A stretch of DNA of 64,000 bases, from contig NZ_UAPQ01000006.1 of assembly GCF_900444995.1 (NCBI RefSeq), positions 248,001 through 312,000 on the forward strand, given 5' to 3'. The notes beneath the pieces were generated by a model. It saw nothing but the letters and a program-made list of their open reading frames with translations, was not told the origin of the DNA and did no database searches. Of the stretch, positions 1-64,000 are shown piece after piece (the first letter of the stretch is position 1; every line of letters begins with the position of its first letter). Source of the DNA: Actinomyces bovis. GTDB taxonomy: Bacteria > Actinomycetota > Actinomycetes > Actinomycetales > Actinomycetaceae. The position numbers were made by a program, and so were the translations under genes.

Positions 1-984
1 CTGCGGCGCAGCCAGCAGGCCTGCCTCCCCGCAGACCTCTTCCAGGCAGGTGCCTGCGCTCGTGACCACCGGGGTGCCGTAGGCCATGGCCTCCAGCACC
101 GGCAGTCCGAAGCCCTCCCAGAGCGAGGGGAAGGCGAAGACGCGAGCTCCCCGGTACGCCGCGGCCAGCTCCTCCTGGGGTAGACGGCCCAGCACGTGCA
201 CCCGCCCGGGCAGCTCCCTGAGCAGCTCCTGCTCCTGCGCGTCGCTGCCCCAGCCCTGCGGTCCCACCAGCACCAGGTCCAGGTCAGGGTGCTGGGGGGA
301 CAGCAGAGAAAATGCCCGCAGCAGCGTCGGCAGGTTCTTGCGTGGCTCGCGGGTGCCGGTCCACAGGACGTACTCGCGCTGCAGGCCGTGGGCGGCGCGG
401 AAGCGGGCTACTGCCGCCTCCTCGACGGGTAGGGTACGCACACCGTGGGGGATCACCTCGATGCGGCTGGCGGGGATGCCCTCCCGCACGCAGTCGTCAG
501 CAGTGGCACGGGAGGGGGTGATAACCACCCGGGCCTCTTGGCGGGTCCGCTCCAGGGAACGCTTGAAGTAGGTGTTGCCGCGACGGGTGAAGTGCTCCGG
601 GGAGCGCAGGAAGGCCAGGTCGTGCACGGTCACGGCCAGGGGCAGTCGGGTCCCCGGCACGGCCCAGGTGGTGGCGTGCACTACCTGGGCACCAGGTACC
701 ACCGACTCCGCCCTAGGCAGCCCGAGCCAGTTCCAGGACTCGTACAGGGCCGTGCGGGGCAGGAGCGAGTACCTGACCGGCAGCCGGGGCAGGCCCAGGT
801 CGACGGTGGTGGGGGAGGGCTGGTGCCTGGCGGCCAGTCCCGCCAGCCGGGCACCTTGGGCGTGCAGCGCCTGCGCCAGCTCCACGATGTAGGTGCCGGA
901 GCCACCCGGGACCGGCTGCCAGAGCTGCTCGATCACCAGGGCGACCTTTGGGGAGCGGTCAGGGAGTGGTGCGGTCTTGCTCAT
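1..984 (-). CDS. Glycosyltransferase family 4 (GT-B fold), 3' end outside window
   Basis: The reverse strand reads open for 328 codons from an ATG at 984 and runs off the left edge without a stop, so the C-terminus is missing. Early in the protein there is a PGGSGTY loop typical of the nucleotide-sugar GT-B N-domain. Further on are TREPRKNLPTLL and the donor-site E-x7-E motif in PSLWEGFGLPVLEAMAYG, as in GT4 mannosyl- and rhamnosyl-transferases. It should work on the cytoplasmic side, adding a sugar to a lipid-linked glycan. It is divergent from another GT4 gene starting at 1055, in a polysaccharide cluster. The donor and acceptor cannot be read from sequence. Confidence 0.9.
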   Translation of the reverse strand, partial: MSKTAPLPDRSPKVALVIEQLWQPVPGGSGTYIVELAQALHAQGARLAGLAARHQPSPTTVDLGLPRLPVRYSLLPRTALYESWNWLGLPRAESVVPGAQVVHATTWAVPGTRLPLAVTVHDLAFLRSPEHFTRRGNTYFKRSLERTRQEARVVITPSRATADDCVREGIPASRIEVIPHGVRTLPVEEAAVARFRAAHGLQREYVLWTGTREPRKNLPTLLRAFSLLSPQHPDLDLVLVGPQGWGSDAQEQELLRELPGRVHVLGRLPQEELAAAYRGARVFAFPSLWEGFGLPVLEAMAYGTPVVTSAGTCLEEVCGEAGLLAAPQ

Positions 985-1054
985 GGACCCAGGTTACGGT
1001 CTCAGCAGTCCGCTTATCGGCCCGGAGCGGGGGTCGGGAGGCTAGTCTGCGGGC

Positions 1055-2185
1055 ATGAAGGTACTCCTTGACGCCACCGCCATCCCTGCGAACCTGGGCG
1101 GTGTGGGCCGCTACGTGGACGACCTGGTCCCTGAGCTCATTAAGGAGGGCGTGAACCTGGCGCTCGCGGTGCAGGAGCGGGACGTGGCCCACTTCTCGGC
1201 CAAGGTGCCGCGCGCGCATCTGTTCCCGGTCCCACCGGTCCTGGAGAACCGGGCTGCCCGCCTGGCCTGGGAGCAGGTCGGGCTACCGGCGTTGGTGCGG
1301 CGTCTGCAGCCGGACGTGCTGCACTGCCCGCACTACACCTTTCCTTCCCTGCACAAGGTGCCGGTGGTGGTGACCCTGCACGACGCTACCTTCTTCTCTC
1401 ACCCGCAGGCTCATGGGCGTCTGAAACAGCGTTTCTTCACCACGGCGATCCGCCGGGCGGTGGCCGGGGCGGACGCCCTGGTGGTGCCTTCTGCCGCCAC
1501 CCGGGACGAGACCATGAAGTACGTGGGGGGTGAGGCATCCAGGTTCCACGTCGCCTACCACGGGGTGGACCAGCAGGTCTTCCACCCGGTGGACGACGCC
1601 GAGCGCGAGCGGGTGCGCAGGGCGCTGGGACTGGCAGAACGTAGCTACATCGGTTTCCTGGGCACCCTGGAGCCACGCAAGAACGTGCCCAACCTGGTGC
1701 GGGCCTGGGTGCAGGCCTTCCATGACGACCCCCAGGCCCCGGCCCTGGTGCTGGCAGGCGGCAAGGGGTGGGACCAGGAGGCGGAGCCAGCACTCGCGGC
1801 CGTGCCCAAGCACATGACCGTTCTGCGTCCGGGCTACCTGCCGCTGGAGGACCTTCCGGGCTTCCTGTCCGGCTCCGAGGTGCTGGCCTACCCCTCTATC
1901 GCCGAGGGCTTCGGGCTGCCGGTGCTGGAGGCCATGGCCTGCGGCGCGGCAGTGCTGACCACGCGCGAGACCAGCCTGCCGGAGGTGGGAGGCCAGGCTG
2001 TGGCCTACTGCGGGCTGGACGCGGCCTCTATCAGCCGGGCACTGGTGGAGCTGCACGTGGACGCTGGCCGGAGGGCCGAGCTGAGGCGTGCCGCCCAGGA
2101 ACGGGCCAGCTCCGAGCAGTTCAGCTGGCGTGCTTCAGCCCGGGCACACGTTGCCGCCTACCAGGAGGCACTGGCCCGGGGCTGA
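1055..2185 (+). CDS. Glycosyltransferase family 4 (GT-B fold)
   Basis: This is a complete 376-residue GT4 enzyme. The N-domain has the loop PANLGGVGRYVDDL. The C-domain has GTLEPRKNVPNL and the E-x7-E donor motif in PSIAEGFGLPVLEAMACG. A purine-rich GGGAGG lies a little upstream of the ATG, and the start is 70 bp from the divergent GT4 gene. Its length is normal for the family. It probably transfers mannose, rhamnose or a related sugar during assembly of the surface polysaccharide made by this cluster; the exact substrate is unknown. It is convergent with rmlCD. Confidence 0.92.
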   Translation: MKVLLDATAIPANLGGVGRYVDDLVPELIKEGVNLALAVQERDVAHFSAKVPRAHLFPVPPVLENRAARLAWEQVGLPALVRRLQPDVLHCPHYTFPSLHKVPVVVTLHDATFFSHPQAHGRLKQRFFTTAIRRAVAGADALVVPSAATRDETMKYVGGEASRFHVAYHGVDQQVFHPVDDAERERVRRALGLAERSYIGFLGTLEPRKNVPNLVRAWVQAFHDDPQAPALVLAGGKGWDQEAEPALAAVPKHMTVLRPGYLPLEDLPGFLSGSEVLAYPSIAEGFGLPVLEAMACGAAVLTTRETSLPEVGGQAVAYCGLDAASISRALVELHVDAGRRAELRRAAQERASSEQFSWRASARAHVAAYQEALARG

Positions 2186-2253
2186 GGTGCCGCCCGGTGC
2201 AGTGGCTGGGCTGGCGGGCCGGGGATGCCAAGAATCTTCTCCTCGGGCCAGCC

Positions 2254-2273
2254 AGCAGGTCTTCAGACCTGCT
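2254..2273. terminator. Short inverted repeat between convergent genes
   Basis: A 9-bp perfect inverted repeat (AGCAGGTCT and AGACCTGCT, 2-nt centre) lies at the junction of the convergent GT4 and rmlCD genes and overlaps the rmlCD stop codon. The loop is very tight and no T-run follows on either strand, so terminator function is only a guess. Confidence 0.3.
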
Positions 2274-3693
2274 ACTCGCCCAGGTACCGCTCCAGGCCCT
2301 CGGTCCAGCTCTCGGGGGTGAAGCCCGTGGCCGTCAGCTTGCTCAGGTCCAGGGTGCTGTGGGCTGGGCGGGGGGAGATACCCTCATGGCCTGCGTAGTA
2401 CTCCGCGGTGGTTACAGGGGAGACGTCCTGCGGGTTGTGCCCGGTGAGCTGGTAGACCAGCCTGGCAACCTCGTACCAGGAGGCGGCCGGGCCCGTGCCA
2501 GAGAGGTTGTAGGTGCCGTAGGGGGCCTGCGTGGACAGCAGGTGGATGATGCCTGCAGCCAGGTCCTTGGTGAAGGTCAGGCGCCCAACCTGGTCGCAGA
2601 CTACCTGCGGCTTGGTGCCCCGCCGGGCCAGCTCGGCCATGGTCCGCACGAAGTTGCGGCCCTCGCCCACGACCCAGCTGGTACGCACCAGGTAGTGCGT
2701 GGGGCAGGCGGTGGCAGCGGCGTCGCCCCCGGCCTTCGACTGCCCGTAGACACCCAGCGGGCTGGGGGCCTCGTCCTCCAGATGGGTCTCGGCGCTGCCG
2801 TCAAAGACGTACTCGCTGGAGACGTGCACCAGGGTCAGGCCGTGCCTGCTGGCGGCGCGGGCCAGGTGGGCCGGGCCGGTGGCGTTGGCCTGCCATGCCT
2901 GGCTACGTCCGGCTGCGCTCTGCGCCCCGTCGACGTCGGTCCAGCCAGCCGCGTTGACCACGACGTCGTAGGCAGACCAGTCAACCGCCTGCACGGTGGC
3001 GGGGTCGGAGATGTCGAAGTCGGGCAGGTCCACGCCGGTGGCCGTGAACCCGGCGGCGGGCAGCTGGCGCATCAGCTCGCGGCCCAGCTGGCCCTTGGCC
3101 CCCGTGACCAGCACGCGGCGTCCCCGGGCGGGCAGGGCGGGGAAGGGCGTGACCTGCTCCAGGCGCGGGTGGGCCTTGTCCTTGTCAGAGAGGATCGCCT
3201 GCTCCAGGGGGATGGGCCAGGGCACGGCCACCGTCTCGTCAGCCAGGTTCAGGAAGGTATACCGGGCCTCGGGGGACCAGTGGTCGTTCACCAGGTAGGT
3301 GTAGGCAGTGTTGGGCTCCAGGGTCTGGTAGGCGTTGCCCACGCCCTTGGGCACGTACACGGCTACTGAGGGGTCGATCTCACAGGTGTAGACCGTACCG
3401 AAGGTAGGGCCCTCACGCAGGTCCACCCAGGCGCCGAACACACGGCCGGTGGCCACGGAGACGAACTTGTCCCAGGGCTCGGCGTGGATGCCGCGGGTCA
3501 CGCCCACCTCGTCGTTGAAGGAGATGTTGTTCTGGACCGGCCCGAAGTCCGGCAGGCCGAGCGCCAGCATCTTCTCGCGCTGCCAGTTCTCCTTGAACCA
3601 GCCCCGGTTGTCCCCGTGGACAGTCAGGTCGATACGCAGGAAGCCAGGGATGGGCGTGGTCTCGATCCTCAGGGGCTTGGGGGTCATGGTCAT
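2272..3693 (-). CDS. rmlCD: Fused dTDP-4-dehydrorhamnose 3,5-epimerase / dTDP-4-dehydrorhamnose reductase
   Basis: This single 473-residue protein carries the last two steps of dTDP-L-rhamnose synthesis. Residues about 1-185 are the RmlC cupin epimerase (GDNRGWFKE, TRGIHAEPWDKF). Residues about 190-473 are the RmlD reductase, an NADPH-dependent SDR with Rossmann motif VTGAKGQLGREL and catalytic YGQSK. RmlC and RmlD are separate proteins in most bacteria, but this fusion recurs in Actinomyces and bifidobacteria. The start has an in-frame alternative ATG two codons later. rmlA is at 15256-16128 in this window and rmlB is not in it. The product feeds rhamnosyltransferases of the surrounding cluster. 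Confidence 0.95.
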   Translation of the reverse strand: MTMTPKPLRIETTPIPGFLRIDLTVHGDNRGWFKENWQREKMLALGLPDFGPVQNNISFNDEVGVTRGIHAEPWDKFVSVATGRVFGAWVDLREGPTFGTVYTCEIDPSVAVYVPKGVGNAYQTLEPNTAYTYLVNDHWSPEARYTFLNLADETVAVPWPIPLEQAILSDKDKAHPRLEQVTPFPALPARGRRVLVTGAKGQLGRELMRQLPAAGFTATGVDLPDFDISDPATVQAVDWSAYDVVVNAAGWTDVDGAQSAAGRSQAWQANATGPAHLARAASRHGLTLVHVSSEYVFDGSAETHLEDEAPSPLGVYGQSKAGGDAAATACPTHYLVRTSWVVGEGRNFVRTMAELARRGTKPQVVCDQVGRLTFTKDLAAGIIHLLSTQAPYGTYNLSGTGPAASWYEVARLVYQLTGHNPQDVSPVTTAEYYAGHEGISPRPAHSTLDLSKLTATGFTPESWTEGLERYLGE

Positions 3694-3794
3694 TGGCTGG
3701 TCCTCAGGTGGTTGCTGCTAGCGCCCGTGCGCGGGCGCAGGGGAACGCCGTGATTCTAGCCGGGAGCGCTCCGCAGGGGTATGACCCACCTGGT

Positions 3795-3829
3795 GTTCAT
3801 GGATGTTGGTTCATGGTCTATATTCGAAC
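3795..3829 (+). promoter_or_regulatory. Candidate leaderless promoter and direct-repeat operator of the lic operon
   Basis: A good -10 element TATATT lies at 3819-3824, five bases before the ATG at 3830, the spacing expected for leaderless transcription. Two exact copies of GTTCATGG (3795-3802 and 3809-3816) sit directly upstream in the -35 area, and TTCGAA follows at 3823-3828. No Shine-Dalgarno sequence precedes any of the candidate starts. The repeats are plausible binding sites for the MarR-like domain at the N-terminus of the gene's own product. Confidence 0.45.
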
Positions 3830-5689
3830 ATGCTGATGACTCTGCCGCACCTGAACGTGAGGTTCTCCTTGCCCAATGACCTGAGCCAAGGCCAGTTCGA
3901 CGTCCTGCACGCGCTCCACCGCACCCAGGCCGCCCTCACCCAGCGCCAGCTGGCCCAGTCCACCGGCATGAGCCTGGGAGCCGTCAACACCACGGTGCGG
4001 GCGCTGGAGGCCACCGGGCTCGTCAGGGACCGGCAGCTGACCCCGGCAGGCCGGGCCGCCCTGGAGCCCTACCGCGTGGAGAACGCCGTCATCATGGCCG
4101 CGGGTATGTCCAGCCGCTTCGCCCCCATATCCTACGAGCGCCCCAAAGGCACCCTCAAGGTGCGCGGCGAGGTCCTGATGGAGCGCCAGCTGCGCCAGCT
4201 CCAGGAGGCGGGCATAACCGACGTCACCATCGTCGTCGGCTACAAGAAGGAGTACTTCTTCCAGCTCGCCGAACGCTACGGGGCAAAGCTCGTGGTCAAC
4301 CGGGAGTACGCCTCACGCAACAACAACGGCTCCCTGTGGCTGGTGCGCGAGCAGCTGGGCAACACCTACGTGTGCTCCTCAGACGACTACTTCACCGTCA
4401 ACCCCTTCGAGTCGCACGTGTACAAGGCCTACTACTCGGCCCAGTACGCCTCCGGCCCCACCGAGGAGTGGTGCCTGACCACCGGCGCTGGCGGGCGGAT
4501 CACCGGCGCCACCGTAGGCGGGGCAGACGCCTGGACCATGCTCGGCCACGTCTACTTCGACCACGCCTTCTCCACCAAGTTCCGCGAGATCCTGGAACGC
4601 GTCTATCACCAGCCGCAGACCGCTCCCAAACTGTGGGAAGCCATCTACCTGGACCACATCAAAGAACTCGACATGGTCATCCGCAAGTACCCTGACGGGG
4701 TCATAAACGAGTTTGACTCCCTAGATGAACTGCGAGCCTTCGACCCCCACTTCCTGGAGAACCTGGATTCTGAGGTCTTCGACAATATCTCCACGGCGCT
4801 GGGCTGCTCCCCGGAAGAGATCACCGCCTTCTACCCACTCAAGCAGGGCATCACCAACCTCTCCTGCCACTTCGCAGTGGGTGACCAGGAGTATGTCTAC
4901 CGCCACCCGGGGGCTGGCACCGAACAGATTGTGGACCGCCAGGCCGAGTTTGAGGCCCTAGGGCTGGCCTCGGAACTGGGAGTGGACTCCACCTTCGTCG
5001 TCGGTGATCCCACCAAAGGCTGGAAGATCTCCCGCTTCATCCCCGAGGCCCGCAACCTGGACCCCAACAACGCCCAGGAACTGGAGGACGCCATGCGCAT
5101 GTGCCGCCAGGTTCACCAATCTGGTAGGCAGTTGTCCCGGAGCTTCGACTTTGTGACTGAGGGACTGCGGTACGAATCCCTGCTTAAGGGGCACGGCCCC
5201 ATCGACGTACCCGGCTATGAGGAGCTACGGACCAAGGTGCTGCGGCTCAAGGAACTAGCAGACGCAGACGGACTGGCGCTCGTACCCAGCCACAACGACT
5301 TTTTCCCACTTAATTTCCTGGTAGACCCCACCGGCAAGCTGGACCTGATCGACTGGGAATACGCTGGCATGTCTGATGAAGCCAGTGACTACGGCACCAT
5401 GGTGGTCTGTGCCGAACTCAACGAGGAACTGTCCGAGCGAGCCCTGCGCGCCTACCTGGGACGCCCAGCCACTCCGGTGGAAGAACGCCACTACCGGGCC
5501 TACGTCATCTTTGCCGGCTGGTGCTGGTATGTGTGGTCTTTGCTCAAAGAGCGTGAGGGCGACGACGTCGGCGAATGGCTGCTGGTCTACTACCGGCACG
5601 CCACCGGTGGCCTAGACGAGCTACTTACCCGCTACGAGCGGGCGCAGGACTTGGCTGATAACGCTTCCAAGACGGAGGTCCAGGCATGA
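3830..5689 (+). CDS. licCA: HTH - CTP:phosphocholine cytidylyltransferase (LicC) - choline kinase (LicA) fusion
   Basis: This is a three-domain protein of 619 residues. A MarR-type winged helix occupies about 12-75 (LSQGQFDVL, MSLGAVNTTVRALEATGLV). A LicC-like nucleotidyltransferase follows from about 84, with AAGMSSRF at 90-97 and ERPKG. From about 335 there is a LicA-type choline kinase with H488-N-D490 (SHNDFFPLNFL) and the metal-binding D508 (LIDWEYAG). The protein would phosphorylate choline with ATP and activate it to CDP-choline in the cytoplasm. It overlaps licB by 4 bp (ATGA). The start was chosen because ATG 3830 follows a -10 box closely; ATG 3803 and 3836 are alternatives. Specificity for choline rather than ethanolamine is inferred from the licB/licD context. 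Confidence 0.9.
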   Translation: MLMTLPHLNVRFSLPNDLSQGQFDVLHALHRTQAALTQRQLAQSTGMSLGAVNTTVRALEATGLVRDRQLTPAGRAALEPYRVENAVIMAAGMSSRFAPISYERPKGTLKVRGEVLMERQLRQLQEAGITDVTIVVGYKKEYFFQLAERYGAKLVVNREYASRNNNGSLWLVREQLGNTYVCSSDDYFTVNPFESHVYKAYYSAQYASGPTEEWCLTTGAGGRITGATVGGADAWTMLGHVYFDHAFSTKFREILERVYHQPQTAPKLWEAIYLDHIKELDMVIRKYPDGVINEFDSLDELRAFDPHFLENLDSEVFDNISTALGCSPEEITAFYPLKQGITNLSCHFAVGDQEYVYRHPGAGTEQIVDRQAEFEALGLASELGVDSTFVVGDPTKGWKISRFIPEARNLDPNNAQELEDAMRMCRQVHQSGRQLSRSFDFVTEGLRYESLLKGHGPIDVPGYEELRTKVLRLKELADADGLALVPSHNDFFPLNFLVDPTGKLDLIDWEYAGMSDEASDYGTMVVCAELNEELSERALRAYLGRPATPVEERHYRAYVIFAGWCWYVWSLLKEREGDDVGEWLLVYYRHATGGLDELLTRYERAQDLADNASKTEVQA

Positions 5690-6624
5690 GGTACGGCATC
5701 CTTTCCGGCGCCACCTGGGGCCTTGACACCGTCATTTTGGCCATGGCCGTGGCCCTGGCCCCCTTCCTAGGAGCCTCTGAGGCACCGCTGGCCAGCGCCC
5801 TGGTGCACGACCTAGCTAGTGCCCTGATCCTCTTGGCCTATATGGGTCTGCGCGGGCGCCTCTCCCACAGCCTGGCTGCCCTGCGCACCCGCAGTGGCAA
5901 AGTGGTGGTCTTAGGGGCACTGCTGGGCGGGCCAGTGGGCATGAGTGGCTATCTGGTGGCCATCAACAATATTGGCCCGGCCTACACCGCCATCATCTCC
6001 ACCTTCTACCCAGCCGTAGGCACCTTCCTGGCCTTTGTGTTCCTCAAGGAACGCCTGCGTCCTCACCAAGTGGTGGCGCTGCTGGTGGCCCTGGGCGCCA
6101 TAATCGCCATTGGCTGGTCTTCCTCCAACGATGCCACCCACGGCAACGCCTGGCTGGGTATCGCGGGAGCACTGGCCTGCGTGGTGGGCTGGGGCTCTGA
6201 AGCCGTGGTGCTCACCTGGGGCATGCGGGATGACGCCGTGGACAATGAGACGGCCCTGCACATACGTCAGACCACCTCCGCGCTCGCTTATCTGGTGGTG
6301 GTGGCCCCCTTGACCGGGGTCCTAGGCTTCAGCTTCCAAGCAGCCCTAACCCCAGCCACCGGCGTCATAGTGTTGGCCGCCCTGGCAGGCTCAACCTCAT
6401 ACTTGTTCTACTACAAGGCTCTGGGCACAATTGGGGCCTCACGTGGCATGGCTTTGAATATCTCCTACTCGGCTTGGGCGGTGGTGTTCGCCTTCCTGCT
6501 TCAGGGCAGTGTTCCCACGATCTTGCAGGTGGGCGGCTGCGTGGTGCTCCTGGTGGGCACAGTGCTGGCAGCCACCCCCAATTGGCGTGATCTGGGCCTC
6601 GGCCGTCAGTTCCGCCAGGCCTGA
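5686..6624 (+). CDS. licB: LicB-like choline permease (EamA/DMT superfamily)
   Basis: This 312-residue polytopic membrane protein shows about ten hydrophobic helices arranged as two EamA repeats. The first repeat ends in AIISTFYPAVGTFLAFVFLKERL, the usual end-of-repeat signature of drug/metabolite transporters. It starts inside the last codon of the HTH-LicC-LicA gene, so the two are translationally coupled. In lic operons the DMT member LicB imports choline for phosphocholine decoration, and this position supports the same role. Without the context it could only be called an EamA family transporter. Confidence 0.88.
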   Translation: MRYGILSGATWGLDTVILAMAVALAPFLGASEAPLASALVHDLASALILLAYMGLRGRLSHSLAALRTRSGKVVVLGALLGGPVGMSGYLVAINNIGPAYTAIISTFYPAVGTFLAFVFLKERLRPHQVVALLVALGAIIAIGWSSSNDATHGNAWLGIAGALACVVGWGSEAVVLTWGMRDDAVDNETALHIRQTTSALAYLVVVAPLTGVLGFSFQAALTPATGVIVLAALAGSTSYLFYYKALGTIGASRGMALNISYSAWAVVFAFLLQGSVPTILQVGGCVVLLVGTVLAATPNWRDLGLGRQFRQA

Positions 6625-6741
6625 GGTCGGCTGCACAGCCTGTGCCAGAATGACCCTTATTGGCGACGCCGTGCGACCTGCTGGGCCAGCGGCACCTTTG
6701 GTTCCCGTACCCAACCCATTTACCTCTAGGAGGGTGCCCTA

Positions 6742-7620
6742 ATGGCGTCTGATGCTGTGCATGACCCAGAGCTGCTGGCGCAGATCCACAAGCTGCTACT
6801 CAAGATGCTGGGCGACTTTGATGCCGCCTGCCGCCAGCTGGGCATCCCCTACTCGGTTTACGGCGGCACCATGATTGGCGCTATTCGACATCAGGGATTC
6901 ATTCCCTGGGACGACGACGTGGACGTGCTCATGACCCGGGAGGACTACGAGCGCTTCCTGCGGGAGGCGCCCGCGGTGATGGGAAGCTCCTACCGTTTTG
7001 ACAACACCCGCTCCCTGCCTGAATACCCCTATATGTTCACCAAGCTCGGCCTGGTTGACACCCTCCTGATTCCGGAGTTTGCCCGCAACGCCAAGTACCG
7101 CATGCCGGTGAGCATGGACCTTCTGCCTTTGGATACGGTGCCTAAAGACCCGGCCGCCTTCCGTTCCCAGAGCCGAGCCACCTGGCTGTGGGGCCGCCTA
7201 CTGTTCCTCACGGGCACCCCCACCCCGATGCTCATCAACACCCATGGCCCTAAGCGCTGGGCTATCTACACCGCCACGTCCTTGGCCTACTGGGGGATGC
7301 GGCTCGCCCGGGTCACTCCCCGGCGGCTTCAAAAGCTGTGGGAACGTGCGGCCACCCGGCACAACCAGGAGCCCACTGGGCGCTTCACCGACTTCTCCAT
7401 GCGGGACCCGGAGAACTGGGCGGTGGATTTAGAGGAGATTCAGCCCCCGCTGGATATGCCTTTTGAGAACATCACCGTGCAGGTCGCTCCCGCTTACGAC
7501 GCCATGATGCGCCGCACCTACGGGGACTACATGGAGCTACCGCCGCTGGAACAGCGCCGAAACCACAAGCCCGTAGAGGTTCAGCTCGGCCCCTACCTAG
7601 ACCCACAGCCTGAGGCCTAG
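6742..7620 (+). CDS. licD: LicD family phosphocholine transferase
   Basis: This 292-residue LicD family protein carries the nucleotidyltransferase-like core near its N-terminus: GGTMIGAIRHQGFIPWDDDVDV, split here as GGTMIGAIRH at 41-50 and the metal-binding W56-DDD-V-D61. A strong AGGAGGGTG ribosome site precedes the ATG. LicD proteins move phosphocholine (in some relatives other phospho-groups) from the CDP-activated form to a sugar of a surface glycan. It lies 117 bp after licB, with no obvious promoter, and 5 bp before a flippase gene. This suggests the glycan is modified before export. The acceptor sugar is unknown. Confidence 0.92.
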   Translation: MASDAVHDPELLAQIHKLLLKMLGDFDAACRQLGIPYSVYGGTMIGAIRHQGFIPWDDDVDVLMTREDYERFLREAPAVMGSSYRFDNTRSLPEYPYMFTKLGLVDTLLIPEFARNAKYRMPVSMDLLPLDTVPKDPAAFRSQSRATWLWGRLLFLTGTPTPMLINTHGPKRWAIYTATSLAYWGMRLARVTPRRLQKLWERAATRHNQEPTGRFTDFSMRDPENWAVDLEEIQPPLDMPFENITVQVAPAYDAMMRRTYGDYMELPPLEQRRNHKPVEVQLGPYLDPQPEA

Positions 7621-7625
7621 AGCAG

Positions 7626-8861
7626 ATGGCTTCTGAGACGCGTAGGGCCTCCCTGAAACGCGACTACCTCTGGAATACGGCCTCCTCCCTGATGAACGCG
7701 GCAGCCACCGTCATCATGGGCATGGCGGTGGCCCGAATGGGCACCTTGGAAGCTGCCGGCGTGTTCTCCCTGGCTCTAGCCATGGGCCAGCAGTTCCAGA
7801 CCCTAGGGGCCTACGAAGTACGCACTTACCAGGCTACTGACCTACGCGATGGACTGCCCTTCGGGGTGTACCTGTCCACCCGATACTTGACGGTCGCCCT
7901 CATGCTGTTGGGCATCTTCGGGGCGGTCCTGGCTTCACCCAGCGCCAGGGGTAGCGCCTTGGTGGTGGTGCTCATCGCCTCGCTTAAATGCTTTGAAGCA
8001 TTTGAGGACGTTATCTACACAGAGTTCCAGCGGGTAGGGCTGCTGCATGTGGGGGCGCGCGCCTGCTTCTGGCGCATGCTGCTTACCACCGTTGCTTTCT
8101 GCGCTGGTCTCGCGCTAGGCCATTCCTTGTGGCTCGGGGCGGTTGCGGGTCTGCTCACTGCCGCTGTGACCACTCTGGCGCTTTACATCCCCGCTATGCG
8201 TGGAGTGCTGCCTTGGCGGCCGCAGTGGTCCCGGAGTCAAATGAAGCGGCTGTTAATCGACTGCCTGCCACTCTTCCTGGGCTCTTTTATTGCCACCTAT
8301 TTGGCTAACGCCCCTAAGTACGCCATTGATCTGTACCTGGGTGAGGCCCAGCAAGGTTATTTCTTGATCTTGTTCATGCCAGCGATGGTGGTCAACCTGG
8401 TCTCCCTGATGGTTTTCCGGCCACTGCTCACCACGATGGCGCAGCGCTGGACCAGTGGCGACCTCACAGCTTTCAAGGCGATCATCCGGCGTGGGCTGTT
8501 GACGGTTGGGCTGGCCTCCGTGGTGGTGGCGGTGGTTACCTATTTGATTGGTGCCCCCCTGCTGGGGGCTGTCTTTGGCAAAGACGTGTCCGCCTTTGTG
8601 CCTGAACTCATGGTGCTGGTGGCAGGTGGTGCCCTGAATGCCGCCTCGGTGATCCTCTACTACGCCCTGACCACTATGCGCCTCCAGCGGCTGGTGTTCA
8701 TCGGCTACGTCGTCTGCGCTTTAGTGTCTACTGGGGCTATGGCGCTCCTGGTGCCTGCTGGCGGGCTCATGGGTGCCTGCATGGGGTACGCCTTAACGAT
8801 GGCTGCACTGGTGTTCGCTTTCCTGACTGGTATTTGGTATACGCGCAAAGGACGACGCTGA
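7626..8861 (+). CDS. Wzx-like polysaccharide/lipid-linked oligosaccharide flippase
   Basis: This 411-residue protein has about twelve hydrophobic helices and an MATE/MOP-type N-terminus (ASLMNAAATVIMGMAVARMG), where a cytoplasmic start precedes the first helix. Its overall pattern matches the O-antigen/teichoic-acid flippase family (Wzx). It begins 5 bp after licD and so is co-transcribed with it. The inferred job is to flip the undecaprenyl-linked, phosphocholine-bearing repeat unit across the membrane. The base composition looks less GC-rich than flanking housekeeping genes, as is common for polysaccharide genes, but this was not calculated. Confidence 0.82.
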   Translation: MASETRRASLKRDYLWNTASSLMNAAATVIMGMAVARMGTLEAAGVFSLALAMGQQFQTLGAYEVRTYQATDLRDGLPFGVYLSTRYLTVALMLLGIFGAVLASPSARGSALVVVLIASLKCFEAFEDVIYTEFQRVGLLHVGARACFWRMLLTTVAFCAGLALGHSLWLGAVAGLLTAAVTTLALYIPAMRGVLPWRPQWSRSQMKRLLIDCLPLFLGSFIATYLANAPKYAIDLYLGEAQQGYFLILFMPAMVVNLVSLMVFRPLLTTMAQRWTSGDLTAFKAIIRRGLLTVGLASVVVAVVTYLIGAPLLGAVFGKDVSAFVPELMVLVAGGALNAASVILYYALTTMRLQRLVFIGYVVCALVSTGAMALLVPAGGLMGACMGYALTMAALVFAFLTGIWYTRKGRR

Positions 8862-8955
8862 CAGCGCGTTTACTTCGGGTCTTGTCTGGGGATGATCACG
8901 GTAAAGATATGGCGCTGCTAAGGCAGCCTCTGGCACGGGGAAGCAAGACTGCGGT

Positions 8956-9804
8956 TTAGTCGCTCAGACGGTCGGCAGCCATGATGGCGCGGATCTTAGT
9001 TGGATCTCCCCACACCCCAGGGGAGTCGTAAGGGCGGTCTGGGAAGGCCCCGTACTCGAGCCGGATGTCGAGATGATTATCTTTGATGTAGGTCTCTACG
9101 CGCTCTGCCAGGCTCATAGGCTCGCCCGTGCAGGCGTTGATCACACCGGTGACTGCGTCCTGGTCTACGATCGCGGCGATCTGGGCTGCCAGGCGGTCCA
9201 CAGAAATGAAGTCGTATCGGTTCTTGCCTGAGGTGAAGGGGAAGGTCTGCTTGCCCTCCTGGGCCGCAGCCAGGAGCTTAGAAAAGACTGAGCTGCCGAA
9301 CTTATCGTCGCCGACGATGTAATAAGCCCTGATCCACTGGAACACTGCGTCATTAGCCTGAGCGGCCAAACGAGTAATCTCCCGTAGAGCATTCTTGGAG
9401 ATGCCGTACAGTGAGGCCGGGGCACAGGGTGAATGCTCATCTATGGCACCTTCCCAGTAGCCGACTTCGTGCATGGAGCCCATCACCGCCAGCTGCTTGA
9501 GACCGCCTGCGTAGAGGTTATTCACTAGGTGATAGTGCTTGGGGAGGTCGTCCAGATGTGCGGAAGAACTGTGCTTGAATCCGTCGCGCCAGGCCAGGTG
9601 GATGACAGCGTCAGGACGGCCCATCTGTGCGTAGATGTCTGGATCTCCGCTGAACAGGGCTAGATCCAGCCGCTCAGCGCGTTTGTCAACGCCTTCCAAG
9701 TGCACATCTAGGGCCTTGACCTCCAGCCCACGGCCCAAGAGGGCTGAGACAACGTGACGGCCGATATAGCCACCGGCTCCTGTAACGACAACGCTCTTGC
9801 CCAT
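8956..9804 (-). CDS. NAD-dependent epimerase/dehydratase (extended SDR)
   Basis: This 282-residue extended short-chain dehydrogenase has the Rossmann motif VVVTGAGGYIGRHV right after the start and the active-site tyrosine in SLYGISKNALRE (YxxxK). The start is set at ATG 9804 because the motif begins four residues later; an upstream TTG at 9867 would add 21 residues that resemble no part of the family. It probably reduces, epimerises or dehydrates a nucleotide sugar for the polysaccharide cluster. The exact sugar is not recognisable. It is convergent with the flippase gene and lies just downstream of the large membrane protein gene on the same strand. Confidence 0.85.
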   Translation of the reverse strand: MGKSVVVTGAGGYIGRHVVSALLGRGLEVKALDVHLEGVDKRAERLDLALFSGDPDIYAQMGRPDAVIHLAWRDGFKHSSSAHLDDLPKHYHLVNNLYAGGLKQLAVMGSMHEVGYWEGAIDEHSPCAPASLYGISKNALREITRLAAQANDAVFQWIRAYYIVGDDKFGSSVFSKLLAAAQEGKQTFPFTSGKNRYDFISVDRLAAQIAAIVDQDAVTGVINACTGEPMSLAERVETYIKDNHLDIRLEYGAFPDRPYDSPGVWGDPTKIRAIMAADRLSD

Positions 9805-9876
9805 GGGACCTGATGCTACCAGGGCATTTGGCCGGCTGCCCTCCACACTGGGATGGCGTGGAAGCAAGGTTCCTAG

Positions 9877-11766
9877 TCAGTCACCTAGAGCGATCACATT
9901 GACCTGGTGTTTGGGCTGGCAGTCCTGCACCTCCTGAGAGACCTGGGCCAGATGTGCCTTTGAGGTGATGACCGTAGCCTCCTTCTGCCAGTCGGCAAGC
10001 AAAGGGCATAGCAGACGCTCGTAGTAGCGGGCGTCAATCTTGGCGTATGCGTGCTTACGCACATTGTGGCTGGTGGGTGCGGAGAATTGAATCAGGAAGC
10101 GGTTGCGGTCAGCGTCGGTCTCGAAGCTTTCAGACTGGCGGATAAAGACTTGAGTCCCGCCGGGATTGGCGTCATAGACCTCGATCAACTCTTGGTAGGC
10201 CAGGCGGTCCAGATTCTCTGGGGTGACATCCCAGCGCTCAATCTTGTGTAGCGGTGCCAGTGCAGGGCGCAAAGCGCCAGAGTTCGCCGGTTCCAGAACG
10301 ACGCCCACAAGAACTGCGGCAGCCAAGGCTACGGTCAGGCCCTGACGCGCCCGAAACCAGCGGCTCTGCTTCGCCGCTAAACCGTGAGAACTTCGTGCGC
10401 CTGCGCTCAGAGCCTCGGAGGCAAGCAGTGCAGCGGTGGTAATAGAAGCAATGAACAGCATCTTGACTGGGTAGTAGCCCCATTGCTTGTCATTGGCGTC
10501 GCGTAGGAACAACAAGATCGCGATCGCGGCCCAGCCGCCAAAGGCAACTCCGCCCAAGCCCACCGCAACGAACCGGTTTGCGTGCGGAGCTAGGAGAGTA
10601 AATGCCAATAGCAGGAACAATACGACGATGCCAGCGAGGATGTTTCCGTCAACGAAGTTTCGGGTGAAGGCTGGTCCAGATGTCAGGTAGTCGCCGCTGG
10701 TCTGAATGGACGGCAGCACCACAAAGATGCAGTAGAGCAGCAGGAGTGCCCAAGATGCCCCGGTCAACAGGACTTCTCTGCTGGTTAGCGGTGCGTTAGG
10801 CAGGGCGCGCAGACGGCGCATGAGCTGTGCCAGCAGCAGCATCCCAGGAATAAGTGCAGCGACTGACCAGGTGGCCAGGCAGACCAGGATCATCAGAGAC
10901 AACCAGGGCAGCGACTCCCCACACTCAAGGGTGCGGTACAGCACCCAGGTCGTCACCAGGACCAGGAATATCGCGGCGATATTCATATAGCCATTGCGTG
11001 CAGCGATACCTAGCAAAGCCCCGGAGTATGGAATCCAGCCGATGATTATCAGTCCTACTGCCCGGGCTGGTGTCTTGACTCCGCCCATAAGGGCGCTGGT
11101 GGTCCAGGTGAGTAGCCCGCTAGCGGTGGCGCAAATGACCCCTAATGCGACCACATTGCCCATGAGCATGGTGCGAAGTGAGGGGTTGCCGGTGCCGGGC
11201 CCATAAAAGATAGATTCGATCGCAGCGGTGAGGAAGACCGGTTTGATCTCGTCTCCGGTGCCTTGGCCTCCGTTGAGGTGAATAGTCAGCCCCTCAATGG
11301 TGTTCATGACCATGTCATTGCGCATAAAAGGTAAAGGCAGAACGCCATAGCTTTGTGTCACCAGAAACAGATCCGCGGTGCCCACGAGAATTGGTGCCAA
11401 GATGGCGCTGATGGTCAGCCAGGGCCAGCTTGCCACACGGTTCCACAGGTGCTTTTCGGCAGTGGCACCTCTAGCTGCTGCGTCAGAGCCAGCCGCTCCG
11501 TCTACCTTGCTAGCAGGTTGCAATCGGCGCCGGGCCAGCAGACCGCCCAGGACCAGTGGGGTCAGCACACCAGCCCAGAAGACCAGTCCTAGGCGCCCTA
11601 GTCCCAGCCTGGGAGCCAGAACTGTGGTGGCGACCAGAGCGAGCAGGGTGGACGCGATTACCTTCGCAGCATTGCGAAGACAAAGGAAGGTCAAGGCTGG
11701 AGACGCTTTCAGATCGGCCCTACGACTGAGTGCCGTTAGGAGTGGGCAGGGAAACAAGATAAGGCT
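9877..11766 (-). CDS. Large polytopic membrane protein, possible GT-C type glycosyltransferase
   Basis: I do not recognise the family. The protein has about 629 residues with roughly twelve hydrophobic segments, then a C-terminal soluble part of about 130 residues (from ERWDVTPENLDRLAYQEL). A long loop between early helices (MRNDMVMNTIEGLTIHLNGG) would lie outside. This layout resembles GT-C enzymes that use polyprenyl-phosphate sugars, such as those adding side chains to wall polysaccharides. The nearby GacI/GacJ-like pair would make such a donor. The start is uncertain: GTG 11766 and TTG 11901 both lack a clear ribosome site. It is divergent from the acyltransferase gene. Confidence 0.65.
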   Translation of the reverse strand, partial: SLILFPCPLLTALSRRADLKASPALTFLCLRNAAKVIASTLLALVATTVLAPRLGLGRLGLVFWAGVLTPLVLGGLLARRRLQPASKVDGAAGSDAAARGATAEKHLWNRVASWPWLTISAILAPILVGTADLFLVTQSYGVLPLPFMRNDMVMNTIEGLTIHLNGGQGTGDEIKPVFLTAAIESIFYGPGTGNPSLRTMLMGNVVALGVICATASGLLTWTTSALMGGVKTPARAVGLIIIGWIPYSGALLGIAARNGYMNIAAIFLVLVTTWVLYRTLECGESLPWLSLMILVCLATWSVAALIPGMLLLAQLMRRLRALPNAPLTSREVLLTGASWALLLLYCIFVVLPSIQTSGDYLTSGPAFTRNFVDGNILAGIVVLFLLLAFTLLAPHANRFVAVGLGGVAFGGWAAIAILLFLRDANDKQWGYYPVKMLFIASITTAALLASEALSAGARSSHGLAAKQSRWFRARQGLTVALAAAVLVGVVLEPANSGALRPALAPLHKIERWDVTPENLDRLAYQELIEVYDANPGGTQVFIRQSESFETDADRNRFLIQFSAPTSHNVRKHAYAKIDARYYERLLCPLLADWQKEATVITSKAHLAQVSQEVQDCQPKHQVNVIALGD

Positions 11767-11921
11767 CACCAGGCAACCAAAGCCGGTCGAGGTATGCGGC
11801 TCGCATGCTACCGCAGACAGCGCGGGCCGGAACAATGACCAGCTGCAAGGCCTGGCAGAGGTGGGGCATGACACTGATTCCGCCCAGCGACCACTGTTCA
11901 AGGGGCCGTGAGGCAGTGGCT

Positions 11922-13085
11922 ATGCTCTGCCCTGTGCCGTCTCTAAGTATTTTCAAGCCGCGCGATCTGGGGTCGCGAGACAACGCGTTGAACCTGCTCC
12001 GGCTCGTGCTCGCATTGCTCGTGGTGTTCTCACACACCCACATCCTGGCTGGCGTGGGGAACGGAGTCGTCTGGGAGGGGCAACACATTGGCAGCTGGGC
12101 GGTCGTGGGCTTCTTCACGATCTCCGGATACCTGATCACCGGTGCCCGTGAGCGCTCAAGTGCAGGAAAGTACCTGATTAACCGCGTGGCCCGTATCTAT
12201 CCGGGCTACCTGCTGGCATTGGTAGTGGTCGCTTTTGGCTTTGGCCCCGCAGCGCACTGGATTGAGACCGGGAGCCTCGACGGCTACCTGACCACCCCAG
12301 TGACCCCGCTCAACTACCTCTGGGGAAACAGTCTTCTACAGATCTCCAGCTACTCCATCGGCACCACCCTGTCAGGCACTCCTTACGGGCAGGCTTGGAA
12401 CGGGTCCCTCTGGAGCCTCTACTACGAGTTCTGGTGCTACATCATCATCGGTGTATTCCTCTCCTGGGGCTACCTGCGGGCACGCATCTGGCCCACTGCC
12501 TTGCTGTTCCTAGCTAGTTTTGCTGCGCATGCGGGAATCGACTGGCTCAACCCATACATCCAGAGCAACTCGTCCCTGGGACTGCTGCTCTTCATGCTCC
12601 CCTACTTCATGGGTGGGGCCCTCATTTATCAGTGCCGGGAGTACCTGCCGATGCGGCTGTGGCTCTCTGTGCTTTGCGCAATCGGGAGCTTCCTGCTGAT
12701 TCACACCTTCCCCGATTTCGGCAAGCAGCTTGCCTCGCCGCTGATGGCTTATATCTTCCTCTGGCTCGGGGCCGTGCTGCCGTCCCCTGGATTCACCAAG
12801 ATCCACGACGTCTCATACGGCGTCTATATCTTCCACTTCCCCGTGGTGCAGTTCTTGATCCTGCTGGGACTGCATAAGCATGGTTTCTGGCTGTTGCTAG
12901 TGGTGGCCAGCTTCTGCACGCTCATCATGGCGACGGCGAGCTGGTTCGGGATCGAGCGCGCCGCCATGCGCTGGGTCAGGGGCCGCAAACCGTGGGGGGA
13001 CCTGCGGCGCGGCGCAGCGCCCATTAGTCAGCGCTTAGCCCTGTCAGCACCGCTTGTTCGGCGCGGTGCCGAACTCAGGGTTTGA
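11922..13085 (+). CDS. Acyltransferase family 3 (OafA/YrhL type)
   Basis: This 387-residue membrane protein carries the acyltransferase-3 signatures: NALNLLRLVLALLVVFSHTH near the N-terminus with the key histidine, an R-IYPGYLLAL motif (NRVARIYPGYLLAL), then about ten helices and SYGVYIFHFPVVQF near the end. Such proteins O-acetylate sugars in surface polysaccharides using cytoplasmic acetyl-CoA. The start ATG 11922 has GTGAGG eight bases upstream; GTG 11934 is possible. Its 3' end overlaps the convergent GT2 gene by 11 bp. No C-terminal SGNH domain is present. The acceptor is presumably the cluster's polymer. Confidence 0.9.
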   Translation: MLCPVPSLSIFKPRDLGSRDNALNLLRLVLALLVVFSHTHILAGVGNGVVWEGQHIGSWAVVGFFTISGYLITGARERSSAGKYLINRVARIYPGYLLALVVVAFGFGPAAHWIETGSLDGYLTTPVTPLNYLWGNSLLQISSYSIGTTLSGTPYGQAWNGSLWSLYYEFWCYIIIGVFLSWGYLRARIWPTALLFLASFAAHAGIDWLNPYIQSNSSLGLLLFMLPYFMGGALIYQCREYLPMRLWLSVLCAIGSFLLIHTFPDFGKQLASPLMAYIFLWLGAVLPSPGFTKIHDVSYGVYIFHFPVVQFLILLGLHKHGFWLLLVVASFCTLIMATASWFGIERAAMRWVRGRKPWGDLRRGAAPISQRLALSAPLVRRGAELRV

Positions 13086-13956
13086 ATGCGTGGCGGCTGA
13101 GCGTGCCCAAAGCCTGACGGTCACGCATACGCAGCGCCGTCGGCAGAAGCGTCAATGCGTGCAGACGCGAGGTGGAGTGCAGCTTGGCGGCCCGGGCCGC
13201 GCGTTTCCACCCGTTCTTGCGCACCAGCTTCTGCGCCAGCGCAAAATACTCCTGCTCACCGGAAAAGCGTCGGCCATCAAACAGAGCTACTGAAGACGCT
13301 GAACCTGAGTGGCGGCGGTAGCTGAAAGTGACTTCGGGATCCCGCAGCAAGGTGCCGCCGGCGATCACGATATCCAGCACCAGGGCCAGGTCCTGGATGA
13401 TGGGGAAACCGGGCCTGAAAGGCGTGCGCTCCAAAACCTCACGGCGGAACACCAAGGACGGCCAATAAAGCCAGTCAGCGTGCAGCAACGAGACCGCCAA
13501 AGACTCGCCACCAAGCAACCTGGGGCTACGAGCGGACGGCGCCACCAGTTCCTTAACCACGTCGGCCAGGGGGCGCACCACCGAGCCATTCGAGTCAATG
13601 ATCTGTACCCCTGGCTGGATGATGGTCGCCTGGGGAAAGTGCTCAAGCAACTTATGAACCCGCGCCACGTAGCCCGGGTGTGGAACATCGTCGCAGCCAA
13701 GGAAGACCAGGTGTTCCTCGCTCGCTAGAGAAAGGCATTTCTGATAGTTCTGCGTGATCCCTAGGTTGGACTCGTTGCGCACATAGGTGATCCGCTCGTC
13801 TTCGAGCGCCTCAAAATACTTAGCGACCTCTGGGTCCGGGTAACAGTCGTCCACCACGGTGAGGCGCCAGCGTGGGTCAGTTTGGCCCAGCACAGCTTGT
13901 ACGGTCTCATAGAGATAGTGTGGCTCCCCCCAGAAGGGCAGCATGATGTCAAGCAT
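13075..13956 (-). CDS. Glycosyltransferase family 2 (GT-A fold)
   Basis: This 293-residue enzyme starts with MLDIMLPFWGEP and continues with the GT2 core: VVDDCYPDP, YVRNESNLGITQNY and the DxD-like FLGCDDVPHPGYV. The ATG at 13956 is preceded by GGAG at a good distance. It overlaps the upstream DUF2304 gene by 8 bp, so three genes (14374-15135, 13949-14380 and this one) form a coupled operon. It likely adds a sugar to the lipid-linked glycan in the cytoplasm. A longer reading frame to 14040 was rejected because it lies inside the DUF2304 gene. Confidence 0.9.
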   Translation of the reverse strand: MLDIMLPFWGEPHYLYETVQAVLGQTDPRWRLTVVDDCYPDPEVAKYFEALEDERITYVRNESNLGITQNYQKCLSLASEEHLVFLGCDDVPHPGYVARVHKLLEHFPQATIIQPGVQIIDSNGSVVRPLADVVKELVAPSARSPRLLGGESLAVSLLHADWLYWPSLVFRREVLERTPFRPGFPIIQDLALVLDIVIAGGTLLRDPEVTFSYRRHSGSASSVALFDGRRFSGEQEYFALAQKLVRKNGWKRAARAAKLHSTSRLHALTLLPTALRMRDRQALGTLSRHAFKP

Positions 13957-14380
13957 GGTCGGGCTCCGAGGAAGTATTCGGTTCTTGCGGCACAGTTTTG
14001 GAAGCAGTCTGATCCTGAGTTGCAGTGCCAACGGTTGCATCTAGTTTATTGGCCACCACGATTGAGTTGAGAATAGCGACGTTTTCAGCCAACACCCGGG
14101 TCTCCTCCTCTAGGTGGCTGATCGCCAGGGAAAGATGCAGAGAAACCCCCAGCAGCAGCAGAATCGCCAGCAAGAACAGCAGGTTCGAGGGCACTTGTAT
14201 GCCGACTAGCTGCGTCAGCATCTCCAGTAAATGCGGCACGAGCGCGAGAATCAGCACGGCGGTTCCAACCACGATCCACAAGGCTGCGTACTTTTCCCGC
14301 AATTTCCGGGAGCGTAGGAAGGACAGAATGAAAACCATCATCGCTAGGGCAATGACGACGAAGAACATTTGATTCAGCAT
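13949..14380 (-). CDS. DUF2304 small membrane protein (GacJ-like partner of GT2)
   Basis: This 143-residue protein has three hydrophobic helices (starting MLNQMFFVVIALAMMV, then IVVGTAVLILALVPHLLEM, then LLFLLAILLLLGVSLHLS). A predicted helical segment EEETRVLAENVAILNS and a charged tail of about 30 residues follow. It overlaps both neighbouring glycosyltransferase genes (7 bp and 8 bp). DUF2304 proteins usually sit beside GT2 polyprenyl-phosphate sugar transferases. In group A Streptococcus the DUF2304 protein GacJ binds the GT2 enzyme GacI and raises its activity. The same accessory role is inferred here from gene order. Confidence 0.85.
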   Translation of the reverse strand: MLNQMFFVVIALAMMVFILSFLRSRKLREKYAALWIVVGTAVLILALVPHLLEMLTQLVGIQVPSNLLFLLAILLLLGVSLHLSLAISHLEEETRVLAENVAILNSIVVANKLDATVGTATQDQTASKTVPQEPNTSSEPDHA

Positions 14381-15135
14381 GGAGAGGTCTCCTCACTGCT
14401 GAGCGTGGCGTGGCTAGGCCTGGAGGCAACGGGGCGACGAGTGAGGGAGATGAACAAGGCGAACATAGAACGCAGCAGGTAAACCGCTGCTTTCCAAGGG
14501 TTGTTTGAGGGCATGCCGGCCTGCCTGGGGCGCATGGAGACCCCCACCTGGCTCACCGTCAGGCCTGAGCGAACGGCAATAACCAGGGAGTCGATGGTGT
14601 CACCCAGGTACTCGGCGGGGTAGTACTCGCAGTACTGCTCGATAGCTCGTTGATCTGCAGCGCGAAACCCAGAGGTGATATCCGTCAATTTGGTGCGACT
14701 AATCCGGCCAACAATGGCGGCTAGCAGGACCATTGCCCAGCGACGTGGGCCGCGCACGCTGTAGCTGCCAGCCTCAGCAAAGCGCGCCCCGATGGAAATA
14801 TTGGTGTGCTCCAGCCCGGCCAATACCTTGTCGATATCGCGGGGGTCATGCTGACCGTCAGCGTCAACTTGGATGGCGCGGTCGTAGCCGAAGCGACGCG
14901 CATATTTGTAGCCGGCGCGAATCGCGCCGCCCACACCAAGGTTGTATGGCAGATCCAGGACGAATGCCCCAGCAGCACGCGCTGCCGCGGCGGTGTCGTC
15001 GCGGGAACCGTCGTTGACTACCAGCAGGTCGTATGCAGGGACCACCTTGCGCAACTCGTGAATGGTGGAGCCGATAACCTCCTGCTCATTCCACGCTGGC
15101 ATGATCACCAGGGTCCTAGGGGCAGCGTTCGGCAT
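14374..15135 (-). CDS. GT2 polyprenyl-phosphate sugar transferase (DPM1/GacI-like)
   Basis: This 253-residue GT2 enzyme has all the DPM1-type motifs: VIMPAWNEQEVI, VVNDGSRDDT, the DxD metal site in AIQVDADGQHDP, and a polar SGFRA loop. There is an AGGAG ribosome site before ATG 15135. A hydrophobic C-terminal segment (AVYLLRSMFALFISLT) may contact the membrane. It would move a sugar from a nucleotide donor to polyprenyl phosphate. The tightly overlapping DUF2304 gene points to the GacI type, which makes a polyprenyl-phosphate donor used outside the cell for side-chain addition. The sugar is not known. Confidence 0.88.
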   Translation of the reverse strand: MPNAAPRTLVIMPAWNEQEVIGSTIHELRKVVPAYDLLVVNDGSRDDTAAAARAAGAFVLDLPYNLGVGGAIRAGYKYARRFGYDRAIQVDADGQHDPRDIDKVLAGLEHTNISIGARFAEAGSYSVRGPRRWAMVLLAAIVGRISRTKLTDITSGFRAADQRAIEQYCEYYPAEYLGDTIDSLVIAVRSGLTVSQVGVSMRPRQAGMPSNNPWKAAVYLLRSMFALFISLTRRPVASRPSHATLSSEETSPC

Positions 15136-15255
15136 GGGTCTCCTTGGGGCGCATGGATGTCGCAGTCATCTTAAGTGGACGGCTAGATGAGATGCAGACC
15201 AGCTCCGGGCGCGGAGGCGGGCTGGCTGCACTTCACCTAGCTGCTTAGAAGCGCC

Positions 15256-16128
15256 TCAGCGCCGCTCACGGGCCAGCAGGTCTAGCAGATACTGACCGTA
15301 ACCGGATTTGACCAGAGGCTCGGCGCGCTGACGCAAGCCGTCGTCGTCAATAAAGCCCATGCGCCAGGCGATCTCTTCGGGGCATCCGATGTTCAGACCT
15401 TGGCGGTGCTGGATGGTGCGCACAAAGCCGGTGGCGTCAGCTAGCGAGTCAAAGGTGCCGGTGTCTAGCCAGGCGGTGCCGCGCGGCAAGACCTCTACGG
15501 TCAGTCGGCCAGCCTCCAGGTAGGTGCGGTTGACATCGGTGATCTCGTATTCGCCGCGAGCGGAGGGCTTGAGGTCCCGGGCGATGGTTACGACGTCGTT
15601 GTCATAGAAGTACAGGCCCGGCACTGCGTAATCCGACTTGGGTTTTGCAGGCTTCTCTTCAATGGAGATGGCCTTAAAGTTCTGGTCAAACTCCACAACG
15701 CCGTAGGCGGTGGGGTCGGCAACCTGGTAGGCGAAGACCACGCCGCCGTCGGGGGTGGTGTGGCGACGCAACTGCGTGCCCATACCGGGGCCATAGAAGA
15801 TATTGTCGCCCAGCACCAGAGCAGCGGACTCAGTGCCAATGAAGTCTGCGCCCAGCACGAAGGCCTGTGCCAGACCGTTGGGATGCTCCTGCACGGTGTA
15901 GGACAGATTCACCCCGAGCTGGGAGCCGTCACCCAGCAGACGGTGGAAGCTGGGGGCGTCGTGGGGGGTGGTGATGACCAGCACGTCCTGAATGCCCGCG
16001 AGCATAAGGGTGCTCAGCGGGTAGTAGATCATCGGCTTGTCATACACCGGCACCAACTGCTTGGAAGTGCCCAGGGTGATCGGGTTGAGTCGCGTGCCGG
16101 AGCCTCCGGCCAGGATGATGCCTCGCAT
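15256..16128 (-). CDS. rmlA: Glucose-1-phosphate thymidylyltransferase
   Basis: This 290-residue enzyme makes dTDP-glucose, the first step to dTDP-L-rhamnose. The N-terminus [16 protein letters not shown] contains the nucleotide-binding signature, followed by [27 protein letters not shown] and EEKP. The start is ATG 16128; a GTG two codons upstream is also open. The length is normal for the family. It is separated from rmlCD by 11.5 kb of polysaccharide genes, and rmlB is not present in the window. It is divergent from manA. Confidence 0.96.
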
Positions 16129-16244
16129 AGGCACAGTCTGACCTATTCCGGCGCCTCATGGGGCGCGCAACGTGATTGTGCCTGTAACGTAAGACCATCA
16201 CCTGGGTGCAGTCCCTCACCTAGGACCGAGGAGGACAGTCACCC

Positions 16245-17435
16245 GTGGAGCGCCTTGTAGCTGCCAGGCAGAGCTATGACTGGGGTTCGCGCTCCTCATT
16301 GCCAGAGTTGTTGCGCGTGGAGCCAGATGGGCAGCCCTGGGCTGAGCTCTGGTTTGGCACCCATCCGGCTGGACCCACGCAGCTCGCCGACGGGCGCACG
16401 CTGAGTGCACTTATTGAGAGTGGACCCGAGCGGTTTTTGGGAGCTGACGTGGTCCAGCGTTTCGGCCCGCATCTGCCCTTCCTGCTCAAGCTAATTGCCC
16501 CGGATCGATCACTGTCCCTGCAGGTCCACCCCAGCCTGGAGCAGGCTGCGGCAGGGTACGCCGCAGAGGACTCTGCCGGCGTTCCACTTGACTCGCCGCA
16601 GCGATGCTTCCGCGACACCAACCACAAGCCCGAGATGGTGCTGGCCCTCACCGAGTTTGAGGCTGTGGCGGGCTTCCGGGCACCCCGTCGTGCGGCTGAG
16701 GTGCTGGCAGGGCTGGAGGCTCCAGTAGCGCGGCGCATGCGGCGCACACTGCGACTCAACCCCACTCGCTATGGCATCCGCAGCGCTTTTACTGAGCTGG
16801 TCTCCGCTGAGACCCGTCCGTCTGCTGCGGAGCTTAAGGAACTCGTGCAGGAGATGGGTTGGCGCCTAGAGCAGGGCACAGCCACCTCGGCTCATGCTTA
16901 CCGGACGGCTGTGGCCATGGCCCGTGACTTTCCTGGGGACCCGGGGGTGGCCGCCGCGCTGCTCCTCAACCCTGTCACCCTGCGGCCTGGGGAGGCGCTG
17001 TTCATTCCGGCTGGCTCAGTGCATGCTTATATCTCGGGCCTGGGCGCGGAGGTCATGGCTTCCTCGGACAATGTGCTGCGGGCGGGCCTCACCAGCAAGC
17101 ATGTGGATGTGCCCACCATGCTCTCCTGTGTGGATTACGTGGCTGCGCCACCGGTACGGCCTGCCCCTGAGTACTTGTCCCGGGCAACTCGCGCCTATTA
17201 CGCGCCGGTCGATGACTTTGAACTGCTGGTGACCCAGCTGCTTGCGGAGGATGGTGTTTTGCCGGTGCCCGGTGGTGGTGCTCGTCTGCTGCTGGTGGTC
17301 GAGGGCAGTATGACGGTGGCCACCTCCGCAGGGTCGCTGCGCTTAGAACGTGGCCAGGGTGCCTTCGCGGGTGCTGATGAGAAGGGCCTGCGGGTCGAGG
17401 GTGCGGGCACCTTGTTGCAGGTGGATGTGCCTTGA
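16245..17435 (+). CDS. manA: Mannose-6-phosphate isomerase, class I
   Basis: This 396-residue type I phosphomannose isomerase interconverts fructose-6-phosphate and mannose-6-phosphate in the cytoplasm, providing mannose for GDP-mannose and glycans. Zinc-site motifs are visible: SLQVHPSLEQA, TNHKPEMVLAL and the later histidine in FIPAGSVHAYISG. The start is GTG 16245, preceded by AGGAGG ten bases upstream. In mycobacteria manA also lies close to whiB2, DUF3499 and the zincin-like gene, so gene order is partly conserved. It is convergent with the TIGR03089 gene. Confidence 0.95.
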   Translation: MERLVAARQSYDWGSRSSLPELLRVEPDGQPWAELWFGTHPAGPTQLADGRTLSALIESGPERFLGADVVQRFGPHLPFLLKLIAPDRSLSLQVHPSLEQAAAGYAAEDSAGVPLDSPQRCFRDTNHKPEMVLALTEFEAVAGFRAPRRAAEVLAGLEAPVARRMRRTLRLNPTRYGIRSAFTELVSAETRPSAAELKELVQEMGWRLEQGTATSAHAYRTAVAMARDFPGDPGVAAALLLNPVTLRPGEALFIPAGSVHAYISGLGAEVMASSDNVLRAGLTSKHVDVPTMLSCVDYVAAPPVRPAPEYLSRATRAYYAPVDDFELLVTQLLAEDGVLPVPGGGARLLLVVEGSMTVATSAGSLRLERGQGAFAGADEKGLRVEGAGTLLQVDVP

Positions 17436-17443
17436 ACACAGGT

Positions 17444-17467
17444 GGCGCGGGCCGATGGGCCTGCGCC
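17444..17467. terminator. Hairpin between convergent manA and TIGR03089 genes
   Basis: A 10-bp GC-rich stem with one G-T pair and a 4-nt loop lies 9 bases after the manA stop. There is no T-run on the + strand. It may serve both convergent genes, but termination strength is unclear. Confidence 0.4.
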
Positions 17468-17490
17468 GGAGCATCTGCTGCGGAGCTTCC

Positions 17491-18216
17491 CTAAGTCAGG
17501 GTGGCGCCTTCCTGTCTCCGGGCTACCTCCAGGATTGCCTCATCGGCATCGGGCGAGACCAGCACTGCGCGGCGTCCGCTTTCCCAGGCCCGCAGGCAAC
17601 CCAACAGTGCTGCTTGCGACGTGGACTCATGTACCAGCAGGGGAGTGTGGGAGGCGGTGGGAAGAGCGGTTTGTACTGCCTCTAATAGTTCTTGCCAAGT
17701 CCAGGTGGCCGACTCCGGGCTGTTAGTGACCAGGGCGGAGGCCTGTGGGGGAGCGGTTACGGCAGGAAACTGATCGGGGTAGGTCATGAGGTCGGCGGCG
17801 CCATCTAGGACCAGCGGGGGAAGTTCTCCCGGCCAGCGCAGGGCCAGGGACGGCAAGGGGAGCAGCACCTGCGCTGCAGCGCTAGGTAAGAGGTGTTCAG
17901 GGGCGGAGGCCACTGAGAGTCCGACGGCGTCGCTGGCGGGAGTGCCTAGCTCCACTGTGCCGCCGGCTCGCCAGGTGCCGCAGGCCCACACGATCATTCG
18001 CCAGTGGACCGGGAGTGCAAGATGAACCACCGGCAGGCCGAAATCGTTACCGTTTCCCGCCTCAATGGTGACCATGGCAGCGACCTTCGAAAGCCATTTC
18101 CCCAGCACTGGCCCGCTCAGTTCGATTCTTTCCACCGGGTCATACCAAGTCAGCGCGGCTGCCTTCCTAGAATATGCAGATTCTAGGATCGCATTAAGAT
18201 TGCGATTCCCTAACAA
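17491..18216 (-). CDS. TIGR03089 family protein (truncated AMP-binding-enzyme relative)
   Basis: This 241-residue protein resembles the first part of adenylate-forming enzymes: WYDPVERIELSGPVLGKWLSKVA, GLPVVHLALPVHWRMIVWACGTWRAGG. It has no phosphate-binding loop of the SSGTTG type and no C-terminal domain. This matches the TIGR03089 family of actinobacteria (Rv3268 in M. tuberculosis), whose function is unknown. It is probably not an active ligase. The TTG start at 18216 has a strong AGGAAGGTGAG ribosome site just upstream. The gene is divergent from whiB2. Confidence 0.8.
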   Translation of the reverse strand: MLGNRNLNAILESAYSRKAAALTWYDPVERIELSGPVLGKWLSKVAAMVTIEAGNGNDFGLPVVHLALPVHWRMIVWACGTWRAGGTVELGTPASDAVGLSVASAPEHLLPSAAAQVLLPLPSLALRWPGELPPLVLDGAADLMTYPDQFPAVTAPPQASALVTNSPESATWTWQELLEAVQTALPTASHTPLLVHESTSQAALLGCLRAWESGRRAVLVSPDADEAILEVARRQEGATLT

Positions 18217-18390
18217 TTCTCACCTTCCTCTTGAGGCTTAGCTGTAAGATGTGGATCGGTTGACGGCTTTAAGGTTTTGGCGATTTTGCAAGGCTGTTGC
18301 GGCGGAGTCTTGTGGAACCTCTCGTTAGGATGCTGCTAGCAAGCGGCTTGCCGGTCTGGTGTCTATGTAAGTTAGCTACCACTTTTGGGC

Positions 18391-18419
18391 TTGACTGGGC
18401 CGGACGACACACGTGTAAT
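18391..18419 (+). promoter_or_regulatory. Sigma-70-type promoter of whiB2
   Basis: TTGACT at 18391-18396 and TGTAAT at 18414-18419 are separated by exactly 17 bases, a 5-of-6 match in each hexamer. It lies 39 bases before the whiB2 start, leaving room for the GGGAGG ribosome site. The rest of the 242-base gap (18217-18458) shows nothing else that I can assign. Confidence 0.6.
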
Positions 18420-18458
18420 TTGCAGAGTCAGATATGAGTGATTCGCCAGGGAGGCGTC

Positions 18459-18773
18459 ATGTGGAACATCTTCGGCGAAGGGCCGATCAACGGTCCTAGC
18501 ACTGTCGATGACGACGCCGAGCTGTTGTCGATCTTCGGTGCCGAGGACGATGGCCCCCTGGCCTGGCAGGAGCGGGCGCTGTGCGCCCAGACCGACCCTG
18601 AAGCATTCTTCCCGGAGAAGGGTGGCTCCACCCGCGAAGCGAAGCAAGTCTGCCACAACTGCCCTGTCAGTCAGGACTGCCTCGAGTACGCCCTAGCCAA
18701 TGACGAGCGCTTTGGTATCTGGGGTGGACTGTCCGAGCGCGAGCGCCGCAAGCTCAAGCGCCGGGCGGTATGA
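18459..18773 (+). CDS. whiB2: WhiB2/WhmD-type [4Fe-4S] transcriptional regulator
   Basis: This 104-residue protein has the four WhiB cysteines C42, C65, C68 and C74, the G-[IV]-W-G-G turn (FGIWGGLSERERR) and a basic tail (KLKRRAV). The TDPEAFFPEKGGSTREAK segment between C42 and C65 is typical of WhiB2/WhmD rather than WhiB1. WhiB2 proteins control septation and cell division genes together with the primary sigma factor. ATG 18459 was chosen because GGGAGG lies just upstream; a GTG at 18438 would place that site inside the gene. The stop overlaps the next start (ATGA). Confidence 0.93.
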   Translation: MWNIFGEGPINGPSTVDDDAELLSIFGAEDDGPLAWQERALCAQTDPEAFFPEKGGSTREAKQVCHNCPVSQDCLEYALANDERFGIWGGLSERERRKLKRRAV

Positions 18774-21700
18774 GTAGCTCCGTCGAGCAAGGATCGCTGC
18801 CGCGGACTGGGACTATCGCGGTCCTCGTCTGCGCCGGGGTAACGCCCTACCTGCCTAAATCTCTGCGTGCCCTAGCTGCACAGACCCTGGCGCCAGACGT
18901 CGTACTCCTAGTGGATATTGCTTCACGGGAGAACGGTCTAGGTGACGGCACCCCAGTAGAAGAAGTGGTCGAAGCCGCCGAACTCGACCAAGCCACACTC
19001 GTTCGCATCGTTCGCTGCCCCCAGGCACGCGGCTTCCGCGAAGCCGTCAGCCAAGGTCTGGAGGCCTATGCGACCTTGGTTGCCTCAGGCAACCGCTGGC
19101 GCAAACGTGCCGGAGCCTCCACCAGCATCGGCGTCCAAGGCACACTCAGCGGTCCCACCGGCGCCATGTCCCCAATCACCGAAGAAGAGCGCGTACAGGT
19201 AGCCCAAAGCGCCGTGCCCGCCGTCGGCGTGGATCACTCCCGCCTTTGGCTGCTCCACGACGACTGCGCCCCCGAGCCCAACTGCCTAGAGGAACTGGTA
19301 GAGGCCATCGTTACCTCCCGCTCTGTGGCCCTAGCTGGGCCCAAGCAGGTGGACTGGGATCACCCAGAGCAACTCCTAGAAGTCGGCCTGGTGACCACCG
19401 CATCGGCCCGGCGTGCCAATGACATTGCTGAAGGAGAGATTGACCAGGGGCAGCTGGACGACCGCTCGGACGTGCTCGCCGTCGGCAGCGCTGGCGCCCT
19501 GATCGACCGCGACGTCTGGGAGAAGCTCGGCGGCCCCAGCCCAATGTTCCCGATCTTCGGGGACGGCCTGGAACTCTCGCGGGCCGTCAGACTTGCCGGG
19601 CACCGCGTCGTCGTCGCCCCACAGGCGCGCCTGCGCCACCGCCGCGCCAGCTACCTGGGCCTGCGCCCACCAAGGACGCTAACAACTGAGGCCCCACAGG
19701 GAACCGCGACCCCCACAAGGCCCGCTGAGCCTAACGCCGATCGTTCCTTCCGCGCCCGCCGCACCGCACAGCTCAGCTCCTGGGCCTCCTTCTCCAGCAA
19801 GCCCCTAGGCCTGCTGCTGGCGTACTTCCTGGTGCTAGCGGGAGCGCGGGCCCTGTGGCGCCTGCTGGCTAAAGATCCTGGTCTGGCCATGGACGAACTC
19901 AAGGCCGCCCGCGCGGTGCTTGACCGTCGGGAAGCTATCGCCGCAGAACGCAGTCGGCTGGCAGGAATCGGCACCGCCAACGGCGCCCTCCTCTCCGAGC
20001 TCTACACCACCCCCTACCGCATCCAAGCGCAGCGCCGCGACCACAACCGCCAGCAGCGTGAACGCGCAGCCCGCGCCGCCGCCCCCAGCGAACTTGAGGT
20101 ACGCGAGCTAGCGGCCATCAAGACCACCCGGCGGATTGTGCTTGGCCTGGTTCTGGTTCTGGCAGCAGTGGCCGGCGGCATTGCCCTGTCACGAGTGCTG
20201 GTCACCCGCAATCTGGCCGGAGGCGCACTGACCGCCTTAGGCCTGGACTGGCAGCAAGCTTGGTCTGCCGCCTGGAGCACCTGGGCCTTTACCGGCGACG
20301 GCGTGCCCACCGCCCCCAACCCGCTCCTAGCCGTCTTGGCAGTGGCGCTGGCCGGGCTCAGCCCCCTAGGGATTGAGGCGGAAACGCTTATCAGCCTGCT
20401 CCTACATCTGGCTGTCCCTCTGGCAGCGCTCGGTGCCTGGTATGCCGCCGGAGCGATCAGCCGTCGGCCCGCAGTACGTGCCTGGGCCGCGATTAGCTGG
20501 GCCGCTGCACCGGCACTGCTCCTGGGGGTGGGGCAGGGGCGCCTGCCCGCCGTCATCGTTCACCTGACCCTGCCGTGGGCCATGCTGGCTCTAGCCCGTG
20601 CGCTGGGTGCTGACCGCCGCGACGTGATCCTTTCCGGCATGGTTGGTGCGCAACGGCTCTCCAGCGCCGACCGCGGCAAGTCCAAGCCCTTCGAGGCGGA
20701 GCGCAGCGCTGAGCTAGCCAAGTTGGCTCGCTCCGGGGCACAATCCCGAGACGCTGAGCCCACCGGCAAAGCTGCCAGCCTCAAGACCGGCCAGCCGCGC
20801 GGCCCGGTAGACGACGACCCCGCTACACCGGTTATGGATGACGCCACCGGCGTCGTCGTTTCAGCCTCCACTAGGCGCGGTGCCCGCATCCGCGCTGCCG
20901 CCACCGAGCAATACGGCCCTGGGTCAACCACTGCGGCTGCCGCCGCCGGGCTGTTGTTAGCGGTGATCGCTTCCGCAGACGCCGGCGTGGGCTCCATGGT
21001 GGCGCTGTTGCTCTTGGGAGCAATTGTTTTTGGCTTCCTGCGCACTCGCCACCTAAACGCACGGCTCCTGTTCGCTGCCGTGCCCACCGTCGCCCTGCTG
21101 ACGCCCACCTGGTGGGCCGCCTTCGAGGCCGCCCGAGGCACGGGCTCCCTGTTCTCGACTCGCGCCCTCGCACAGGCCGCGCACACGTTGGCAACCGTCA
21201 CCGGCGCGCCGGTTGCCGTGACGGCACCCAGCTCGCTGGACCTGCTGCTAGGCATTCCGGCAGACCCCCACAGCCTGGGACTCGGAACTATTGCCACCTC
21301 CATCACGCGGGCCTGTCTGCTGTTCCTGCCCCTGCTGGTGGCACTGTCCCTGCCCTTGCTTGGGCGGCACGGCCGCCGTGCCCGCGTGGGCCTAGTCCTG
21401 GCGCTGGGCGGAGTGTGCTGCGCCATGCTCTCCCTGCGAGCTACCACCGGCATCGGCACTGATGCCACCGGTGCGGGCTCCGGCCAACTGGTGACCGTCC
21501 CCGGTTGGGCTGGCGCCGGGGTGAGCCTGATGCAGGCCGGGCTGCTGCTATCCGCAGTGGTGCTGCTTGACCGCTTCCACAGTCAACTGGTGCGACACAC
21601 CTTTGACTGGAGGCACCTGGCGGTGGGCTTCTTCAACGGCCTAGCGTTGCTGCTCGCCGCCTGCCTGTTGGGCACCTGGTCTTGGAGCACCCATGCGGGC

Positions 21701-22576
21701 TCCGGCGGCCCCCTCATGATGCTGCACAGCGGTAGCCGCTCGGTGCCCGCCATCGCCGCCGAGACGCAGCGGACCACTGGTGGGCGGGTCCTGGCGATTG
21801 GGACTGATGCTCAAGGCCTGACTGCATCCCTATGGCGGGGCGACGGCGTGATGCTGGCGGATGTGCTTCCCGCCGCTACCTCCGCTGACGCAGCCCGACT
21901 CAAAGAGACTGGCACCACTGTGACCCAAACCAAGTCAAATACCGGGCTGCTGCGCGGAGCTCGCCAGGCTGGCCCCGCCGTCACCCTCAACTCGGACGCC
22001 GCCACCCAGGATCTAGCCCAACTCGTCGTCGGTCTGACCGCCGGCCAGCAAGACAATGCGGCCGCCGGTTTGGCGCGGCACGGCGTTGCCGTGGTGCTGC
22101 TAACTGATCTATCCTCCCGCACCACCGAAGCTGCCGCAGGCATCGCCGCCACCCCGGGCCTAGAGCAGTTGGCCAGTACCAAAGTGGGTAAAGCCTGGCG
22201 GGTTAGCCTGGGCAACGGTGCAGAGGTATCCGGCGCACTGATCCAGGGACGCGACCAAAGCGCTGCGCAATTCCTGCCCTGGAACTCTCAGCACCTGAGC
22301 GCGGAGCTACCCGCCGCTTCCGACGGGGCCAAGCGCACCCTCTATCTGGCGGAGCGCTCCGACCCCGGTTGGCGCGCCACCCTAGATGGCCAGCCACTCA
22401 AGCCCATCGCCGACCCTGCGGGCTGGCGCCAGGCCTTCGAACTCCCCGCCACCGGCGGACAGCTTGAACTCGGCCACACCAGCCTGGTCTCCCGCCTGCT
22501 CACCCTCTCGATCTGGGTGGTCTGCGGCATCACCGCCTTGGCTGCCCTGCCCCTGCGACGTCCCAGGAACGACTGA
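18770..22576 (+). CDS. Large GT2 glycosyltransferase with polytopic membrane domain
   Basis: This 1268-residue protein begins with a GT2 domain (about 12-300) with LWLLHDDCAPEPNCLEELV as the DxD region, AVGSAGALIDRDVW, and MFPIFGDGLELSRAVRLAG. A linker follows with a first helix near 345. A long region from about 450 to 1010 has ten or more hydrophobic helices, then an extracellular C-terminal domain of about 200 residues and a last helix near the end. A stretch around 630-710 between helices is hydrophilic and low complexity. It is coupled to whiB2 (4-bp overlap) and to the DUF5719 gene (1-bp overlap). This order is common in actinobacteria. It probably builds an envelope glycan, but the substrate is unknown. 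Confidence 0.85.
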   Translation: MSSSVEQGSLPRTGTIAVLVCAGVTPYLPKSLRALAAQTLAPDVVLLVDIASRENGLGDGTPVEEVVEAAELDQATLVRIVRCPQARGFREAVSQGLEAYATLVASGNRWRKRAGASTSIGVQGTLSGPTGAMSPITEEERVQVAQSAVPAVGVDHSRLWLLHDDCAPEPNCLEELVEAIVTSRSVALAGPKQVDWDHPEQLLEVGLVTTASARRANDIAEGEIDQGQLDDRSDVLAVGSAGALIDRDVWEKLGGPSPMFPIFGDGLELSRAVRLAGHRVVVAPQARLRHRRASYLGLRPPRTLTTEAPQGTATPTRPAEPNADRSFRARRTAQLSSWASFSSKPLGLLLAYFLVLAGARALWRLLAKDPGLAMDELKAARAVLDRREAIAAERSRLAGIGTANGALLSELYTTPYRIQAQRRDHNRQQRERAARAAAPSELEVRELAAIKTTRRIVLGLVLVLAAVAGGIALSRVLVTRNLAGGALTALGLDWQQAWSAAWSTWAFTGDGVPTAPNPLLAVLAVALAGLSPLGIEAETLISLLLHLAVPLAALGAWYAAGAISRRPAVRAWAAISWAAAPALLLGVGQGRLPAVIVHLTLPWAMLALARALGADRRDVILSGMVGAQRLSSADRGKSKPFEAERSAELAKLARSGAQSRDAEPTGKAASLKTGQPRGPVDDDPATPVMDDATGVVVSASTRRGARIRAAATEQYGPGSTTAAAAAGLLLAVIASADAGVGSMVALLLLGAIVFGFLRTRHLNARLLFAAVPTVALLTPTWWAAFEAARGTGSLFSTRALAQAAHTLATVTGAPVAVTAPSSLDLLLGIPADPHSLGLGTIATSITRACLLFLPLLVALSLPLLGRHGRRARVGLVLALGGVCCAMLSLRATTGIGTDATGAGSGQLVTVPGWAGAGVSLMQAGLLLSAVVLLDRFHSQLVRHTFDWRHLAVGFFNGLALLLAACLLGTWSWSTHAGSGGPLMMLHSGSRSVPAIAAETQRTTGGRVLAIGTDAQGLTASLWRGDGVMLADVLPAATSADAARLKETGTTVTQTKSNTGLLRGARQAGPAVTLNSDAATQDLAQLVVGLTAGQQDNAAAGLARHGVAVVLLTDLSSRTTEAAAGIAATPGLEQLASTKVGKAWRVSLGNGAEVSGALIQGRDQSAAQFLPWNSQHLSAELPAASDGAKRTLYLAERSDPGWRATLDGQPLKPIADPAGWRQAFELPATGGQLELGHTSLVSRLLTLSIWVVCGITALAALPLRRPRND

Positions 22577-24192
22577 TGGCAGAGCCCCGCAAATACCGCA
22601 CCTCACGCACCCGCAGCGAACGCATCCGCACGGGCCGCTCTCGCCCAGGCTCACAGCGCCCCAGCATCGGCAAGATCTGGAAGGACACACGCGGCTCCTT
22701 GCGGCAGGCGGCACCCAAAACCCTCAAAGCAGCGCTAGGCCCCGTCACGGGCCTGGCCATGCTGGCCGGCCTGGGTGGGCTTGCTCTAATCAACCCAGCA
22801 GTTCCTGTGGATCCGGTCCGCCCGGTCCACTCCCAGCCCCTGGCTGCGCCCAAGCAAGACCACCAGTTGATCTGCCCACAGGCCGCCAGCAACGGCCTAG
22901 AGGTGGCTAACTACGACGCCGCCAAGCAGGCCACCGCAGTGGCGGTCGTCCCCGGAGCAAAAGCCAGCTACCGGGAAGAGGCGCTGGAAAGCGGCAGCTT
23001 TTACGAGCTAGACAGCGCCGAAGGCGGCCTGCTGAGCATTGCCCAGAGCGGCACCGCCCTAGCCGAAGGCACTGGCCACACCGCCACTCTCTTTGAATCC
23101 GGTGACCTAAGGGGCCTGGCTATAGCGCCCTGCACGGCACCCAGAACTGCCGCTTGGATCGTGGCTGGGGCTTCGCGTCCCGGCGCCTACACCGAACTGC
23201 GATTGACCAACCCGGGAACCACCACTGTGTCCGCCTCAGTTACCGCCTACGGCGCTACCGGGCTCGTGGACCTCCCCGGTGGGGGACAGGCGGTTATTGC
23301 TCCCGGAAAGACAGAATCCGTCTACCTGGGCACCTCTGACTCGGTGACTGCGGATGGCCGACTGGCCGTGCAGGTCGTCGCGGAAGGCGGGGCCGTGGGG
23401 GTGGACCTAGTTGAAGAGACCCTGGACGGTGAGACCCCTGCAGGCGTGGAGGTAATCGTGCCTGGGGCAGACCCAGCCACCGAGCAGGTGGTGCCCGGCG
23501 TGGTCCTCGTAGAGCCTGAGAAACAGGGGCAGGGCACTGGCTCAGCAGCATCCTCAGACCAGCCCCTGGTGCGTCTGGTGAACCCCTCAACCTCCTCCGC
23601 AACAGTGCAGGTCAGCCTGCTGGGGGCTACCGGTGAACAGGTTCTGGCCGGTGCGGAAGCCATCGTCGTGGACCCCGGTGCAGTCTTTGACGTGTCCCTG
23701 GCCGGGGTGGAACCCGGCACCTACACCCTGCACACCACCTCAGATATGCCGGTGGGTGCCGCCGTTCAACTGGTCCGGTCTGCCGGTGAGTTCCCCGAGC
23801 GTTCCGGCGCCCTCCTGCACGACCGCACCTGGCTCCAAGCCGCCAACGCAAACCTGGAGCTTGGCGGCAATCTGACCCTGCCAAAACACTGGGGTGCCGA
23901 ATCGCAGCTGGTTATAGGTAACTCTGCGGAGGCGAGCCGCGTGGTCACCCTGCGCAGCCTCGACGGCACTTGGACCCAGGACGTCACCCTGGCTTCCGGC
24001 ACCACCACCACTGTTACTGGCCTGCCGGAAGACCTCTCGGTCCTGCAGATCAGCGCCGACGGCGAAGGCTGCAGCGCGGCCGCCGTCGTGACCATGGAGG
24101 TGACCGGTGAGGAAGCAGGCACGCTAATCTCCGCAGTGCCAGCCGTCCCGGGCGCACAAGCCCAGGCGGCCCGAAACATACTGCTGCACTAG
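22576..24192 (+). CDS. DUF5719 family membrane-anchored extracellular protein
   Basis: This 538-residue protein has a basic N-terminus (KYRTSRTRSERIRTGRSR), one hydrophobic helix near 52-75 (GLAMLAGLGGLALI) and a long extracellular part. That part is rich in small residues and beta-strand patterns with repeated valine-containing segments. It matches the actinobacterial DUF5719 family, found directly after the WhiB2-linked GT2 gene. The start ATG overlaps the previous stop by one base (TGATG). Function is unknown. The fixed pairing suggests it helps the GT2 protein outside the membrane, for example in binding or presenting the glycan. Confidence 0.8.
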   Translation: MAEPRKYRTSRTRSERIRTGRSRPGSQRPSIGKIWKDTRGSLRQAAPKTLKAALGPVTGLAMLAGLGGLALINPAVPVDPVRPVHSQPLAAPKQDHQLICPQAASNGLEVANYDAAKQATAVAVVPGAKASYREEALESGSFYELDSAEGGLLSIAQSGTALAEGTGHTATLFESGDLRGLAIAPCTAPRTAAWIVAGASRPGAYTELRLTNPGTTTVSASVTAYGATGLVDLPGGGQAVIAPGKTESVYLGTSDSVTADGRLAVQVVAEGGAVGVDLVEETLDGETPAGVEVIVPGADPATEQVVPGVVLVEPEKQGQGTGSAASSDQPLVRLVNPSTSSATVQVSLLGATGEQVLAGAEAIVVDPGAVFDVSLAGVEPGTYTLHTTSDMPVGAAVQLVRSAGEFPERSGALLHDRTWLQAANANLELGGNLTLPKHWGAESQLVIGNSAEASRVVTLRSLDGTWTQDVTLASGTTTTVTGLPEDLSVLQISADGEGCSAAAVVTMEVTGEEAGTLISAVPAVPGAQAQAARNILLH

Positions 24193-24203
24193 ACGCCCAG
24201 GCA

Positions 24204-24229
24204 CAGGGCCCTATAGTCGCAGGGCCCTG
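24204..24229. terminator. Hairpin between convergent DUF5719 and zincin-like genes
   Basis: CAGGGCCC at 24204-24211 pairs with GGGCCCTG at 24222-24229 around a 10-nt loop. It lies between two convergent stop codons (24192 and 24244). No long T-run follows on either strand. Confidence 0.5.
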
Positions 24230-24243
24230 GCTGCAATACCCAG

Positions 24244-24681
24244 TTACAGCGGGTATTGCGGGTCGATCTCCTCCGGGCGCCGCCCCAGCATGGTGGCTAC
24301 CTGTTCCACCACCACCCGATGCACCAGCTCCACCAGCTCCCCCCGATCAGCCGCACGCGAGGTGACCGGACGCCGGTAAATCACCACTCGCGCGGGCAAA
24401 CCGGCCTTTGGCTCCGCAGCGAAACCACGCCCCAGCACAATCCCTCGCTCCCAGGGCGCCGGGTCTGAAGGCGGCACCTCTTCCACCGCAAACTGGATCG
24501 ACTCCACCTGCGGCACTTGTCGGCTCAAGTCCTGTACCACGCGGATAACTAGCTCATCAAAACGCTCCGAAGGAGTGCGCCAGGCAGGCAGGGCCGCAGG
24601 CAACAGCGGACCGCGCAGACCCCGGCCATGGCGGTCACGACGGCGAGTCGGCTGGGGGACTGGTGAAGGCACAGAACTCAC
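24244..24681 (-). CDS. Minimal zincin-like 'metallopeptidase family' protein (Rv3259 type)
   Basis: This protein of about 145 residues aligns by eye with the Rv3259 family next to whiB2 in mycobacteria: RGPLLPAALPAWRTPSERFDELV near its N-terminus and a conserved RARVVIYRRPV-like segment. True minimal zincins have HExxH, but here the region reads HRVVVEQVATMLGRRPEEID, so the glutamate and second histidine are absent. Peptidase activity is therefore doubtful. The start GTG 24681 avoids overlap with the divergent DUF3499 gene at 24739; the longer frame to 24885 would run into that gene. Confidence 0.75.
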   Translation of the reverse strand: MSSVPSPVPQPTRRRDRHGRGLRGPLLPAALPAWRTPSERFDELVIRVVQDLSRQVPQVESIQFAVEEVPPSDPAPWERGIVLGRGFAAEPKAGLPARVVIYRRPVTSRAADRGELVELVHRVVVEQVATMLGRRPEEIDPQYPL

Positions 24682-24738
24682 GTGCGGCAGCCTAGACGCC
24701 AAGACAGGCAGGCGGCCACGATGCGGTAGCCTCACCCC

Positions 24739-25179
24739 GTGAGAACAGTCCGCCACTGCCGCCGGTCCGGGTGCTTCCGCCCCGCCGTGGCTACCTTGAC
24801 CTCGGTGTACGCGGACCAGACGATTGTTTTGGGACCTCTGGCGACAGAAGCCCAACCCGAAGCCTATGACCTGTGCGACGACCACGTCGCCTCCTTTACC
24901 GCCCCGCGCGGCTGGCAGGTGATTCGCCTGAACGTTGAGTTCGAGCCGGCAGCTCCCAGCGAGGACGATTTGCTTGCTTTGGCCGACGCCGTCCGGGAGG
25001 CTTCCCGCGCCCCCCGGCCCGCACCGGTGCCCGCGGAGCGCTTAAGCCGGGCTGGCAGCCTGCCACATCCGGCCTCCCTGCTGGCCGCACCCGGGGATGG
25101 AGAGATCACCCGTCGCGGTCACCTGCGCGTCTTGCGTGGGGAAAAGGACCTGAATCAGGAGCATGATGACCAGCCCTAA
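24739..25179 (+). CDS. DUF3499 family protein
   Basis: This 146-residue protein has a likely zinc ribbon: HCRRSGC near residues 6-12 and LCDDH near 45-49, as in the actinobacterial DUF3499 family (Rv3258c). The first 70 residues are conserved (ATLTSVYADQTIVLGPL, FTAPRGWQVIRL) and the rest is variable and proline-rich. GTG 24739 is the start. It overlaps the Trm112 gene by 17 bp. Function is unknown, but it stays with whiB2 and manA-type genes across the phylum. Confidence 0.87.
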   Translation: MRTVRHCRRSGCFRPAVATLTSVYADQTIVLGPLATEAQPEAYDLCDDHVASFTAPRGWQVIRLNVEFEPAAPSEDDLLALADAVREASRAPRPAPVPAERLSRAGSLPHPASLLAAPGDGEITRRGHLRVLRGEKDLNQEHDDQP

Positions 25180-25456
25180 CCTCGGCCAGAACGCTGAATC
25201 CGCAAGCTGTGAGTCCCGGCCTGCGGCGCTGCCCGCCTGGCTGCGCCAGCAGTTGCGGTGCCCCGTCACCGGTGAGGAACTGGCAGACGGCATCGACTCC
25301 GACGGCGCTCCAGTGCTGCTGTCTCCCAGTGCGGGCCTGAGCTACCCCGTGCGTGACGGCGTGCCCGTGCTCCTGCCGCATGAAGCGAAAGGTCTAAGCT
25401 ACTGCCGTCCCGCCAAACTGCTCAGAGCAGTGAATAAGCGGGCGCTGACTCGCTAG
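25163..25456 (+). CDS. Trm112 family protein
   Basis: This small protein of 97 residues has the Trm112 core: LRQQLRCPVTGEELAD, then SAGLSYPVRDGVPVLLPHEA. Only one of the usual zinc-binding cysteines is kept. Trm112-like proteins are partners or activators of methyltransferases in other organisms; in actinobacteria they are short hypothetical proteins near phosphomannomutase and DUF3499. It overlaps the upstream DUF3499 gene and its end overlaps the convergent RDD gene by 35 bp. Confidence 0.8.
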   Translation: MMTSPNLGQNAESASCESRPAALPAWLRQQLRCPVTGEELADGIDSDGAPVLLSPSAGLSYPVRDGVPVLLPHEAKGLSYCRPAKLLRAVNKRALTR

Positions 25457-26258
25457 CCCGCAGCCGCTCCTCGAACTGCAGGTCCCGTTGCGCCAGAGCC
25501 AGCTCCCGATTGCGCCGCTCCACCAGCACTGCCGCCAAGAAGCGCTCAGGGTGGGTGGAAGCAGGCGGAGGCGGTGCCACCAAAGGCAGCACCTGCTGCG
25601 CCAGCGAGGTGGCGATTCGCTGCCGCGCCACTGGGTCCAGGGTGGTGGTGCGCTGCAGGAAGCTACGGGTCACAAGTGCTAGGTGCCCCGGTAGCGCATG
25701 CAAGTCTGTGCCGTGCGCCCATTCGGCCAACTCAGGTGGCATCAGCAGGGGCGGGGCGCTTTTGGCCGTGGCCCGCTCGTGAATCACATAGGTGCCTGCC
25801 AGCAGATCGCCCAGGCGCTTGCCTCGGCGCGCCACAATACAGGCACAAATCGCCAGAACGCCGGAGGTTAAAGCCACCTCCACCACCGCGACCAGCGCCC
25901 GCACCAGGCTGTGGCGCAGGCGCACTGCCCCGCCGTCGTCCCTCACCACCCGGGTGCCGACCACCAGGCGGCCAGCGCTGCGGCCGCGGCTCAAGGTCTC
26001 TACCGTCACGGGCACGGCCACCGCCCAGAACACCATGATTAAGGCCGCGATGGTCGTGGCTGCGGCGACAGTAGTGTTCGCTGGCGCCAGCGATATAAAT
26101 GTGGCCAGTGACAGCGCGGTACCAGCGCCCATAATGCCGTAGTCAATCGCCCCACTGAGCAGGCGTGAGCCGACAGTCGCAGGCACCACGTCCAAGACGA
26201 CGGCCTCACCCGTCACCATTCGTTCCTGCTCGATCCTCCGCTCGGATGAGGTCTCCAT
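25422..26258 (-). CDS. RDD family membrane protein
   Basis: This 278-residue protein opens with VVLDVVPATVGSRLLSGAIDYGI (R and D of the RDD motif), has four hydrophobic helices, and includes the conserved GRSAGRLVVGTRVVRDDGG and RRGKRLGDLLAGTYVI segments. A soluble tail of about 110 residues follows. The start ATG 26258 is set by the divergent SpoIIM-like gene beginning at 26285. RDD proteins are often membrane partners of unknown transport or envelope functions; in actinobacteria this one commonly stands beside the SpoIIM/MoxR/DUF58 genes, as here. Confidence 0.87.
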   Translation of the reverse strand: METSSERRIEQERMVTGEAVVLDVVPATVGSRLLSGAIDYGIMGAGTALSLATFISLAPANTTVAAATTIAALIMVFWAVAVPVTVETLSRGRSAGRLVVGTRVVRDDGGAVRLRHSLVRALVAVVEVALTSGVLAICACIVARRGKRLGDLLAGTYVIHERATAKSAPPLLMPPELAEWAHGTDLHALPGHLALVTRSFLQRTTTLDPVARQRIATSLAQQVLPLVAPPPPASTHPERFLAAVLVERRNRELALAQRDLQFEERLRASESAPAYSLL

Positions 26259-26284
26259 GGTCACCGCCGTGTCAAAGTTGGGTT

Positions 26285-27292
26285 GTGGATATTGATGCCT
26301 TTGTTGCCGCCCACCAGCATCAGTGGGATCGGCTGCGGGAGTTGGCTGCCATCCGGCGCCTGACGGGGAAGCAAGCCGATGAACTGGTGTCCCTTTACCG
26401 CTTGACTGCCGGGCATTTGTCGCGAGTGCGCACCAGTGCCCCGGACCCACAAGTCGTGGCAGAGCTTTCCTCCCTGGTAGCCAGTGCCCGCAGTCGGGTC
26501 ACTGGAACCAGCCGGTCTGGCTGGTCTGTGCTGCGCCGCTACGTCACTACGACTATGCCAGCTGCCCTGTACCGGGTGCGCTGGTGGAGCTGGTGGACCA
26601 CTGTGGCCTGCTTGTTGGTGGCAGCTGTGGTGGCTTGGTGGACCCTGCGCACCCCTGCCGCGATGAGTGCCATGGGCACGCCCAAGGAGCTTGACTCCCA
26701 CGCCAATGACGCTTTTGCCGCCTACTACACCACCTATGCGCCGCAGGAGTTCTCCGGCCAGGTGTGGACCAACAACGCCCGCATCGCTGCGATATGCGTG
26801 GCCAGCGGCATTACCGGAGTGATCCCCGCCTGGGTAATGCTCAGCAACTCTATGGTCTTGGGGCAGAGCGCCGCGGTGCTTATCGACCACGGCCTGACCT
26901 GGGAGTTCTTTGCGCTGATTCTGCCTCACGGCCTGCTGGAACTCACCAGTGTGTTTGTGGCTGGAGGGGCAGGCCTCAAACTCTTCTGGACCCTGCTGGT
27001 GCCCGGGCACCGGCGTCGTTCCGACGCTCTGGCGGAGGAGGGACGCACCGTTATCACGGTGGCCGTGGCACTGACTATCTCGTTGGGAGTTGCCGGACTG
27101 ATCGAGGGCTTTGTAACCGGGGCCTCGATTCCCTGGGCCTTCAAGATCACGCTGGGGGTTTTGGCTCTGGCTCTGTTCCTGGCCTACACACTGGTGCTTG
27201 GCGCCCGCGCGCAGGACAGTGCCACCGGTGACGCTCTGGTTGGTGACCTGGAGGCGGAGGATGCCGGCGCTCGGGTAGCTGTGGCTGGCTGA
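26285..27292 (+). CDS. SpoIIM (stage II sporulation protein M) family membrane protein
   Basis: This 335-residue protein begins with a soluble helical part (VDIDAFVAAHQHQWDRLREL). Then come five or so helices with the SpoIIM features: TNNARIAAICVASGITGVIP and LPHGLLELTSVFVAGGAGL. Such proteins occur in many non-sporulating actinobacteria, so the name does not imply sporulation. The GTG at 26285 was chosen because the domain starts there; 26 bp separate it from the divergent RDD gene. It likely acts with the RDD, MoxR and DUF58 proteins in the envelope. Confidence 0.87.
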   Translation: MDIDAFVAAHQHQWDRLRELAAIRRLTGKQADELVSLYRLTAGHLSRVRTSAPDPQVVAELSSLVASARSRVTGTSRSGWSVLRRYVTTTMPAALYRVRWWSWWTTVACLLVAAVVAWWTLRTPAAMSAMGTPKELDSHANDAFAAYYTTYAPQEFSGQVWTNNARIAAICVASGITGVIPAWVMLSNSMVLGQSAAVLIDHGLTWEFFALILPHGLLELTSVFVAGGAGLKLFWTLLVPGHRRRSDALAEEGRTVITVAVALTISLGVAGLIEGFVTGASIPWAFKITLGVLALALFLAYTLVLGARAQDSATGDALVGDLEAEDAGARVAVAG

Positions 27293-27327
27293 GCCGCGCG
27301 CCTCCAGGGACCGACGGCGTCGGGCGG

Positions 27328-28620
27328 TCATAGCCGCCCCGCTGCCTTGAGGGCCAGATAGGCGTCGGCCACCGTGGGAGCCAGACGGTCTGGCTCAGAC
27401 TCAGCGACCTCCACGCCACTGCGGCTCAGGCGGGCGCGCACGGTCTCATTTTGGGCCAGCGTGTGCTCGGCTGCCGCAGCCACATAGGTCTGGTCGCTTT
27501 GCCCATGCTCTTGGCGCAGCTGCCCCAGCATCGGATCGGTGGCTGAAGCCAACAGCACGGTGTGCTTCCGGGCCAATGAGGCTAGGTGCCGCAGCGCCTC
27601 AGAGTCAGTGGCGCCCGGATCCACGGCGGTCAGCACCACCACCAGTGCGCGCTGGGAGAGCATGGTCCCAACCGTCTGGGTGATGAGTTGCCAACTGGTC
27701 TCCACCAGCCGCGGCTCCACCGGGGCCAAGCTATCCGCCAGCTCTGCCATTAGCGCCGCGCCAGACTGCCCCCGCACCTGGGCGCGCAATTCCTCGTCCA
27801 GGGCGACGACGTCCACCCGGTCACCGGCGTGCGAGGCTAAGGCCGATAGGAGCAGAGCGGCCTCAATTTGTGCATCCATGCGGGTGGCGTCCCCCAGCCG
27901 CGCACAGGCCAGTCGCCCGGTGTCCAGGATGAGTAGCACGCGCCGGTCCCGTTCGGGACGCCAGGTGCGCACCACCACCCCGCCGCGACGGGCAGTGGAG
28001 CGCCAGTCGATGGAGCGCACGTCGTCGCCCACCACGTACTCGCGCAAGGAGTCAAACTCAGTGCCCGCCCCGCGCACCATGACGGCGCTGCGCCCATCCA
28101 TCTCCCGCAGGCGGGCCAGGCGGCTGGGCAGGTGCTTGCGTGAAGTGAAGGCAGGCAGGACTCGCAGTCGGGCCGGAGCCTGCAGGGAGGCTTGGCGGCC
28201 TGCCAGCCCGAGAGGGCCCGCCAGACGCACGGTAACCAGGTCCGCGACGCGGTCTCCGCGGCGGGTGGGACGCAGCTGAGTGTGCAAGCGAGTGCGGCGT
28301 CCTGGCCCCAGGTTTAGCCGATGGCGGGTGTTGCTAGCGCCAGCAGAAGGCACCCACGCGTCACGCACCAGGCCTTTAGCCACCTTTTTTCCCTGGTTTG
28401 AGATCGTCAGGGTCGCCGTCGTGGTCTCATCTAAGCGCACAGCGCGATCCACTTTGCGCCCGGCCTGCAAGGAATAGGGGGAGGCTGCCAGCCCCACGTC
28501 CAATAAGGCCAGCAGCATAAGCGCCAGCAGCCAGAGCACCACCGTCAAAGGACGGGGCCAGATCAGCACTGGGACAACCCCGAGCAGCATGAACACGGCA
28601 GCACGTTCGGACAGATACAC
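27328..28620 (-). CDS. DUF58 domain protein (vWA-like), MoxR partner
   Basis: This 430-residue protein has two N-terminal helices (MYLSERAAVFMLLGVVPVLIW, then VVLWLLALMLLALLDVGLAA region), a beta-rich segment, and the DUF58 core (REYVVGDDVRSIDWRSTARRGG, RPERDRRVLLILDTGR). The following vWA-like fold lacks a full MIDAS DxSxS; it reads DTGRLAC. It is the last gene of a five-gene minus-strand operon with MoxR 27 bp upstream. MoxR ATPases and DUF58/vWA proteins act together as chaperone-like modules; the client here is unknown. Confidence 0.9.
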   Translation of the reverse strand: MYLSERAAVFMLLGVVPVLIWPRPLTVVLWLLALMLLALLDVGLAASPYSLQAGRKVDRAVRLDETTTATLTISNQGKKVAKGLVRDAWVPSAGASNTRHRLNLGPGRRTRLHTQLRPTRRGDRVADLVTVRLAGPLGLAGRQASLQAPARLRVLPAFTSRKHLPSRLARLREMDGRSAVMVRGAGTEFDSLREYVVGDDVRSIDWRSTARRGGVVVRTWRPERDRRVLLILDTGRLACARLGDATRMDAQIEAALLLSALASHAGDRVDVVALDEELRAQVRGQSGAALMAELADSLAPVEPRLVETSWQLITQTVGTMLSQRALVVVLTAVDPGATDSEALRHLASLARKHTVLLASATDPMLGQLRQEHGQSDQTYVAAAAEHTLAQNETVRARLSRSGVEVAESEPDRLAPTVADAYLALKAAGRL

Positions 28621-28647
28621 GGGGCCTCCTTCCGGAAACTAGGCGGC

Positions 28648-29619
28648 TCAGCGGGGGACCGGCACGGAGCGCAGCACGCCGGTAATAACCGACTCGGTGG
28701 TGACGCCCTCCATTTCCGACTCGGGGCGCAGTTGAATGCGGTGGCGCAGAGTCGGCAGCGCCAAAGCCTTGACGTCGTCCGGGGTAACGAAAGACCGGCC
28801 AGACAACCAAGCCCAGGCGCGGGAGGTTGCCAGCAGTGCGGTGGCGCCACGGGGCGACACCCCCAGGGCCACACTGGGCGCGCTACGGGTGGCGCGCACT
28901 AGGTCCACCACATAGGCCAGCAGCTCAGGGGAGGTGCCGACGGTGCGCACCTGCTCGCGCGCTTCCGCCAGGTCCTGGCCGCTAGCTACAGCTTGCAGAC
29001 CTGCGCCGGGCAGATTGCGCGGATCAAAGCCGGAGGCGTGCCGGGAAAGCACTTCGACTTCCTCCGCGCGCTCTGGCAGCGGCAGCACCAGCTTGAGCAG
29101 GAAACGGTCCAGCTGGGCCTCTGGCAGAGGATAGGTGCCCTCATACTCCACCGGGTTCTGGGTGGCGATCACCATGAAGGGGTACGGCAAGGGGCGGGGC
29201 TGCCCGTCCACTGAGACCTGCCGCTCCTCCATGGCCTCTAGCAGGGCTGCCTGGGTCTTAGGAGGCGTGCGGTTGATCTCATCCGCTAGGAGCAGGTTGG
29301 TAAACACGGGGCCTTCGCGGAAGGAAAACTCGGCCGTGCGGGAGTCGTAGACCAAGGAACCGGTGACATCGCCGGGCATGAGGTCGGGCGTGAACTGGAT
29401 GCGTTTGGTGTCTACGTCTAGAGCTGTGGCTAAGGAGCGCACCAGCAAGGTTTTGGCTACACCGGGCACGCCCTCCAGCAGGACGTGCCCGCCAGCCAGA
29501 GCTGCCAGGATCAGACCAGTGACGGCAGCGTCTTGGCCGACGACGGCCTTAGCGACCTCTGAGCGCACATCTACGAGGCGGGCACGGTGGTCTGGCGTGG
29601 GGGTGGTGGGGGTGCTCAT
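28648..29619 (-). CDS. MoxR family AAA+ ATPase
   Basis: This 323-residue ATPase has Walker A GVPGVAKT, Walker [24 protein letters not shown], sensor [25 protein letters not shown], and the C-terminal lid with [11 protein letters not shown]. Listed in parts, these are the usual MoxR motifs. The ATG overlaps the DUF4350 stop (ATGA), so translation is coupled. MoxR proteins are cytosolic hexameric chaperones for membrane-linked complexes and act with the vWA-like DUF58 partner encoded next. Confidence 0.96.
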
Positions 29620-30881
29620 CGGTGTTGAACCTCGCTCTCGAGTTGGTCGAGCTGATCGGCCAGGGCAGTGAGCTCCTGGTCGTTGCTTGGGGGTGGGCCG
29701 TAAAGGAGTAGGTCAGCGCGGGCCCGTAAGGCGGGCCCCTCCTGGGTACCGCAGCGGCGGGCTAGCTCGTCTAGCAGCACGGCGCCATCAGCCGAAGGTG
29801 CCAAGCCCAGACGGCGGCCTAGTCGCAGTGCGGCGCCGATGCGCAGGGCTCGCGCGGCATGCTCGCGGTCCTTAGCTTGCTGGTACATGCGGCCCAGGCC
29901 GATGGTCGTCTCTGCGGCAGGCACTTCCACCGGCAGGTCCTCGCGGACCAGGCGGCCCATGCGGCGTCCCTTGGCTAGGGCTAGCACCCCGGCGGCGGCG
30001 CACAACAGTGCCATCAGCACGGGTGCCCAGCGCGGCAGGAATACTGCGTCCCAGACTGAGCGAGTGCCGGGGTGCTCGGCGTCGAACCAGACCACGTGCT
30101 TGTGGTGCCCCAAGGCGCGCACCATTAGGGCGGCGTTGCCTGACTGGGCTAATTTGGCATTGGTGGCGATTGAGGCGTCACCAATCAGCCGCAAGGTGCC
30201 GCCCGCGGGCAGGTGCATGGAGGCGTAGGCAAAGCCAGTGCCCACTGGGAAGCAGGTCTGCAGCTGTGCTGGGGCTGTGGCGCCTTTGGGGAGGGTCACT
30301 GAACCACGGCTGCCATCGAGGGCCTGCGCGGCCTGCGCGTCGGCGTCGTCGCAACTGGGGGAGAGCGCTGTGCCGGCGGGGGCGGACTGGCCGGAAGCTT
30401 GCAGTGGCCCCATACCTGTTAGGTCCTGGTAGGTGGTGCCCACAACCGTGATGTCTGCACCCAGCAAGGTCAGCACCTCGCGGTCAGCGTCAGTTAGGGA
30501 GCCGACGCCGACCAATGCCAGGGTGGTGTTATGCGGGTCAGAGCTCACGGCCGTCATGGCTTGTTCAATGGTCTGCACGGAGTAGGGACGGATCCCGTAG
30601 CTGCGCAGTACCTCGCCTAAGCCGCGGGCGCCGTCGCCTTTGATGTTGTCTAGGGCCAGGGGCACTTTGGAACCAGTGCCAACGGAGCTGCTGGTCATCA
30701 GCGTTACCACCGCTAGGAGCAGCAGGGCGAGCACAACGGGACGGGCGCGTCGCAGCCGCTCGCGTATGGTCGGCTGGTTTGACTGCGAGGCAGCGGAGCC
30801 CGCAGGTGGGGCCGACGCCGTCGCCACCGTGTCTGTGGGGGGCCCAGCCAGCGCTTGGGTGCTTGCCTGGGGATTGCTCAT
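29616..30881 (-). CDS. DUF4350 domain membrane protein
   Basis: This 421-residue protein has one helix near 45-65 (VVLALLLLAVVTLMTSSSVG), a DUF4350 ectodomain (GEVLRSYGIRPYSVQTIEQA, LVGVGSLTDADREVL), then a second helix (APVLMALLCAAAGVLALAKG) and a helical cytoplasmic tail (YQQAKDREHAARALRIGAAL). It overlaps DUF4129 and MoxR by 4 bp each, placing it firmly in the operon. Function is unknown; ectodomain folds of this kind resemble GATase/ThuA-like modules. Confidence 0.88.
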   Translation of the reverse strand: MSNPQASTQALAGPPTDTVATASAPPAGSAASQSNQPTIRERLRRARPVVLALLLLAVVTLMTSSSVGTGSKVPLALDNIKGDGARGLGEVLRSYGIRPYSVQTIEQAMTAVSSDPHNTTLALVGVGSLTDADREVLTLLGADITVVGTTYQDLTGMGPLQASGQSAPAGTALSPSCDDADAQAAQALDGSRGSVTLPKGATAPAQLQTCFPVGTGFAYASMHLPAGGTLRLIGDASIATNAKLAQSGNAALMVRALGHHKHVVWFDAEHPGTRSVWDAVFLPRWAPVLMALLCAAAGVLALAKGRRMGRLVREDLPVEVPAAETTIGLGRMYQQAKDREHAARALRIGAALRLGRRLGLAPSADGAVLLDELARRCGTQEGPALRARADLLLYGPPPSNDQELTALADQLDQLESEVQHR

Positions 30882-31585
30882 TGGGGCACCACCAGATGGT
30901 AGGCAGCGGGCTGTGGCACCTGGCAGGACTCAACCTGCGCTGCCAGGTCACGCATCCACTGGTCCTGCTGTTTGGTGGGCGCACTCTCCCCGTATCGCAC
31001 CGCGTCAAAAAGGTTGCCTGCCTCTTGGAGTTGGTGGTCCAACACTAGGCGGGCCCCATGCTTGGAGCGCGCGTTAGTGAGTGCCTCGCGGGCTAGCGTG
31101 GCTGCCTCATGGGCCGTCATGCCGGGGTAGTCCTCCAGTAAGCCGCGCTCGTCAAGGGAACGGATGATGGCACGGAAGCGCTCAACCACGGCGGTGGCGA
31201 AGTCGCTGGCCTGGGCCGCGGCATCTGCGTCCCGGGTCAGTGTGGCGGCGTCTCGCAGGTCTGCGTCAAATAAGGCCTCCGAGCGGCGTTTGCGGCGTAC
31301 CCGCGTAAAACGGCTCAGCAGGATCACCAGAACGCCCAAGAGCAGCGTCGTCGCCGCGAGCACGATGAGCATGGACACCCAGGTGGGCAGGCTGTCGGGG
31401 AGCAGGTCGTAGTTCTCAATCTGCTTGCGGAACCACCGCCAGATCAGCTGGAGCAGGCTGGGACGGGGGTGATAAACGGGCTTGGCTAGCTCTTCCTGCG
31501 CCGCCTGACGGGCCGAGTCTGCATCCGGCGTGGCCGGCGCCCCGCTCAGGGGCAGCAGCAGGTGCGGGAGCATGGGTGGGAGCAT
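30878..31585 (-). CDS. DUF4129 domain membrane protein
   Basis: This 235-residue protein has an extracellular N-terminus with a signal-anchor, the helix VSMLIVLAATTLLLGVLVILL, and the DUF4129 domain in the C-half (ERFRAIIRSLDERGLLEDYPG, MTAHEAATLAREAL). DUF4129 domains are found with MoxR operons and transglutaminase proteins. It is the second gene of the operon, 9 bp after the polytopic membrane protein and overlapping DUF4350. Confidence 0.87.
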   Translation of the reverse strand: MLPPMLPHLLLPLSGAPATPDADSARQAAQEELAKPVYHPRPSLLQLIWRWFRKQIENYDLLPDSLPTWVSMLIVLAATTLLLGVLVILLSRFTRVRRKRRSEALFDADLRDAATLTRDADAAAQASDFATAVVERFRAIIRSLDERGLLEDYPGMTAHEAATLAREALTNARSKHGARLVLDHQLQEAGNLFDAVRYGESAPTKQQDQWMRDLAAQVESCQVPQPAAYHLVVPQ

Positions 31586-31594
31586 TCTGCGAGC

Positions 31595-32803
31595 TCAGGC
31601 AGCGGACCGGCGCAGGTCCACGTCCAGACCCTCTTTGCGCATCCGCAGGTCAATGTAGATCAAGGCGTTGGCGGCAGCTTGGAAGGGCAAGACCAGGCCG
31701 GTTACCACGGAGGTCAGGAAGGTGGTCAGTGACAAGAACAGCGCGAATGCCTTGGGTGACAGGACTATCGAGAGGCCCCCGGCCATGCCGAAAATCCCTC
31801 CCAGGGTGCCGCTGACAATGGACACGAGGATGGAGATCACAAGGTTCATGCCCAGCACTCGCCAGAAGGAGCCCTTGGTGAGCTGCCAGGACCGCTTGAT
31901 TGAATCGATGACGCCGACGTCCTCCAGGATCAGAGCTGCAGGTGCCACCAGCAGTCGGGTCTGGAAGAACAACGCAGCTGCGATCACAGCCACGACCAAC
32001 ACCATGATGGACAGGCCGATCGCGATGATTGTGGCAACCGAGGGATTATCAAAACCGCTGGTGGCACCGGCTCCTGCGGTGAGGATCGCCACTGCGAGCA
32101 GAGCGCAGACCAAGACCGTGGCGATGACGATTAGCTGAATTAGTAGGGTCTGGCCGATTAGCGCCCAGATACGCCGCTTGGTGCGCTGCCAAGTCTCGCC
32201 GAGATCTGCCACCCGCCCCAACACCGAGCGCGAGACTGCGACTATAAGGAGACCGGAAAGAATTGCTGTGGCAAATAGGTTCAGGAATGCTGTTAGCAGG
32301 GAGCCTGATTGCATGGCCAAAGAACTCATGAGGCTGTCTTCAGGCTTGATGGTTTCGGCGCGGCTCGGGTCGAACATCGCCGTTAGGTCAAAGTTCCGCA
32401 GGACCAAGGCATTGACTGCGGCGGCCAGCACGCCAATGGCGGCCATGACCAGCAGGGCTGGCACAAACATGGCCTTCGGATTCACGCGCAGCGCTTGAAA
32501 CGAACCTTCTAGGATCTCGCCGAAGGTCAGTGGGCGCAGCGGAATGATGCCCGGCTTCGGGGCCACCGTGAAAGGCGCCCCAAAGCCTCCGGGATACTGC
32601 GGCTGAGCTTGCTGCCAAGGCTGGCTACCAGCGTCGACCGCTGGCTGCCCATAACTACCTGCCGGGGGAGCACCGTAGGCACCAAACTGTGGCTCTGGCG
32701 CGGATTGCGGCTGTGGCTGAGGGTTGGCTGTAGGCGGCTGCCAGCCACCGAAACTCTGCGGCGTGTCCCGAGGATCAAATGCCGAATTTGGGTCGGTGCT
32801 CAT
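31595..32803 (-). CDS. Polytopic membrane protein, GPDPase membrane-domain-like
   Basis: This protein of about 402 residues starts with a proline- and glutamine-rich cytoplasmic tail of about 95 residues (PQPQPQSAPEPQFGAYG). Around six helices follow in the arrangement of the glycerophosphoryl-diester-phosphodiesterase membrane domain (RPLTFGEILEGSFQALRVNP; LILEDVGVIDSIKRSWQLTK). No catalytic phosphodiesterase domain is present. The start ATG 32803 was preferred over an upstream ATT-linked frame to 32836. It leads the MoxR operon and is divergent from mtrA (104-bp gap in which I see no clear promoter). Confidence 0.8.
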   Translation of the reverse strand: MSTDPNSAFDPRDTPQSFGGWQPPTANPQPQPQSAPEPQFGAYGAPPAGSYGQPAVDAGSQPWQQAQPQYPGGFGAPFTVAPKPGIIPLRPLTFGEILEGSFQALRVNPKAMFVPALLVMAAIGVLAAAVNALVLRNFDLTAMFDPSRAETIKPEDSLMSSLAMQSGSLLTAFLNLFATAILSGLLIVAVSRSVLGRVADLGETWQRTKRRIWALIGQTLLIQLIVIATVLVCALLAVAILTAGAGATSGFDNPSVATIIAIGLSIMVLVVAVIAAALFFQTRLLVAPAALILEDVGVIDSIKRSWQLTKGSFWRVLGMNLVISILVSIVSGTLGGIFGMAGGLSIVLSPKAFALFLSLTTFLTSVVTGLVLPFQAAANALIYIDLRMRKEGLDVDLRRSAA

Positions 32804-32907
32804 ATCCCAATCATTGCAGGCAATTGTGGCAATCACCTCCGCCTTCAGGAGGAGTTATTTGCCTTCAAGTGTCGCCTGCCGTGGCAAGTAGGTGGCACGA
32901 TGGTCCC

Positions 32908-33597
32908 ATGGATACCCGCGTACTCGTCGTTGACGACGACACAGCCCTTGCTGACATGATCGGCATCATGCTCGAGTCTGAGGGCTACGTGCCTTCATTC
33001 TGCGCGGATGGAGCGCAGGCAATGAGCATGTTCCGCAAGGTTTCCCCAGACCTAGTACTTCTCGACCTCATGCTCCCCGGGGTCGACGGCGTGGAAATCT
33101 GTCGCCAGATTCGTATCGAGTCTGACGTGCCAATCATTATGTTGACCGCCCGTACGGAGACTGAGGACGTCGTCGCCGGTTTGGAAGCGGGCGCTGACGA
33201 CTATGTCACCAAACCCTTCCGCTCCAAGGAGCTCCTGGCCCGCGTGCGCACTCGCCTGCGCCGAGTTCTGGACCCGGCGGCCGCCGGAGCTGAGCGCGTG
33301 GAGGTCGCCGACCTCATGATCGACGTGGCTGGCCACGAGGTGCGCCGTGGTGAGCAGATCATCTCCCTTACGCCGCTTGAGTTTGACCTGCTGGTCACCC
33401 TGGCCCGTTCTCCGTGGAAGGCCTTCAGCCGCGAAGAACTGCTCGCTGAGGTTTGGGGTTACCACCACACGGCGGACACCCGGCTGGTCAACGTCCATGT
33501 TCAGCGCCTGCGCGCCAAAATCGAGCACGACCCGGAGCACCCCGAGATTGTTATGACCGTGCGCGGTATTGGTTACCGTGCCGGTGGCTCGAGGTGA
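32908..33597 (+). CDS. mtrA: Response regulator MtrA
   Basis: This 229-residue OmpR-type regulator has the acidic pair D9-D10-D11, phosphoacceptor D53, T80 and K102 in the receiver, and a winged helix with SLTPLEFDLLVTLARSP and TRLVNVHVQRLRAKIE. In actinobacteria MtrA controls cell-wall hydrolases, division and osmotic responses. The ATG 32908 follows VVDDD-numbering of the family, with AGGTGG some distance upstream. It is followed at once by mtrB and lpqB, the classical order. Confidence 0.96.
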   Translation: MDTRVLVVDDDTALADMIGIMLESEGYVPSFCADGAQAMSMFRKVSPDLVLLDLMLPGVDGVEICRQIRIESDVPIIMLTARTETEDVVAGLEAGADDYVTKPFRSKELLARVRTRLRRVLDPAAAGAERVEVADLMIDVAGHEVRRGEQIISLTPLEFDLLVTLARSPWKAFSREELLAEVWGYHHTADTRLVNVHVQRLRAKIEHDPEHPEIVMTVRGIGYRAGGSR

Positions 33598-33616
33598 CGG
33601 CGGTCAGCATCCAAAA

Positions 33617-35620
33617 ATGACGCCTGAGGCACAACGGGGAGGTTGGCGGAACCTCTCGGTCGTCAAATCCCTGCGCCACTCCGTCACCATGCGCCTGACG
33701 GTTCTGGCGGTGGGAATCGGTGGCCTGATGATCGTGCTGCTGCTGGTCCTGGTCACCAGTCACATCAGCAGCGACATTTTTGACAACAAACGCGATGCCG
33801 TCCTGAAGGACGCACACACTCGCGCCCGGGTGGCGCAGGTGGATCTGGACTCCGCAACCATCTCCTCGGGCGAGGACGTCGCCGTCACCGTACAGAAGGA
33901 AATCTCCCGCATCAGGGACTCCTTCGCTGCAGCTGGCGGAATCGGCGTAGTCCTCAACCGAGCCGCTGATGAGGATTCCGGCACGGTCATCAACGATCTG
34001 GCCACTGATGTGAACCTCTCCGGGCTGGTAACGCCAGAGTTGGCGGCCCAAGTGGAGGCCTCCGGGCCAGGAGTCGAGCACTGGCAGTCGATTAGTGTGC
34101 CCTCAAGCAACAAGGCCAACCCAGGGAAGACCAACCCGGGGCTGATAGTAGGCACCCAGATCAACCTGCCCATGGCCGGGCAACACAATCTCTACCTCAT
34201 CTACACCTTGGCCCCAGAGCAGCGGGTCCTTACCGTGACTGCGCGCGCTATGACCGTGGCCAGCATTGGCTTTGCCACGGTGCTGATTCTCATGGTCTCC
34301 ACCATGGCTTGGCGCGTGCTGATGCCAGTGCGCCAGACCTCACTGGCAGCCCAGCGCCTAGCCCGCGGCTTGCTGACCGAACGCCTAGACGTGCACGGCG
34401 CCGATGAGCTAGCTGTCCTAGCTCGCTCCTTCAACACCATGGCAGACAATATTGAGGAGCAGATCAGCCGTTACGACGAACTCTCCCAACTCCAAAGGCG
34501 CTTTGTTTCCGACGTTTCCCACGAACTGCGCACCCCGTTGACCACCATCCGCCTGGCCGGCGAACAGATCTTCGCAGCCCGAGAGGACTTTGATGATCCG
34601 GTGCTCAAGCGCAGCGCCGTAATCCTCTTTGGGCAACTAGAGCGCTTCGCAACCATGTTGGAGGATCTGCTCACCATTTCGCGGATCGACGCCGGCGCCT
34701 CCGCCCTCCATCTCAAAGAAGTGGACATGGTTGAGGTGGTACGTGACGTGCTCGGCATGGCTGCACCCCTGGCTGCAGAGAAGAACACGGATGTGCGTCT
34801 GCACGTGCCAGACGGACCCGTGCGAGTGGCCCTGGACCGCACCCGCGTGGAGCGAATCGTTCGCAACCTGGTCATTAACGCCCTAGAGCATGGCGAAAGC
34901 AAACCCCTGGATGTCACCGTGGCCCAGAACGCTGGGGCAGTGGCAGTGCGCGTGCGCGACCACGGCATCGGCATGAGCGAGAAGGTGGTGGCTCACGTCT
35001 TTGACCGCTTCTTCCGCGCTGACCCCTCGCGCAAGCGCTCCACCGGCGGCACCGGTCTGGGCCTGTCCATCTCCCAGGAGGACGCCACCCTCCACGGTGG
35101 TGAGCTGACAGCCTGGGGCTGGCCGGGAGCAGGCTCTTCCTTCCTGCTCACTCTGCCGCGCGTTCCTGGGGAACCCATCGACAAGCGGCCCCTCGAACTC
35201 ATCCCAGACGATGCTCCCGCTGAGGCTCTCGCGGAGGCGCGCACCAAACGGGCCTTCAAAGCAGTCAGCAGCACCCGGGATGGTGAGGCAGCCGCGAAAC
35301 CGATTGTCGACCCGCGTCCAGAGATCGTGCCCCCGCCCCGCCAGCAGTCACGGGGCCCCGTAACCCGCTACGCCGATGCCACCGGAGTCAACCCACCCGT
35401 GGTGGTGACCGCCGAGCCCATCGACGACACAGATGAAACCCTGGCTGCCGTAGAAGGCTTGCTCAAAGCTGCTGGCCTAGAAGCCCGCTCGGCAGATCAC
35501 CTGCGCGTGCCCGTGCGCAGCCACGGGGTAACTGCAGTGCCCGCATCCAACCAGGCGCCCCGTGAACTGCAGTATGCCCCCACCCCTGAAGACCCGGAGG
35601 TGCACCGTGACCGGCGCTGA
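33617..35620 (+). CDS. mtrB: Sensor histidine kinase MtrB
   Basis: This membrane histidine kinase of 667 residues has two helices (about 25-50 and near 215-235) flanking an extracellular sensor of about 150 residues. A HAMP linker, the HisKA domain with H302 (SDVSHELRTPLTTIRLAG) and a HATPase domain with NALEHGES and GIGMSEKVV, GGTGLGLSI follow. It should phosphorylate MtrA. A C-terminal tail of about 140 residues after the kinase, rich in proline and charged residues (KPIVDPRPEIVPPPRQQSRG), is longer than usual. The start is uncertain: TTG 33569 or GTG 33578 would overlap mtrA. It overlaps lpqB by 14 bp. Confidence 0.94.
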   Translation: MTPEAQRGGWRNLSVVKSLRHSVTMRLTVLAVGIGGLMIVLLLVLVTSHISSDIFDNKRDAVLKDAHTRARVAQVDLDSATISSGEDVAVTVQKEISRIRDSFAAAGGIGVVLNRAADEDSGTVINDLATDVNLSGLVTPELAAQVEASGPGVEHWQSISVPSSNKANPGKTNPGLIVGTQINLPMAGQHNLYLIYTLAPEQRVLTVTARAMTVASIGFATVLILMVSTMAWRVLMPVRQTSLAAQRLARGLLTERLDVHGADELAVLARSFNTMADNIEEQISRYDELSQLQRRFVSDVSHELRTPLTTIRLAGEQIFAAREDFDDPVLKRSAVILFGQLERFATMLEDLLTISRIDAGASALHLKEVDMVEVVRDVLGMAAPLAAEKNTDVRLHVPDGPVRVALDRTRVERIVRNLVINALEHGESKPLDVTVAQNAGAVAVRVRDHGIGMSEKVVAHVFDRFFRADPSRKRSTGGTGLGLSISQEDATLHGGELTAWGWPGAGSSFLLTLPRVPGEPIDKRPLELIPDDAPAEALAEARTKRAFKAVSSTRDGEAAAKPIVDPRPEIVPPPRQQSRGPVTRYADATGVNPPVVVTAEPIDDTDETLAAVEGLLKAAGLEARSADHLRVPVRSHGVTAVPASNQAPRELQYAPTPEDPEVHRDRR

Positions 35621-37361
35621 GGCTCATAAGCGACGCCTGCCAGCAGGAGCGGCAGGGCCAAACCGGGCAGCGGAATACGGCCCGGCTCGCCGCAGCTTCC
35701 TGCTCGCCCTGGCAACGGCGGGGACTGCGGGGCTTAGCGGTTGCGTGACTCTGCCCAGCAGCGGCAAGGTGCAGCGCGCTGACGTTCGCGATCAGCGGCC
35801 AGACTCGCTGATCCAGACCGCAGACTTTCCTTTGGTGGGAGCTGAGCCCACGGAGATCGTGGCTGGTTTCCTGCGCGCCTGTGCCTCCGGCCCCAGTGAC
35901 GACTTTGCTGCCGCTCGCCGCTACCTAGTGGGGCCCGTGGCCTCCTCCTGGTGGCCAGAGCGCACAGTCCGTGTTTACCCCCACCTCGACTCCACAAGCA
36001 TCGTCCAAGACCAAAGCGGCGCGGTGCAGGTTAGCGTGCCGGTGCAGGCGCAGTTGGATGCGGAGGGCAACTATGAGGTGGTGGCTGAAGACAATCCGGT
36101 TCAGGTGTCTTACACCCTGACCCGCAACGCCAGAAATGAGTGGCGCATAGCCGCGGTGCCTGACGGCGTGATGCTGCCAGTCTCCTCATTCAGCTCTAAC
36201 TTCCAGTGTTTACCAGTGTTTTTCCTAGGACCAGATGGCACTCACTGGGTGGCTGACTCCCGTTGGGTTCCCTCACGCAATGCCGTCAGCCGCGTGGTCA
36301 GCCGCATCCTGGGCGGACCCTCTGACAGGTTGAAGGGAGTAGCTACAGCGCTGGCTCTGGAAGGCATGGAGATGGAGGACCAGGCGGGCCTTACCGCCGT
36401 CAACGGGCTGGTAACCGTGGGGCTGCGTTCCCAAGACCGCCAGCCAGCGGGCTTGCTCTCCAGGCTCGCCTCCCAAATCACCTTGAGCCTGTCCGTGTTG
36501 GAAACCGTTACAGAGGTCCACGTGGTGGTCAATGGAGAGCGGGTGGCCGCTGACTCCAAGCTGCCAAATCCACTCAAGGGCTCCGGCCAGGTGGTATTGC
36601 TGACCCCAAGCGCAGTGGTGCGGGGTGTGGGTGGCACGCGCGTAGCCTTGGCCGACCTCGCCTCCTTGGGCGGCTCACAGCTGCGATCCCCCGCCGTCGG
36701 GCCTGACAACAGCGTCTACGCCCTCAACGGTGGCAGCCTCCTGCGGTTGGCCGCTGGCGCAAACTCCGCCTCGGTCATCTACTCAACGGCAAATCCCCAA
36801 GGCGGCAGCGACTCGCTCTTGCCCCCCGTAGTCGACGCCGACGGCTGGGTTTGGACCGGGCGTGATGGCCAGCTTTCCGTGGTAAACGCCAAGGGAGCGG
36901 CTCACAACCTCAAGACTGACTGGTTGGTAGGCAAGATCACTGCCTTTGACCTGTCTGCAGAAGGTGGGCGGGTGGCCGTGGTGGCCTCCACGAACCAGGG
37001 GGTGCGCGTGGCCGTGTGTGCCGTGAAGCGTGAAGGCGAGGACGCTCACCCCGCTGCGCTCGTACAGCCGCAGTACTTGGTGGCGCCTGGAGCCACCAAG
37101 GTGGCTTGGGCCGACTTGATGACCGTGGCCGTGCTGATGGCGGAGGAATCAGGTGGAGGCACGCTGCGTCTGCAGGTCGTCGGCGGTTCCTATGAGGATG
37201 TAGCCGCCGTCAAAGACACTACGGTGCTGGCTGGCGAGCGTACCAATGGCACGATCCTGGCCTGTGACGCGCGCTCAGTGCTGTGGCGTCGCAGCGGAGC
37301 TACTTGGCATGAGATCGACGCCGCTTGCTCCGATCCTTATTACCCGCTGCCGGGCGCCTAG
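35607..37361 (+). CDS. lpqB: Lipoprotein LpqB (MtrAB accessory)
   Basis: This 584-residue exported protein has a twin-arginine-like signal (R28-R29-S-F-L) and lipobox LSGC with the modified cysteine at C46, so it should be anchored outside the membrane. A GerMN-type domain (RVVSRILGGPSDRLKGVATAL) and a C-terminal beta-propeller-like part follow. LpqB binds the MtrB sensor domain and tunes MtrA phosphorylation in mycobacteria. The GTG start at 35607 has GGAGG six bases upstream and lies inside the mtrB end, so the longer frame from 35562 is unlikely. Confidence 0.95.
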   Translation: MTGAEAHKRRLPAGAAGPNRAAEYGPARRSFLLALATAGTAGLSGCVTLPSSGKVQRADVRDQRPDSLIQTADFPLVGAEPTEIVAGFLRACASGPSDDFAAARRYLVGPVASSWWPERTVRVYPHLDSTSIVQDQSGAVQVSVPVQAQLDAEGNYEVVAEDNPVQVSYTLTRNARNEWRIAAVPDGVMLPVSSFSSNFQCLPVFFLGPDGTHWVADSRWVPSRNAVSRVVSRILGGPSDRLKGVATALALEGMEMEDQAGLTAVNGLVTVGLRSQDRQPAGLLSRLASQITLSLSVLETVTEVHVVVNGERVAADSKLPNPLKGSGQVVLLTPSAVVRGVGGTRVALADLASLGGSQLRSPAVGPDNSVYALNGGSLLRLAAGANSASVIYSTANPQGGSDSLLPPVVDADGWVWTGRDGQLSVVNAKGAAHNLKTDWLVGKITAFDLSAEGGRVAVVASTNQGVRVAVCAVKREGEDAHPAALVQPQYLVAPGATKVAWADLMTVAVLMAEESGGGTLRLQVVGGSYEDVAAVKDTTVLAGERTNGTILACDARSVLWRRSGATWHEIDAACSDPYYPLPGA

Positions 37362-37393
37362 CGGGGATGAGGAGAGTTAAAGCTCAGGTATGA

Positions 37394-37429
37394 CGGTGCC
37401 GGTGGGGTCTATGAATCCCACCGGCACCG
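37394..37429. terminator. Bidirectional terminator between lpqB and hpf
   Basis: A perfect 13-bp stem (37394-37406 with 37417-37429) and 10-nt loop lie between the convergent lpqB and hpf genes. A T-rich stretch TCTGTGTT follows on the + strand. The position and symmetry suit termination from both sides. Confidence 0.75.
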
Positions 37430-37447
37430 GTCTGTGTTAGCGAGTGC

Positions 37448-38074
37448 TCAGAGGACCTGAGCGTCTAGGCGGATCACACCGTAGGTCCAACCGTGGCGGT
37501 GGTAGACCGCGCAGGGCTGCTTGGTTTCCTTCTCAATGAACAGGTAGAAGGGGTGGCCTACCAACTCCATTTGGTACAGGGCCTCGTCCACGGTCATCGG
37601 CACGGCGTCGTGCAGCTTCTGGCGGACGATCACGGGGGAATCGCCTAGCTGGGACTCCACCGCCACCCCCTTGGTGGTGGGGACCGTTGGCTTGATTTCC
37701 TCCGGCTCTTCCTCCTCGGCTACGGGCGTGGTCTCAAGCGGTTCCTCTGGCACCACGACGGCGTAGCGGTGGTGGTCCTTCTTGCGGTCACGCACTCGGC
37801 GCAGGCGCTCAGTGAGCTTCCCCATGGCGATGTCGAAAGCAGCGAAGCGGTCAGAGGAGGAGGCCTCGGCCCGGATAGTCGGACCTTTGGAGATGACGGT
37901 GAGTTCTACCCGCTCGGCGGTGTCCGCTTGACGCGGGTTGCGCTCATGCGTCACCTCAATCTCCACGCGTTGCACACGCGGGTCGTACTGCTCGACCTTG
38001 GTGACTTTCTCCTCGACGTAGTCCCGGTAACGCGAACTGATCTCTGCGTTGCGACCAACGACGGTGATGTCCAT
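37448..38074 (-). CDS. hpf: Long-form ribosome hibernation-promoting factor
   Basis: This 208-residue long HPF has the N-terminal ribosome-binding domain (MDITVVGRNAEISSRYRDYV, KLTERLRRVRDRKK), an acidic linker (AEEEEPEEIK) and the C-terminal dimerisation domain (PMTVDEALYQMELVGHPFYL). Long HPFs join two 70S ribosomes into inactive 100S dimers in stationary phase or stress. AAAGGGTGA lies just before the ATG. The 187-base gap upstream to comF shows no promoter I would defend. Confidence 0.95.
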   Translation of the reverse strand: MDITVVGRNAEISSRYRDYVEEKVTKVEQYDPRVQRVEIEVTHERNPRQADTAERVELTVISKGPTIRAEASSSDRFAAFDIAMGKLTERLRRVRDRKKDHHRYAVVVPEEPLETTPVAEEEEPEEIKPTVPTTKGVAVESQLGDSPVIVRQKLHDAVPMTVDEALYQMELVGHPFYLFIEKETKQPCAVYHRHGWTYGVIRLDAQVL

Positions 38075-38261
38075 GGTTCACCCTTTCTGGGCTCTGGAGT
38101 GCGCGCCCCAACTGGGGCGTTGATGACTGCACCCGTCGCACTACGCGGCGGGCTCTGGAAGGAACTGACCGCCTCCTTCATGCTCTTAGCTACCCGTCGT
38201 CCATGACAGGACACCACGCATCTGTGTGTTGTGCCACAGAAGATACACCATGTGCTCAGTC

Positions 38262-39086
38262 CTATGTGGGCAATTGTGCAGGCTGTCGCCCGCAACGGGG
38301 AGCACTGCCTGGAGCGAGGGCCGCCGCCACCGCGATTGCTCCTAGGACCTCAGCTCCAGCCAACTCCAAAGCCCGGCGGCAGGCAGTCAAAGTAGCTCCT
38401 GTGGTAACGACGTCGTCCACCAGTAGCACTTGCAGGCCTCTCACCTCCGCCAGTACCCGCGGCGGCAGGCTCCGGTTGTGCTTGCGTTGAGCGGCCCCCA
38501 GCCCCGCCTGGTGCTGGCTGCCGCCCCGGCGTCGCAGCAAATCCGCCGACCACACCGCCAATGCGCCCCCGGCTGCTTGCGCCACGCCCGCCGCCACCGC
38601 ATCCGCCAAGGAGGCCGTCACCAGCCGTCCGCGCAGACGCCGCCCAAGTCCAGAAGGTGCCGGAACCACCAGCAGCGGAGCAGCTCTACTTGGGGCAGGA
38701 GGCCGCAGCACCCGCCTGGCCAGTGGCGATTGCCCTGCAGCTGCTCCCGCTGCCTCCGGCCCTTCGGCAGCCAGAGCTGCGGCTTCAGATCCCCAGGTCG
38801 CTGCTGTGGCCGCCTCCCACCACAGCGCCCCCAGCTCCCGACCCCGCTCAGCCAACACCGGCTGCAAATCCTCCCGCGCGCCGTTTTTCCACGCGAGCAC
38901 CAGGTGTCGCACCGCCCCGGCGTAATCAGCTCCCGCCCATACCGAATCACCCATCCCGGGAATCCTTCGCAGCGGCTGGTGCAGCGCCAGGCGGCAGTTC
39001 TCACACAGGAGCGTGTCCCAGGCCCTGCAGCCGGCACAGCAGGCAGGCAAGGCCAGTCGAGTCAGCGTGGGTAACAAGCGGCGCAT
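38262..39086 (-). CDS. comF: ComF family phosphoribosyltransferase-like protein
   Basis: This 274-residue protein has the N-terminal cysteine cluster (LPACCAGCRAWDTLLCENC) that binds zinc, an expanded alanine-rich middle and the PRTase motif LLVDDVVTTGATLTACRRAL. ComF proteins help DNA uptake in naturally competent bacteria, but in actinobacteria the role is not proven. The alanine-rich insertion near 95-125 makes it longer than the usual 220-240 residues. It is divergent from secA across 193 bases. Confidence 0.92.
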   Translation of the reverse strand: MRRLLPTLTRLALPACCAGCRAWDTLLCENCRLALHQPLRRIPGMGDSVWAGADYAGAVRHLVLAWKNGAREDLQPVLAERGRELGALWWEAATAATWGSEAAALAAEGPEAAGAAAGQSPLARRVLRPPAPSRAAPLLVVPAPSGLGRRLRGRLVTASLADAVAAGVAQAAGGALAVWSADLLRRRGGSQHQAGLGAAQRKHNRSLPPRVLAEVRGLQVLLVDDVVTTGATLTACRRALELAGAEVLGAIAVAAALAPGSAPRCGRQPAQLPT

Positions 39087-39279
39087 GCAGTTAGCTTGCC
39101 CGCCTGAGGAAGTGGTCTGTCACACACGGGCCAGGTCAGCTAAATGGACCAGCAGGTAACGGTCCTGTGGAGCGTGCGGTGCTATACGTCTCCGCCGGGC
39201 CGCACCGGGCCCTGATTCGTCTACGATTAACAAGGTCTAGGCCGTATGGGCCCATGCAGATGTCTAAGGGAGAAACAGC
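39087..39279. other. comF-secA divergent intergenic region
   Basis: This 193-base gap should hold promoters for both genes. TACGAT at 39222-39227 could be a -10 element for secA but I see no matching -35. A GGGAGA ribosome site stands just before the secA TTG. There is no other feature I can support. Confidence 0.3.
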
Positions 39280-42066
<2,787 letters not shown>

Positions 42067-42081
42067 GTCCTAAGGACGCTG

Positions 42082-42137
42082 CCCGCGGGGGTGCGTGACT
42101 GGCTGCATTGGCTAGTTGCGCGCCCCCGTGGGGTTTT
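42082..42137 (+). terminator. Intrinsic terminator of secA
   Basis: A 14-bp stem with two G-T pairs (42082-42095 with 42119-42132) encloses a 23-nt loop and is followed by TTTT at 42134-42137. It starts 16 bases after the secA stop and is the clearest intrinsic terminator in the window. Confidence 0.85.
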
Positions 42138-42187
42138 AGATGGTCTTTTGGGGCAGGGCCGCTTTCGCCTCAGGGCATTTTCTGGTG

Positions 42188-42946
42188 TCAGGCGATCTCT
42201 AGGCCCGCGAGAATCCACCGGCCCCGCCGTAGTAACAGACGGGCGGCTGCCGCTCGGACCCGGCCTGCCGTCTCCACCAGCACCACGGCCTCCGCCCGCC
42301 CTGGCACTGGTTGCTGAGCGCGGCTAGAGCGTATGGCAGGGGCAGTAGCGGGTGCTACCCGGCCCCGCAATCGCTGGGCCAGGCTGGAACGCCTTGCGAT
42401 GGCCTCAAAGAGCTCTGGAGTGGTGTGCCGCACCAGCGCTTGCGCCGAACGTCGGCCTGAGAGCACTTCCAGGCTGGCGCGCACCAGCACCTCGGCGGCT
42501 TTCTCCGGAGCTTCAGTGGGGGCTGCGGATCTAGGGCAGGCTGCTAGCTCTACCAGGCTCATGGCTTCTGGTAGATCCACCCGGGCGCGAAAGCGCACCC
42601 GGTCCCAGTCTTGACGCGGCATAGTGCCAGGCGTCAGCACGGGGCCGCCGGTAAGTGAGGCGCGTTGCTCCGGCGTGGGAATGGTGGGGGTGCCTGGCAG
42701 AGCGCGGGACACTCGGCGGGCTTGGCGGGCACCAGCTGCCGGTGCCACGGTGACCCGAATCTCAGGCGCCTGGGGGCTAGCTGTGCGGTAAGCCGCCTGC
42801 TTGCGGACCTCTGCTGCGCTGAGCTGCCTGTGAGTGGGGTTCCGCTTGGCTGATTGGGCGGAAAGTCGCTTCTGACCGGGCTGCTGGGGTGCTCCGGGGC
42901 AGGCGGGGAGCAGCTTTGTAGGGCGGGCGGAGGTCAGGGAGGTCAT
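42188..42946 (-). CDS. Rv3235-like family protein
   Basis: This 252-residue protein has a variable, positively charged N-terminal half and a conserved C-terminal part (VLVRASLEVLSGRRSAQALVRHTTPELFEAIARR, here in two pieces) ending RAAAARLLLRRGRWILAGLEIA. That part matches the actinobacterial Rv3235 family, which sits next to secA in mycobacteria as well. No enzymatic motif is visible and its function is unknown. It follows a LysM gene on the same strand after 37 bp, so the two may be co-transcribed. Confidence 0.8.
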   Translation of the reverse strand: MTSLTSARPTKLLPACPGAPQQPGQKRLSAQSAKRNPTHRQLSAAEVRKQAAYRTASPQAPEIRVTVAPAAGARQARRVSRALPGTPTIPTPEQRASLTGGPVLTPGTMPRQDWDRVRFRARVDLPEAMSLVELAACPRSAAPTEAPEKAAEVLVRASLEVLSGRRSAQALVRHTTPELFEAIARRSSLAQRLRGRVAPATAPAIRSSRAQQPVPGRAEAVVLVETAGRVRAAAARLLLRRGRWILAGLEIA

Positions 42947-42983
42947 GAGTCGTCCTTGGCTCGTTGCTGAAGATGTTGTGCGG

Positions 42984-43817
42984 TTAGTTCCCGGCCCAGG
43001 GCAGGCTCAGGGTGTTTCCCGGATGGATTAGCTCGGGGTCCGCGCCGATTGTGGCCCGATTGGTCTCGTAGAGCTGGGGCCAGAACTTGGCTACCTCCGG
43101 TGAGTCCTTGGCTAGGCCTAGGTGGGCGGCAGTGATCTCCCACAGGCTCTCTCCAGGCCTGACCGTGTGTTGCTTGCCCTGGCCGGGCCCAGCGGGAGTA
43201 GCGCCGCCTGCCTGCTGGGATGGAAGAGTGGGGGTGGGGGCTGGAGCGGCTGGTGCTGGCGTAGGAGCTGCTGCAGTATCGGTGACCGGTGGCTGTTCGG
43301 CTGCTTGGGGTTCTGGGCTGGGGGTCGGTTCGGGGGTGGCCGGGGCCTTCTCCGCCGCAGCTGCATCGGCTGGCCTCGGGCTTAAGGTCTGGCTGATCGT
43401 CGGCGTGGGCTGCCAACCGAAGTCGTCTGCCGTCGGCACCTCGGCTGCCAGCGCTGGGGCAGTACCGAGGCTCGCCACTAGTGCACCGGCGGCAATACGT
43501 CGCACCATAGGTGCGCCCCAGGTTTCCAGGAGTCCTTCGCAGAATTGGCGGCCCCAGGCGGCTTGCGACCGGGCCGGGTGGCGCGGACTGGCGGTGGCCA
43601 CCAGGGCTAGGACGGTGGACAGGCAGTACCAGGTGGCGGCGACGGCGCCTAAACCGCACAGGCCTAGCAGTACGGCGTCGGATAGTTGGGCGCTGCCCCA
43701 AGCAGACGCGCTCAGGCCGCGCAGGGACTGCTGCTGCAGGTAGGAGATTCTTCCGAGTAGCAGGGCTGCTCCTGCAGATGCACAGCAGAGGAGTTTCAGG
43801 GTGATACGTGCCTGCAT
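42984..43817 (-). CDS. LysM domain membrane protein
   Basis: This 277-residue protein has three hydrophobic segments (LKLLCCASAGAALLLG, AVLLGLCGLGAVAATWYC, RIAAGALVASLGTAPALA), a long proline/alanine-rich linker (PTPSPEPQAAEQPPVTD) and a C-terminal LysM domain (QHTVRPGESLWEITAAHLG). LysM binds peptidoglycan, so the protein likely tethers the membrane to the wall. The start ATG 43817 has GGAAAG upstream. A consensus promoter and a perfect inverted repeat lie just before it. Confidence 0.88.
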   Translation of the reverse strand: MQARITLKLLCCASAGAALLLGRISYLQQQSLRGLSASAWGSAQLSDAVLLGLCGLGAVAATWYCLSTVLALVATASPRHPARSQAAWGRQFCEGLLETWGAPMVRRIAAGALVASLGTAPALAAEVPTADDFGWQPTPTISQTLSPRPADAAAAEKAPATPEPTPSPEPQAAEQPPVTDTAAAPTPAPAAPAPTPTLPSQQAGGATPAGPGQGKQHTVRPGESLWEITAAHLGLAKDSPEVAKFWPQLYETNRATIGADPELIHPGNTLSLPWAGN

Positions 43818-43842
43818 GGTGCTTTCCGTATCTGATGGTGTT

Positions 43843-43864
43843 GTTTGATGATGTTTAATCAAAC
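43843..43864. promoter_or_regulatory. Perfect inverted repeat (operator candidate) upstream of the LysM gene
   Basis: GTTTGAT at 43843-43849 and ATCAAAC at 43858-43864 form a perfect 7-bp inverted repeat with 8 bases between. It covers the predicted -10 element of the LysM gene, the usual position of a repressor site. The sequence is AT-rich compared with its surroundings. Confidence 0.45.
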
Positions 43865-43886
43865 TACGGCGCGGTTGCTTTGTCAA
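43858..43886 (-). promoter_or_regulatory. Promoter of the LysM / Rv3235-like genes
   Basis: On the minus strand a perfect TTGACA (43881-43886) is followed after exactly 17 bases by TTTGAT (43858-43863), a 4-of-6 match. Transcription would begin about 33 bases before the LysM start codon. Confidence 0.6.
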
Positions 43887-43935
43887 GGGTCACATAGGTC
43901 TTGAAGGTGGTGGGTACATATGGTGAAGTGCCGCC

Positions 43936-44472
43936 GTGGACCTCGATTCCCTGTTTGCGGACCTAGAGAGCGCCTTTGAGGCCGAGCGGCGCGCGGACCT
44001 CCTGGCTGCCAGTCATGAGCTAGCCGAGGCTGAGTCTGGGGAGGTGCGCTTGGCTGACCGCCTGCGCGGCACCCAGGGGCGGCGTCTGCAATTGGCTGTC
44101 AGAGGCGGGATAGTCCTGACGGGGAAGCTACTGTCCGTGCCAGGTCAGTTCGCGCTGCTAGGGGAGGATTCAGGGGCGCAGGCGTTGGTGCCGCTGACTT
44201 CGGTAACTGCAGCTTGGCCGCTCGGACTCAAAGCGGTTGCTCCGCAGCGGAGCGTCTCTGAGCGCAGTCTGCGTTCCCTTATGCGCGCACTCGTGCGCCG
44301 TGGCGCAGTTATTCGCATCGCAATGCACGGGGTGGAACTGACGGGGCGGCCTGTGCGGGTTGGAGCCGACCACGTCGACCTCATGGTTGAAGGTGGGGCT
44401 GCCCTAGGTGGTGGCGTAAGCGGGCGCATAAGTGTGGCGCTCGACGCCGTCGACGTCTTGCGCCTGCGCTGA
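43936..44472 (+). CDS. Conserved hypothetical protein, possibly Sm-like/regulatory
   Basis: This 178-residue protein begins with an acidic helical segment (MDLDSLFADLESAFEAERR). It then has two similar beta-rich units, each built around a glycine and valine pattern: LQLAVRGGIVLTGKLLSVPGQF and IRIAMHGVELTGRPVRVGADHVDLMVEGG, given in pieces. The internal duplication suggests a small beta-barrel fold. I do not recognise a family or motif. The GTG start follows the LysM promoter region divergently, and the gene ends close to a convergent HTH gene. Confidence 0.7.
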   Translation: MDLDSLFADLESAFEAERRADLLAASHELAEAESGEVRLADRLRGTQGRRLQLAVRGGIVLTGKLLSVPGQFALLGEDSGAQALVPLTSVTAAWPLGLKAVAPQRSVSERSLRSLMRALVRRGAVIRIAMHGVELTGRPVRVGADHVDLMVEGGAALGGGVSGRISVALDAVDVLRLR

Positions 44473-44494
44473 GCGGACTGCCTTCGAGTCTGCC

Positions 44495-44716
44495 TCAGTC
44501 CTGCTCGTCTGGGTGGCCAGCAGCCACTAGCTTGCGAGTGGAGGCGTACTGGCGCTGGATGTACTCCTCCAGCGCGGCATCCTCAATCCGCCACAGCTTG
44601 CGTGCACCTACCTGAATGGCAGGCAGGTCTCCACTGTGGATCAGGGCGCGAACCGCCTGCGCGGAAAGCTGGAGCTGCTCAGCCACGTCAGAGATAGTCA
44701 GGAAGCGGATACTCAT
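44495..44716 (-). CDS. Excisionase-type helix-turn-helix DNA-binding protein
   Basis: This 73-residue protein is one HTH_17 (MerR-like, excisionase family) domain: FLTISDVAEQLQLSAQAVRALIHSGDLPAI, given here by position 5-34, and the wing with KLWRIEDAALEEYI. Such small proteins occur widely near secA and pilus-type genes in actinobacteria and may be regulators. There is no Shine-Dalgarno site before the ATG, and a perfect inverted repeat lies 1 base upstream. A phage origin is unlikely because nothing else phage-like is nearby. Confidence 0.87.
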   Translation of the reverse strand: MSIRFLTISDVAEQLQLSAQAVRALIHSGDLPAIQVGARKLWRIEDAALEEYIQRQYASTRKLVAAGHPDEQD

Positions 44717-44717
44717 G

Positions 44718-44740
44718 GCACGATTGTTACATCATCGTGC
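44718..44740. promoter_or_regulatory. Inverted repeat directly upstream of the HTH gene
   Basis: GCACGAT at 44718-44724 and ATCGTGC at 44734-44740 are a perfect 7-bp inverted repeat with 9 bases between. The repeat ends 1 base from the HTH start codon and stands between divergent genes, so it could be the regulator's own operator. Confidence 0.45.
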
Positions 44741-44829
44741 GCTACGCGCCACCGTTAAAAATCCCTGGCGGCACTCAAAACCCTGAAATGAGCGCCAAAA
44801 GTGATCACGAGACACCAAAGGAGAGACTC

Positions 44830-45528
44830 GTGACGCCTCTACCCTCAGCCCTGCCCGAGGCCCGCTCAACGCAGGCAGGCAGCAGAACCCGTGCGGCCAG
44901 CAGCAACCGGATGAGACCTCGCAAGCCTTGGCGAGACCCGAGGTTCGCGTTGGGAATAGTGATGGTGGCAGGGTCAGCAGCGCTTGGGGCCTGGGCTGTG
45001 GATAGCGCCGCTGCTACCGAGGAACTGTACGCCGTCACCCAAGACATCGCACCCGGAACCGACCTCACCCAAGACGGCGTGCTCACCATCGTCTCCGCCC
45101 ACCCCGGAACCGGTAACTACGTACACGCTGGAGCCCTGCCCGCTAACGCCGTCGCCACCCGCTCCATAAGCGCAGGGGAGCTGCTTGCCACCGCCTCGGT
45201 GGGCGCACAGACCCCAGAAGATCTCCGCTCGGTGGTCATTCCCGTAGCTACCGGGCTGCCCAGCTCTCTAGGAGTGGGCAGCCGCGCAGACCTCTGGCTG
45301 CTGCCCAAGGAACAAGCGGGCGCTAAGGCAGGGGAGAAGCTGCAGGCCAAAGCCGTGGTCAACGGCCTGATCGTCTCCACCGTGGGGCAGAAAGAACAGA
45401 ACTTGGTGGGCACCAGTCAGGAACGCAATGTGGAGGTCCAGGTTCCGGCTGCCAGCCTGCCAGATGTGCTCGGCGCCTTGGCTGCAGGCGGCCAGCTGGT
45501 GCTGGTGCCGGTGGGGGCTGGCGCATGA
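44830..45528 (+). CDS. SAF domain protein (CpaB/RcpC-like)
   Basis: This 232-residue protein has a basic N-terminus (MRPRKPWRDPRFALG), one helix (GIVMVAGSAALGAWAV) and a SAF domain (LYAVTQDIAPGTDLTQDGVL, AVATRSISAGELLATA). A conserved C-terminal part (VVIPVATGLPSSLGVGSRADL) follows, as in the Flp pilus protein CpaB/RcpC. The GTG at 44830 has AAGGAGAG just upstream, so earlier starts (44737, 44788) are less likely. It overlaps the CpaE-like gene by 4 bp. Confidence 0.83.
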   Translation: MTPLPSALPEARSTQAGSRTRAASSNRMRPRKPWRDPRFALGIVMVAGSAALGAWAVDSAAATEELYAVTQDIAPGTDLTQDGVLTIVSAHPGTGNYVHAGALPANAVATRSISAGELLATASVGAQTPEDLRSVVIPVATGLPSSLGVGSRADLWLLPKEQAGAKAGEKLQAKAVVNGLIVSTVGQKEQNLVGTSQERNVEVQVPAASLPDVLGALAAGGQLVLVPVGAGA

Positions 45529-47561
45529 CGACCGCAGTGCTGCTGGCGCTGACAGGTGACGACTCAGAGCTACTGCGGCTCCTGATGGCCCACGGCTCTG
45601 GCCTCCAGGTAGAGCGGCGCTGCGGAGACGTGGCTGAGCTGCTAGCAGCTGCAGCAGCCGGGCTGGGCGAGGTGGCGGTGATTGACACCGAGCTCGACGG
45701 CGTCGATCTGACTGTTTTGGACCGCCTCCGGCGTGCCAGCGTGCAGTGTTTGTTGCTAGCGCCCAGCCAGGATGTGGCCCGGTGGACGGCGCTAGGGGTG
45801 CCGGTGGAATCACGCAGCGCCACACCACAGCGGCTAGTTGAGGTGCTGCAGTCATTCAAAGGCCTGGATAACCGGACGGGGGAGCCCGAGCCCAGTGAGG
45901 ATATCTGGCCCTTCCTGGAGACCACCGCCGCACCCGGGACGGTGCCGGTGCCACCGCCTCCACCAGCACTGCAGGCAGATCCCACCGCCATCACGCCTGC
46001 GGAAGCCGTGGCGCTGGACCAAGTGAGAGATACCGCGGTCCTGCCTTGGATGCCTGCCATCTACGGCGAGTGGGGCTGGGGCCCGAGCGCAGCAAGCGGT
46101 GCCGAGACTCTGGGCGCTGCCGCTGGGGCAAGCGACGCCGCTGAAAGCGGGAGCGGAGCGGGGCATGGCAGCTTGGATACGCCGCGCAGTCAAGCTGCGC
46201 CGGACAGCGCGACCGGGGCGGCTGCTTTGACCGCTCCTGGCGGGCCGCTGACGCCTGGCGGGCCGCTGACGCCCAGTGGTCTACCAGTGCCCGGCGTCCC
46301 GCTGAGGTCTGGTGAGCTGCCTGCAGTCGGTGACCTACCGGCACCCGGTGCCGCTGCTGCACCCGCCTGGCGGCCCGCAGGCACCCAAGGGCGGATCGTG
46401 GCCGTCTGGGGCCCCACAGGCGCGCCCGGTCGCTCAACTATCGCCGCTTCCCTCGCGCTGGGACTACGCGGGGCGGGGGAGGTACTGCTGGTGGACGCGG
46501 ACCTGGAGGCCCCCAGCCTGGTGCAGCTCTTGGGGATGCCCGAGGACTCCTCCGCCTTGGCCACCGCCGCCCGGCTGGCCACACATGGTGGCTTGGACCA
46601 ACCGGCCCTGGCGGGCTTACTCACGGAGGTAAGCCCGGGAGTAAGGCTGCTCTCAGGTTTGGGACGTCCCGGCCGCTGGCGTGAACTGCCGCCAGTCTCC
46701 ATGGACGTGGTCTGGAGCCGCTGCCGCGAAACCGCGGCCTGGACGGTGGTGGACCTGCCCGGTGGCCTGGCCGAGGACGAGGTCAACGAGTTGACCCTGG
46801 AGCCAGGCCGGGGCGCCGTGGTGGCTGAGTTACTGGCCCAGGCCGAGGTGGTGCTGGTAGTTGGTGGAGCCGACCCCATTGGAGTGCGGCGCCTGTTGCA
46901 GCTGCTTGCCGATATGCACACCCAGGGCTGGCGGGGGCGCCTGGAGGTGGTGGTCAATCGGGTGCGGGCCTCCGCAGCTGGACACTCCCCAAAGTGGGCG
47001 GTGCGGGAGGCGTTGGAGCGCTTCGGTGGGCTTGAAAAAGCCACCTTGTTGCCTGACGATCCAGCCTTGGCTGATCGGGCACTGTTGGAGGGACAGGCAG
47101 TGCTGGAACTGGCGCCAGCTTCCGCGCTGGGCCGGGCGCTCGCGGAGCTAGCAGCAACCGTAGATCCAGCGGTGGCATCGCAGCTTCAGGAGAAGGCTCG
47201 ACGTCGTGGCAGGCGCCCGGGACCTTTCTCGAAGCGGAGCCCTAAGGCACGTCCGGTCAAGGGCAGTCGGGCTCGGGTCGCTAAACCTACTGCTAAGGCT
47301 GGCAGCAATCGGCCTGAGACGGCGGATGTAAACACGGCAGCTGCCAGGACTGCTGCTCCGGCGGCAGCGCCCGACACTGGCAGACCGGCAGCAGTGGGGG
47401 CGCCTGGGCCCGCCGTGACAGGCGTGAGCACTGTGGCCGGAGGCTACGGGATCATGCCCGCAGTGGCGCCCCCTAGCGCCCCACCCGAGGGCCGCTTGGC
47501 GGAAAGGACGGCGCCTAGTGGGGACACGCCTCGGCGTCGCGGGGGACGACACCGCCGCTGA
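45525..47561 (+). CDS. CpaE/TadZ-like P-loop ATPase (ParA/MinD family)
   Basis: This 678-residue protein has a receiver-like N-domain (TTAVLLALTGDDSELLRLLM, VAVIDTELDGVDLTVLDRL), a linker of about 130 residues rich in Gly-Pro-Leu repeats, and a ParA-type ATPase (IVAVWGPTGAPGRSTIAASL, VLLVDADLEAPSLVQLLG, WTVVDLPGG). A basic tail (KARRRGRRPGPFSKRSPKAR) and a proline-alanine end follow. The P-loop reads GPTGAPGRST instead of KGGxGKT. CpaE/TadZ proteins place Tad pilus machines at the pole; it is coupled to the SAF gene here but other Tad genes are missing. Confidence 0.83.
   Translation: MTTAVLLALTGDDSELLRLLMAHGSGLQVERRCGDVAELLAAAAAGLGEVAVIDTELDGVDLTVLDRLRRASVQCLLLAPSQDVARWTALGVPVESRSATPQRLVEVLQSFKGLDNRTGEPEPSEDIWPFLETTAAPGTVPVPPPPPALQADPTAITPAEAVALDQVRDTAVLPWMPAIYGEWGWGPSAASGAETLGAAAGASDAAESGSGAGHGSLDTPRSQAAPDSATGAAALTAPGGPLTPGGPLTPSGLPVPGVPLRSGELPAVGDLPAPGAAAAPAWRPAGTQGRIVAVWGPTGAPGRSTIAASLALGLRGAGEVLLVDADLEAPSLVQLLGMPEDSSALATAARLATHGGLDQPALAGLLTEVSPGVRLLSGLGRPGRWRELPPVSMDVVWSRCRETAAWTVVDLPGGLAEDEVNELTLEPGRGAVVAELLAQAEVVLVVGGADPIGVRRLLQLLADMHTQGWRGRLEVVVNRVRASAAGHSPKWAVREALERFGGLEKATLLPDDPALADRALLEGQAVLELAPASALGRALAELAATVDPAVASQLQEKARRRGRRPGPFSKRSPKARPVKGSRARVAKPTAKAGSNRPETADVNTAAARTAAPAAAPDTGRPAAVGAPGPAVTGVSTVAGGYGIMPAVAPPSAPPEGRLAERTAPSGDTPRRRGGRHRR
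46239..46274 (+). repeat. Tandem 18-bp repeat in the linker of the CpaE-like gene
   Basis: Two copies of an 18-bp unit (46239-46256 and 46257-46274) differ only in the last base. They encode the repeated Gly-Gly-Pro-Leu-Thr-Pro motif and lie in frame inside the linker, so length changes here would leave the reading frame intact. Confidence 0.85.
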
Positions 47562-47577
47562 CGGGCACACTTGCCCT

Positions 47578-48048
47578 ATGCGCATCTATCTTCCTGCCAC
47601 CGCCGCCGACCTGCGTGCCGCTGCTCTTGCTCCCCGATCCGCCCACGCTGCGACGGCGTCGCTCGCTGCCGCCCTACCGGAGGAGGACGAGGAAGGCCTG
47701 GAGGTCTCCGCAAGCCTGTGTGCCGCCGATGCTTCTTTGTTGCTGCTGGCGGAGCCGGGGACTGAAGCATTGGCTCCGCGCCGCGTGGTGGTAGCTGCCG
47801 ATGTGGATGCTGCCATGGTCGAGGAGCTTGCGCCCAGTGACGAGGTGCTGCCAGGCACGGTGCGCCTAAGGGCTGAGGTTTCTTGGGCCGATGTGGCGGC
47901 GTTACTGGTTGACGAGGCTGCGGCAGAGGCGGATGTAAATGCTGCCCGCCTGGGCGACGAGGAGGCTTTTGAGCGGGCCGCTGAGGCTGATCTGCTGTGG
48001 TTTGACGTCAGCGAGCGGGGGCACCTGGCCGCCGAGCTGGGTGCATGA
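47578..48048 (+). CDS. DUF6912 family protein
   Basis: This 156-residue protein begins MRIYLPATAADLRAAA and has an acidic, alanine-rich body (EEFERAAEADLLWFDVSERG type segments near the end). It matches the small actinobacterial DUF6912 proteins of unknown function. It begins 16 bases after the CpaE-like gene and could belong to the same transcript. No signal peptide or membrane helix is present. Confidence 0.75.
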   Translation: MRIYLPATAADLRAAALAPRSAHAATASLAAALPEEDEEGLEVSASLCAADASLLLLAEPGTEALAPRRVVVAADVDAAMVEELAPSDEVLPGTVRLRAEVSWADVAALLVDEAAAEADVNAARLGDEEAFERAAEADLLWFDVSERGHLAAELGA

Positions 48049-48095
48049 GACTGGCCAGGTAGCCGGTGTTTCCGGTGTGGGAAGTAGGCGTGGAT

Positions 48096-51000
48096 TTAGC
48101 TGCCGGTGACGCTGAGCCTTGAGCCGGTGGCGGCGCGCTTGACCTCGATCCGGTCGGGGATTTGCCGACGCAGTTCCTCCACGTGAGAGACGATGCCGAC
48201 AGTGCGTCCCCCGGCCTGCAAGCGGGCCAGCTCCGCGAGCACCTTCTCCAGGGTTTCGGGGTCTAGCGTGCCAAAGCCTTCGTCAATGAAGAGGGTCTCC
48301 ATGGTGATGCCGCCAGACTCGGTGGAGACCACATCCGCTAGCGCCAGGGCCAGGGACAAGGAGACGTAGAAGGTCTCTCCACCAGAAAGAGTTTTGGGGT
48401 CCCGGGGCGCTTCCCCAACCAGATGGTCGATCACGCCTAAGCCCAGGCCCCGGTCCTTGCGGCGCGCGGAGCCAGACTCATCGTCCACCCGCGTGAGTTC
48501 GTAGCGGCCCGAGGACATCTCAGCGAGCCTCTGGTTGGCAAAAACCAGCACTTCTTGGAAACGTTCTAGGAGCACCCAGGTGGCCAGCGGAGTGCTGGCA
48601 TCGTTGTCACCGGAAACCAGAGCAGCTACGCGCAGTAAGGCCGCTTGGCTGGCATTTACCTCAGCTAGGGCCTGGGCGGCCTCCCTGACAGCGGCGCAGG
48701 CCTGACTGAGGTTCTGGTGCTCTGCGCGGTGGCGCTCTAGCAGGCGCACCGCCTCGGTGAGGGCGGCGTCGGCTTGCTCATAGGTGGCATTGGCCGTGAG
48801 CAGGTTTGCTTCCTCTTGACCGGTAAGGGCGGCGATTTCCGGTTCGGCTAGGGCTGTGGCAAGGCGGTGCTTTTCTGCGCGGGCAGTCTCTACCCGCTGG
48901 CGCAGGGCGCTTAGTTCTGGGCTGGGCAGGCGCAGAGCCTCAGCCTGCGCCAGGCTCTCCAAACCCTCAGCTTCTAACGCGGCCTGGAGCTCTGCTCGTG
49001 CTTGGGTGGTGGCGGCGACGGCGTGCAGGCAGTTTTGGATGGCCTGCGCGCTAGCTTCGGCAGCGGTCGCCTGGGAGATGAGCGAATCAACGAGCTCAGC
49101 CACACTGCTGGCACCCTGCCTGGCTACGGCGACTTGTTCGGCGTCTGCGGCTAGCGCCTCCTGCTCAGTCTGGAGTGCTTCAGCAGTGGCCTGGTTACGC
49201 GCTGCTGCGGCAGCAGCGCCTTCAGTCAGCGCGGTGGTCTGCTGACTGAAGGCTTGGACCTCAGCCTCAAGTTCAGCCAGGGGAGCGGCTTGGGTCTTTG
49301 CGGCGTCCAATGCTTCCTGTGCGGCGGTGAGTGCCGCCTTGCTGGTTTCCAGATCCTGCCCGCCAGATTGCTCGACGGCGTTGGCCTGCTTGGTGCGCAG
49401 GGCCTGTTGGTGCGCAGCAGCCTCATGGAGCACTGCGCGCAGGGCAGCGGCACTGGCCTCAGCGGCCTCCACCTCCTTGCGAGTAACCGTGCCCGCTTCA
49501 ACTGGGGCTGGCTGGGGGTGACTGGTTGAGCCGCATAGCGGGCAAGGCTGCCCCTCTTCCAGCTCGGATACGAGAGCTCCAGCGGTGGAGGCAATCCAGG
49601 CGCGACGCCGGGCATGCACTTGATCCTCCGCTTGCTCTGCTTCCGCCTGGGCGGCGGCCACGGCCTTCTTGGCGGCCTCAAGCTGCGCATTTAGGCGGAG
49701 GGCCTCGGCGGCGGCCTCACGGCGGGCCTGGGCTTGGTCGCGGGTGAGCTGGAGCTGGGGTAGCGCATCCCGCGCCTGCCGGGCGGCTGCGATGCGTGCC
49801 TGCAGGGCCTGCAACTGGGTGGGACGCGCAGCTAACTCCGCTTGGACTGCTTGGACTTTGGTCTCGGCCTGCTCCAGCGCGCCCTGTTTGGCAGCGAGGT
49901 CTTCCTCCCGTTGCTGTAGACCTGCTTCGGTCCGGGCGAGGGTTTCCAGTTCTCCGGCTCGGTGGCGACTTTGCCGGGCGGCCTCAGTAAGCCGCTGGCT
50001 CGTCTCCTCCAGCGGGCGCAGCGCCGAGGCAGCAGGCTGCGGTGATGCGCCCAGAGAATCGAGCAGGGGCAGGGCAGCTGCACCCTCAGCCGGCACTTGC
50101 TGTGCGTCGCTTAGCAGGCTACGGGCCTGACTGACCGCCTGGGCCTGGGTAGCTTCGGCGCGCTTGAGCACCTGCGCCGGAGCGGTGATGCGTGCGGCGG
50201 CTTCCGCCCGCTCCAAGTCCTGGGCGGCGGCCTGGTTAGCAGGCTCCTGTGCCTCCAACTGCTTCTGCTCTTCCAGCAGTCGACTGCGTCGGGCCAGGTT
50301 TGCGCTGAGAGTCCGGGCCGCCTCCAGGGCCCTGGCCGCCTGGGTGCGGGCCTCGCGGGCGCGGTTGGTGCCTTCTTCCCACTCTTGCAACTGCGTGACC
50401 CCGGCACTTAGTGCTTCTGCCAGCACGGCTTCCACCTGGCTGGGGTCCGGCACCTGCTCCGCTGTCGCCGCCTGGAGGCACTGCCAGGGTTCAAGCGGGG
50501 CGCTGGTGGTGAGCGGTGCCTCGGGAGCGAGCGAAACACTGGGGTAAGCGCTGCCGTCCGGGCCTGCCGCCTCCGGCTCCTCAGCCCCGGCGCCAGGCGC
50601 CTCCGCGCGAAGCAGCGGCTCTAAAGCCCTGACAGCGGCGTCGAGGCTGGCGCGCCCTTCTTGGCTGCGGCGATTCGCGGCGCGGGAACGTTCGGCCACC
50701 TCCTTCTGAATGCTGTCGTAGATGCCGGTGCCAAACACATCGCGCAGCAGTTCATGCCTTTCTGCGGAGGTGGCGCGCAGGAACCGCGCGAATTTGCCTT
50801 GGGGCAGCACCACGGTCTGCGTGAATTGGCTGCGGCTTAGGCCCAGCAGCCGCTCTACCTCAGCGCCGACCTCGCGGGGACCAGTGAGGGGCTCCTCGGT
50901 GGGCTCGGCCTCTGGGCTGGCCAGAGGCCACAGGTGCGCGGTGGCGCTTTCCTTGGTGGTGCCGCCGCCACGCTTCTTGGGCCGCTGGTACTCGGGGCTG

Positions 51001-51284
51001 CGTCGCAGCCGATAGGTGCCTGCACTAGTGGAGAACACCAGTTCTACGACGGTGTGGGTGTGGGGCTCCGCATGGGTGGAGCGGATGCGTTCCTTGGAGG
51101 AGTCTTCGCCGTCGGCCACCTGCCCGTAGAGAGCAAAGACAATGGCGTCGATGATGGTGGTTTTGCCGGCGCCGGTGGGGCCGGTGAGCAGAAAGCGCCC
51201 GGAGGTGGTGAAACGGTCAAAGTCCACCACCTCGGTGCCCGCATAAGGGCCAACGGCGGTCAGGGTGAGCCGGTGAATACGCAT
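48096..51284 (-). CDS. sbcC: Exonuclease subunit SbcC
   Basis: This 1062-residue SMC-like ATPase forms the SbcCD nuclease with SbcD, which trims hairpins and DNA ends during repair. The N-terminal Walker A reads GPTGAGKTTIIDAI, the centre has a zinc hook (GQPCPLCGSTSHPQP) in a long coiled coil, and the C-terminus has the ABC signature LSGGETFYVSLSLALALADV and Walker B ETLFIDEGFGTLD. The sbcC start overlaps the sbcD stop by one base (TGATG), so the two are coupled. Confidence 0.96.
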   Translation of the reverse strand: MRIHRLTLTAVGPYAGTEVVDFDRFTTSGRFLLTGPTGAGKTTIIDAIVFALYGQVADGEDSSKERIRSTHAEPHTHTVVELVFSTSAGTYRLRRSPEYQRPKKRGGGTTKESATAHLWPLASPEAEPTEEPLTGPREVGAEVERLLGLSRSQFTQTVVLPQGKFARFLRATSAERHELLRDVFGTGIYDSIQKEVAERSRAANRRSQEGRASLDAAVRALEPLLRAEAPGAGAEEPEAAGPDGSAYPSVSLAPEAPLTTSAPLEPWQCLQAATAEQVPDPSQVEAVLAEALSAGVTQLQEWEEGTNRAREARTQAARALEAARTLSANLARRSRLLEEQKQLEAQEPANQAAAQDLERAEAAARITAPAQVLKRAEATQAQAVSQARSLLSDAQQVPAEGAAALPLLDSLGASPQPAASALRPLEETSQRLTEAARQSRHRAGELETLARTEAGLQQREEDLAAKQGALEQAETKVQAVQAELAARPTQLQALQARIAAARQARDALPQLQLTRDQAQARREAAAEALRLNAQLEAAKKAVAAAQAEAEQAEDQVHARRRAWIASTAGALVSELEEGQPCPLCGSTSHPQPAPVEAGTVTRKEVEAAEASAAALRAVLHEAAAHQQALRTKQANAVEQSGGQDLETSKAALTAAQEALDAAKTQAAPLAELEAEVQAFSQQTTALTEGAAAAAARNQATAEALQTEQEALAADAEQVAVARQGASSVAELVDSLISQATAAEASAQAIQNCLHAVAATTQARAELQAALEAEGLESLAQAEALRLPSPELSALRQRVETARAEKHRLATALAEPEIAALTGQEEANLLTANATYEQADAALTEAVRLLERHRAEHQNLSQACAAVREAAQALAEVNASQAALLRVAALVSGDNDASTPLATWVLLERFQEVLVFANQRLAEMSSGRYELTRVDDESGSARRKDRGLGLGVIDHLVGEAPRDPKTLSGGETFYVSLSLALALADVVSTESGGITMETLFIDEGFGTLDPETLEKVLAELARLQAGGRTVGIVSHVEELRRQIPDRIEVKRAATGSRLSVTGS

Positions 51285-52636
51285 CAGTGGACCCCCTCGG
51301 TGGCACGCACAGCCTCATAAGCCTCACGCAAGATGTTGCTTTCGGCAGCAGTAGGAGCTCTGCCACCGGTCGCAGCCAAAAACTCGTCACCCACCTGGCC
51401 GGGGTCGGCCTGCCGGGTGATGGTGATTGCCTGCCGCTGAGCCTGCTGAGGGGCCAGGCGGCTTAACGCCAGCAGGTTTGGGAAGCGACGCCGTAGGCGG
51501 GCAGTGGCGTCATGCACGCGCTCTCCGGTGAGCTCCACCCGCACCCAAGCCTCCTCCAAACCGTTGTAACGGCTGGACAGCAACTCCTCCAGGCTGCCGC
51601 GCAGTGTCTCCACCCGGTGGCTCTGCGGTGTAGGAATCAACTCACTGTGGCTGACTCCGAGCGCGCCCAGTTCCAGGAGGACCGAGGACTTGGGGAAGGG
51701 AGCTTCGGAGAAGGAGAAGGGCAGGGGGGAGCCGGAGTAGCGCAGCAGTGGTAGCGCCGAGCCCGCAGCTTCGGCCTGCTCACGCAGGGCGCTGGGGAGA
51801 CGGATCTCTTGGGGACGGTGCAAATGGCCCAGGGCCACGTAATCCAAACCGCCACACTCCGCCGCATAGGGTGAGCCGCCCAGGGTGGCGAAGACCTGAG
51901 AAGGCACCAAATCCACCCCACCAACCTTGATATCCCGCTCGGATTCACTGGCTTGGGCAGCCTCCCCCTCATTGTTCCTGGCGCCGGTGGGGGAAACGAA
52001 GGCATGGGCCATAACGACGGCGGGCAGGCGGGTGCTGGCACCTTTCCGCTGCTGCGCCAGGTCGGCAGCTACCAGCCGCAGAGCGCCACTGATAACAGCC
52101 TCATGAGAGCGCGGCAGGCGGCTGGCCGGGCCCGGCGCGTCGGTGCAGGCTGCATCGTCCTGGTTGTGGGGTTCAGGTGCCTGCTCACCAAGGCGGGCGG
52201 CGAGCAGCGGGGGCAGACTCCAACGGGCAGCCTCAGGGTCCAGGTAGGGCAGGGCATAGACCAGGGCGGCGGGATGACCATGAGCGTCAGGCAGGGTGAT
52301 GGCCCGATCCACGCCCTCAGTGCTGGTTTGAATCACCAGCCCTTCACGCAGGAGTCCTGCGGCAAAGCCGAGGCGGCGGGCGGAGTCGTGGTTGCCGGGA
52401 GTCAGGATCACGCGGGTGTGCTCAGTCAGGCGGCGCAGCGTCTCGTCTAGGAGCTGCACGGATTGGGCGGGCGGAACGGCACGGTCGTACACATCCCCGG
52501 ACAGCAGCACGGCGTCCACTTGTTCGCTCCGCACCAGCTCCAGCAGATGCTCAGTAAAGGCCGCATGGGCGTCATCTAGGACGCGGCCATGAAAGGTGCG
52601 GCCCAGGTGCCAGTCGGAGGTGTGCAAAATCCGCAT
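51284..52636 (-). CDS. sbcD: Exonuclease subunit SbcD
   Basis: This 450-residue metallophosphoesterase subunit has the Mre11-type metal motifs SDWHLGRTFHG, SGDVYDRAVPP, TPGNHDSARR and ALGHLHRPQ. It cuts DNA with the SbcC ATPase encoded directly downstream. The length is normal for the actinobacterial form. The ATG at 52636 is the first in frame. It is divergent from the OmpA lipoprotein pair. Confidence 0.96.
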   Translation of the reverse strand: MRILHTSDWHLGRTFHGRVLDDAHAAFTEHLLELVRSEQVDAVLLSGDVYDRAVPPAQSVQLLDETLRRLTEHTRVILTPGNHDSARRLGFAAGLLREGLVIQTSTEGVDRAITLPDAHGHPAALVYALPYLDPEAARWSLPPLLAARLGEQAPEPHNQDDAACTDAPGPASRLPRSHEAVISGALRLVAADLAQQRKGASTRLPAVVMAHAFVSPTGARNNEGEAAQASESERDIKVGGVDLVPSQVFATLGGSPYAAECGGLDYVALGHLHRPQEIRLPSALREQAEAAGSALPLLRYSGSPLPFSFSEAPFPKSSVLLELGALGVSHSELIPTPQSHRVETLRGSLEELLSSRYNGLEEAWVRVELTGERVHDATARLRRRFPNLLALSRLAPQQAQRQAITITRQADPGQVGDEFLAATGGRAPTAAESNILREAYEAVRATEGVH

Positions 52637-52786
52637 GGATGCAGCCTCTCACGGAGCACTGACATGAACTCCTGCACCCCGGTATGCGGTCTAGGTGCGG
52701 CCGGGGTGCTCTCCTGCCCATCGGCGGCAGGTCACTGCACCGGTACCGTGGAAGTGTCCTGCAAATACTTTGTGGAAAGGCGATCC

Positions 52787-54418
52787 ATGCGCAACCCCAC
52801 TCAGATGCTCCTGACTCGCCGCCGCGCCCTGTCTCTACCCCTTCTGACAGCGGTGGCTGGGACCTTGGCTGCCTGCGGGGACGAAGCTAGGGTGCCGGCT
52901 CCGTCAGCCTCACCCACCTCCGCACCTAAGCCGGCAGGCTCGGCCACCGCCGGTGTCCCGCCCACCACCGGGGCCGCCGCCACTACAGGCAGCCGCAGCT
53001 ACCACCTGGAAGGCGTCCTAGACGGCCACACCCTGGACGTGCAGCTCGGCCCACTGGTACGGGTGGATGACAAGTTCTCCATCCTGCCTATCCATGTGGA
53101 CCGACCCGCCAACGATCCCTCCACCCAAGCCCTGGCCGTGGAGCCGCGCTGGCTGGGCGGCCTCACGGACGACCTCCTGGGCATCCGCCCGATGCGTCTG
53201 GTGGACTCCACTTCCCGCAGCGTCTGGATCACTACTTTCCGCGGCAATTCCAGCACTACCAAGCTGGAAGCCGGGGCCTCTGCGGACTTCTTCGCCACCT
53301 TCGGCGTCATTGCCCCGGAAACTACTAAAGCCACCGTCATGCTTTCGCGCAGCGGCTGCTTGGAAGTCGAGGTCGTGGACCAGGCAGCTGCCCCCAATAT
53401 CCAGGTGGAGCAGATACGCCAGCAGGCCAAGGCGGACACCGAGCACGCTCAAGCCATCAACCTGGAGTGCTACACCGAGTCCTACGACGGCAATATCTCA
53501 GACCGCCGCACGGAAGACGAGATCGTCCTGACCGCCGCCAACGACCTCACCTTTGCCACCGACTCCGCCGACCTATCCTCGGCCGCCGAGGCCGTCTTAA
53601 GCAACGCCTCCCAAACCATCAAGACCTACCCCGACGGCGGCACCATGACCATCACCGGTCATACCGACGACGTCGCCGACGAGGCCTACAACCAGACCCT
53701 TTCCGAGAAGCGCGCCCAGAGCGTGCATAAGCGCCTGGGCGAGTTCGCCGACCTGTCTAAATGGCAGGTCAGCGCCGTCGGCAAAGGCGAGACTGAGCCG
53801 AAAGTCAAAGACACCACTGATGAAGCTCGCGCCGCCAACCGGCGCGTAGAGATCTCCATCAAACCTACCGGTGGCACCAAGGGCGGCACCCGGCCCGTCA
53901 ACCCTGGCGCGCCTATGCCTGCCCCAACCGGACCTTCTGCGCCCGGACCGCAGGGATTGGAGGTGCCAGACCCGGGCAAGGCGGGGGAATTCCTGCACAT
54001 CAAGCTGGAAAAGGTGGTGCGGCGCGGCTCGCTGCTGTTTGGGGAGTTTATTGTCTCCGGCAGCGCCAATGCCGCCCTGGATCACTGGTTCACGGATTCG
54101 CGCGGCTGGGGCCTGGCCAATGCCCGCGGTGAGTTGGGCGGTCTGACTTCTATAGTGGCGGCCTCGGGCCCCACCCTGTTGGCTGGCGGCGGCTACGTGT
54201 TCCCCGTTGACTACCTGCCGCAGGGCGCTAGGGCGCACCGGCCTTTGGCGGACCTGGACCTGGTGGAGGAGTGGAAGGGCAAACAGGCCACGCGGGTATG
54301 CGTGGTCTGGCCGGATACAGGCGAGTCCACGGTCACGGTGGAGCGCCCTGATGACGCTAAACAGAAGGGCAGCCGACCGGTTTGGCGTTTGACGGATGTG
54401 CCCGTCGTTGAGGGCTAA
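52787..54418 (+). CDS. OmpA-domain lipoprotein, copy 1
   Basis: This 543-residue protein has a Tat-type signal (TRRRALSLPL) and lipobox LAAC with C30, so it is an exported lipoprotein. An N-terminal domain of about 200 residues with no clear family, an OmpA-type peptidoglycan-binding domain (about 245-365, GHTDDVADEAYNQTLSEKRA) and a C-terminal beta-rich domain of about 170 residues ending WRLTDVPVVEG follow. GAAAGG lies seven bases before the ATG. It is the first of two tandem paralogues. OmpA domains bind diaminopimelate- or related peptides, so the protein may link membrane and wall. Confidence 0.9.
   Translation: MRNPTQMLLTRRRALSLPLLTAVAGTLAACGDEARVPAPSASPTSAPKPAGSATAGVPPTTGAAATTGSRSYHLEGVLDGHTLDVQLGPLVRVDDKFSILPIHVDRPANDPSTQALAVEPRWLGGLTDDLLGIRPMRLVDSTSRSVWITTFRGNSSTTKLEAGASADFFATFGVIAPETTKATVMLSRSGCLEVEVVDQAAAPNIQVEQIRQQAKADTEHAQAINLECYTESYDGNISDRRTEDEIVLTAANDLTFATDSADLSSAAEAVLSNASQTIKTYPDGGTMTITGHTDDVADEAYNQTLSEKRAQSVHKRLGEFADLSKWQVSAVGKGETEPKVKDTTDEARAANRRVEISIKPTGGTKGGTRPVNPGAPMPAPTGPSAPGPQGLEVPDPGKAGEFLHIKLEKVVRRGSLLFGEFIVSGSANAALDHWFTDSRGWGLANARGELGGLTSIVAASGPTLLAGGGYVFPVDYLPQGARAHRPLADLDLVEEWKGKQATRVCVVWPDTGESTVTVERPDDAKQKGSRPVWRLTDVPVVEG
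53648..53737 (+). repeat. 90-bp block nearly identical to 55502-55591 (copy 1)
   Basis: The two blocks differ at 4 of 90 bases, including three synonymous sites, and encode the core of the OmpA domain. This is far more similar than the rest of the two genes, and even a less favoured codon choice (ACC CTT) is shared. Confidence 0.9.
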
Positions 54419-54444
54419 GTGCCCTGCGCCTTTACCTGTTCCGC

Positions 54445-54484
54445 ACTGCGCGGGATCTGCGGTGTCACCGTGGTCCCGCGCAGT
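54445..54484 (+). terminator. Terminator between the two OmpA genes
   Basis: A perfect 11-bp stem (54445-54455 with 54474-54484) surrounds an 18-nt loop, 27 bases after the first OmpA gene. A weak T-tract (TTCGCAGTTTT) follows. The remaining part of this 219-base gap shows only a GAAAGG ribosome site before the second gene. Confidence 0.6.
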
Positions 54485-54637
54485 TTCGCAGTTTTGGGCA
54501 CTGGCGGCAGGCGGGGATTAGCTCTCCCCAACTACACGGGTAGTGCCTGGGTAGAGCGTAATTCTTGCCCATGGTTTCCGTGAACACCCGGTACTTATCG
54601 TTGAGGCAACGCGAAACGCTCCCAGAAAGGCACTCCA

Positions 54638-56275
54638 ATGCGCGCTTCCTTGAACCCCATGCTCTCTCGCAGGCGCGCCCTGAGCGTGCCCCTGCTCGCA
54701 GTCCTCGCTGGCACTCTGGCTGCCTGCGGCGACGACTACGTCAACCCCACCCCCAGCCAGCCCGCCCCCAGCAACCCTGCAGCCCCTGGCACCGGCGGCC
54801 CGGGCACCACCCCTGGCGGCTCCAAAGCGAGGCCCGCCGGTGGCGTGACCCGCATTGAGAACCTCAGCGGCGGTCACACCATCGATGTGGAGGTCGGCCC
54901 GGTCATCCGCGTAGACGCCAACTCCTCCCTGCTCAAAATCAAGGCTTCCCGCCCCGCCGACGACCCGGGCAAGAAGGAGCAGATTTACCCGCCGATCTCC
55001 GAGACCTGGGTGGGCAATGGTTCAGATGAAAATAGGGGCACCCGTCCCCTCCGTCTGATTGACACCGCCAACCGACGCGTCTGGGTCACCACCCACACAG
55101 ACCTGAAACCTGTGTACCTGGCCAAGGGCAAAACGGAGGAGATGTACTTCTCCTTTGGCGGCATCGACGCCGGGATCACCAAGCTCATCGCGATGCTCGT
55201 GGAGACCGGTTTCTTTGAGGTCGACGTGGTAGAGGCTTCCACGATTACTGGCATTGACGCTCCAGCCCTGTTGGCAGCGTGCAAGCCCGATGCCAACCGC
55301 GGCCCGTCCCTGCCGTTGGAGTTCTTCTCCAAGGCCTACGACGGTTCCTCTGGTGGCCTCACTACGGAAAAGGACATTCAGGTGACCGTCTCCAGTGACG
55401 TCACCTTCGCCACCGATTCCTCCGAACTGAGTTCCACTGCTGACGGTGCCCTGCGCAATGCCGCAGACACCATCAAGTCCTACGCCAATGGTGGTTCTAT
55501 TACCATCACCGGTCACACCGACGACGTCGCTGACGAGGCCTACAACCAGACCCTTTCAGAGAAGCGCGCCCAGAGCGTGCAAAAGCGCCTGAGCGAGCTG
55601 GCAGACCTATCCAAGTGGTCGGTCACCACCACCGGCAAGGGCGAGACTGAGCCGCGTATTAAGGACACCACGGATGCCGCGCGGGCCATCAACCGTCGCG
55701 TGGACTTGGTGATCACTCCCACCGGCGGTACTCACACTGCGGTCAAGCCCTCTGACCCAAACGCGGCTTTGCCCGCAGCCAAGGGCGTGGTTGGTAGCGG
55801 AGCCGTCGGGGTGGTCAGTGAAAGCCCGATGGACCAAGCGAAGTTGAAGCTCACGCTCGATCAGGTGACCAGGCGGGGCCAGTTGCTCTTCGGGGAGTTG
55901 CTGCTGACCGTCGAGGCCACCGGCTCTATAGGATCTCCTGCCTTGACCAGATGGCTCCGTGACCAGAACGGTGGTGTCAAGAGCGTGCGTGGGGAGGAAG
56001 CTGGCGTTAGCAACTTCTCTACCGCTAACGGCGTCACCATCTTGTCCGGCGGCAGGTACGTGTACCCGGTGGACTATCTGCCGGTTGGTGCCTCCGCACA
56101 CCTGCCGCTTACGGACTTGGACCTTAGCGAGATGCTGGGACAGGGGGAGACCATGCGGGTTCTGATGGTCTGGCCGGACACTGGTGACAGCACCATCACG
56201 ATCGACCGCCATGACACATACGAGCAGATTTCCGTGGACTGGCGCCTGACGGATATCCCAGTCGTCGAGGGCTGA
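54638..56275 (+). CDS. OmpA-domain lipoprotein, copy 2
   Basis: This 545-residue paralogue has the same build: signal SRRRALSVPL, lipobox LAAC with C30, an unassigned N-terminal domain (HTIDVEVGPVIRVDAN), an OmpA domain at about 247-365, and a C-terminal domain (VTRRGQLLFGELLLTVE, WRLTDIPVVEG). Matching segments of copy 1 are clearly homologous but much more diverged than the OmpA core. The arrangement points to local duplication. It has its own ribosome site (AGAAAGG). The role may be wall attachment or sensing. Confidence 0.9.
   Translation: MRASLNPMLSRRRALSVPLLAVLAGTLAACGDDYVNPTPSQPAPSNPAAPGTGGPGTTPGGSKARPAGGVTRIENLSGGHTIDVEVGPVIRVDANSSLLKIKASRPADDPGKKEQIYPPISETWVGNGSDENRGTRPLRLIDTANRRVWVTTHTDLKPVYLAKGKTEEMYFSFGGIDAGITKLIAMLVETGFFEVDVVEASTITGIDAPALLAACKPDANRGPSLPLEFFSKAYDGSSGGLTTEKDIQVTVSSDVTFATDSSELSSTADGALRNAADTIKSYANGGSITITGHTDDVADEAYNQTLSEKRAQSVQKRLSELADLSKWSVTTTGKGETEPRIKDTTDAARAINRRVDLVITPTGGTHTAVKPSDPNAALPAAKGVVGSGAVGVVSESPMDQAKLKLTLDQVTRRGQLLFGELLLTVEATGSIGSPALTRWLRDQNGGVKSVRGEEAGVSNFSTANGVTILSGGRYVYPVDYLPVGASAHLPLTDLDLSEMLGQGETMRVLMVWPDTGDSTITIDRHDTYEQISVDWRLTDIPVVEG
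55502..55591 (+). repeat. 90-bp block nearly identical to 53648-53737 (copy 2)
   Basis: This is the second copy of the highly similar OmpA-core segment. It codes for 30 residues, of which 29 match copy 1 (His to Gln near the end). Confidence 0.9.
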
Positions 56276-56294
56276 GGGTCCTCGAGCCTATGAA

Positions 56295-56343
56295 CACACT
56301 GTGGCCCGGCGCTGGATACTCTCCGGAGCCGGGCCACAGTGTG
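56295..56343. terminator. Bidirectional terminator between OmpA copy 2 and uppP
   Basis: A perfect 16-bp stem (56295-56310 with 56328-56343) and a 17-nt loop lie between the convergent genes. There is no T-run, but the stem is the longest in the window. Confidence 0.75.
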
Positions 56344-56371
56344 CCGCTAGTCAGCGGACTTTGCTGCCCCC

Positions 56372-57211
56372 TCAGGCGGCGACGACATTGGTGGCCACGA
56401 GGCCAAAAATCACCAAGCCCAAGAGCACCCGGTAGACCAGGAAGCCCGTGAACTTATTGGAGGACACAAAGCGCAGCAGCCAAGCAATGGTCGCGTAGGC
56501 CACCAGGCCGGAAACCAGCGTGGCAATGCCGGTGGCGGTCCAGCCGATCTCGGGAGAGCTGATCTCATCAAAGGCGGTTACGGCCTCTAGGGCGCCGGCA
56601 GCCACCAGCGCCGGAATACCCATGAAGAAAGACAGACGGGTGGCCGTCACGCGGTCAAAACCCCGGAACAGTCCAGCGGAAATAGTGGCCCCGGAACGGG
56701 AAATGCCCGGCAGCACGGGGGCCAGAGCCTGGAAACCACCAATAATCAAGGCGTCCACAATGGAGACCTCGCGCATTCCCTTGCGCAGGTCGGTGCGCTG
56801 GTCCGCCAGCCACATGACGGCAGACCACACCACCAAGGCCCCAGCGATCACCCACAGGGAGCGAGAGGTCACCTCAATGAAGTCTTTGAACAGCAGGCCC
56901 ACCACCGCAACCGGCACCGAGCCCAGAATGATGCCCCAGCCGAGGGTGTAGTCGGGGTCCTGCCGGGCCTCCTTGTTGGCCAAGCCTTTGAGCCAGGCGG
57001 TAGCGATCCGCACAATATCGCCCCAGAAGTAGACTACGGCTGCCAGGATGGCGCCTACCTGGATGACGGCGGTGAAGGCTGTCATCCCCACCGAGTCAAT
57101 GTTGTAGCCGAGGAGTTTCTCGACGATATTGAGGTGGCCGGTGGATGACACCGGTAGGAACTCGGTGATGCCTTCGACGATGCCGAGGATGACGGCGTGC
57201 AGCCAGTTCAT
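56372..57211 (-). CDS. uppP: Undecaprenyl-diphosphatase UppP (BacA)
   Basis: This 279-residue membrane phosphatase recycles undecaprenyl diphosphate for peptidoglycan and other wall polymers. It has the two catalytic motifs ILGIVEGITEFLPVSSTGHL near the N-terminus and VLPGISRSGATISAGL further on, and about eight helices. The protein's lipid substrate is also the carrier for the polysaccharide genes at the other end of the window. The length is standard. Confidence 0.96.
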   Translation of the reverse strand: MNWLHAVILGIVEGITEFLPVSSTGHLNIVEKLLGYNIDSVGMTAFTAVIQVGAILAAVVYFWGDIVRIATAWLKGLANKEARQDPDYTLGWGIILGSVPVAVVGLLFKDFIEVTSRSLWVIAGALVVWSAVMWLADQRTDLRKGMREVSIVDALIIGGFQALAPVLPGISRSGATISAGLFRGFDRVTATRLSFFMGIPALVAAGALEAVTAFDEISSPEIGWTATGIATLVSGLVAYATIAWLLRFVSSNKFTGFLVYRVLLGLVIFGLVATNVVAA

Positions 57212-57300
57212 GAGGCTCCCAGATAGCGGGTTTAGATGGACGCCATGCAGGCTACTCGCGCTAGGCCGTCAGGCTCACACTGGCGGCTGTGGCAACGGCC

Positions 57301-58119
57301 TCAGTCGCTGTCTTGGCCCAGGATCTCTAAGGCGACGTCGTGCAGGTGGCGGTTAGTGGCCAGGGCGTCTCCACCCCAGGGGCCCGGCTCGCCTGCCAGG
57401 GAGGTGAAGCAGCCCCCGGCCTCGGTGACAATCGGCACCAGTGCGGCCATATCGTGCAGGCCCAGTTCGGGTTCAGCCGCCAGGTCCACGGCCCCCTCAG
57501 CCAGCAGCATGTAGGACCAGAAGTCGCCGTAGGCGCGGGTACGCCAGCACTGCTGCATTAGGTTCAGCATCGCGCGCAGGCGTCGTCGCTCAGCCCAGCC
57601 GGACAGGGAGGAGTAAGACAGGGAAGCATCCGCCAGCAGCGCCACCCCGGAGGTGCGGATCTGTTTGGCGGCGGAGAGGCTGCGCCCGGTCCAGGCGCCA
57701 CCGCCCTTCACAGCCCACCAGCGCTTTCCTAGCGCAGGTGCGGATACGAGGCCGACGACGACCTCCTCATCCTCCACCAGGCCGATGAGGGTGGCCCATA
57801 CGGGCACACCCCGCACATAGTTCTTGGTGCCATCGATTGGGTCCACCACCCATTTGCGGGAGGAATAGCCGGTCTCACCGAACTCCTCACCCACAATTGC
57901 GTCCCGACCGCGAGCCCGGGCCAGGTGTTCACGCACCAGGGTTTCAGTGGCACGGTCGGCGTCGGTGACGGGGGTGAGGTCAGGTTTGGTTTCCACCTCA
58001 AAGTCTTGGGCTTCAAAGCGGGAGGCTGTGAGTTTGTCTGCATGGTCTGCGATGAGATGTGCTAGGTGCAGGTCATCGCGCCAGCGGCGCTCGGGTGAGG
58101 TTGAGACCGGGGAAGTCAT
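57301..58119 (-). CDS. hisN: Inositol-monophosphatase family, histidinol-phosphatase-like
   Basis: This 272-residue enzyme has the family metal motifs GEEFGETG, WVVDPIDGTKNYVRG and LGLHDMAALVPIVTEAGG. The N-terminal DLHLAHLIADHADKLTASRF and KPDLTPVTDADRATE are typical of actinobacterial HisN, which removes phosphate from histidinol phosphate. Inositol or other sugar phosphates remain possible substrates. ATG 58119 has GGAGG upstream; the longer frame to 58182 is less likely. A strong hairpin lies between it and the DipZ gene. Confidence 0.87.
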   Translation of the reverse strand: MTSPVSTSPERRWRDDLHLAHLIADHADKLTASRFEAQDFEVETKPDLTPVTDADRATETLVREHLARARGRDAIVGEEFGETGYSSRKWVVDPIDGTKNYVRGVPVWATLIGLVEDEEVVVGLVSAPALGKRWWAVKGGGAWTGRSLSAAKQIRTSGVALLADASLSYSSLSGWAERRRLRAMLNLMQQCWRTRAYGDFWSYMLLAEGAVDLAAEPELGLHDMAALVPIVTEAGGCFTSLAGEPGPWGGDALATNRHLHDVALEILGQDSD

Positions 58120-58208
58120 GCCTCCACAGTAAGCGGCTGCTGGTCCTTTGCGGCCCAGGCAGGCCGTGGGCCGCGTCCTCAAGCAAGAGTTTTGACGCTA
58201 AGCCAAGT

Positions 58209-58245
58209 CACGCGGGCACCCGGCTTGGAGTCGGGTGCCCGCGTG
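58209..58245 (-). terminator. Terminator downstream of the DipZ-like gene
   Basis: A perfect 14-bp stem (58209-58222 with 58232-58245) and a 9-nt loop lie just after the stop of the minus-strand dipZ-like gene and before hisN. No long T-run is present. Confidence 0.65.
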
Positions 58246-58269
58246 AGTTTAGGTGCTGAGAGCCTGGGC

Positions 58270-59574
58270 CTAGGCCTCCGCAAAGACGGGGGCGGGCAGG
58301 GTGACGGAGGGGTTAGCTTCCTTAAGCAGCTCACGCACTAGGCGCTCAAGGGTCTGCTTGCCACCTTCTCCGTAGCTGACATGGCGCAGCTGTCCATGGT
58401 TGTCGGCCAGGTAGTGCGCGGGCCAGTAGTGGTTGTCAAAGTTCTGCCAGGTGGCGAGCTCAGAGTCCACCGCAACCGGGAAAGTAATGCCTAGTCTCTT
58501 GGCGCCGCCACGGACGCCGTCTAGCTCCTTCTCATAAGCGAACTCGGGGGAGTGAACGCCGATCACCTGCAGGCCAGCCTCCTTGTAAGTCTCGTGGAGC
58601 TTCTGGATGCCGGGGATGGAGCGCTGGCAGTTGAGGCAGCCATAGGTCCAGAAGTCGACGAGCGTCACCTTGCCCGCCCGGTCGGCGCTGCTCAGAGGCT
58701 GCTCCCCAGAGGTATTCAGCCAGGCAACCGCCTCTTTGATTTCTGGCAGCGGACCGCACTGCGCTAGGTTCTCGGCCCCATCCACGCACTGATCCCGACT
58801 CTGGGTCTGGCTTGCTGGCTTAGAGCTGTCCTTGCGGGCCTGCTGGAGAGCACGGTCTGACTGTGCCTGGAAAGAGGCCGTGTAGTCAGGCACGGCGCGC
58901 TGCAGCACGGTGGGCAGGTCCAGAACCAGTCCCAGGGACAGAGCGAGCATTGAGACGCCAGCTGCCACCCGGATGCCCCGTTGACGGGAGCGGAGAGCGT
59001 TGAGACGCTCCACCAGGCCACGGCCAGCCAAGGAGAAAGCCAGCAGAGGGATGGCCGTGCCCAAGGCGAAGGAGATCGCCAGCACCAGCGTGTCCGGGCC
59101 GATCTTTCCGGTTGACCCGGCTACGGCTACAGCTGCCAGTACCGGGCCAGCGCAGGGGACAAAAGCAGTGCCCAAAACCAGGCCAAGCGCGAAGCCATTT
59201 GAGGGCTGCGCTTTGGGGGAACGTATGCGGGAGAAGGGACGCTCCAACAGCCCCATCACCTTGGAGGAGACCAGTCCGATGCCAACTAGAGCCAAGAGCA
59301 CCACGCCGGTCCAACGGATCACGTCCTGGGGCAGGTTCAGGAGGCTAAGCAGAGTGGAGCCCAGCAAAGTGATAGCAGTGAAGCTGGTCACCAGACCTGC
59401 TACCACCAGGTAAGGCCGCCAGCGGGAAACAGCAGGGGCATCCGATTGAGCCCCTTGCTGGCGAGCTCCCTGGGCGCCGCCTGACAGGAGTATCACTGGT
59501 AGGACCGGCAAGATGCAGGGGGAGATTCCGGTAATTAAGCCCCCGAGTAAACCGATAAGCGCCAAACTTGTCAT
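58270..59574 (-). CDS. dipZ: DipZ-like CcdA-thioredoxin fusion
   Basis: This 434-residue protein has a CcdA-type membrane half with the two helix cysteines ([20 protein letters not shown] and [18 protein letters not shown]) and about six helices. An extracellular thioredoxin/TlpA-like domain with active site [20 protein letters not shown] follows. It would bring reducing power across the membrane, for cytochrome c maturation or oxidative repair of exported proteins. The same order occurs in mycobacterial DipZ, though that protein is longer with an extra C-terminal domain, absent here. AGGAGC lies before the ATG. Confidence 0.92.
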
Positions 59575-59766
59575 AAGTGCTCCTGTTCTTCTGGCTGTGC
59601 ACTAATAGTTCGGAGCCAGAAGGCAAGCGGATTGGAGCAATTTGCTGCAGGGGTAGCCGCAAATGAGCCTGAGCTGGCTGCTGCCCACTCTGAAAGTCAC
59701 AGCCAGCCAGGCCTAAAGCACAGCTGCGGGCCGGTCACCAGACCTAGGCCTTGAGTAAGGAAAAAC
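59575..59766. other. Intergenic region between the dipZ and pafA genes
   Basis: This 192-base gap separates two minus-strand genes. It should hold the dipZ promoter and the end of the pupylation transcript. A short imperfect repeat (59747-59756 with 59765-59773) overlaps the pafA stop but is not a convincing terminator. I see nothing else. Confidence 0.25.
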
Positions 59767-61242
59767 TCAGGCCACCGGCCCCAGTGCCGCGATCTCCTGA
59801 AGCAGTACCTCTACGGCGTCGTCCTGGCTGCAGCGGGGATCCAGCAGGTCGATCTGCGAGTGGGGAGGAGTGTCCAAGCGCACATGCGCCCAGCTGACTG
59901 ATAGGAACCTGCCGGTGCTTTCGCAGGCCGCTACAACGCGCCCCCGCAGACTGGCTCGGGTGTCGGAAGGGGGCTCTTGTACGGCCCGCTCCACCTGCTC
60001 CGGGCTCACCAGCGGCGCCATTAGCCCCGCCTGGGTGAGGGCTTGACGCAGTCCCGTACTCGCAGACAGGTCGTGGTAGGCCAGTTCAGCCCGTCGCACC
60101 CGCGGGTCCTGCCAGCCCAGCTGACTGCGCTGCGCCACCCGAGCCAGGACCCGATGTTTGATAGCCCAATCGAGCTCTGTGACCACCGGAGAGTAATCCC
60201 CGGTGTGCAGGGCCTGGCAGCCGCGACGGGCCAGAGCGAGCACCTGCCCGGTGAGTGCATCCGGCTGCTCATCGGGCAGCTCCGCCAGGGTCTCCAGGTG
60301 GTCCAAGGCTAGGTCCAGCAACTCTGGGCAGTTGACTGCCCCCAGGCCACCGGCCCGCTCACAGCGCCGCAATGGGTCCCGGTTCCACAATTGCGCCGCT
60401 CCTGCCGGGTCCACCAGCTCGCACTCAGCTAGGTTCCATGCGCCCCGCTCCACCAGCGTTAGGGCTGCGTCCACCAGCACCACCTTCAGCGCCGTCGTCC
60501 AGGGGCTGATGGCGGAGTCTCCAGCAATAACGTGCAGGCGCCGCCAGCGCTGCGCATCGGCGTGGGGCTCATCGCGCGTATTAATAAAGGCCCGCTCATG
60601 CGTGGGATCTGCTGAGGCGGCCCCCACAATGTGCTCAGCTCGCGCCGAATAACGCAGTGGCCCAAGTGGCGCTTTCCCGGTGGCTGCGGGACCACCAGCT
60701 GCCTGCGCCAGGGGCAGCGACCCCGCCCCGGTGAGGATCTGGCGGGCAGCTAGCAGGCCGATGAGCCCACCGAGCGGCAGCTCCACCTGGCGTTCAACTT
60801 GATAATTCTCGTGGCAGCCGAAGGTAGCTCCCCAGGCATCCGTATTCGACTTCAGAACGTGAATGCGGGCGCCACGGGATGCCAGGCGCGCATTGGCCGC
60901 TTGCGCCATGCGGGACAGCAGCAGATCTCCAGCCAGGTCTTGGGCGACGACGTCGCTGGTCCACAGGCACTCCGGCCCGGCGTACTCAGGGTGCAGCCCG
61001 ATATCCACGTACAGGCGCGCCCCCGTTTGGGTGAAGCGGTGGGTGCCGCTGGCGGCGGGCACACCCCGAAACAGCTCGTCTACAGCCTCCTTGACGCTCA
61101 GTGGTGCTTCCACCACCTCCTGAGCCTCCGCTGCCCCGTGCTCTTCTGGGACTGCCTGAGCCTCCAAATAAGCACTGGTAACCCCGTATTCAGTCTCGAT
61201 CCCGACGACGCGGTGCAATCGGCCCGCGCAGGCCGCGGTCAC
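59767..61242 (-). CDS. pafA: Pup ligase PafA
   Basis: This 491-residue ligase attaches Pup to lysines of target proteins. It has the N-terminal VVGIETEYGVTS, LYVDIGLHPEYAGPEC, CHENYQVERQ and INTRDEPHADAQRWRRLHVI motifs of the PafA/Dop family. Odd points are an extra stretch of about 18 residues near 33-52 and TGARLY where family members have NGARLY. GTG 61242 overlaps the pup stop (GTGA). It follows pup directly, with no prcBA. It is about 40 residues longer than the mycobacterial protein. Confidence 0.93.
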   Translation of the reverse strand: MTAACAGRLHRVVGIETEYGVTSAYLEAQAVPEEHGAAEAQEVVEAPLSVKEAVDELFRGVPAASGTHRFTQTGARLYVDIGLHPEYAGPECLWTSDVVAQDLAGDLLLSRMAQAANARLASRGARIHVLKSNTDAWGATFGCHENYQVERQVELPLGGLIGLLAARQILTGAGSLPLAQAAGGPAATGKAPLGPLRYSARAEHIVGAASADPTHERAFINTRDEPHADAQRWRRLHVIAGDSAISPWTTALKVVLVDAALTLVERGAWNLAECELVDPAGAAQLWNRDPLRRCERAGGLGAVNCPELLDLALDHLETLAELPDEQPDALTGQVLALARRGCQALHTGDYSPVVTELDWAIKHRVLARVAQRSQLGWQDPRVRRAELAYHDLSASTGLRQALTQAGLMAPLVSPEQVERAVQEPPSDTRASLRGRVVAACESTGRFLSVSWAHVRLDTPPHSQIDLLDPRCSQDDAVEVLLQEIAALGPVA

Positions 61243-61424
61243 TGCCCACCCTGCTGTCGGAAGCTCTGCACAAAGGTCAAGGCGTTGATCTCTAAGACGT
61301 CGTCGATTCCATCCAGGACCTCATCCAAGCCCTGCACCTGGGCGGTGGGGGCGGCAGGCGGGGCAGCAGGTTCGGGCTCTGGCGTGTCTGTGTGGGTGGC
61401 CTGGGCGTGAATGCGGTCGGTCAT
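61239..61424 (-). CDS. pup: Prokaryotic ubiquitin-like protein Pup
   Basis: This 61-residue protein is mostly disordered at its N-terminus and has the Pup binding helix (GLDEVLDGIDDVLEINALTF, residues 32-51). It ends in GGQ, so Dop must deamidate the last glutamine before use. It contains no lysine at all, whereas mycobacterial Pup has several, including one just before GGQ. AGGAGA lies before the ATG. A much longer reading frame (to 61721) was rejected because it has no Pup-like features. Confidence 0.93.
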   Translation of the reverse strand: MTDRIHAQATHTDTPEPEPAAPPAAPTAQVQGLDEVLDGIDDVLEINALTFVQSFRQQGGQ

Positions 61425-61470
61425 GCTCTGTCTCCTGTGGGTTGAATTGGAACTGATGGGGCTGGTGGTC

Positions 61471-63231
61471 TCAAGCACTTGGGTTGGTGTCAGTGCCCGC
61501 ATCTGTGGCTGCGCTGGAGGCCGGGGCCGTGGCGTAGAAGCCCTCGTCCCAGCCGAAAGTCTCCGGTTGGGCGGGCACGTCCAGGCCCAGGGCCTCCAGC
61601 GTGGCGAGCAGCCGGGTGACTGGGGGAGCGTCAGGGGCAGTACCGGCATAGGCCTGCTCAACTTCCTGGCCAGTGGGATGCAGCGGGTCAGGCAGGGTGA
61701 CTCGCAGCAGTCGCGTCTCACCGGTGTCCAACACCAGGGAGGTCCAGCTAGCCGCCCACACTTGCTCAGGGAAAAGCCGTAGGAAGGCTGCCCGGCCCCC
61801 GGCCCGTGTGTTGTCTGGCGCCTGGGTAACCGCTGCGGCCACGGCGTCGTCCTCCAACAGACGCCGCACCTGGCCCGCCCGCTCTAGGCGGGCAGCCAGA
61901 GAACTTGCCGGGTCCACAACGGCGAACTGCAAATCCGCTGCACGCATACGAGGATCGTCCCAACCGCAGCCTGCCCGCTCCCGCAACCGCTCCAGCAGCG
62001 TGAGCTTGGCACACCACTCCACCAGCTGGGCCGCCTGCCCCGGGCCCCGGTCCAGAGCCTCCAAAGCCTCGCGCCACAAAGCCAGCACCAGGGCCGTCTC
62101 CTCGTCAACTGTGCCCTCGCCAAGACAGGACTCCACCTCCTCCAGAAAATCCCATTGGATTTCCAGAGCGCTGGCCTTTCCGCCGCAGACCAACGGGCAG
62201 CGGGCGCGCAGGGAAGTGTCATATGAGAAGACCTTGATAGCCTCCACCGGGTCCGCCAGGGCCAGGCGGTCGGCCAGTGCCCGCGCCCGCTGCGGGGCCT
62301 GCTCAACTAGGCTGAGTACGCAAGCAGTCAGGCCCAGGCGCAGCACGGCACTCACTTCTAAAGTGGAGGAATCAGCCGTGATGACGTGGAGGCGCCGCCA
62401 CTGGCGGGCATCGGCGTGGGGCTCGTCGCGCGTGTTGACTATGGGGCGGTTGCGCGTGGTGTACAGGGACACCGGCTGCTCGACGTAGTCAGCTCGGGCC
62501 AGGATCTGGAAGCCAGGCTCCTCACCGGCTGCTCCCACACCCACTCGGCCCGAACCGCATACCACCAGGCGGCTAACCAACAGCGGCAGCAGGATATCCG
62601 TGAGCAACTCCCAGGAGCTTTCCCGTGCCACGGCGTAGGACTCGTGGGCACCCCAGGCGGAGCCACGGCCGTCGGTGTTGTTCTTGATGACCTGGACCCG
62701 AGTGCCGCGCTCAGCACTTAGTGCCTGCTCCGCTTCGTGCATGAGTCGGTCCCCGGCCCGGTCGTAGGTGGCGGCAGCCACCGGCCCCAGAACCTCAGGC
62801 GAGGCGTATTCAGGGTGGGTGTGGTCCACGTATAGGCGAGCCCCGTTGGCGGCCTGGGTGGAGGTGCCCCGGTAGTAGTGCTGGCCGAAGGCATCCACCC
62901 GGTGTATCCACCGCGCCGGGGAGCCGGTAAGGACCGCCCCGGCCTCCAAATCGGTGCGGGCCTCTGGGAGCAGGTCATGCTCTTGCCCATCGCGGGCATC
63001 GCGTTGAGGTAGCTCGCCGGAGTAGTCAAAACGGGTTCCTGCCCCGCGCGCCAAGCTGCGGTCCGTTTTGGACGGCACATGCCTGGTGGAGGGGGACCCC
63101 TGCGCGGCCGCGTGGGTGGCATAGGCGTAGAGCAGATCGGTGGCCAACTCCTGGGGATCGGCCTGCGGGCAATCGCGGTCAATGAGGGCGTACTCCGTCT
63201 CAATGCCCATGACGCGGCGAACAGTAATCAT
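61471..63231 (-). CDS. dop: Pup deamidase/depupylase Dop
   Basis: This 586-residue enzyme prepares Pup by deamidation and removes it from substrates. It carries the Dop-type loop region between the N-terminal motif VMGIETEYALIDRD and NGARLYVDHTHPEYASPE, plus KNNTDGRGSAWGAHESY and VNTRDEPHADARQWRRLHVI. It is longer than the mycobacterial protein by about 80 residues, with an Ala/Asp-rich C-terminal tail (ATDAGTDTNPSA). The ATG 63231 overlaps the arc stop (ATGA). Confidence 0.93.
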   Translation of the reverse strand: MITVRRVMGIETEYALIDRDCPQADPQELATDLLYAYATHAAAQGSPSTRHVPSKTDRSLARGAGTRFDYSGELPQRDARDGQEHDLLPEARTDLEAGAVLTGSPARWIHRVDAFGQHYYRGTSTQAANGARLYVDHTHPEYASPEVLGPVAAATYDRAGDRLMHEAEQALSAERGTRVQVIKNNTDGRGSAWGAHESYAVARESSWELLTDILLPLLVSRLVVCGSGRVGVGAAGEEPGFQILARADYVEQPVSLYTTRNRPIVNTRDEPHADARQWRRLHVITADSSTLEVSAVLRLGLTACVLSLVEQAPQRARALADRLALADPVEAIKVFSYDTSLRARCPLVCGGKASALEIQWDFLEEVESCLGEGTVDEETALVLALWREALEALDRGPGQAAQLVEWCAKLTLLERLRERAGCGWDDPRMRAADLQFAVVDPASSLAARLERAGQVRRLLEDDAVAAAVTQAPDNTRAGGRAAFLRLFPEQVWAASWTSLVLDTGETRLLRVTLPDPLHPTGQEVEQAYAGTAPDAPPVTRLLATLEALGLDVPAQPETFGWDEGFYATAPASSAATDAGTDTNPSA

Positions 63232-64000
63232 GGACGGTTCTCCTCTCCGGCTGGAATCAGCGCAGTAACCGGGTCGGTGCGCCGACTCCGACCGATGACG
63301 CGCGCCCATTCCTCCGGGTCTGAGGTGCCCGGCTGCTCGGCGGCGTCGGCAACCTCAGCGGCGACCGCAGCCAGCAGGTGGGCGGTGGTAAGGCCGCGAC
63401 GGCCCGCCAAAGCATCCTTGAGCGCTGCCCCCTTGGCGCGCTCGACCACGGAGGCGATCATCGCGCCAGAGACCAGATCGGCCAGGTGCCAGGTTTCGCA
63501 GGCACCAGAGCGGCGGTAAACGTGCAGCACCTCGGTGGAGGCATCGCGGGTGAATAGGGCCTTTAAGACGGCCTCGCTCATGGCCTGTACTGCCGCCTGC
63601 GCTGAGCCTCGGGCCGCAATTTCACTGGCGGCTAGGGGCAGGTCGGTGGTCAGGTAGCGGGCCAGGATTTGGCCGGAGGCCTCCCGATCGGGGCGGTCAA
63701 TGCGTACGCGCACATCCAGGCGCCCGGGCCGCAGGATCGCCGGGTCGATCATGTCCTCCCGGTTGGAGGCGCCGATGACCACCACATTGCGCATTTCTTC
63801 CACGCCGTCGATTTCCGCTAGCAGCTGGGGCACCACCGTGGTTTCCACATCCGAAGACACCCCGGTGCCGCGGGTGCGGAACAGGGACTCCATCTCATCG
63901 AAAAAGATAACCACCGGGACGCCGTCGGCAGCCTTATCGCGGGCGCGCGTGAAAATCAGGCGGATACGGCGCTCGGTCTCGCCAACGTATTTGTCCAGCA
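63228..64000 (-). CDS. arc: ARC/Mpa AAA+ ATPase, 5' end outside window
   Basis: The C-terminal part of the AAA ATPase that unfolds pupylated proteins is visible (about 257 codons): VVIFFDEMESLFRTRGTG (Walker B), GASNREDMIDPAILRPGRLD (sensor/arginine finger region). The gene continues past the right edge. It ends in GEENRP and lacks the GQYL-type tail that docks Mpa onto the 20S proteasome. It overlaps dop by 4 bp. Confidence 0.92.
   Translation of the reverse strand, partial: LDKYVGETERRIRLIFTRARDKAADGVPVVIFFDEMESLFRTRGTGVSSDVETTVVPQLLAEIDGVEEMRNVVVIGASNREDMIDPAILRPGRLDVRVRIDRPDREASGQILARYLTTDLPLAASEIAARGSAQAAVQAMSEAVLKALFTRDASTEVLHVYRRSGACETWHLADLVSGAMIASVVERAKGAALKDALAGRRGLTTAHLLAAVAAEVADAAEQPGTSDPEEWARVIGRSRRTDPVTALIPAGEENRP

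Follow-up and report, generated by a model that had tools for sequence, protein, structure and literature searches.

A choline kinase and cytidylyltransferase fused to a MarR-like helix-turn-helix, with a conserved inverted repeat as candidate operator of its own gene

Introduction

Phosphocholine is a surface tag by which bacteria mimic the host, and its known switches are mostly phase variation through repeats in licA or the dependence of growth on choline. In the window analysed in the present work, which is the whole 64,000-nucleotide stretch of Actinomyces bovis DNA, the open frame at 3803-5689 (+) is confirmed to encode in one gene a MarR-type winged helix, a LicC-like cytidylyltransferase and a LicA-like choline kinase, and it is the single match at E <= 0.001 across the organism's own 2.6 Mb genome. 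The question raised by this locus is what a DNA-binding domain does at the front of a choline-activating enzyme, and in particular whether enzyme and regulator are one molecule, as an earlier note on this DNA had suggested.

The presence of phosphocholine epitopes and Lic-1 enzymes in Actinomyces is already published: PMC10434233 lists both A. viscosus and A. gerencseriae as holders of Lic-1 enzymes whose phosphocholine is documented by TEPC-15 recognition alone. The main text of that paper (figures apart) contains none of the words “fusion”, “fused” and “helix-turn-helix”, and neither the fusion nor an operator is described in the titles and abstract openings that literature searches of an open-access library listed. 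What is new here is a conserved inverted repeat upstream of HTH-licCA genes. The present work computes the fold and domain order of the protein, its active-site residues, the conservation of the repeat, and the association of the repeat with the recognition helix of the fused domain.

Results

Domain order, predicted structure and start codon

The order of Pfam matches along the protein is MarR_2 (E 1e-9, above the gathering score), NTP_transf_3 or NTP_transferase, and APH or Choline_kinase. A phmmer search against the sequences of the PDB aligns S. pneumoniae LicC (1jyk) with residues 72-305 at E 1e-37 and LicA (4r77) with residues 317-595 at E 5e-32. The AlphaFold model of the whole fusion protein has a mean pLDDT of 91.1. 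The reading of a MarR-type domain joined to LicC and LicA stands. In the structural comparison the cytidylyltransferase domain matches LicC 1jyk with a TM score of 0.92 by target length (E 8e-21), and the kinase domain matches LicA 4r7b with 0.87 by target length.

In the model of the whole protein the HTH consists of helices at residues 7-19, 25-32 and 36-48, a short wing and a further helix at 59-68; modelled alone, it has a mean pLDDT of 94.1. Its structure-based search returns a MarR-like fold: the neighbours are mostly MarR proteins, 3e6m reaching a VIA Z of 12.5 for 69 residues, and they also include other winged-helix proteins (Csa3, Rio2, CggR); the Foldseek E values are modest, 3e-3 at best. 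The MarR_2 profile is matched at 1e-3 in 31 of 32 aligned HTHs, and the putative DNA contacts Q25, R26, S35, G37 and N40 rank among the most conserved residues of the domain. As judged from the models, the N-terminal domain is a MarR-like HTH rather than a complete MarR protein, since the dimerisation helices that flank the HTH in MarR are absent from the AlphaFold models, in which six residues precede the first helix and the domain stops at residue 68, continuing directly into the nucleotidyltransferase.

The gene probably starts at TTG 3869 rather than at ATG 3830, the start given in the earlier note. This choice is preferred because ATG 3830 sits within the conserved operator and promoter block, because an SD-like sequence precedes the TTG (Table 1), and because the start codon lies just ahead of the LTQPQF motif in most orthologues of the genus, matching the position of TTG 3869; the L012 orthologue, which has a longer N-terminus, is the exception.

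Table 1. Coordinates of the fusion gene, its domains, its neighbours and the putative upstream signals in the window
Position	Strand	Feature	Basis
3795..3799	+	putative operator half-site 1, GTTCA; -35 region of predicted promoter	sequence; conserved in orthologues
3819..3824	+	putative -10 (TATATT), flanked by half-sites 1 and 2	by eye, including promoters of the genus
3825..3829	+	putative operator half-site 2, CGAAC (not TGAAC), 25 bp past half-site 1	sequence, orthologues
3852..3856	+	third half-site, TGAAC, 22 bp past half-site 2; frequent within the genus	sequence; spacing-52 peak in 25 of 95 regions
3857..3862	+	SD-like GTGAGG, 6 nt 5' of TTG 3869	sequence, inference
3869..5689	+	HTH-licC-licA fusion gene (606 aa when started at TTG)	Pfam, phmmer, AlphaFold, orthologue alignment
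3869..4072	+	MarR-type winged helix, residues 1-68; SLGAVN of recognition helix at residues 35-40	Pfam, AlphaFold, structure search
4082..4738	+	LicC-like cytidylyltransferase domain, residues 72-290	phmmer, AlphaFold, structure search, alignment
4772..5683	+	LicA-like choline kinase domain, residues 302-605	phmmer, AlphaFold, structure search, alignment
5686..6624	+	licB-like choline permease (EamA/DMT family)	Pfam; assigned to LicB solely from its EamA family and position
6742..7620	+	licD phosphocholine transferase family gene	Pfam PF04991, E 5e-34
7626..8861	+	probable but weakly assigned polysaccharide flippase	homologue match, locus order

Active sites

The correspondence between residues of the fusion and those of LicC and LicA was read by hand off the phmmer alignments to 1jyk and 4r77, with the roles of the LicA residues taken from the accessible text of PMC4364537. 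Residues K93, D172, W256, E281, D283, H475, D477, D495, W553 and W556 are conserved in all 37 of the 37 aligned rows and Y498 in 36, and W570, the fourth position of the aromatic box, is aromatic in 26 rows and a gap in 7. By alignment and model, the LicC fold and the catalytic Lys and Asp residues are retained, as are the LicA kinase fold, the catalytic Asp and the aromatic choline box, W570 less so. Three positions are substituted: LicC D105 is replaced by Ser (S170), LicC D192 by Glu (E257) and LicA E213 by Cys (C514). Position 201, which corresponds to LicC W136, is Tyr in 12 of the 37 rows.

Operon neighbours

Pfam bears out the licB-like and licD genes that the earlier note had placed downstream, and leaves its flippase weakly assigned, since the product of 7626-8861 has no Pfam match of its own, Polysacc_synt being matched in one of eight homologues (E 8e-5), and a sequence search of the PDB gave no relative (best E 0.82, an unrelated integrase). 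Encoded together, LicA, LicB, LicC and LicD constitute the Lic-1 pathway gene set by sequence, and the order LicCA, LicB, LicD, flippase recurs in A. gerencseriae (L080) and other Actinomyces. The expectation that strains with the operon display phosphocholine is answered in favour for one species, since A. gerencseriae, which carries the operon, is also recognised by TEPC-15 (PMC10434233).

Among 72 named loci, a LicB relative occurs somewhere in 35, an NCS1 permease in 13 and an ABC protein in 5, and no transporter partner was found in 19, some of these loci being short. The NCS1-type permease (Transp_cyt_pur) replaces LicB in L122, L124, L131, L140, L141, L142, L144, L145, L146, L147, L151, L152 and L153, which are mostly from Firmicutes. 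Adjoining the lic operon in the window, 2272-3693 (-) encodes an RmlC-like epimerase and an RmlD reductase in one protein (Pfam). Two long frames, 9877-11901 (-) and 17491-18216 (-), have no Pfam match at 1e-4; the product of the former resembles a membrane protein by composition.

Distribution of the fusion

Within the genus, 30 of 49 genomes carry a near full-length match to the fusion, the organism's own among them; the family count is 35 of 151, and that for genomes drawn from the phylum is 18 of 396 (own included; in one the match begins only at model position 42). In a clostridial class 13 of 291 genomes have such a match, as do 2 of 299 in the class to which a Streptococcus belongs, and both of these counts include the centre genome. 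One further family genome, G161, has a LicCA without the HTH (L044), additional to the 35. The best 80 named loci of 548 candidates come from Actinomyces, Schaalia, Atopobium, Olsenella, Collinsella, Slackia, Gardnerella and others, and also from Streptococcus oralis, Parvimonas and Clostridium; 78 of these 80 align from query residue 1-9, so that the HTH region is included. The view of the fusion as an actinobacterial oddity is thus wrong, since it is found across Actinobacteria, Streptococcus and Clostridia: its spread among host-associated Gram-positives of mouth and gut is wide but patchy, and takes in several phyla.

Variants of this architecture also occur. The fusion gene of one member of the genus (G022:C3:61798-62757; L023, L050) looks decayed, since it is matched only as three fragments. 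At L089 11424-12311, and also in L090, L092 and L138, a two-domain HTH-nucleotidyltransferase lacks the kinase and lies near genes for an ABC solute-binding protein, an ATPase and a GT4; it is perhaps a sister system for another substrate. In the clostridial class, L182-L189 form a diverged group with HTH, nucleotidyltransferase and kinase, most with a GMRMVPIN motif.

A conserved inverted repeat upstream of the fusion gene

The repeat was first noticed by eye. In the promoter alignment of the genus it appears as GTTCA, about 25 bp, TCGAAC, about 22 bp and TGAAC, and across phyla GTTCA-N24..26-TGAAC stands at the equivalent place in the named loci. A set of 95 upstream regions was assembled from 73 of the 80 named loci and 22 loci of the genus, in which some species appear in both sources so that the rows are not independent; L128, L129, L135, L148, L154, L155 and L156 were left out by a hand list. 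In this set GTTCA-N24..26-TGAAC/CGAAC is present in 77 of the 95 regions, with the half-sites 25 bp apart in 62, 24 in 10 and 26 in 7. For comparison, the wider pattern with N23-27 was counted in 19,000 stretches drawn at random from these loci, where it occurs in 383 (2%), and in 19,000 mononucleotide shuffles, where it occurs in 21. The half-sites extend weakly to TGTTCA and TGAACA, and the spacer is otherwise little conserved.

Counts by class used a wider operator pattern, in which GTTCG was allowed and 300 bp upstream were considered. By this pattern the site precedes 22 of 22 genes in the genus, the organism's own (1/1), 11 of 18 in other members of the family, 35 of 49 in Coriobacteriia, 7 of 7 in Bacilli (all Streptococcus), 3 of 6 in Clostridia and 0 of 1 in Desulfovibrionia. 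In four exceptions (L088, L117, L142 and L151) the site lies 1.8-2.9 kb upstream, and in L088 and L117 this distant site precedes an upstream licCA-licB pair.

A consensus promoter scan of the region upstream of the window's fusion gene gave no promoter. In S. oralis L146 half-site 1 falls within the spacer of a perfect 12-of-12 TTGACA-N17-TATAAT promoter, and since it lies between -35 and -10 the placement of the putative operator fits repression. Promoters of a split lic1 served as a negative control in S. oralis: the DD16 region (L173) has no site and the DD15 region (L174) has one, at a distance of about 3 kb from licA, and two regions are too small a sample for a count. Six loci (L087, L095, L096, L098, L123 and L101) carry a pair of inverted repeats that stand in tandem or overlap; some of them have abutting TGAACGTTCA, as though a multimer might line up along the DNA.

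Association of the repeat with the recognition helix

If the fused HTH reads the repeat, then the repeat would be expected chiefly where the recognition helix is intact. An intact helix was defined by the pattern [SA][LVI]G.[VIA]N, which was chosen after the sequences had been viewed, and the count covers 133 of 135 proteins, L128 and L135 being dropped because little upstream DNA was available, though L135 does have a site. A site lies within 300 bp of 93 of the 107 genes with an intact helix versus 8 of the 26 with a degenerate one (Fisher p 3e-8, kinship ignored); four of the 14 intact-helix genes without a site in this range have one farther upstream. Kinship was taken into account with a FastTree tree of the enzyme part, from which the HTH had been removed, and which yields 11 independent pairs. 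On average 5.9 of these pairs go in the direction of the association, 0.1 go against it and 5.1 are undecided; p has a median of 0.03 and ranges from 0.008 to 0.375. The test is thus marginal, and the independent contrasts agree weakly with the association.

The site tends to be missing where the helix is degenerate or absent, as in L041, L044, L046, L076, L150 and L158. L112-L114 retain the site though their HTH lacks the recognition helix; the genome of L113 also carries the intact copy L089 (both are from strain SK9K4), which could act in trans on the L113 site. A later clostridial set is mixed: the site is present in L181, whose helix reads SLGTAN, and absent from L178-L180, whose helices have diverged; L177 repeats the gene counted above as L150. 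Seven of the eight remoter clostridial genes L182-L189 have an intact-type helix; four of the eight have no site, and in the other four every match to the pattern overlaps the open frame at its 5' end. These genes either use another site or break the rule.

Likely extent of the regulon

Some sites stand apart from licCA. They precede a gene for an ABC solute-binding protein in L089, L090, L092, L138 and L130, the licB gene in L099, and a second EamA gene in L101. As a control, the other open frames of the named loci were scanned, and 26 of 583 have a site, 15 of which are the licCA site seen from another open frame. The remaining 11 of the 583 regions include L094 (a repeated licCA site) and L142 (another nucleotidyltransferase), with L099 counted twice; the L081 site may be due to chance.

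A wide regulon was considered and rejected, as there is no genome-wide excess in the window's genome and most of the sites in those other genomes that do show an excess are inside frames. The pattern GTTCA-N24..26-YGAAC has 19 strand hits in the window's genome versus 22 for the reversed control. With a stricter pattern, five of eight other genomes are not clearly above the reversed control and three exceed it (16 versus 5 in G1194, 20 versus 4 in G1196 and 18 versus 1 in G1198). These three genomes have 31 distinct sites. Open frames of at least 150 codons, some of which are possibly spurious in GC-rich DNA, contain 23 of them, and five of the eight sites outside frames are licCA or transporter sites. 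The other three, GTTCA-N24..25-TGAAC sites in L233, L246 and L251, are away from lic genes and outside long frames; that of L251 (G1196:C1:2151515-2151551) is AT-rich, as the operators at lic genes are. From the lack of a genome-wide excess and the identity of most of the sites outside frames, the regulon is likely to consist of the fusion's own gene and nearby transporters.

Discussion

A probable enzyme-repressor of choline activation

The fusion is probably a trifunctional choline activator and repressor, which would work in the manner of NadR or BirA by reading its own choline metabolites and controlling choline uptake and activation. That the protein autoregulates is likely, and somewhat firmer than an ordinary presumption, since the same paired DNA signal usually precedes its gene; that it senses through its active sites is plausible, about as easily true as false. 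The suggestion of enzyme and regulator in one molecule draws real support from the MarR fold, the conserved repeat, its association with the recognition helix and the transporter sites, and DNA binding is its conjectural part.

We infer DNA binding, repression, the oligomer, the ligand and the sign of the response in the following scheme. Choline would enter through the LicB-like permease and be turned into phosphocholine by the kinase, the cytidylyltransferase would make CDP-choline, and LicD would transfer phosphocholine onto a surface glycan. The MarR-type winged helix would bind the TGTTCA and TGAACA half-sites, which lie 30 bp apart centre to centre and span the promoter, and a dimer or higher assembly, its HTHs kept apart by the enzyme domains, would block RNA polymerase; in some relatives the protein may also bind the copies of the repeat that precede transporter genes. 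Choline, CTP, phosphocholine or CDP-choline in the active sites would presumably alter DNA binding, so that the operon would track the supply of choline or the demand for it, much as NadR responds to NAD and BirA to biotin.

Extended to all of the relatives, this scheme describes a cross-phylum family of choline enzyme-repressors which take the signal from their own active sites, and in which an enzyme-bridged dimer clamps half-sites about three helical turns apart at the family's own promoters and at genes for choline-type transporters, the operator travelling with the gene between phyla and providing bacteria of the mouth and gut with a portable, self-contained switch for phosphocholine decoration. 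The extended form is tentative, and we give it slightly less than an even chance.

Alternatively, the repeat could be bound by a choline regulator that is a protein of its own, and the fused HTH could serve only as a dimerisation or scaffolding module. This is how L112-L114, which keep the site in the absence of the recognition helix, and L182-L189, most of which have the helix and no clear site, would be read; but the site tends to vanish where the fused helix is degenerate or missing, a separate regulator would need to travel with the gene across phyla, and in the L113 genome the intact copy could supply the function, so we regard such a regulator as unlikely. It is less probable still that the HTH has ceased to bind DNA and that the protein is an ordinary bifunctional LicCA enzyme: the HTH-less LicCA of L044 implies that the enzymes do not need the domain, yet its putative DNA-contact residues are among its best conserved over phyla, and the operator is conserved too. 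The location of an inverted repeat near the 5' end of a gene would also suit a role in RNA, as a long-loop hairpin or leader attenuator. This reading was rejected as highly improbable, because half-site 1 in S. oralis is located between -35 and -10, and the transcript would not include it; in addition, the arms have just 5-6 nt around a loop of 25 nt, and the spacer shows little sequence conservation.

A different matter is the substrate, which could be another amino alcohol or phosphonate, such as ethanolamine or 2-aminoethylphosphonate, at least in the clade with the NCS1 permease. In the accessible text of PMC6697681 the positions of LicC D105 and D192 are tied to the choice between choline and aminoethylphosphonate, and PntC has Glu at the D192 position, as the fusion does; the Ser at the D105 position, the Cys in place of LicA E213, the Tyr that recurs at position 201 and the replacement of LicB in the 13 NCS1 loci point the same way, as do three oral Streptococcus genomes with the NCS1 permease which also have separate licA-like and licC-like matches. 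Most of the LicA aromatic choline box is kept, however (Y498, W553, W556), the Actinomyces neighbours are licB-like and licD genes, and A. gerencseriae with its operon is TEPC-15 positive, so that another substrate is unlikely, though it deserves some weight.

If the preferred reading of a self-regulating choline enzyme is correct, then commensals of the mouth and gut would couple host choline to the decoration of their surface through one enzyme with a defined operator.

Comparison with known systems

The nearest relatives of the enzyme domains are S. pneumoniae LicC (1jyk) and LicA (4r77), which share their fold and catalytic residues with the fusion, but which are separate proteins without an HTH and have the D105 and E213 that are replaced in it. 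A fused licC and licA is reportedly present in Treponema (Kent et al. 2004), where it is said to serve membrane phosphatidylcholine. In the PntC-AEPT fusion (6pd1/6pd2), which was found by the structure search, a LicC-like domain is likewise fused to a second enzyme, whereas the substrate is a phosphonate and a transaminase takes the place of the HTH and kinase.

The biotin ligases of BirA group II resemble the fusion in that an N-terminal winged HTH is carried by an enzyme that represses its own pathway, and in the accessible text of PMC6391492 and PMC4016012 two subunits contact the two half-sites of an inverted repeat. They differ from the fusion in the enzyme, and in that the fusion's HTH is of the MarR type with half-sites 30 bp apart centre to centre. 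The closest parallel in design is NadR of Enterobacterales, in which an HTH is joined to an NMN adenylyltransferase and a ribosylnicotinamide kinase and in which NAD and ATP control DNA binding (PMC12421817, in its accessible text). Both proteins have an N-terminal HTH, a nucleotidyltransferase and a kinase in the same order and serve a single salvage pathway, but NadR belongs to the NAD pathway rather than to that of phosphocholine, and it represses several separate NAD genes, whereas the fusion would appear to control its own gene and neighbouring transporters. Neither NadR nor BirA is among the listed Pfam and PDB sequence matches of the fusion, which by sequence is LicC and LicA with a MarR-like HTH; the likeness to NadR and BirA would be one of the way of working only. 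If it holds, the fusion would provide a second example of the NadR design of HTH, nucleotidyltransferase and kinase, in another pathway, and a useful choline biosensor.
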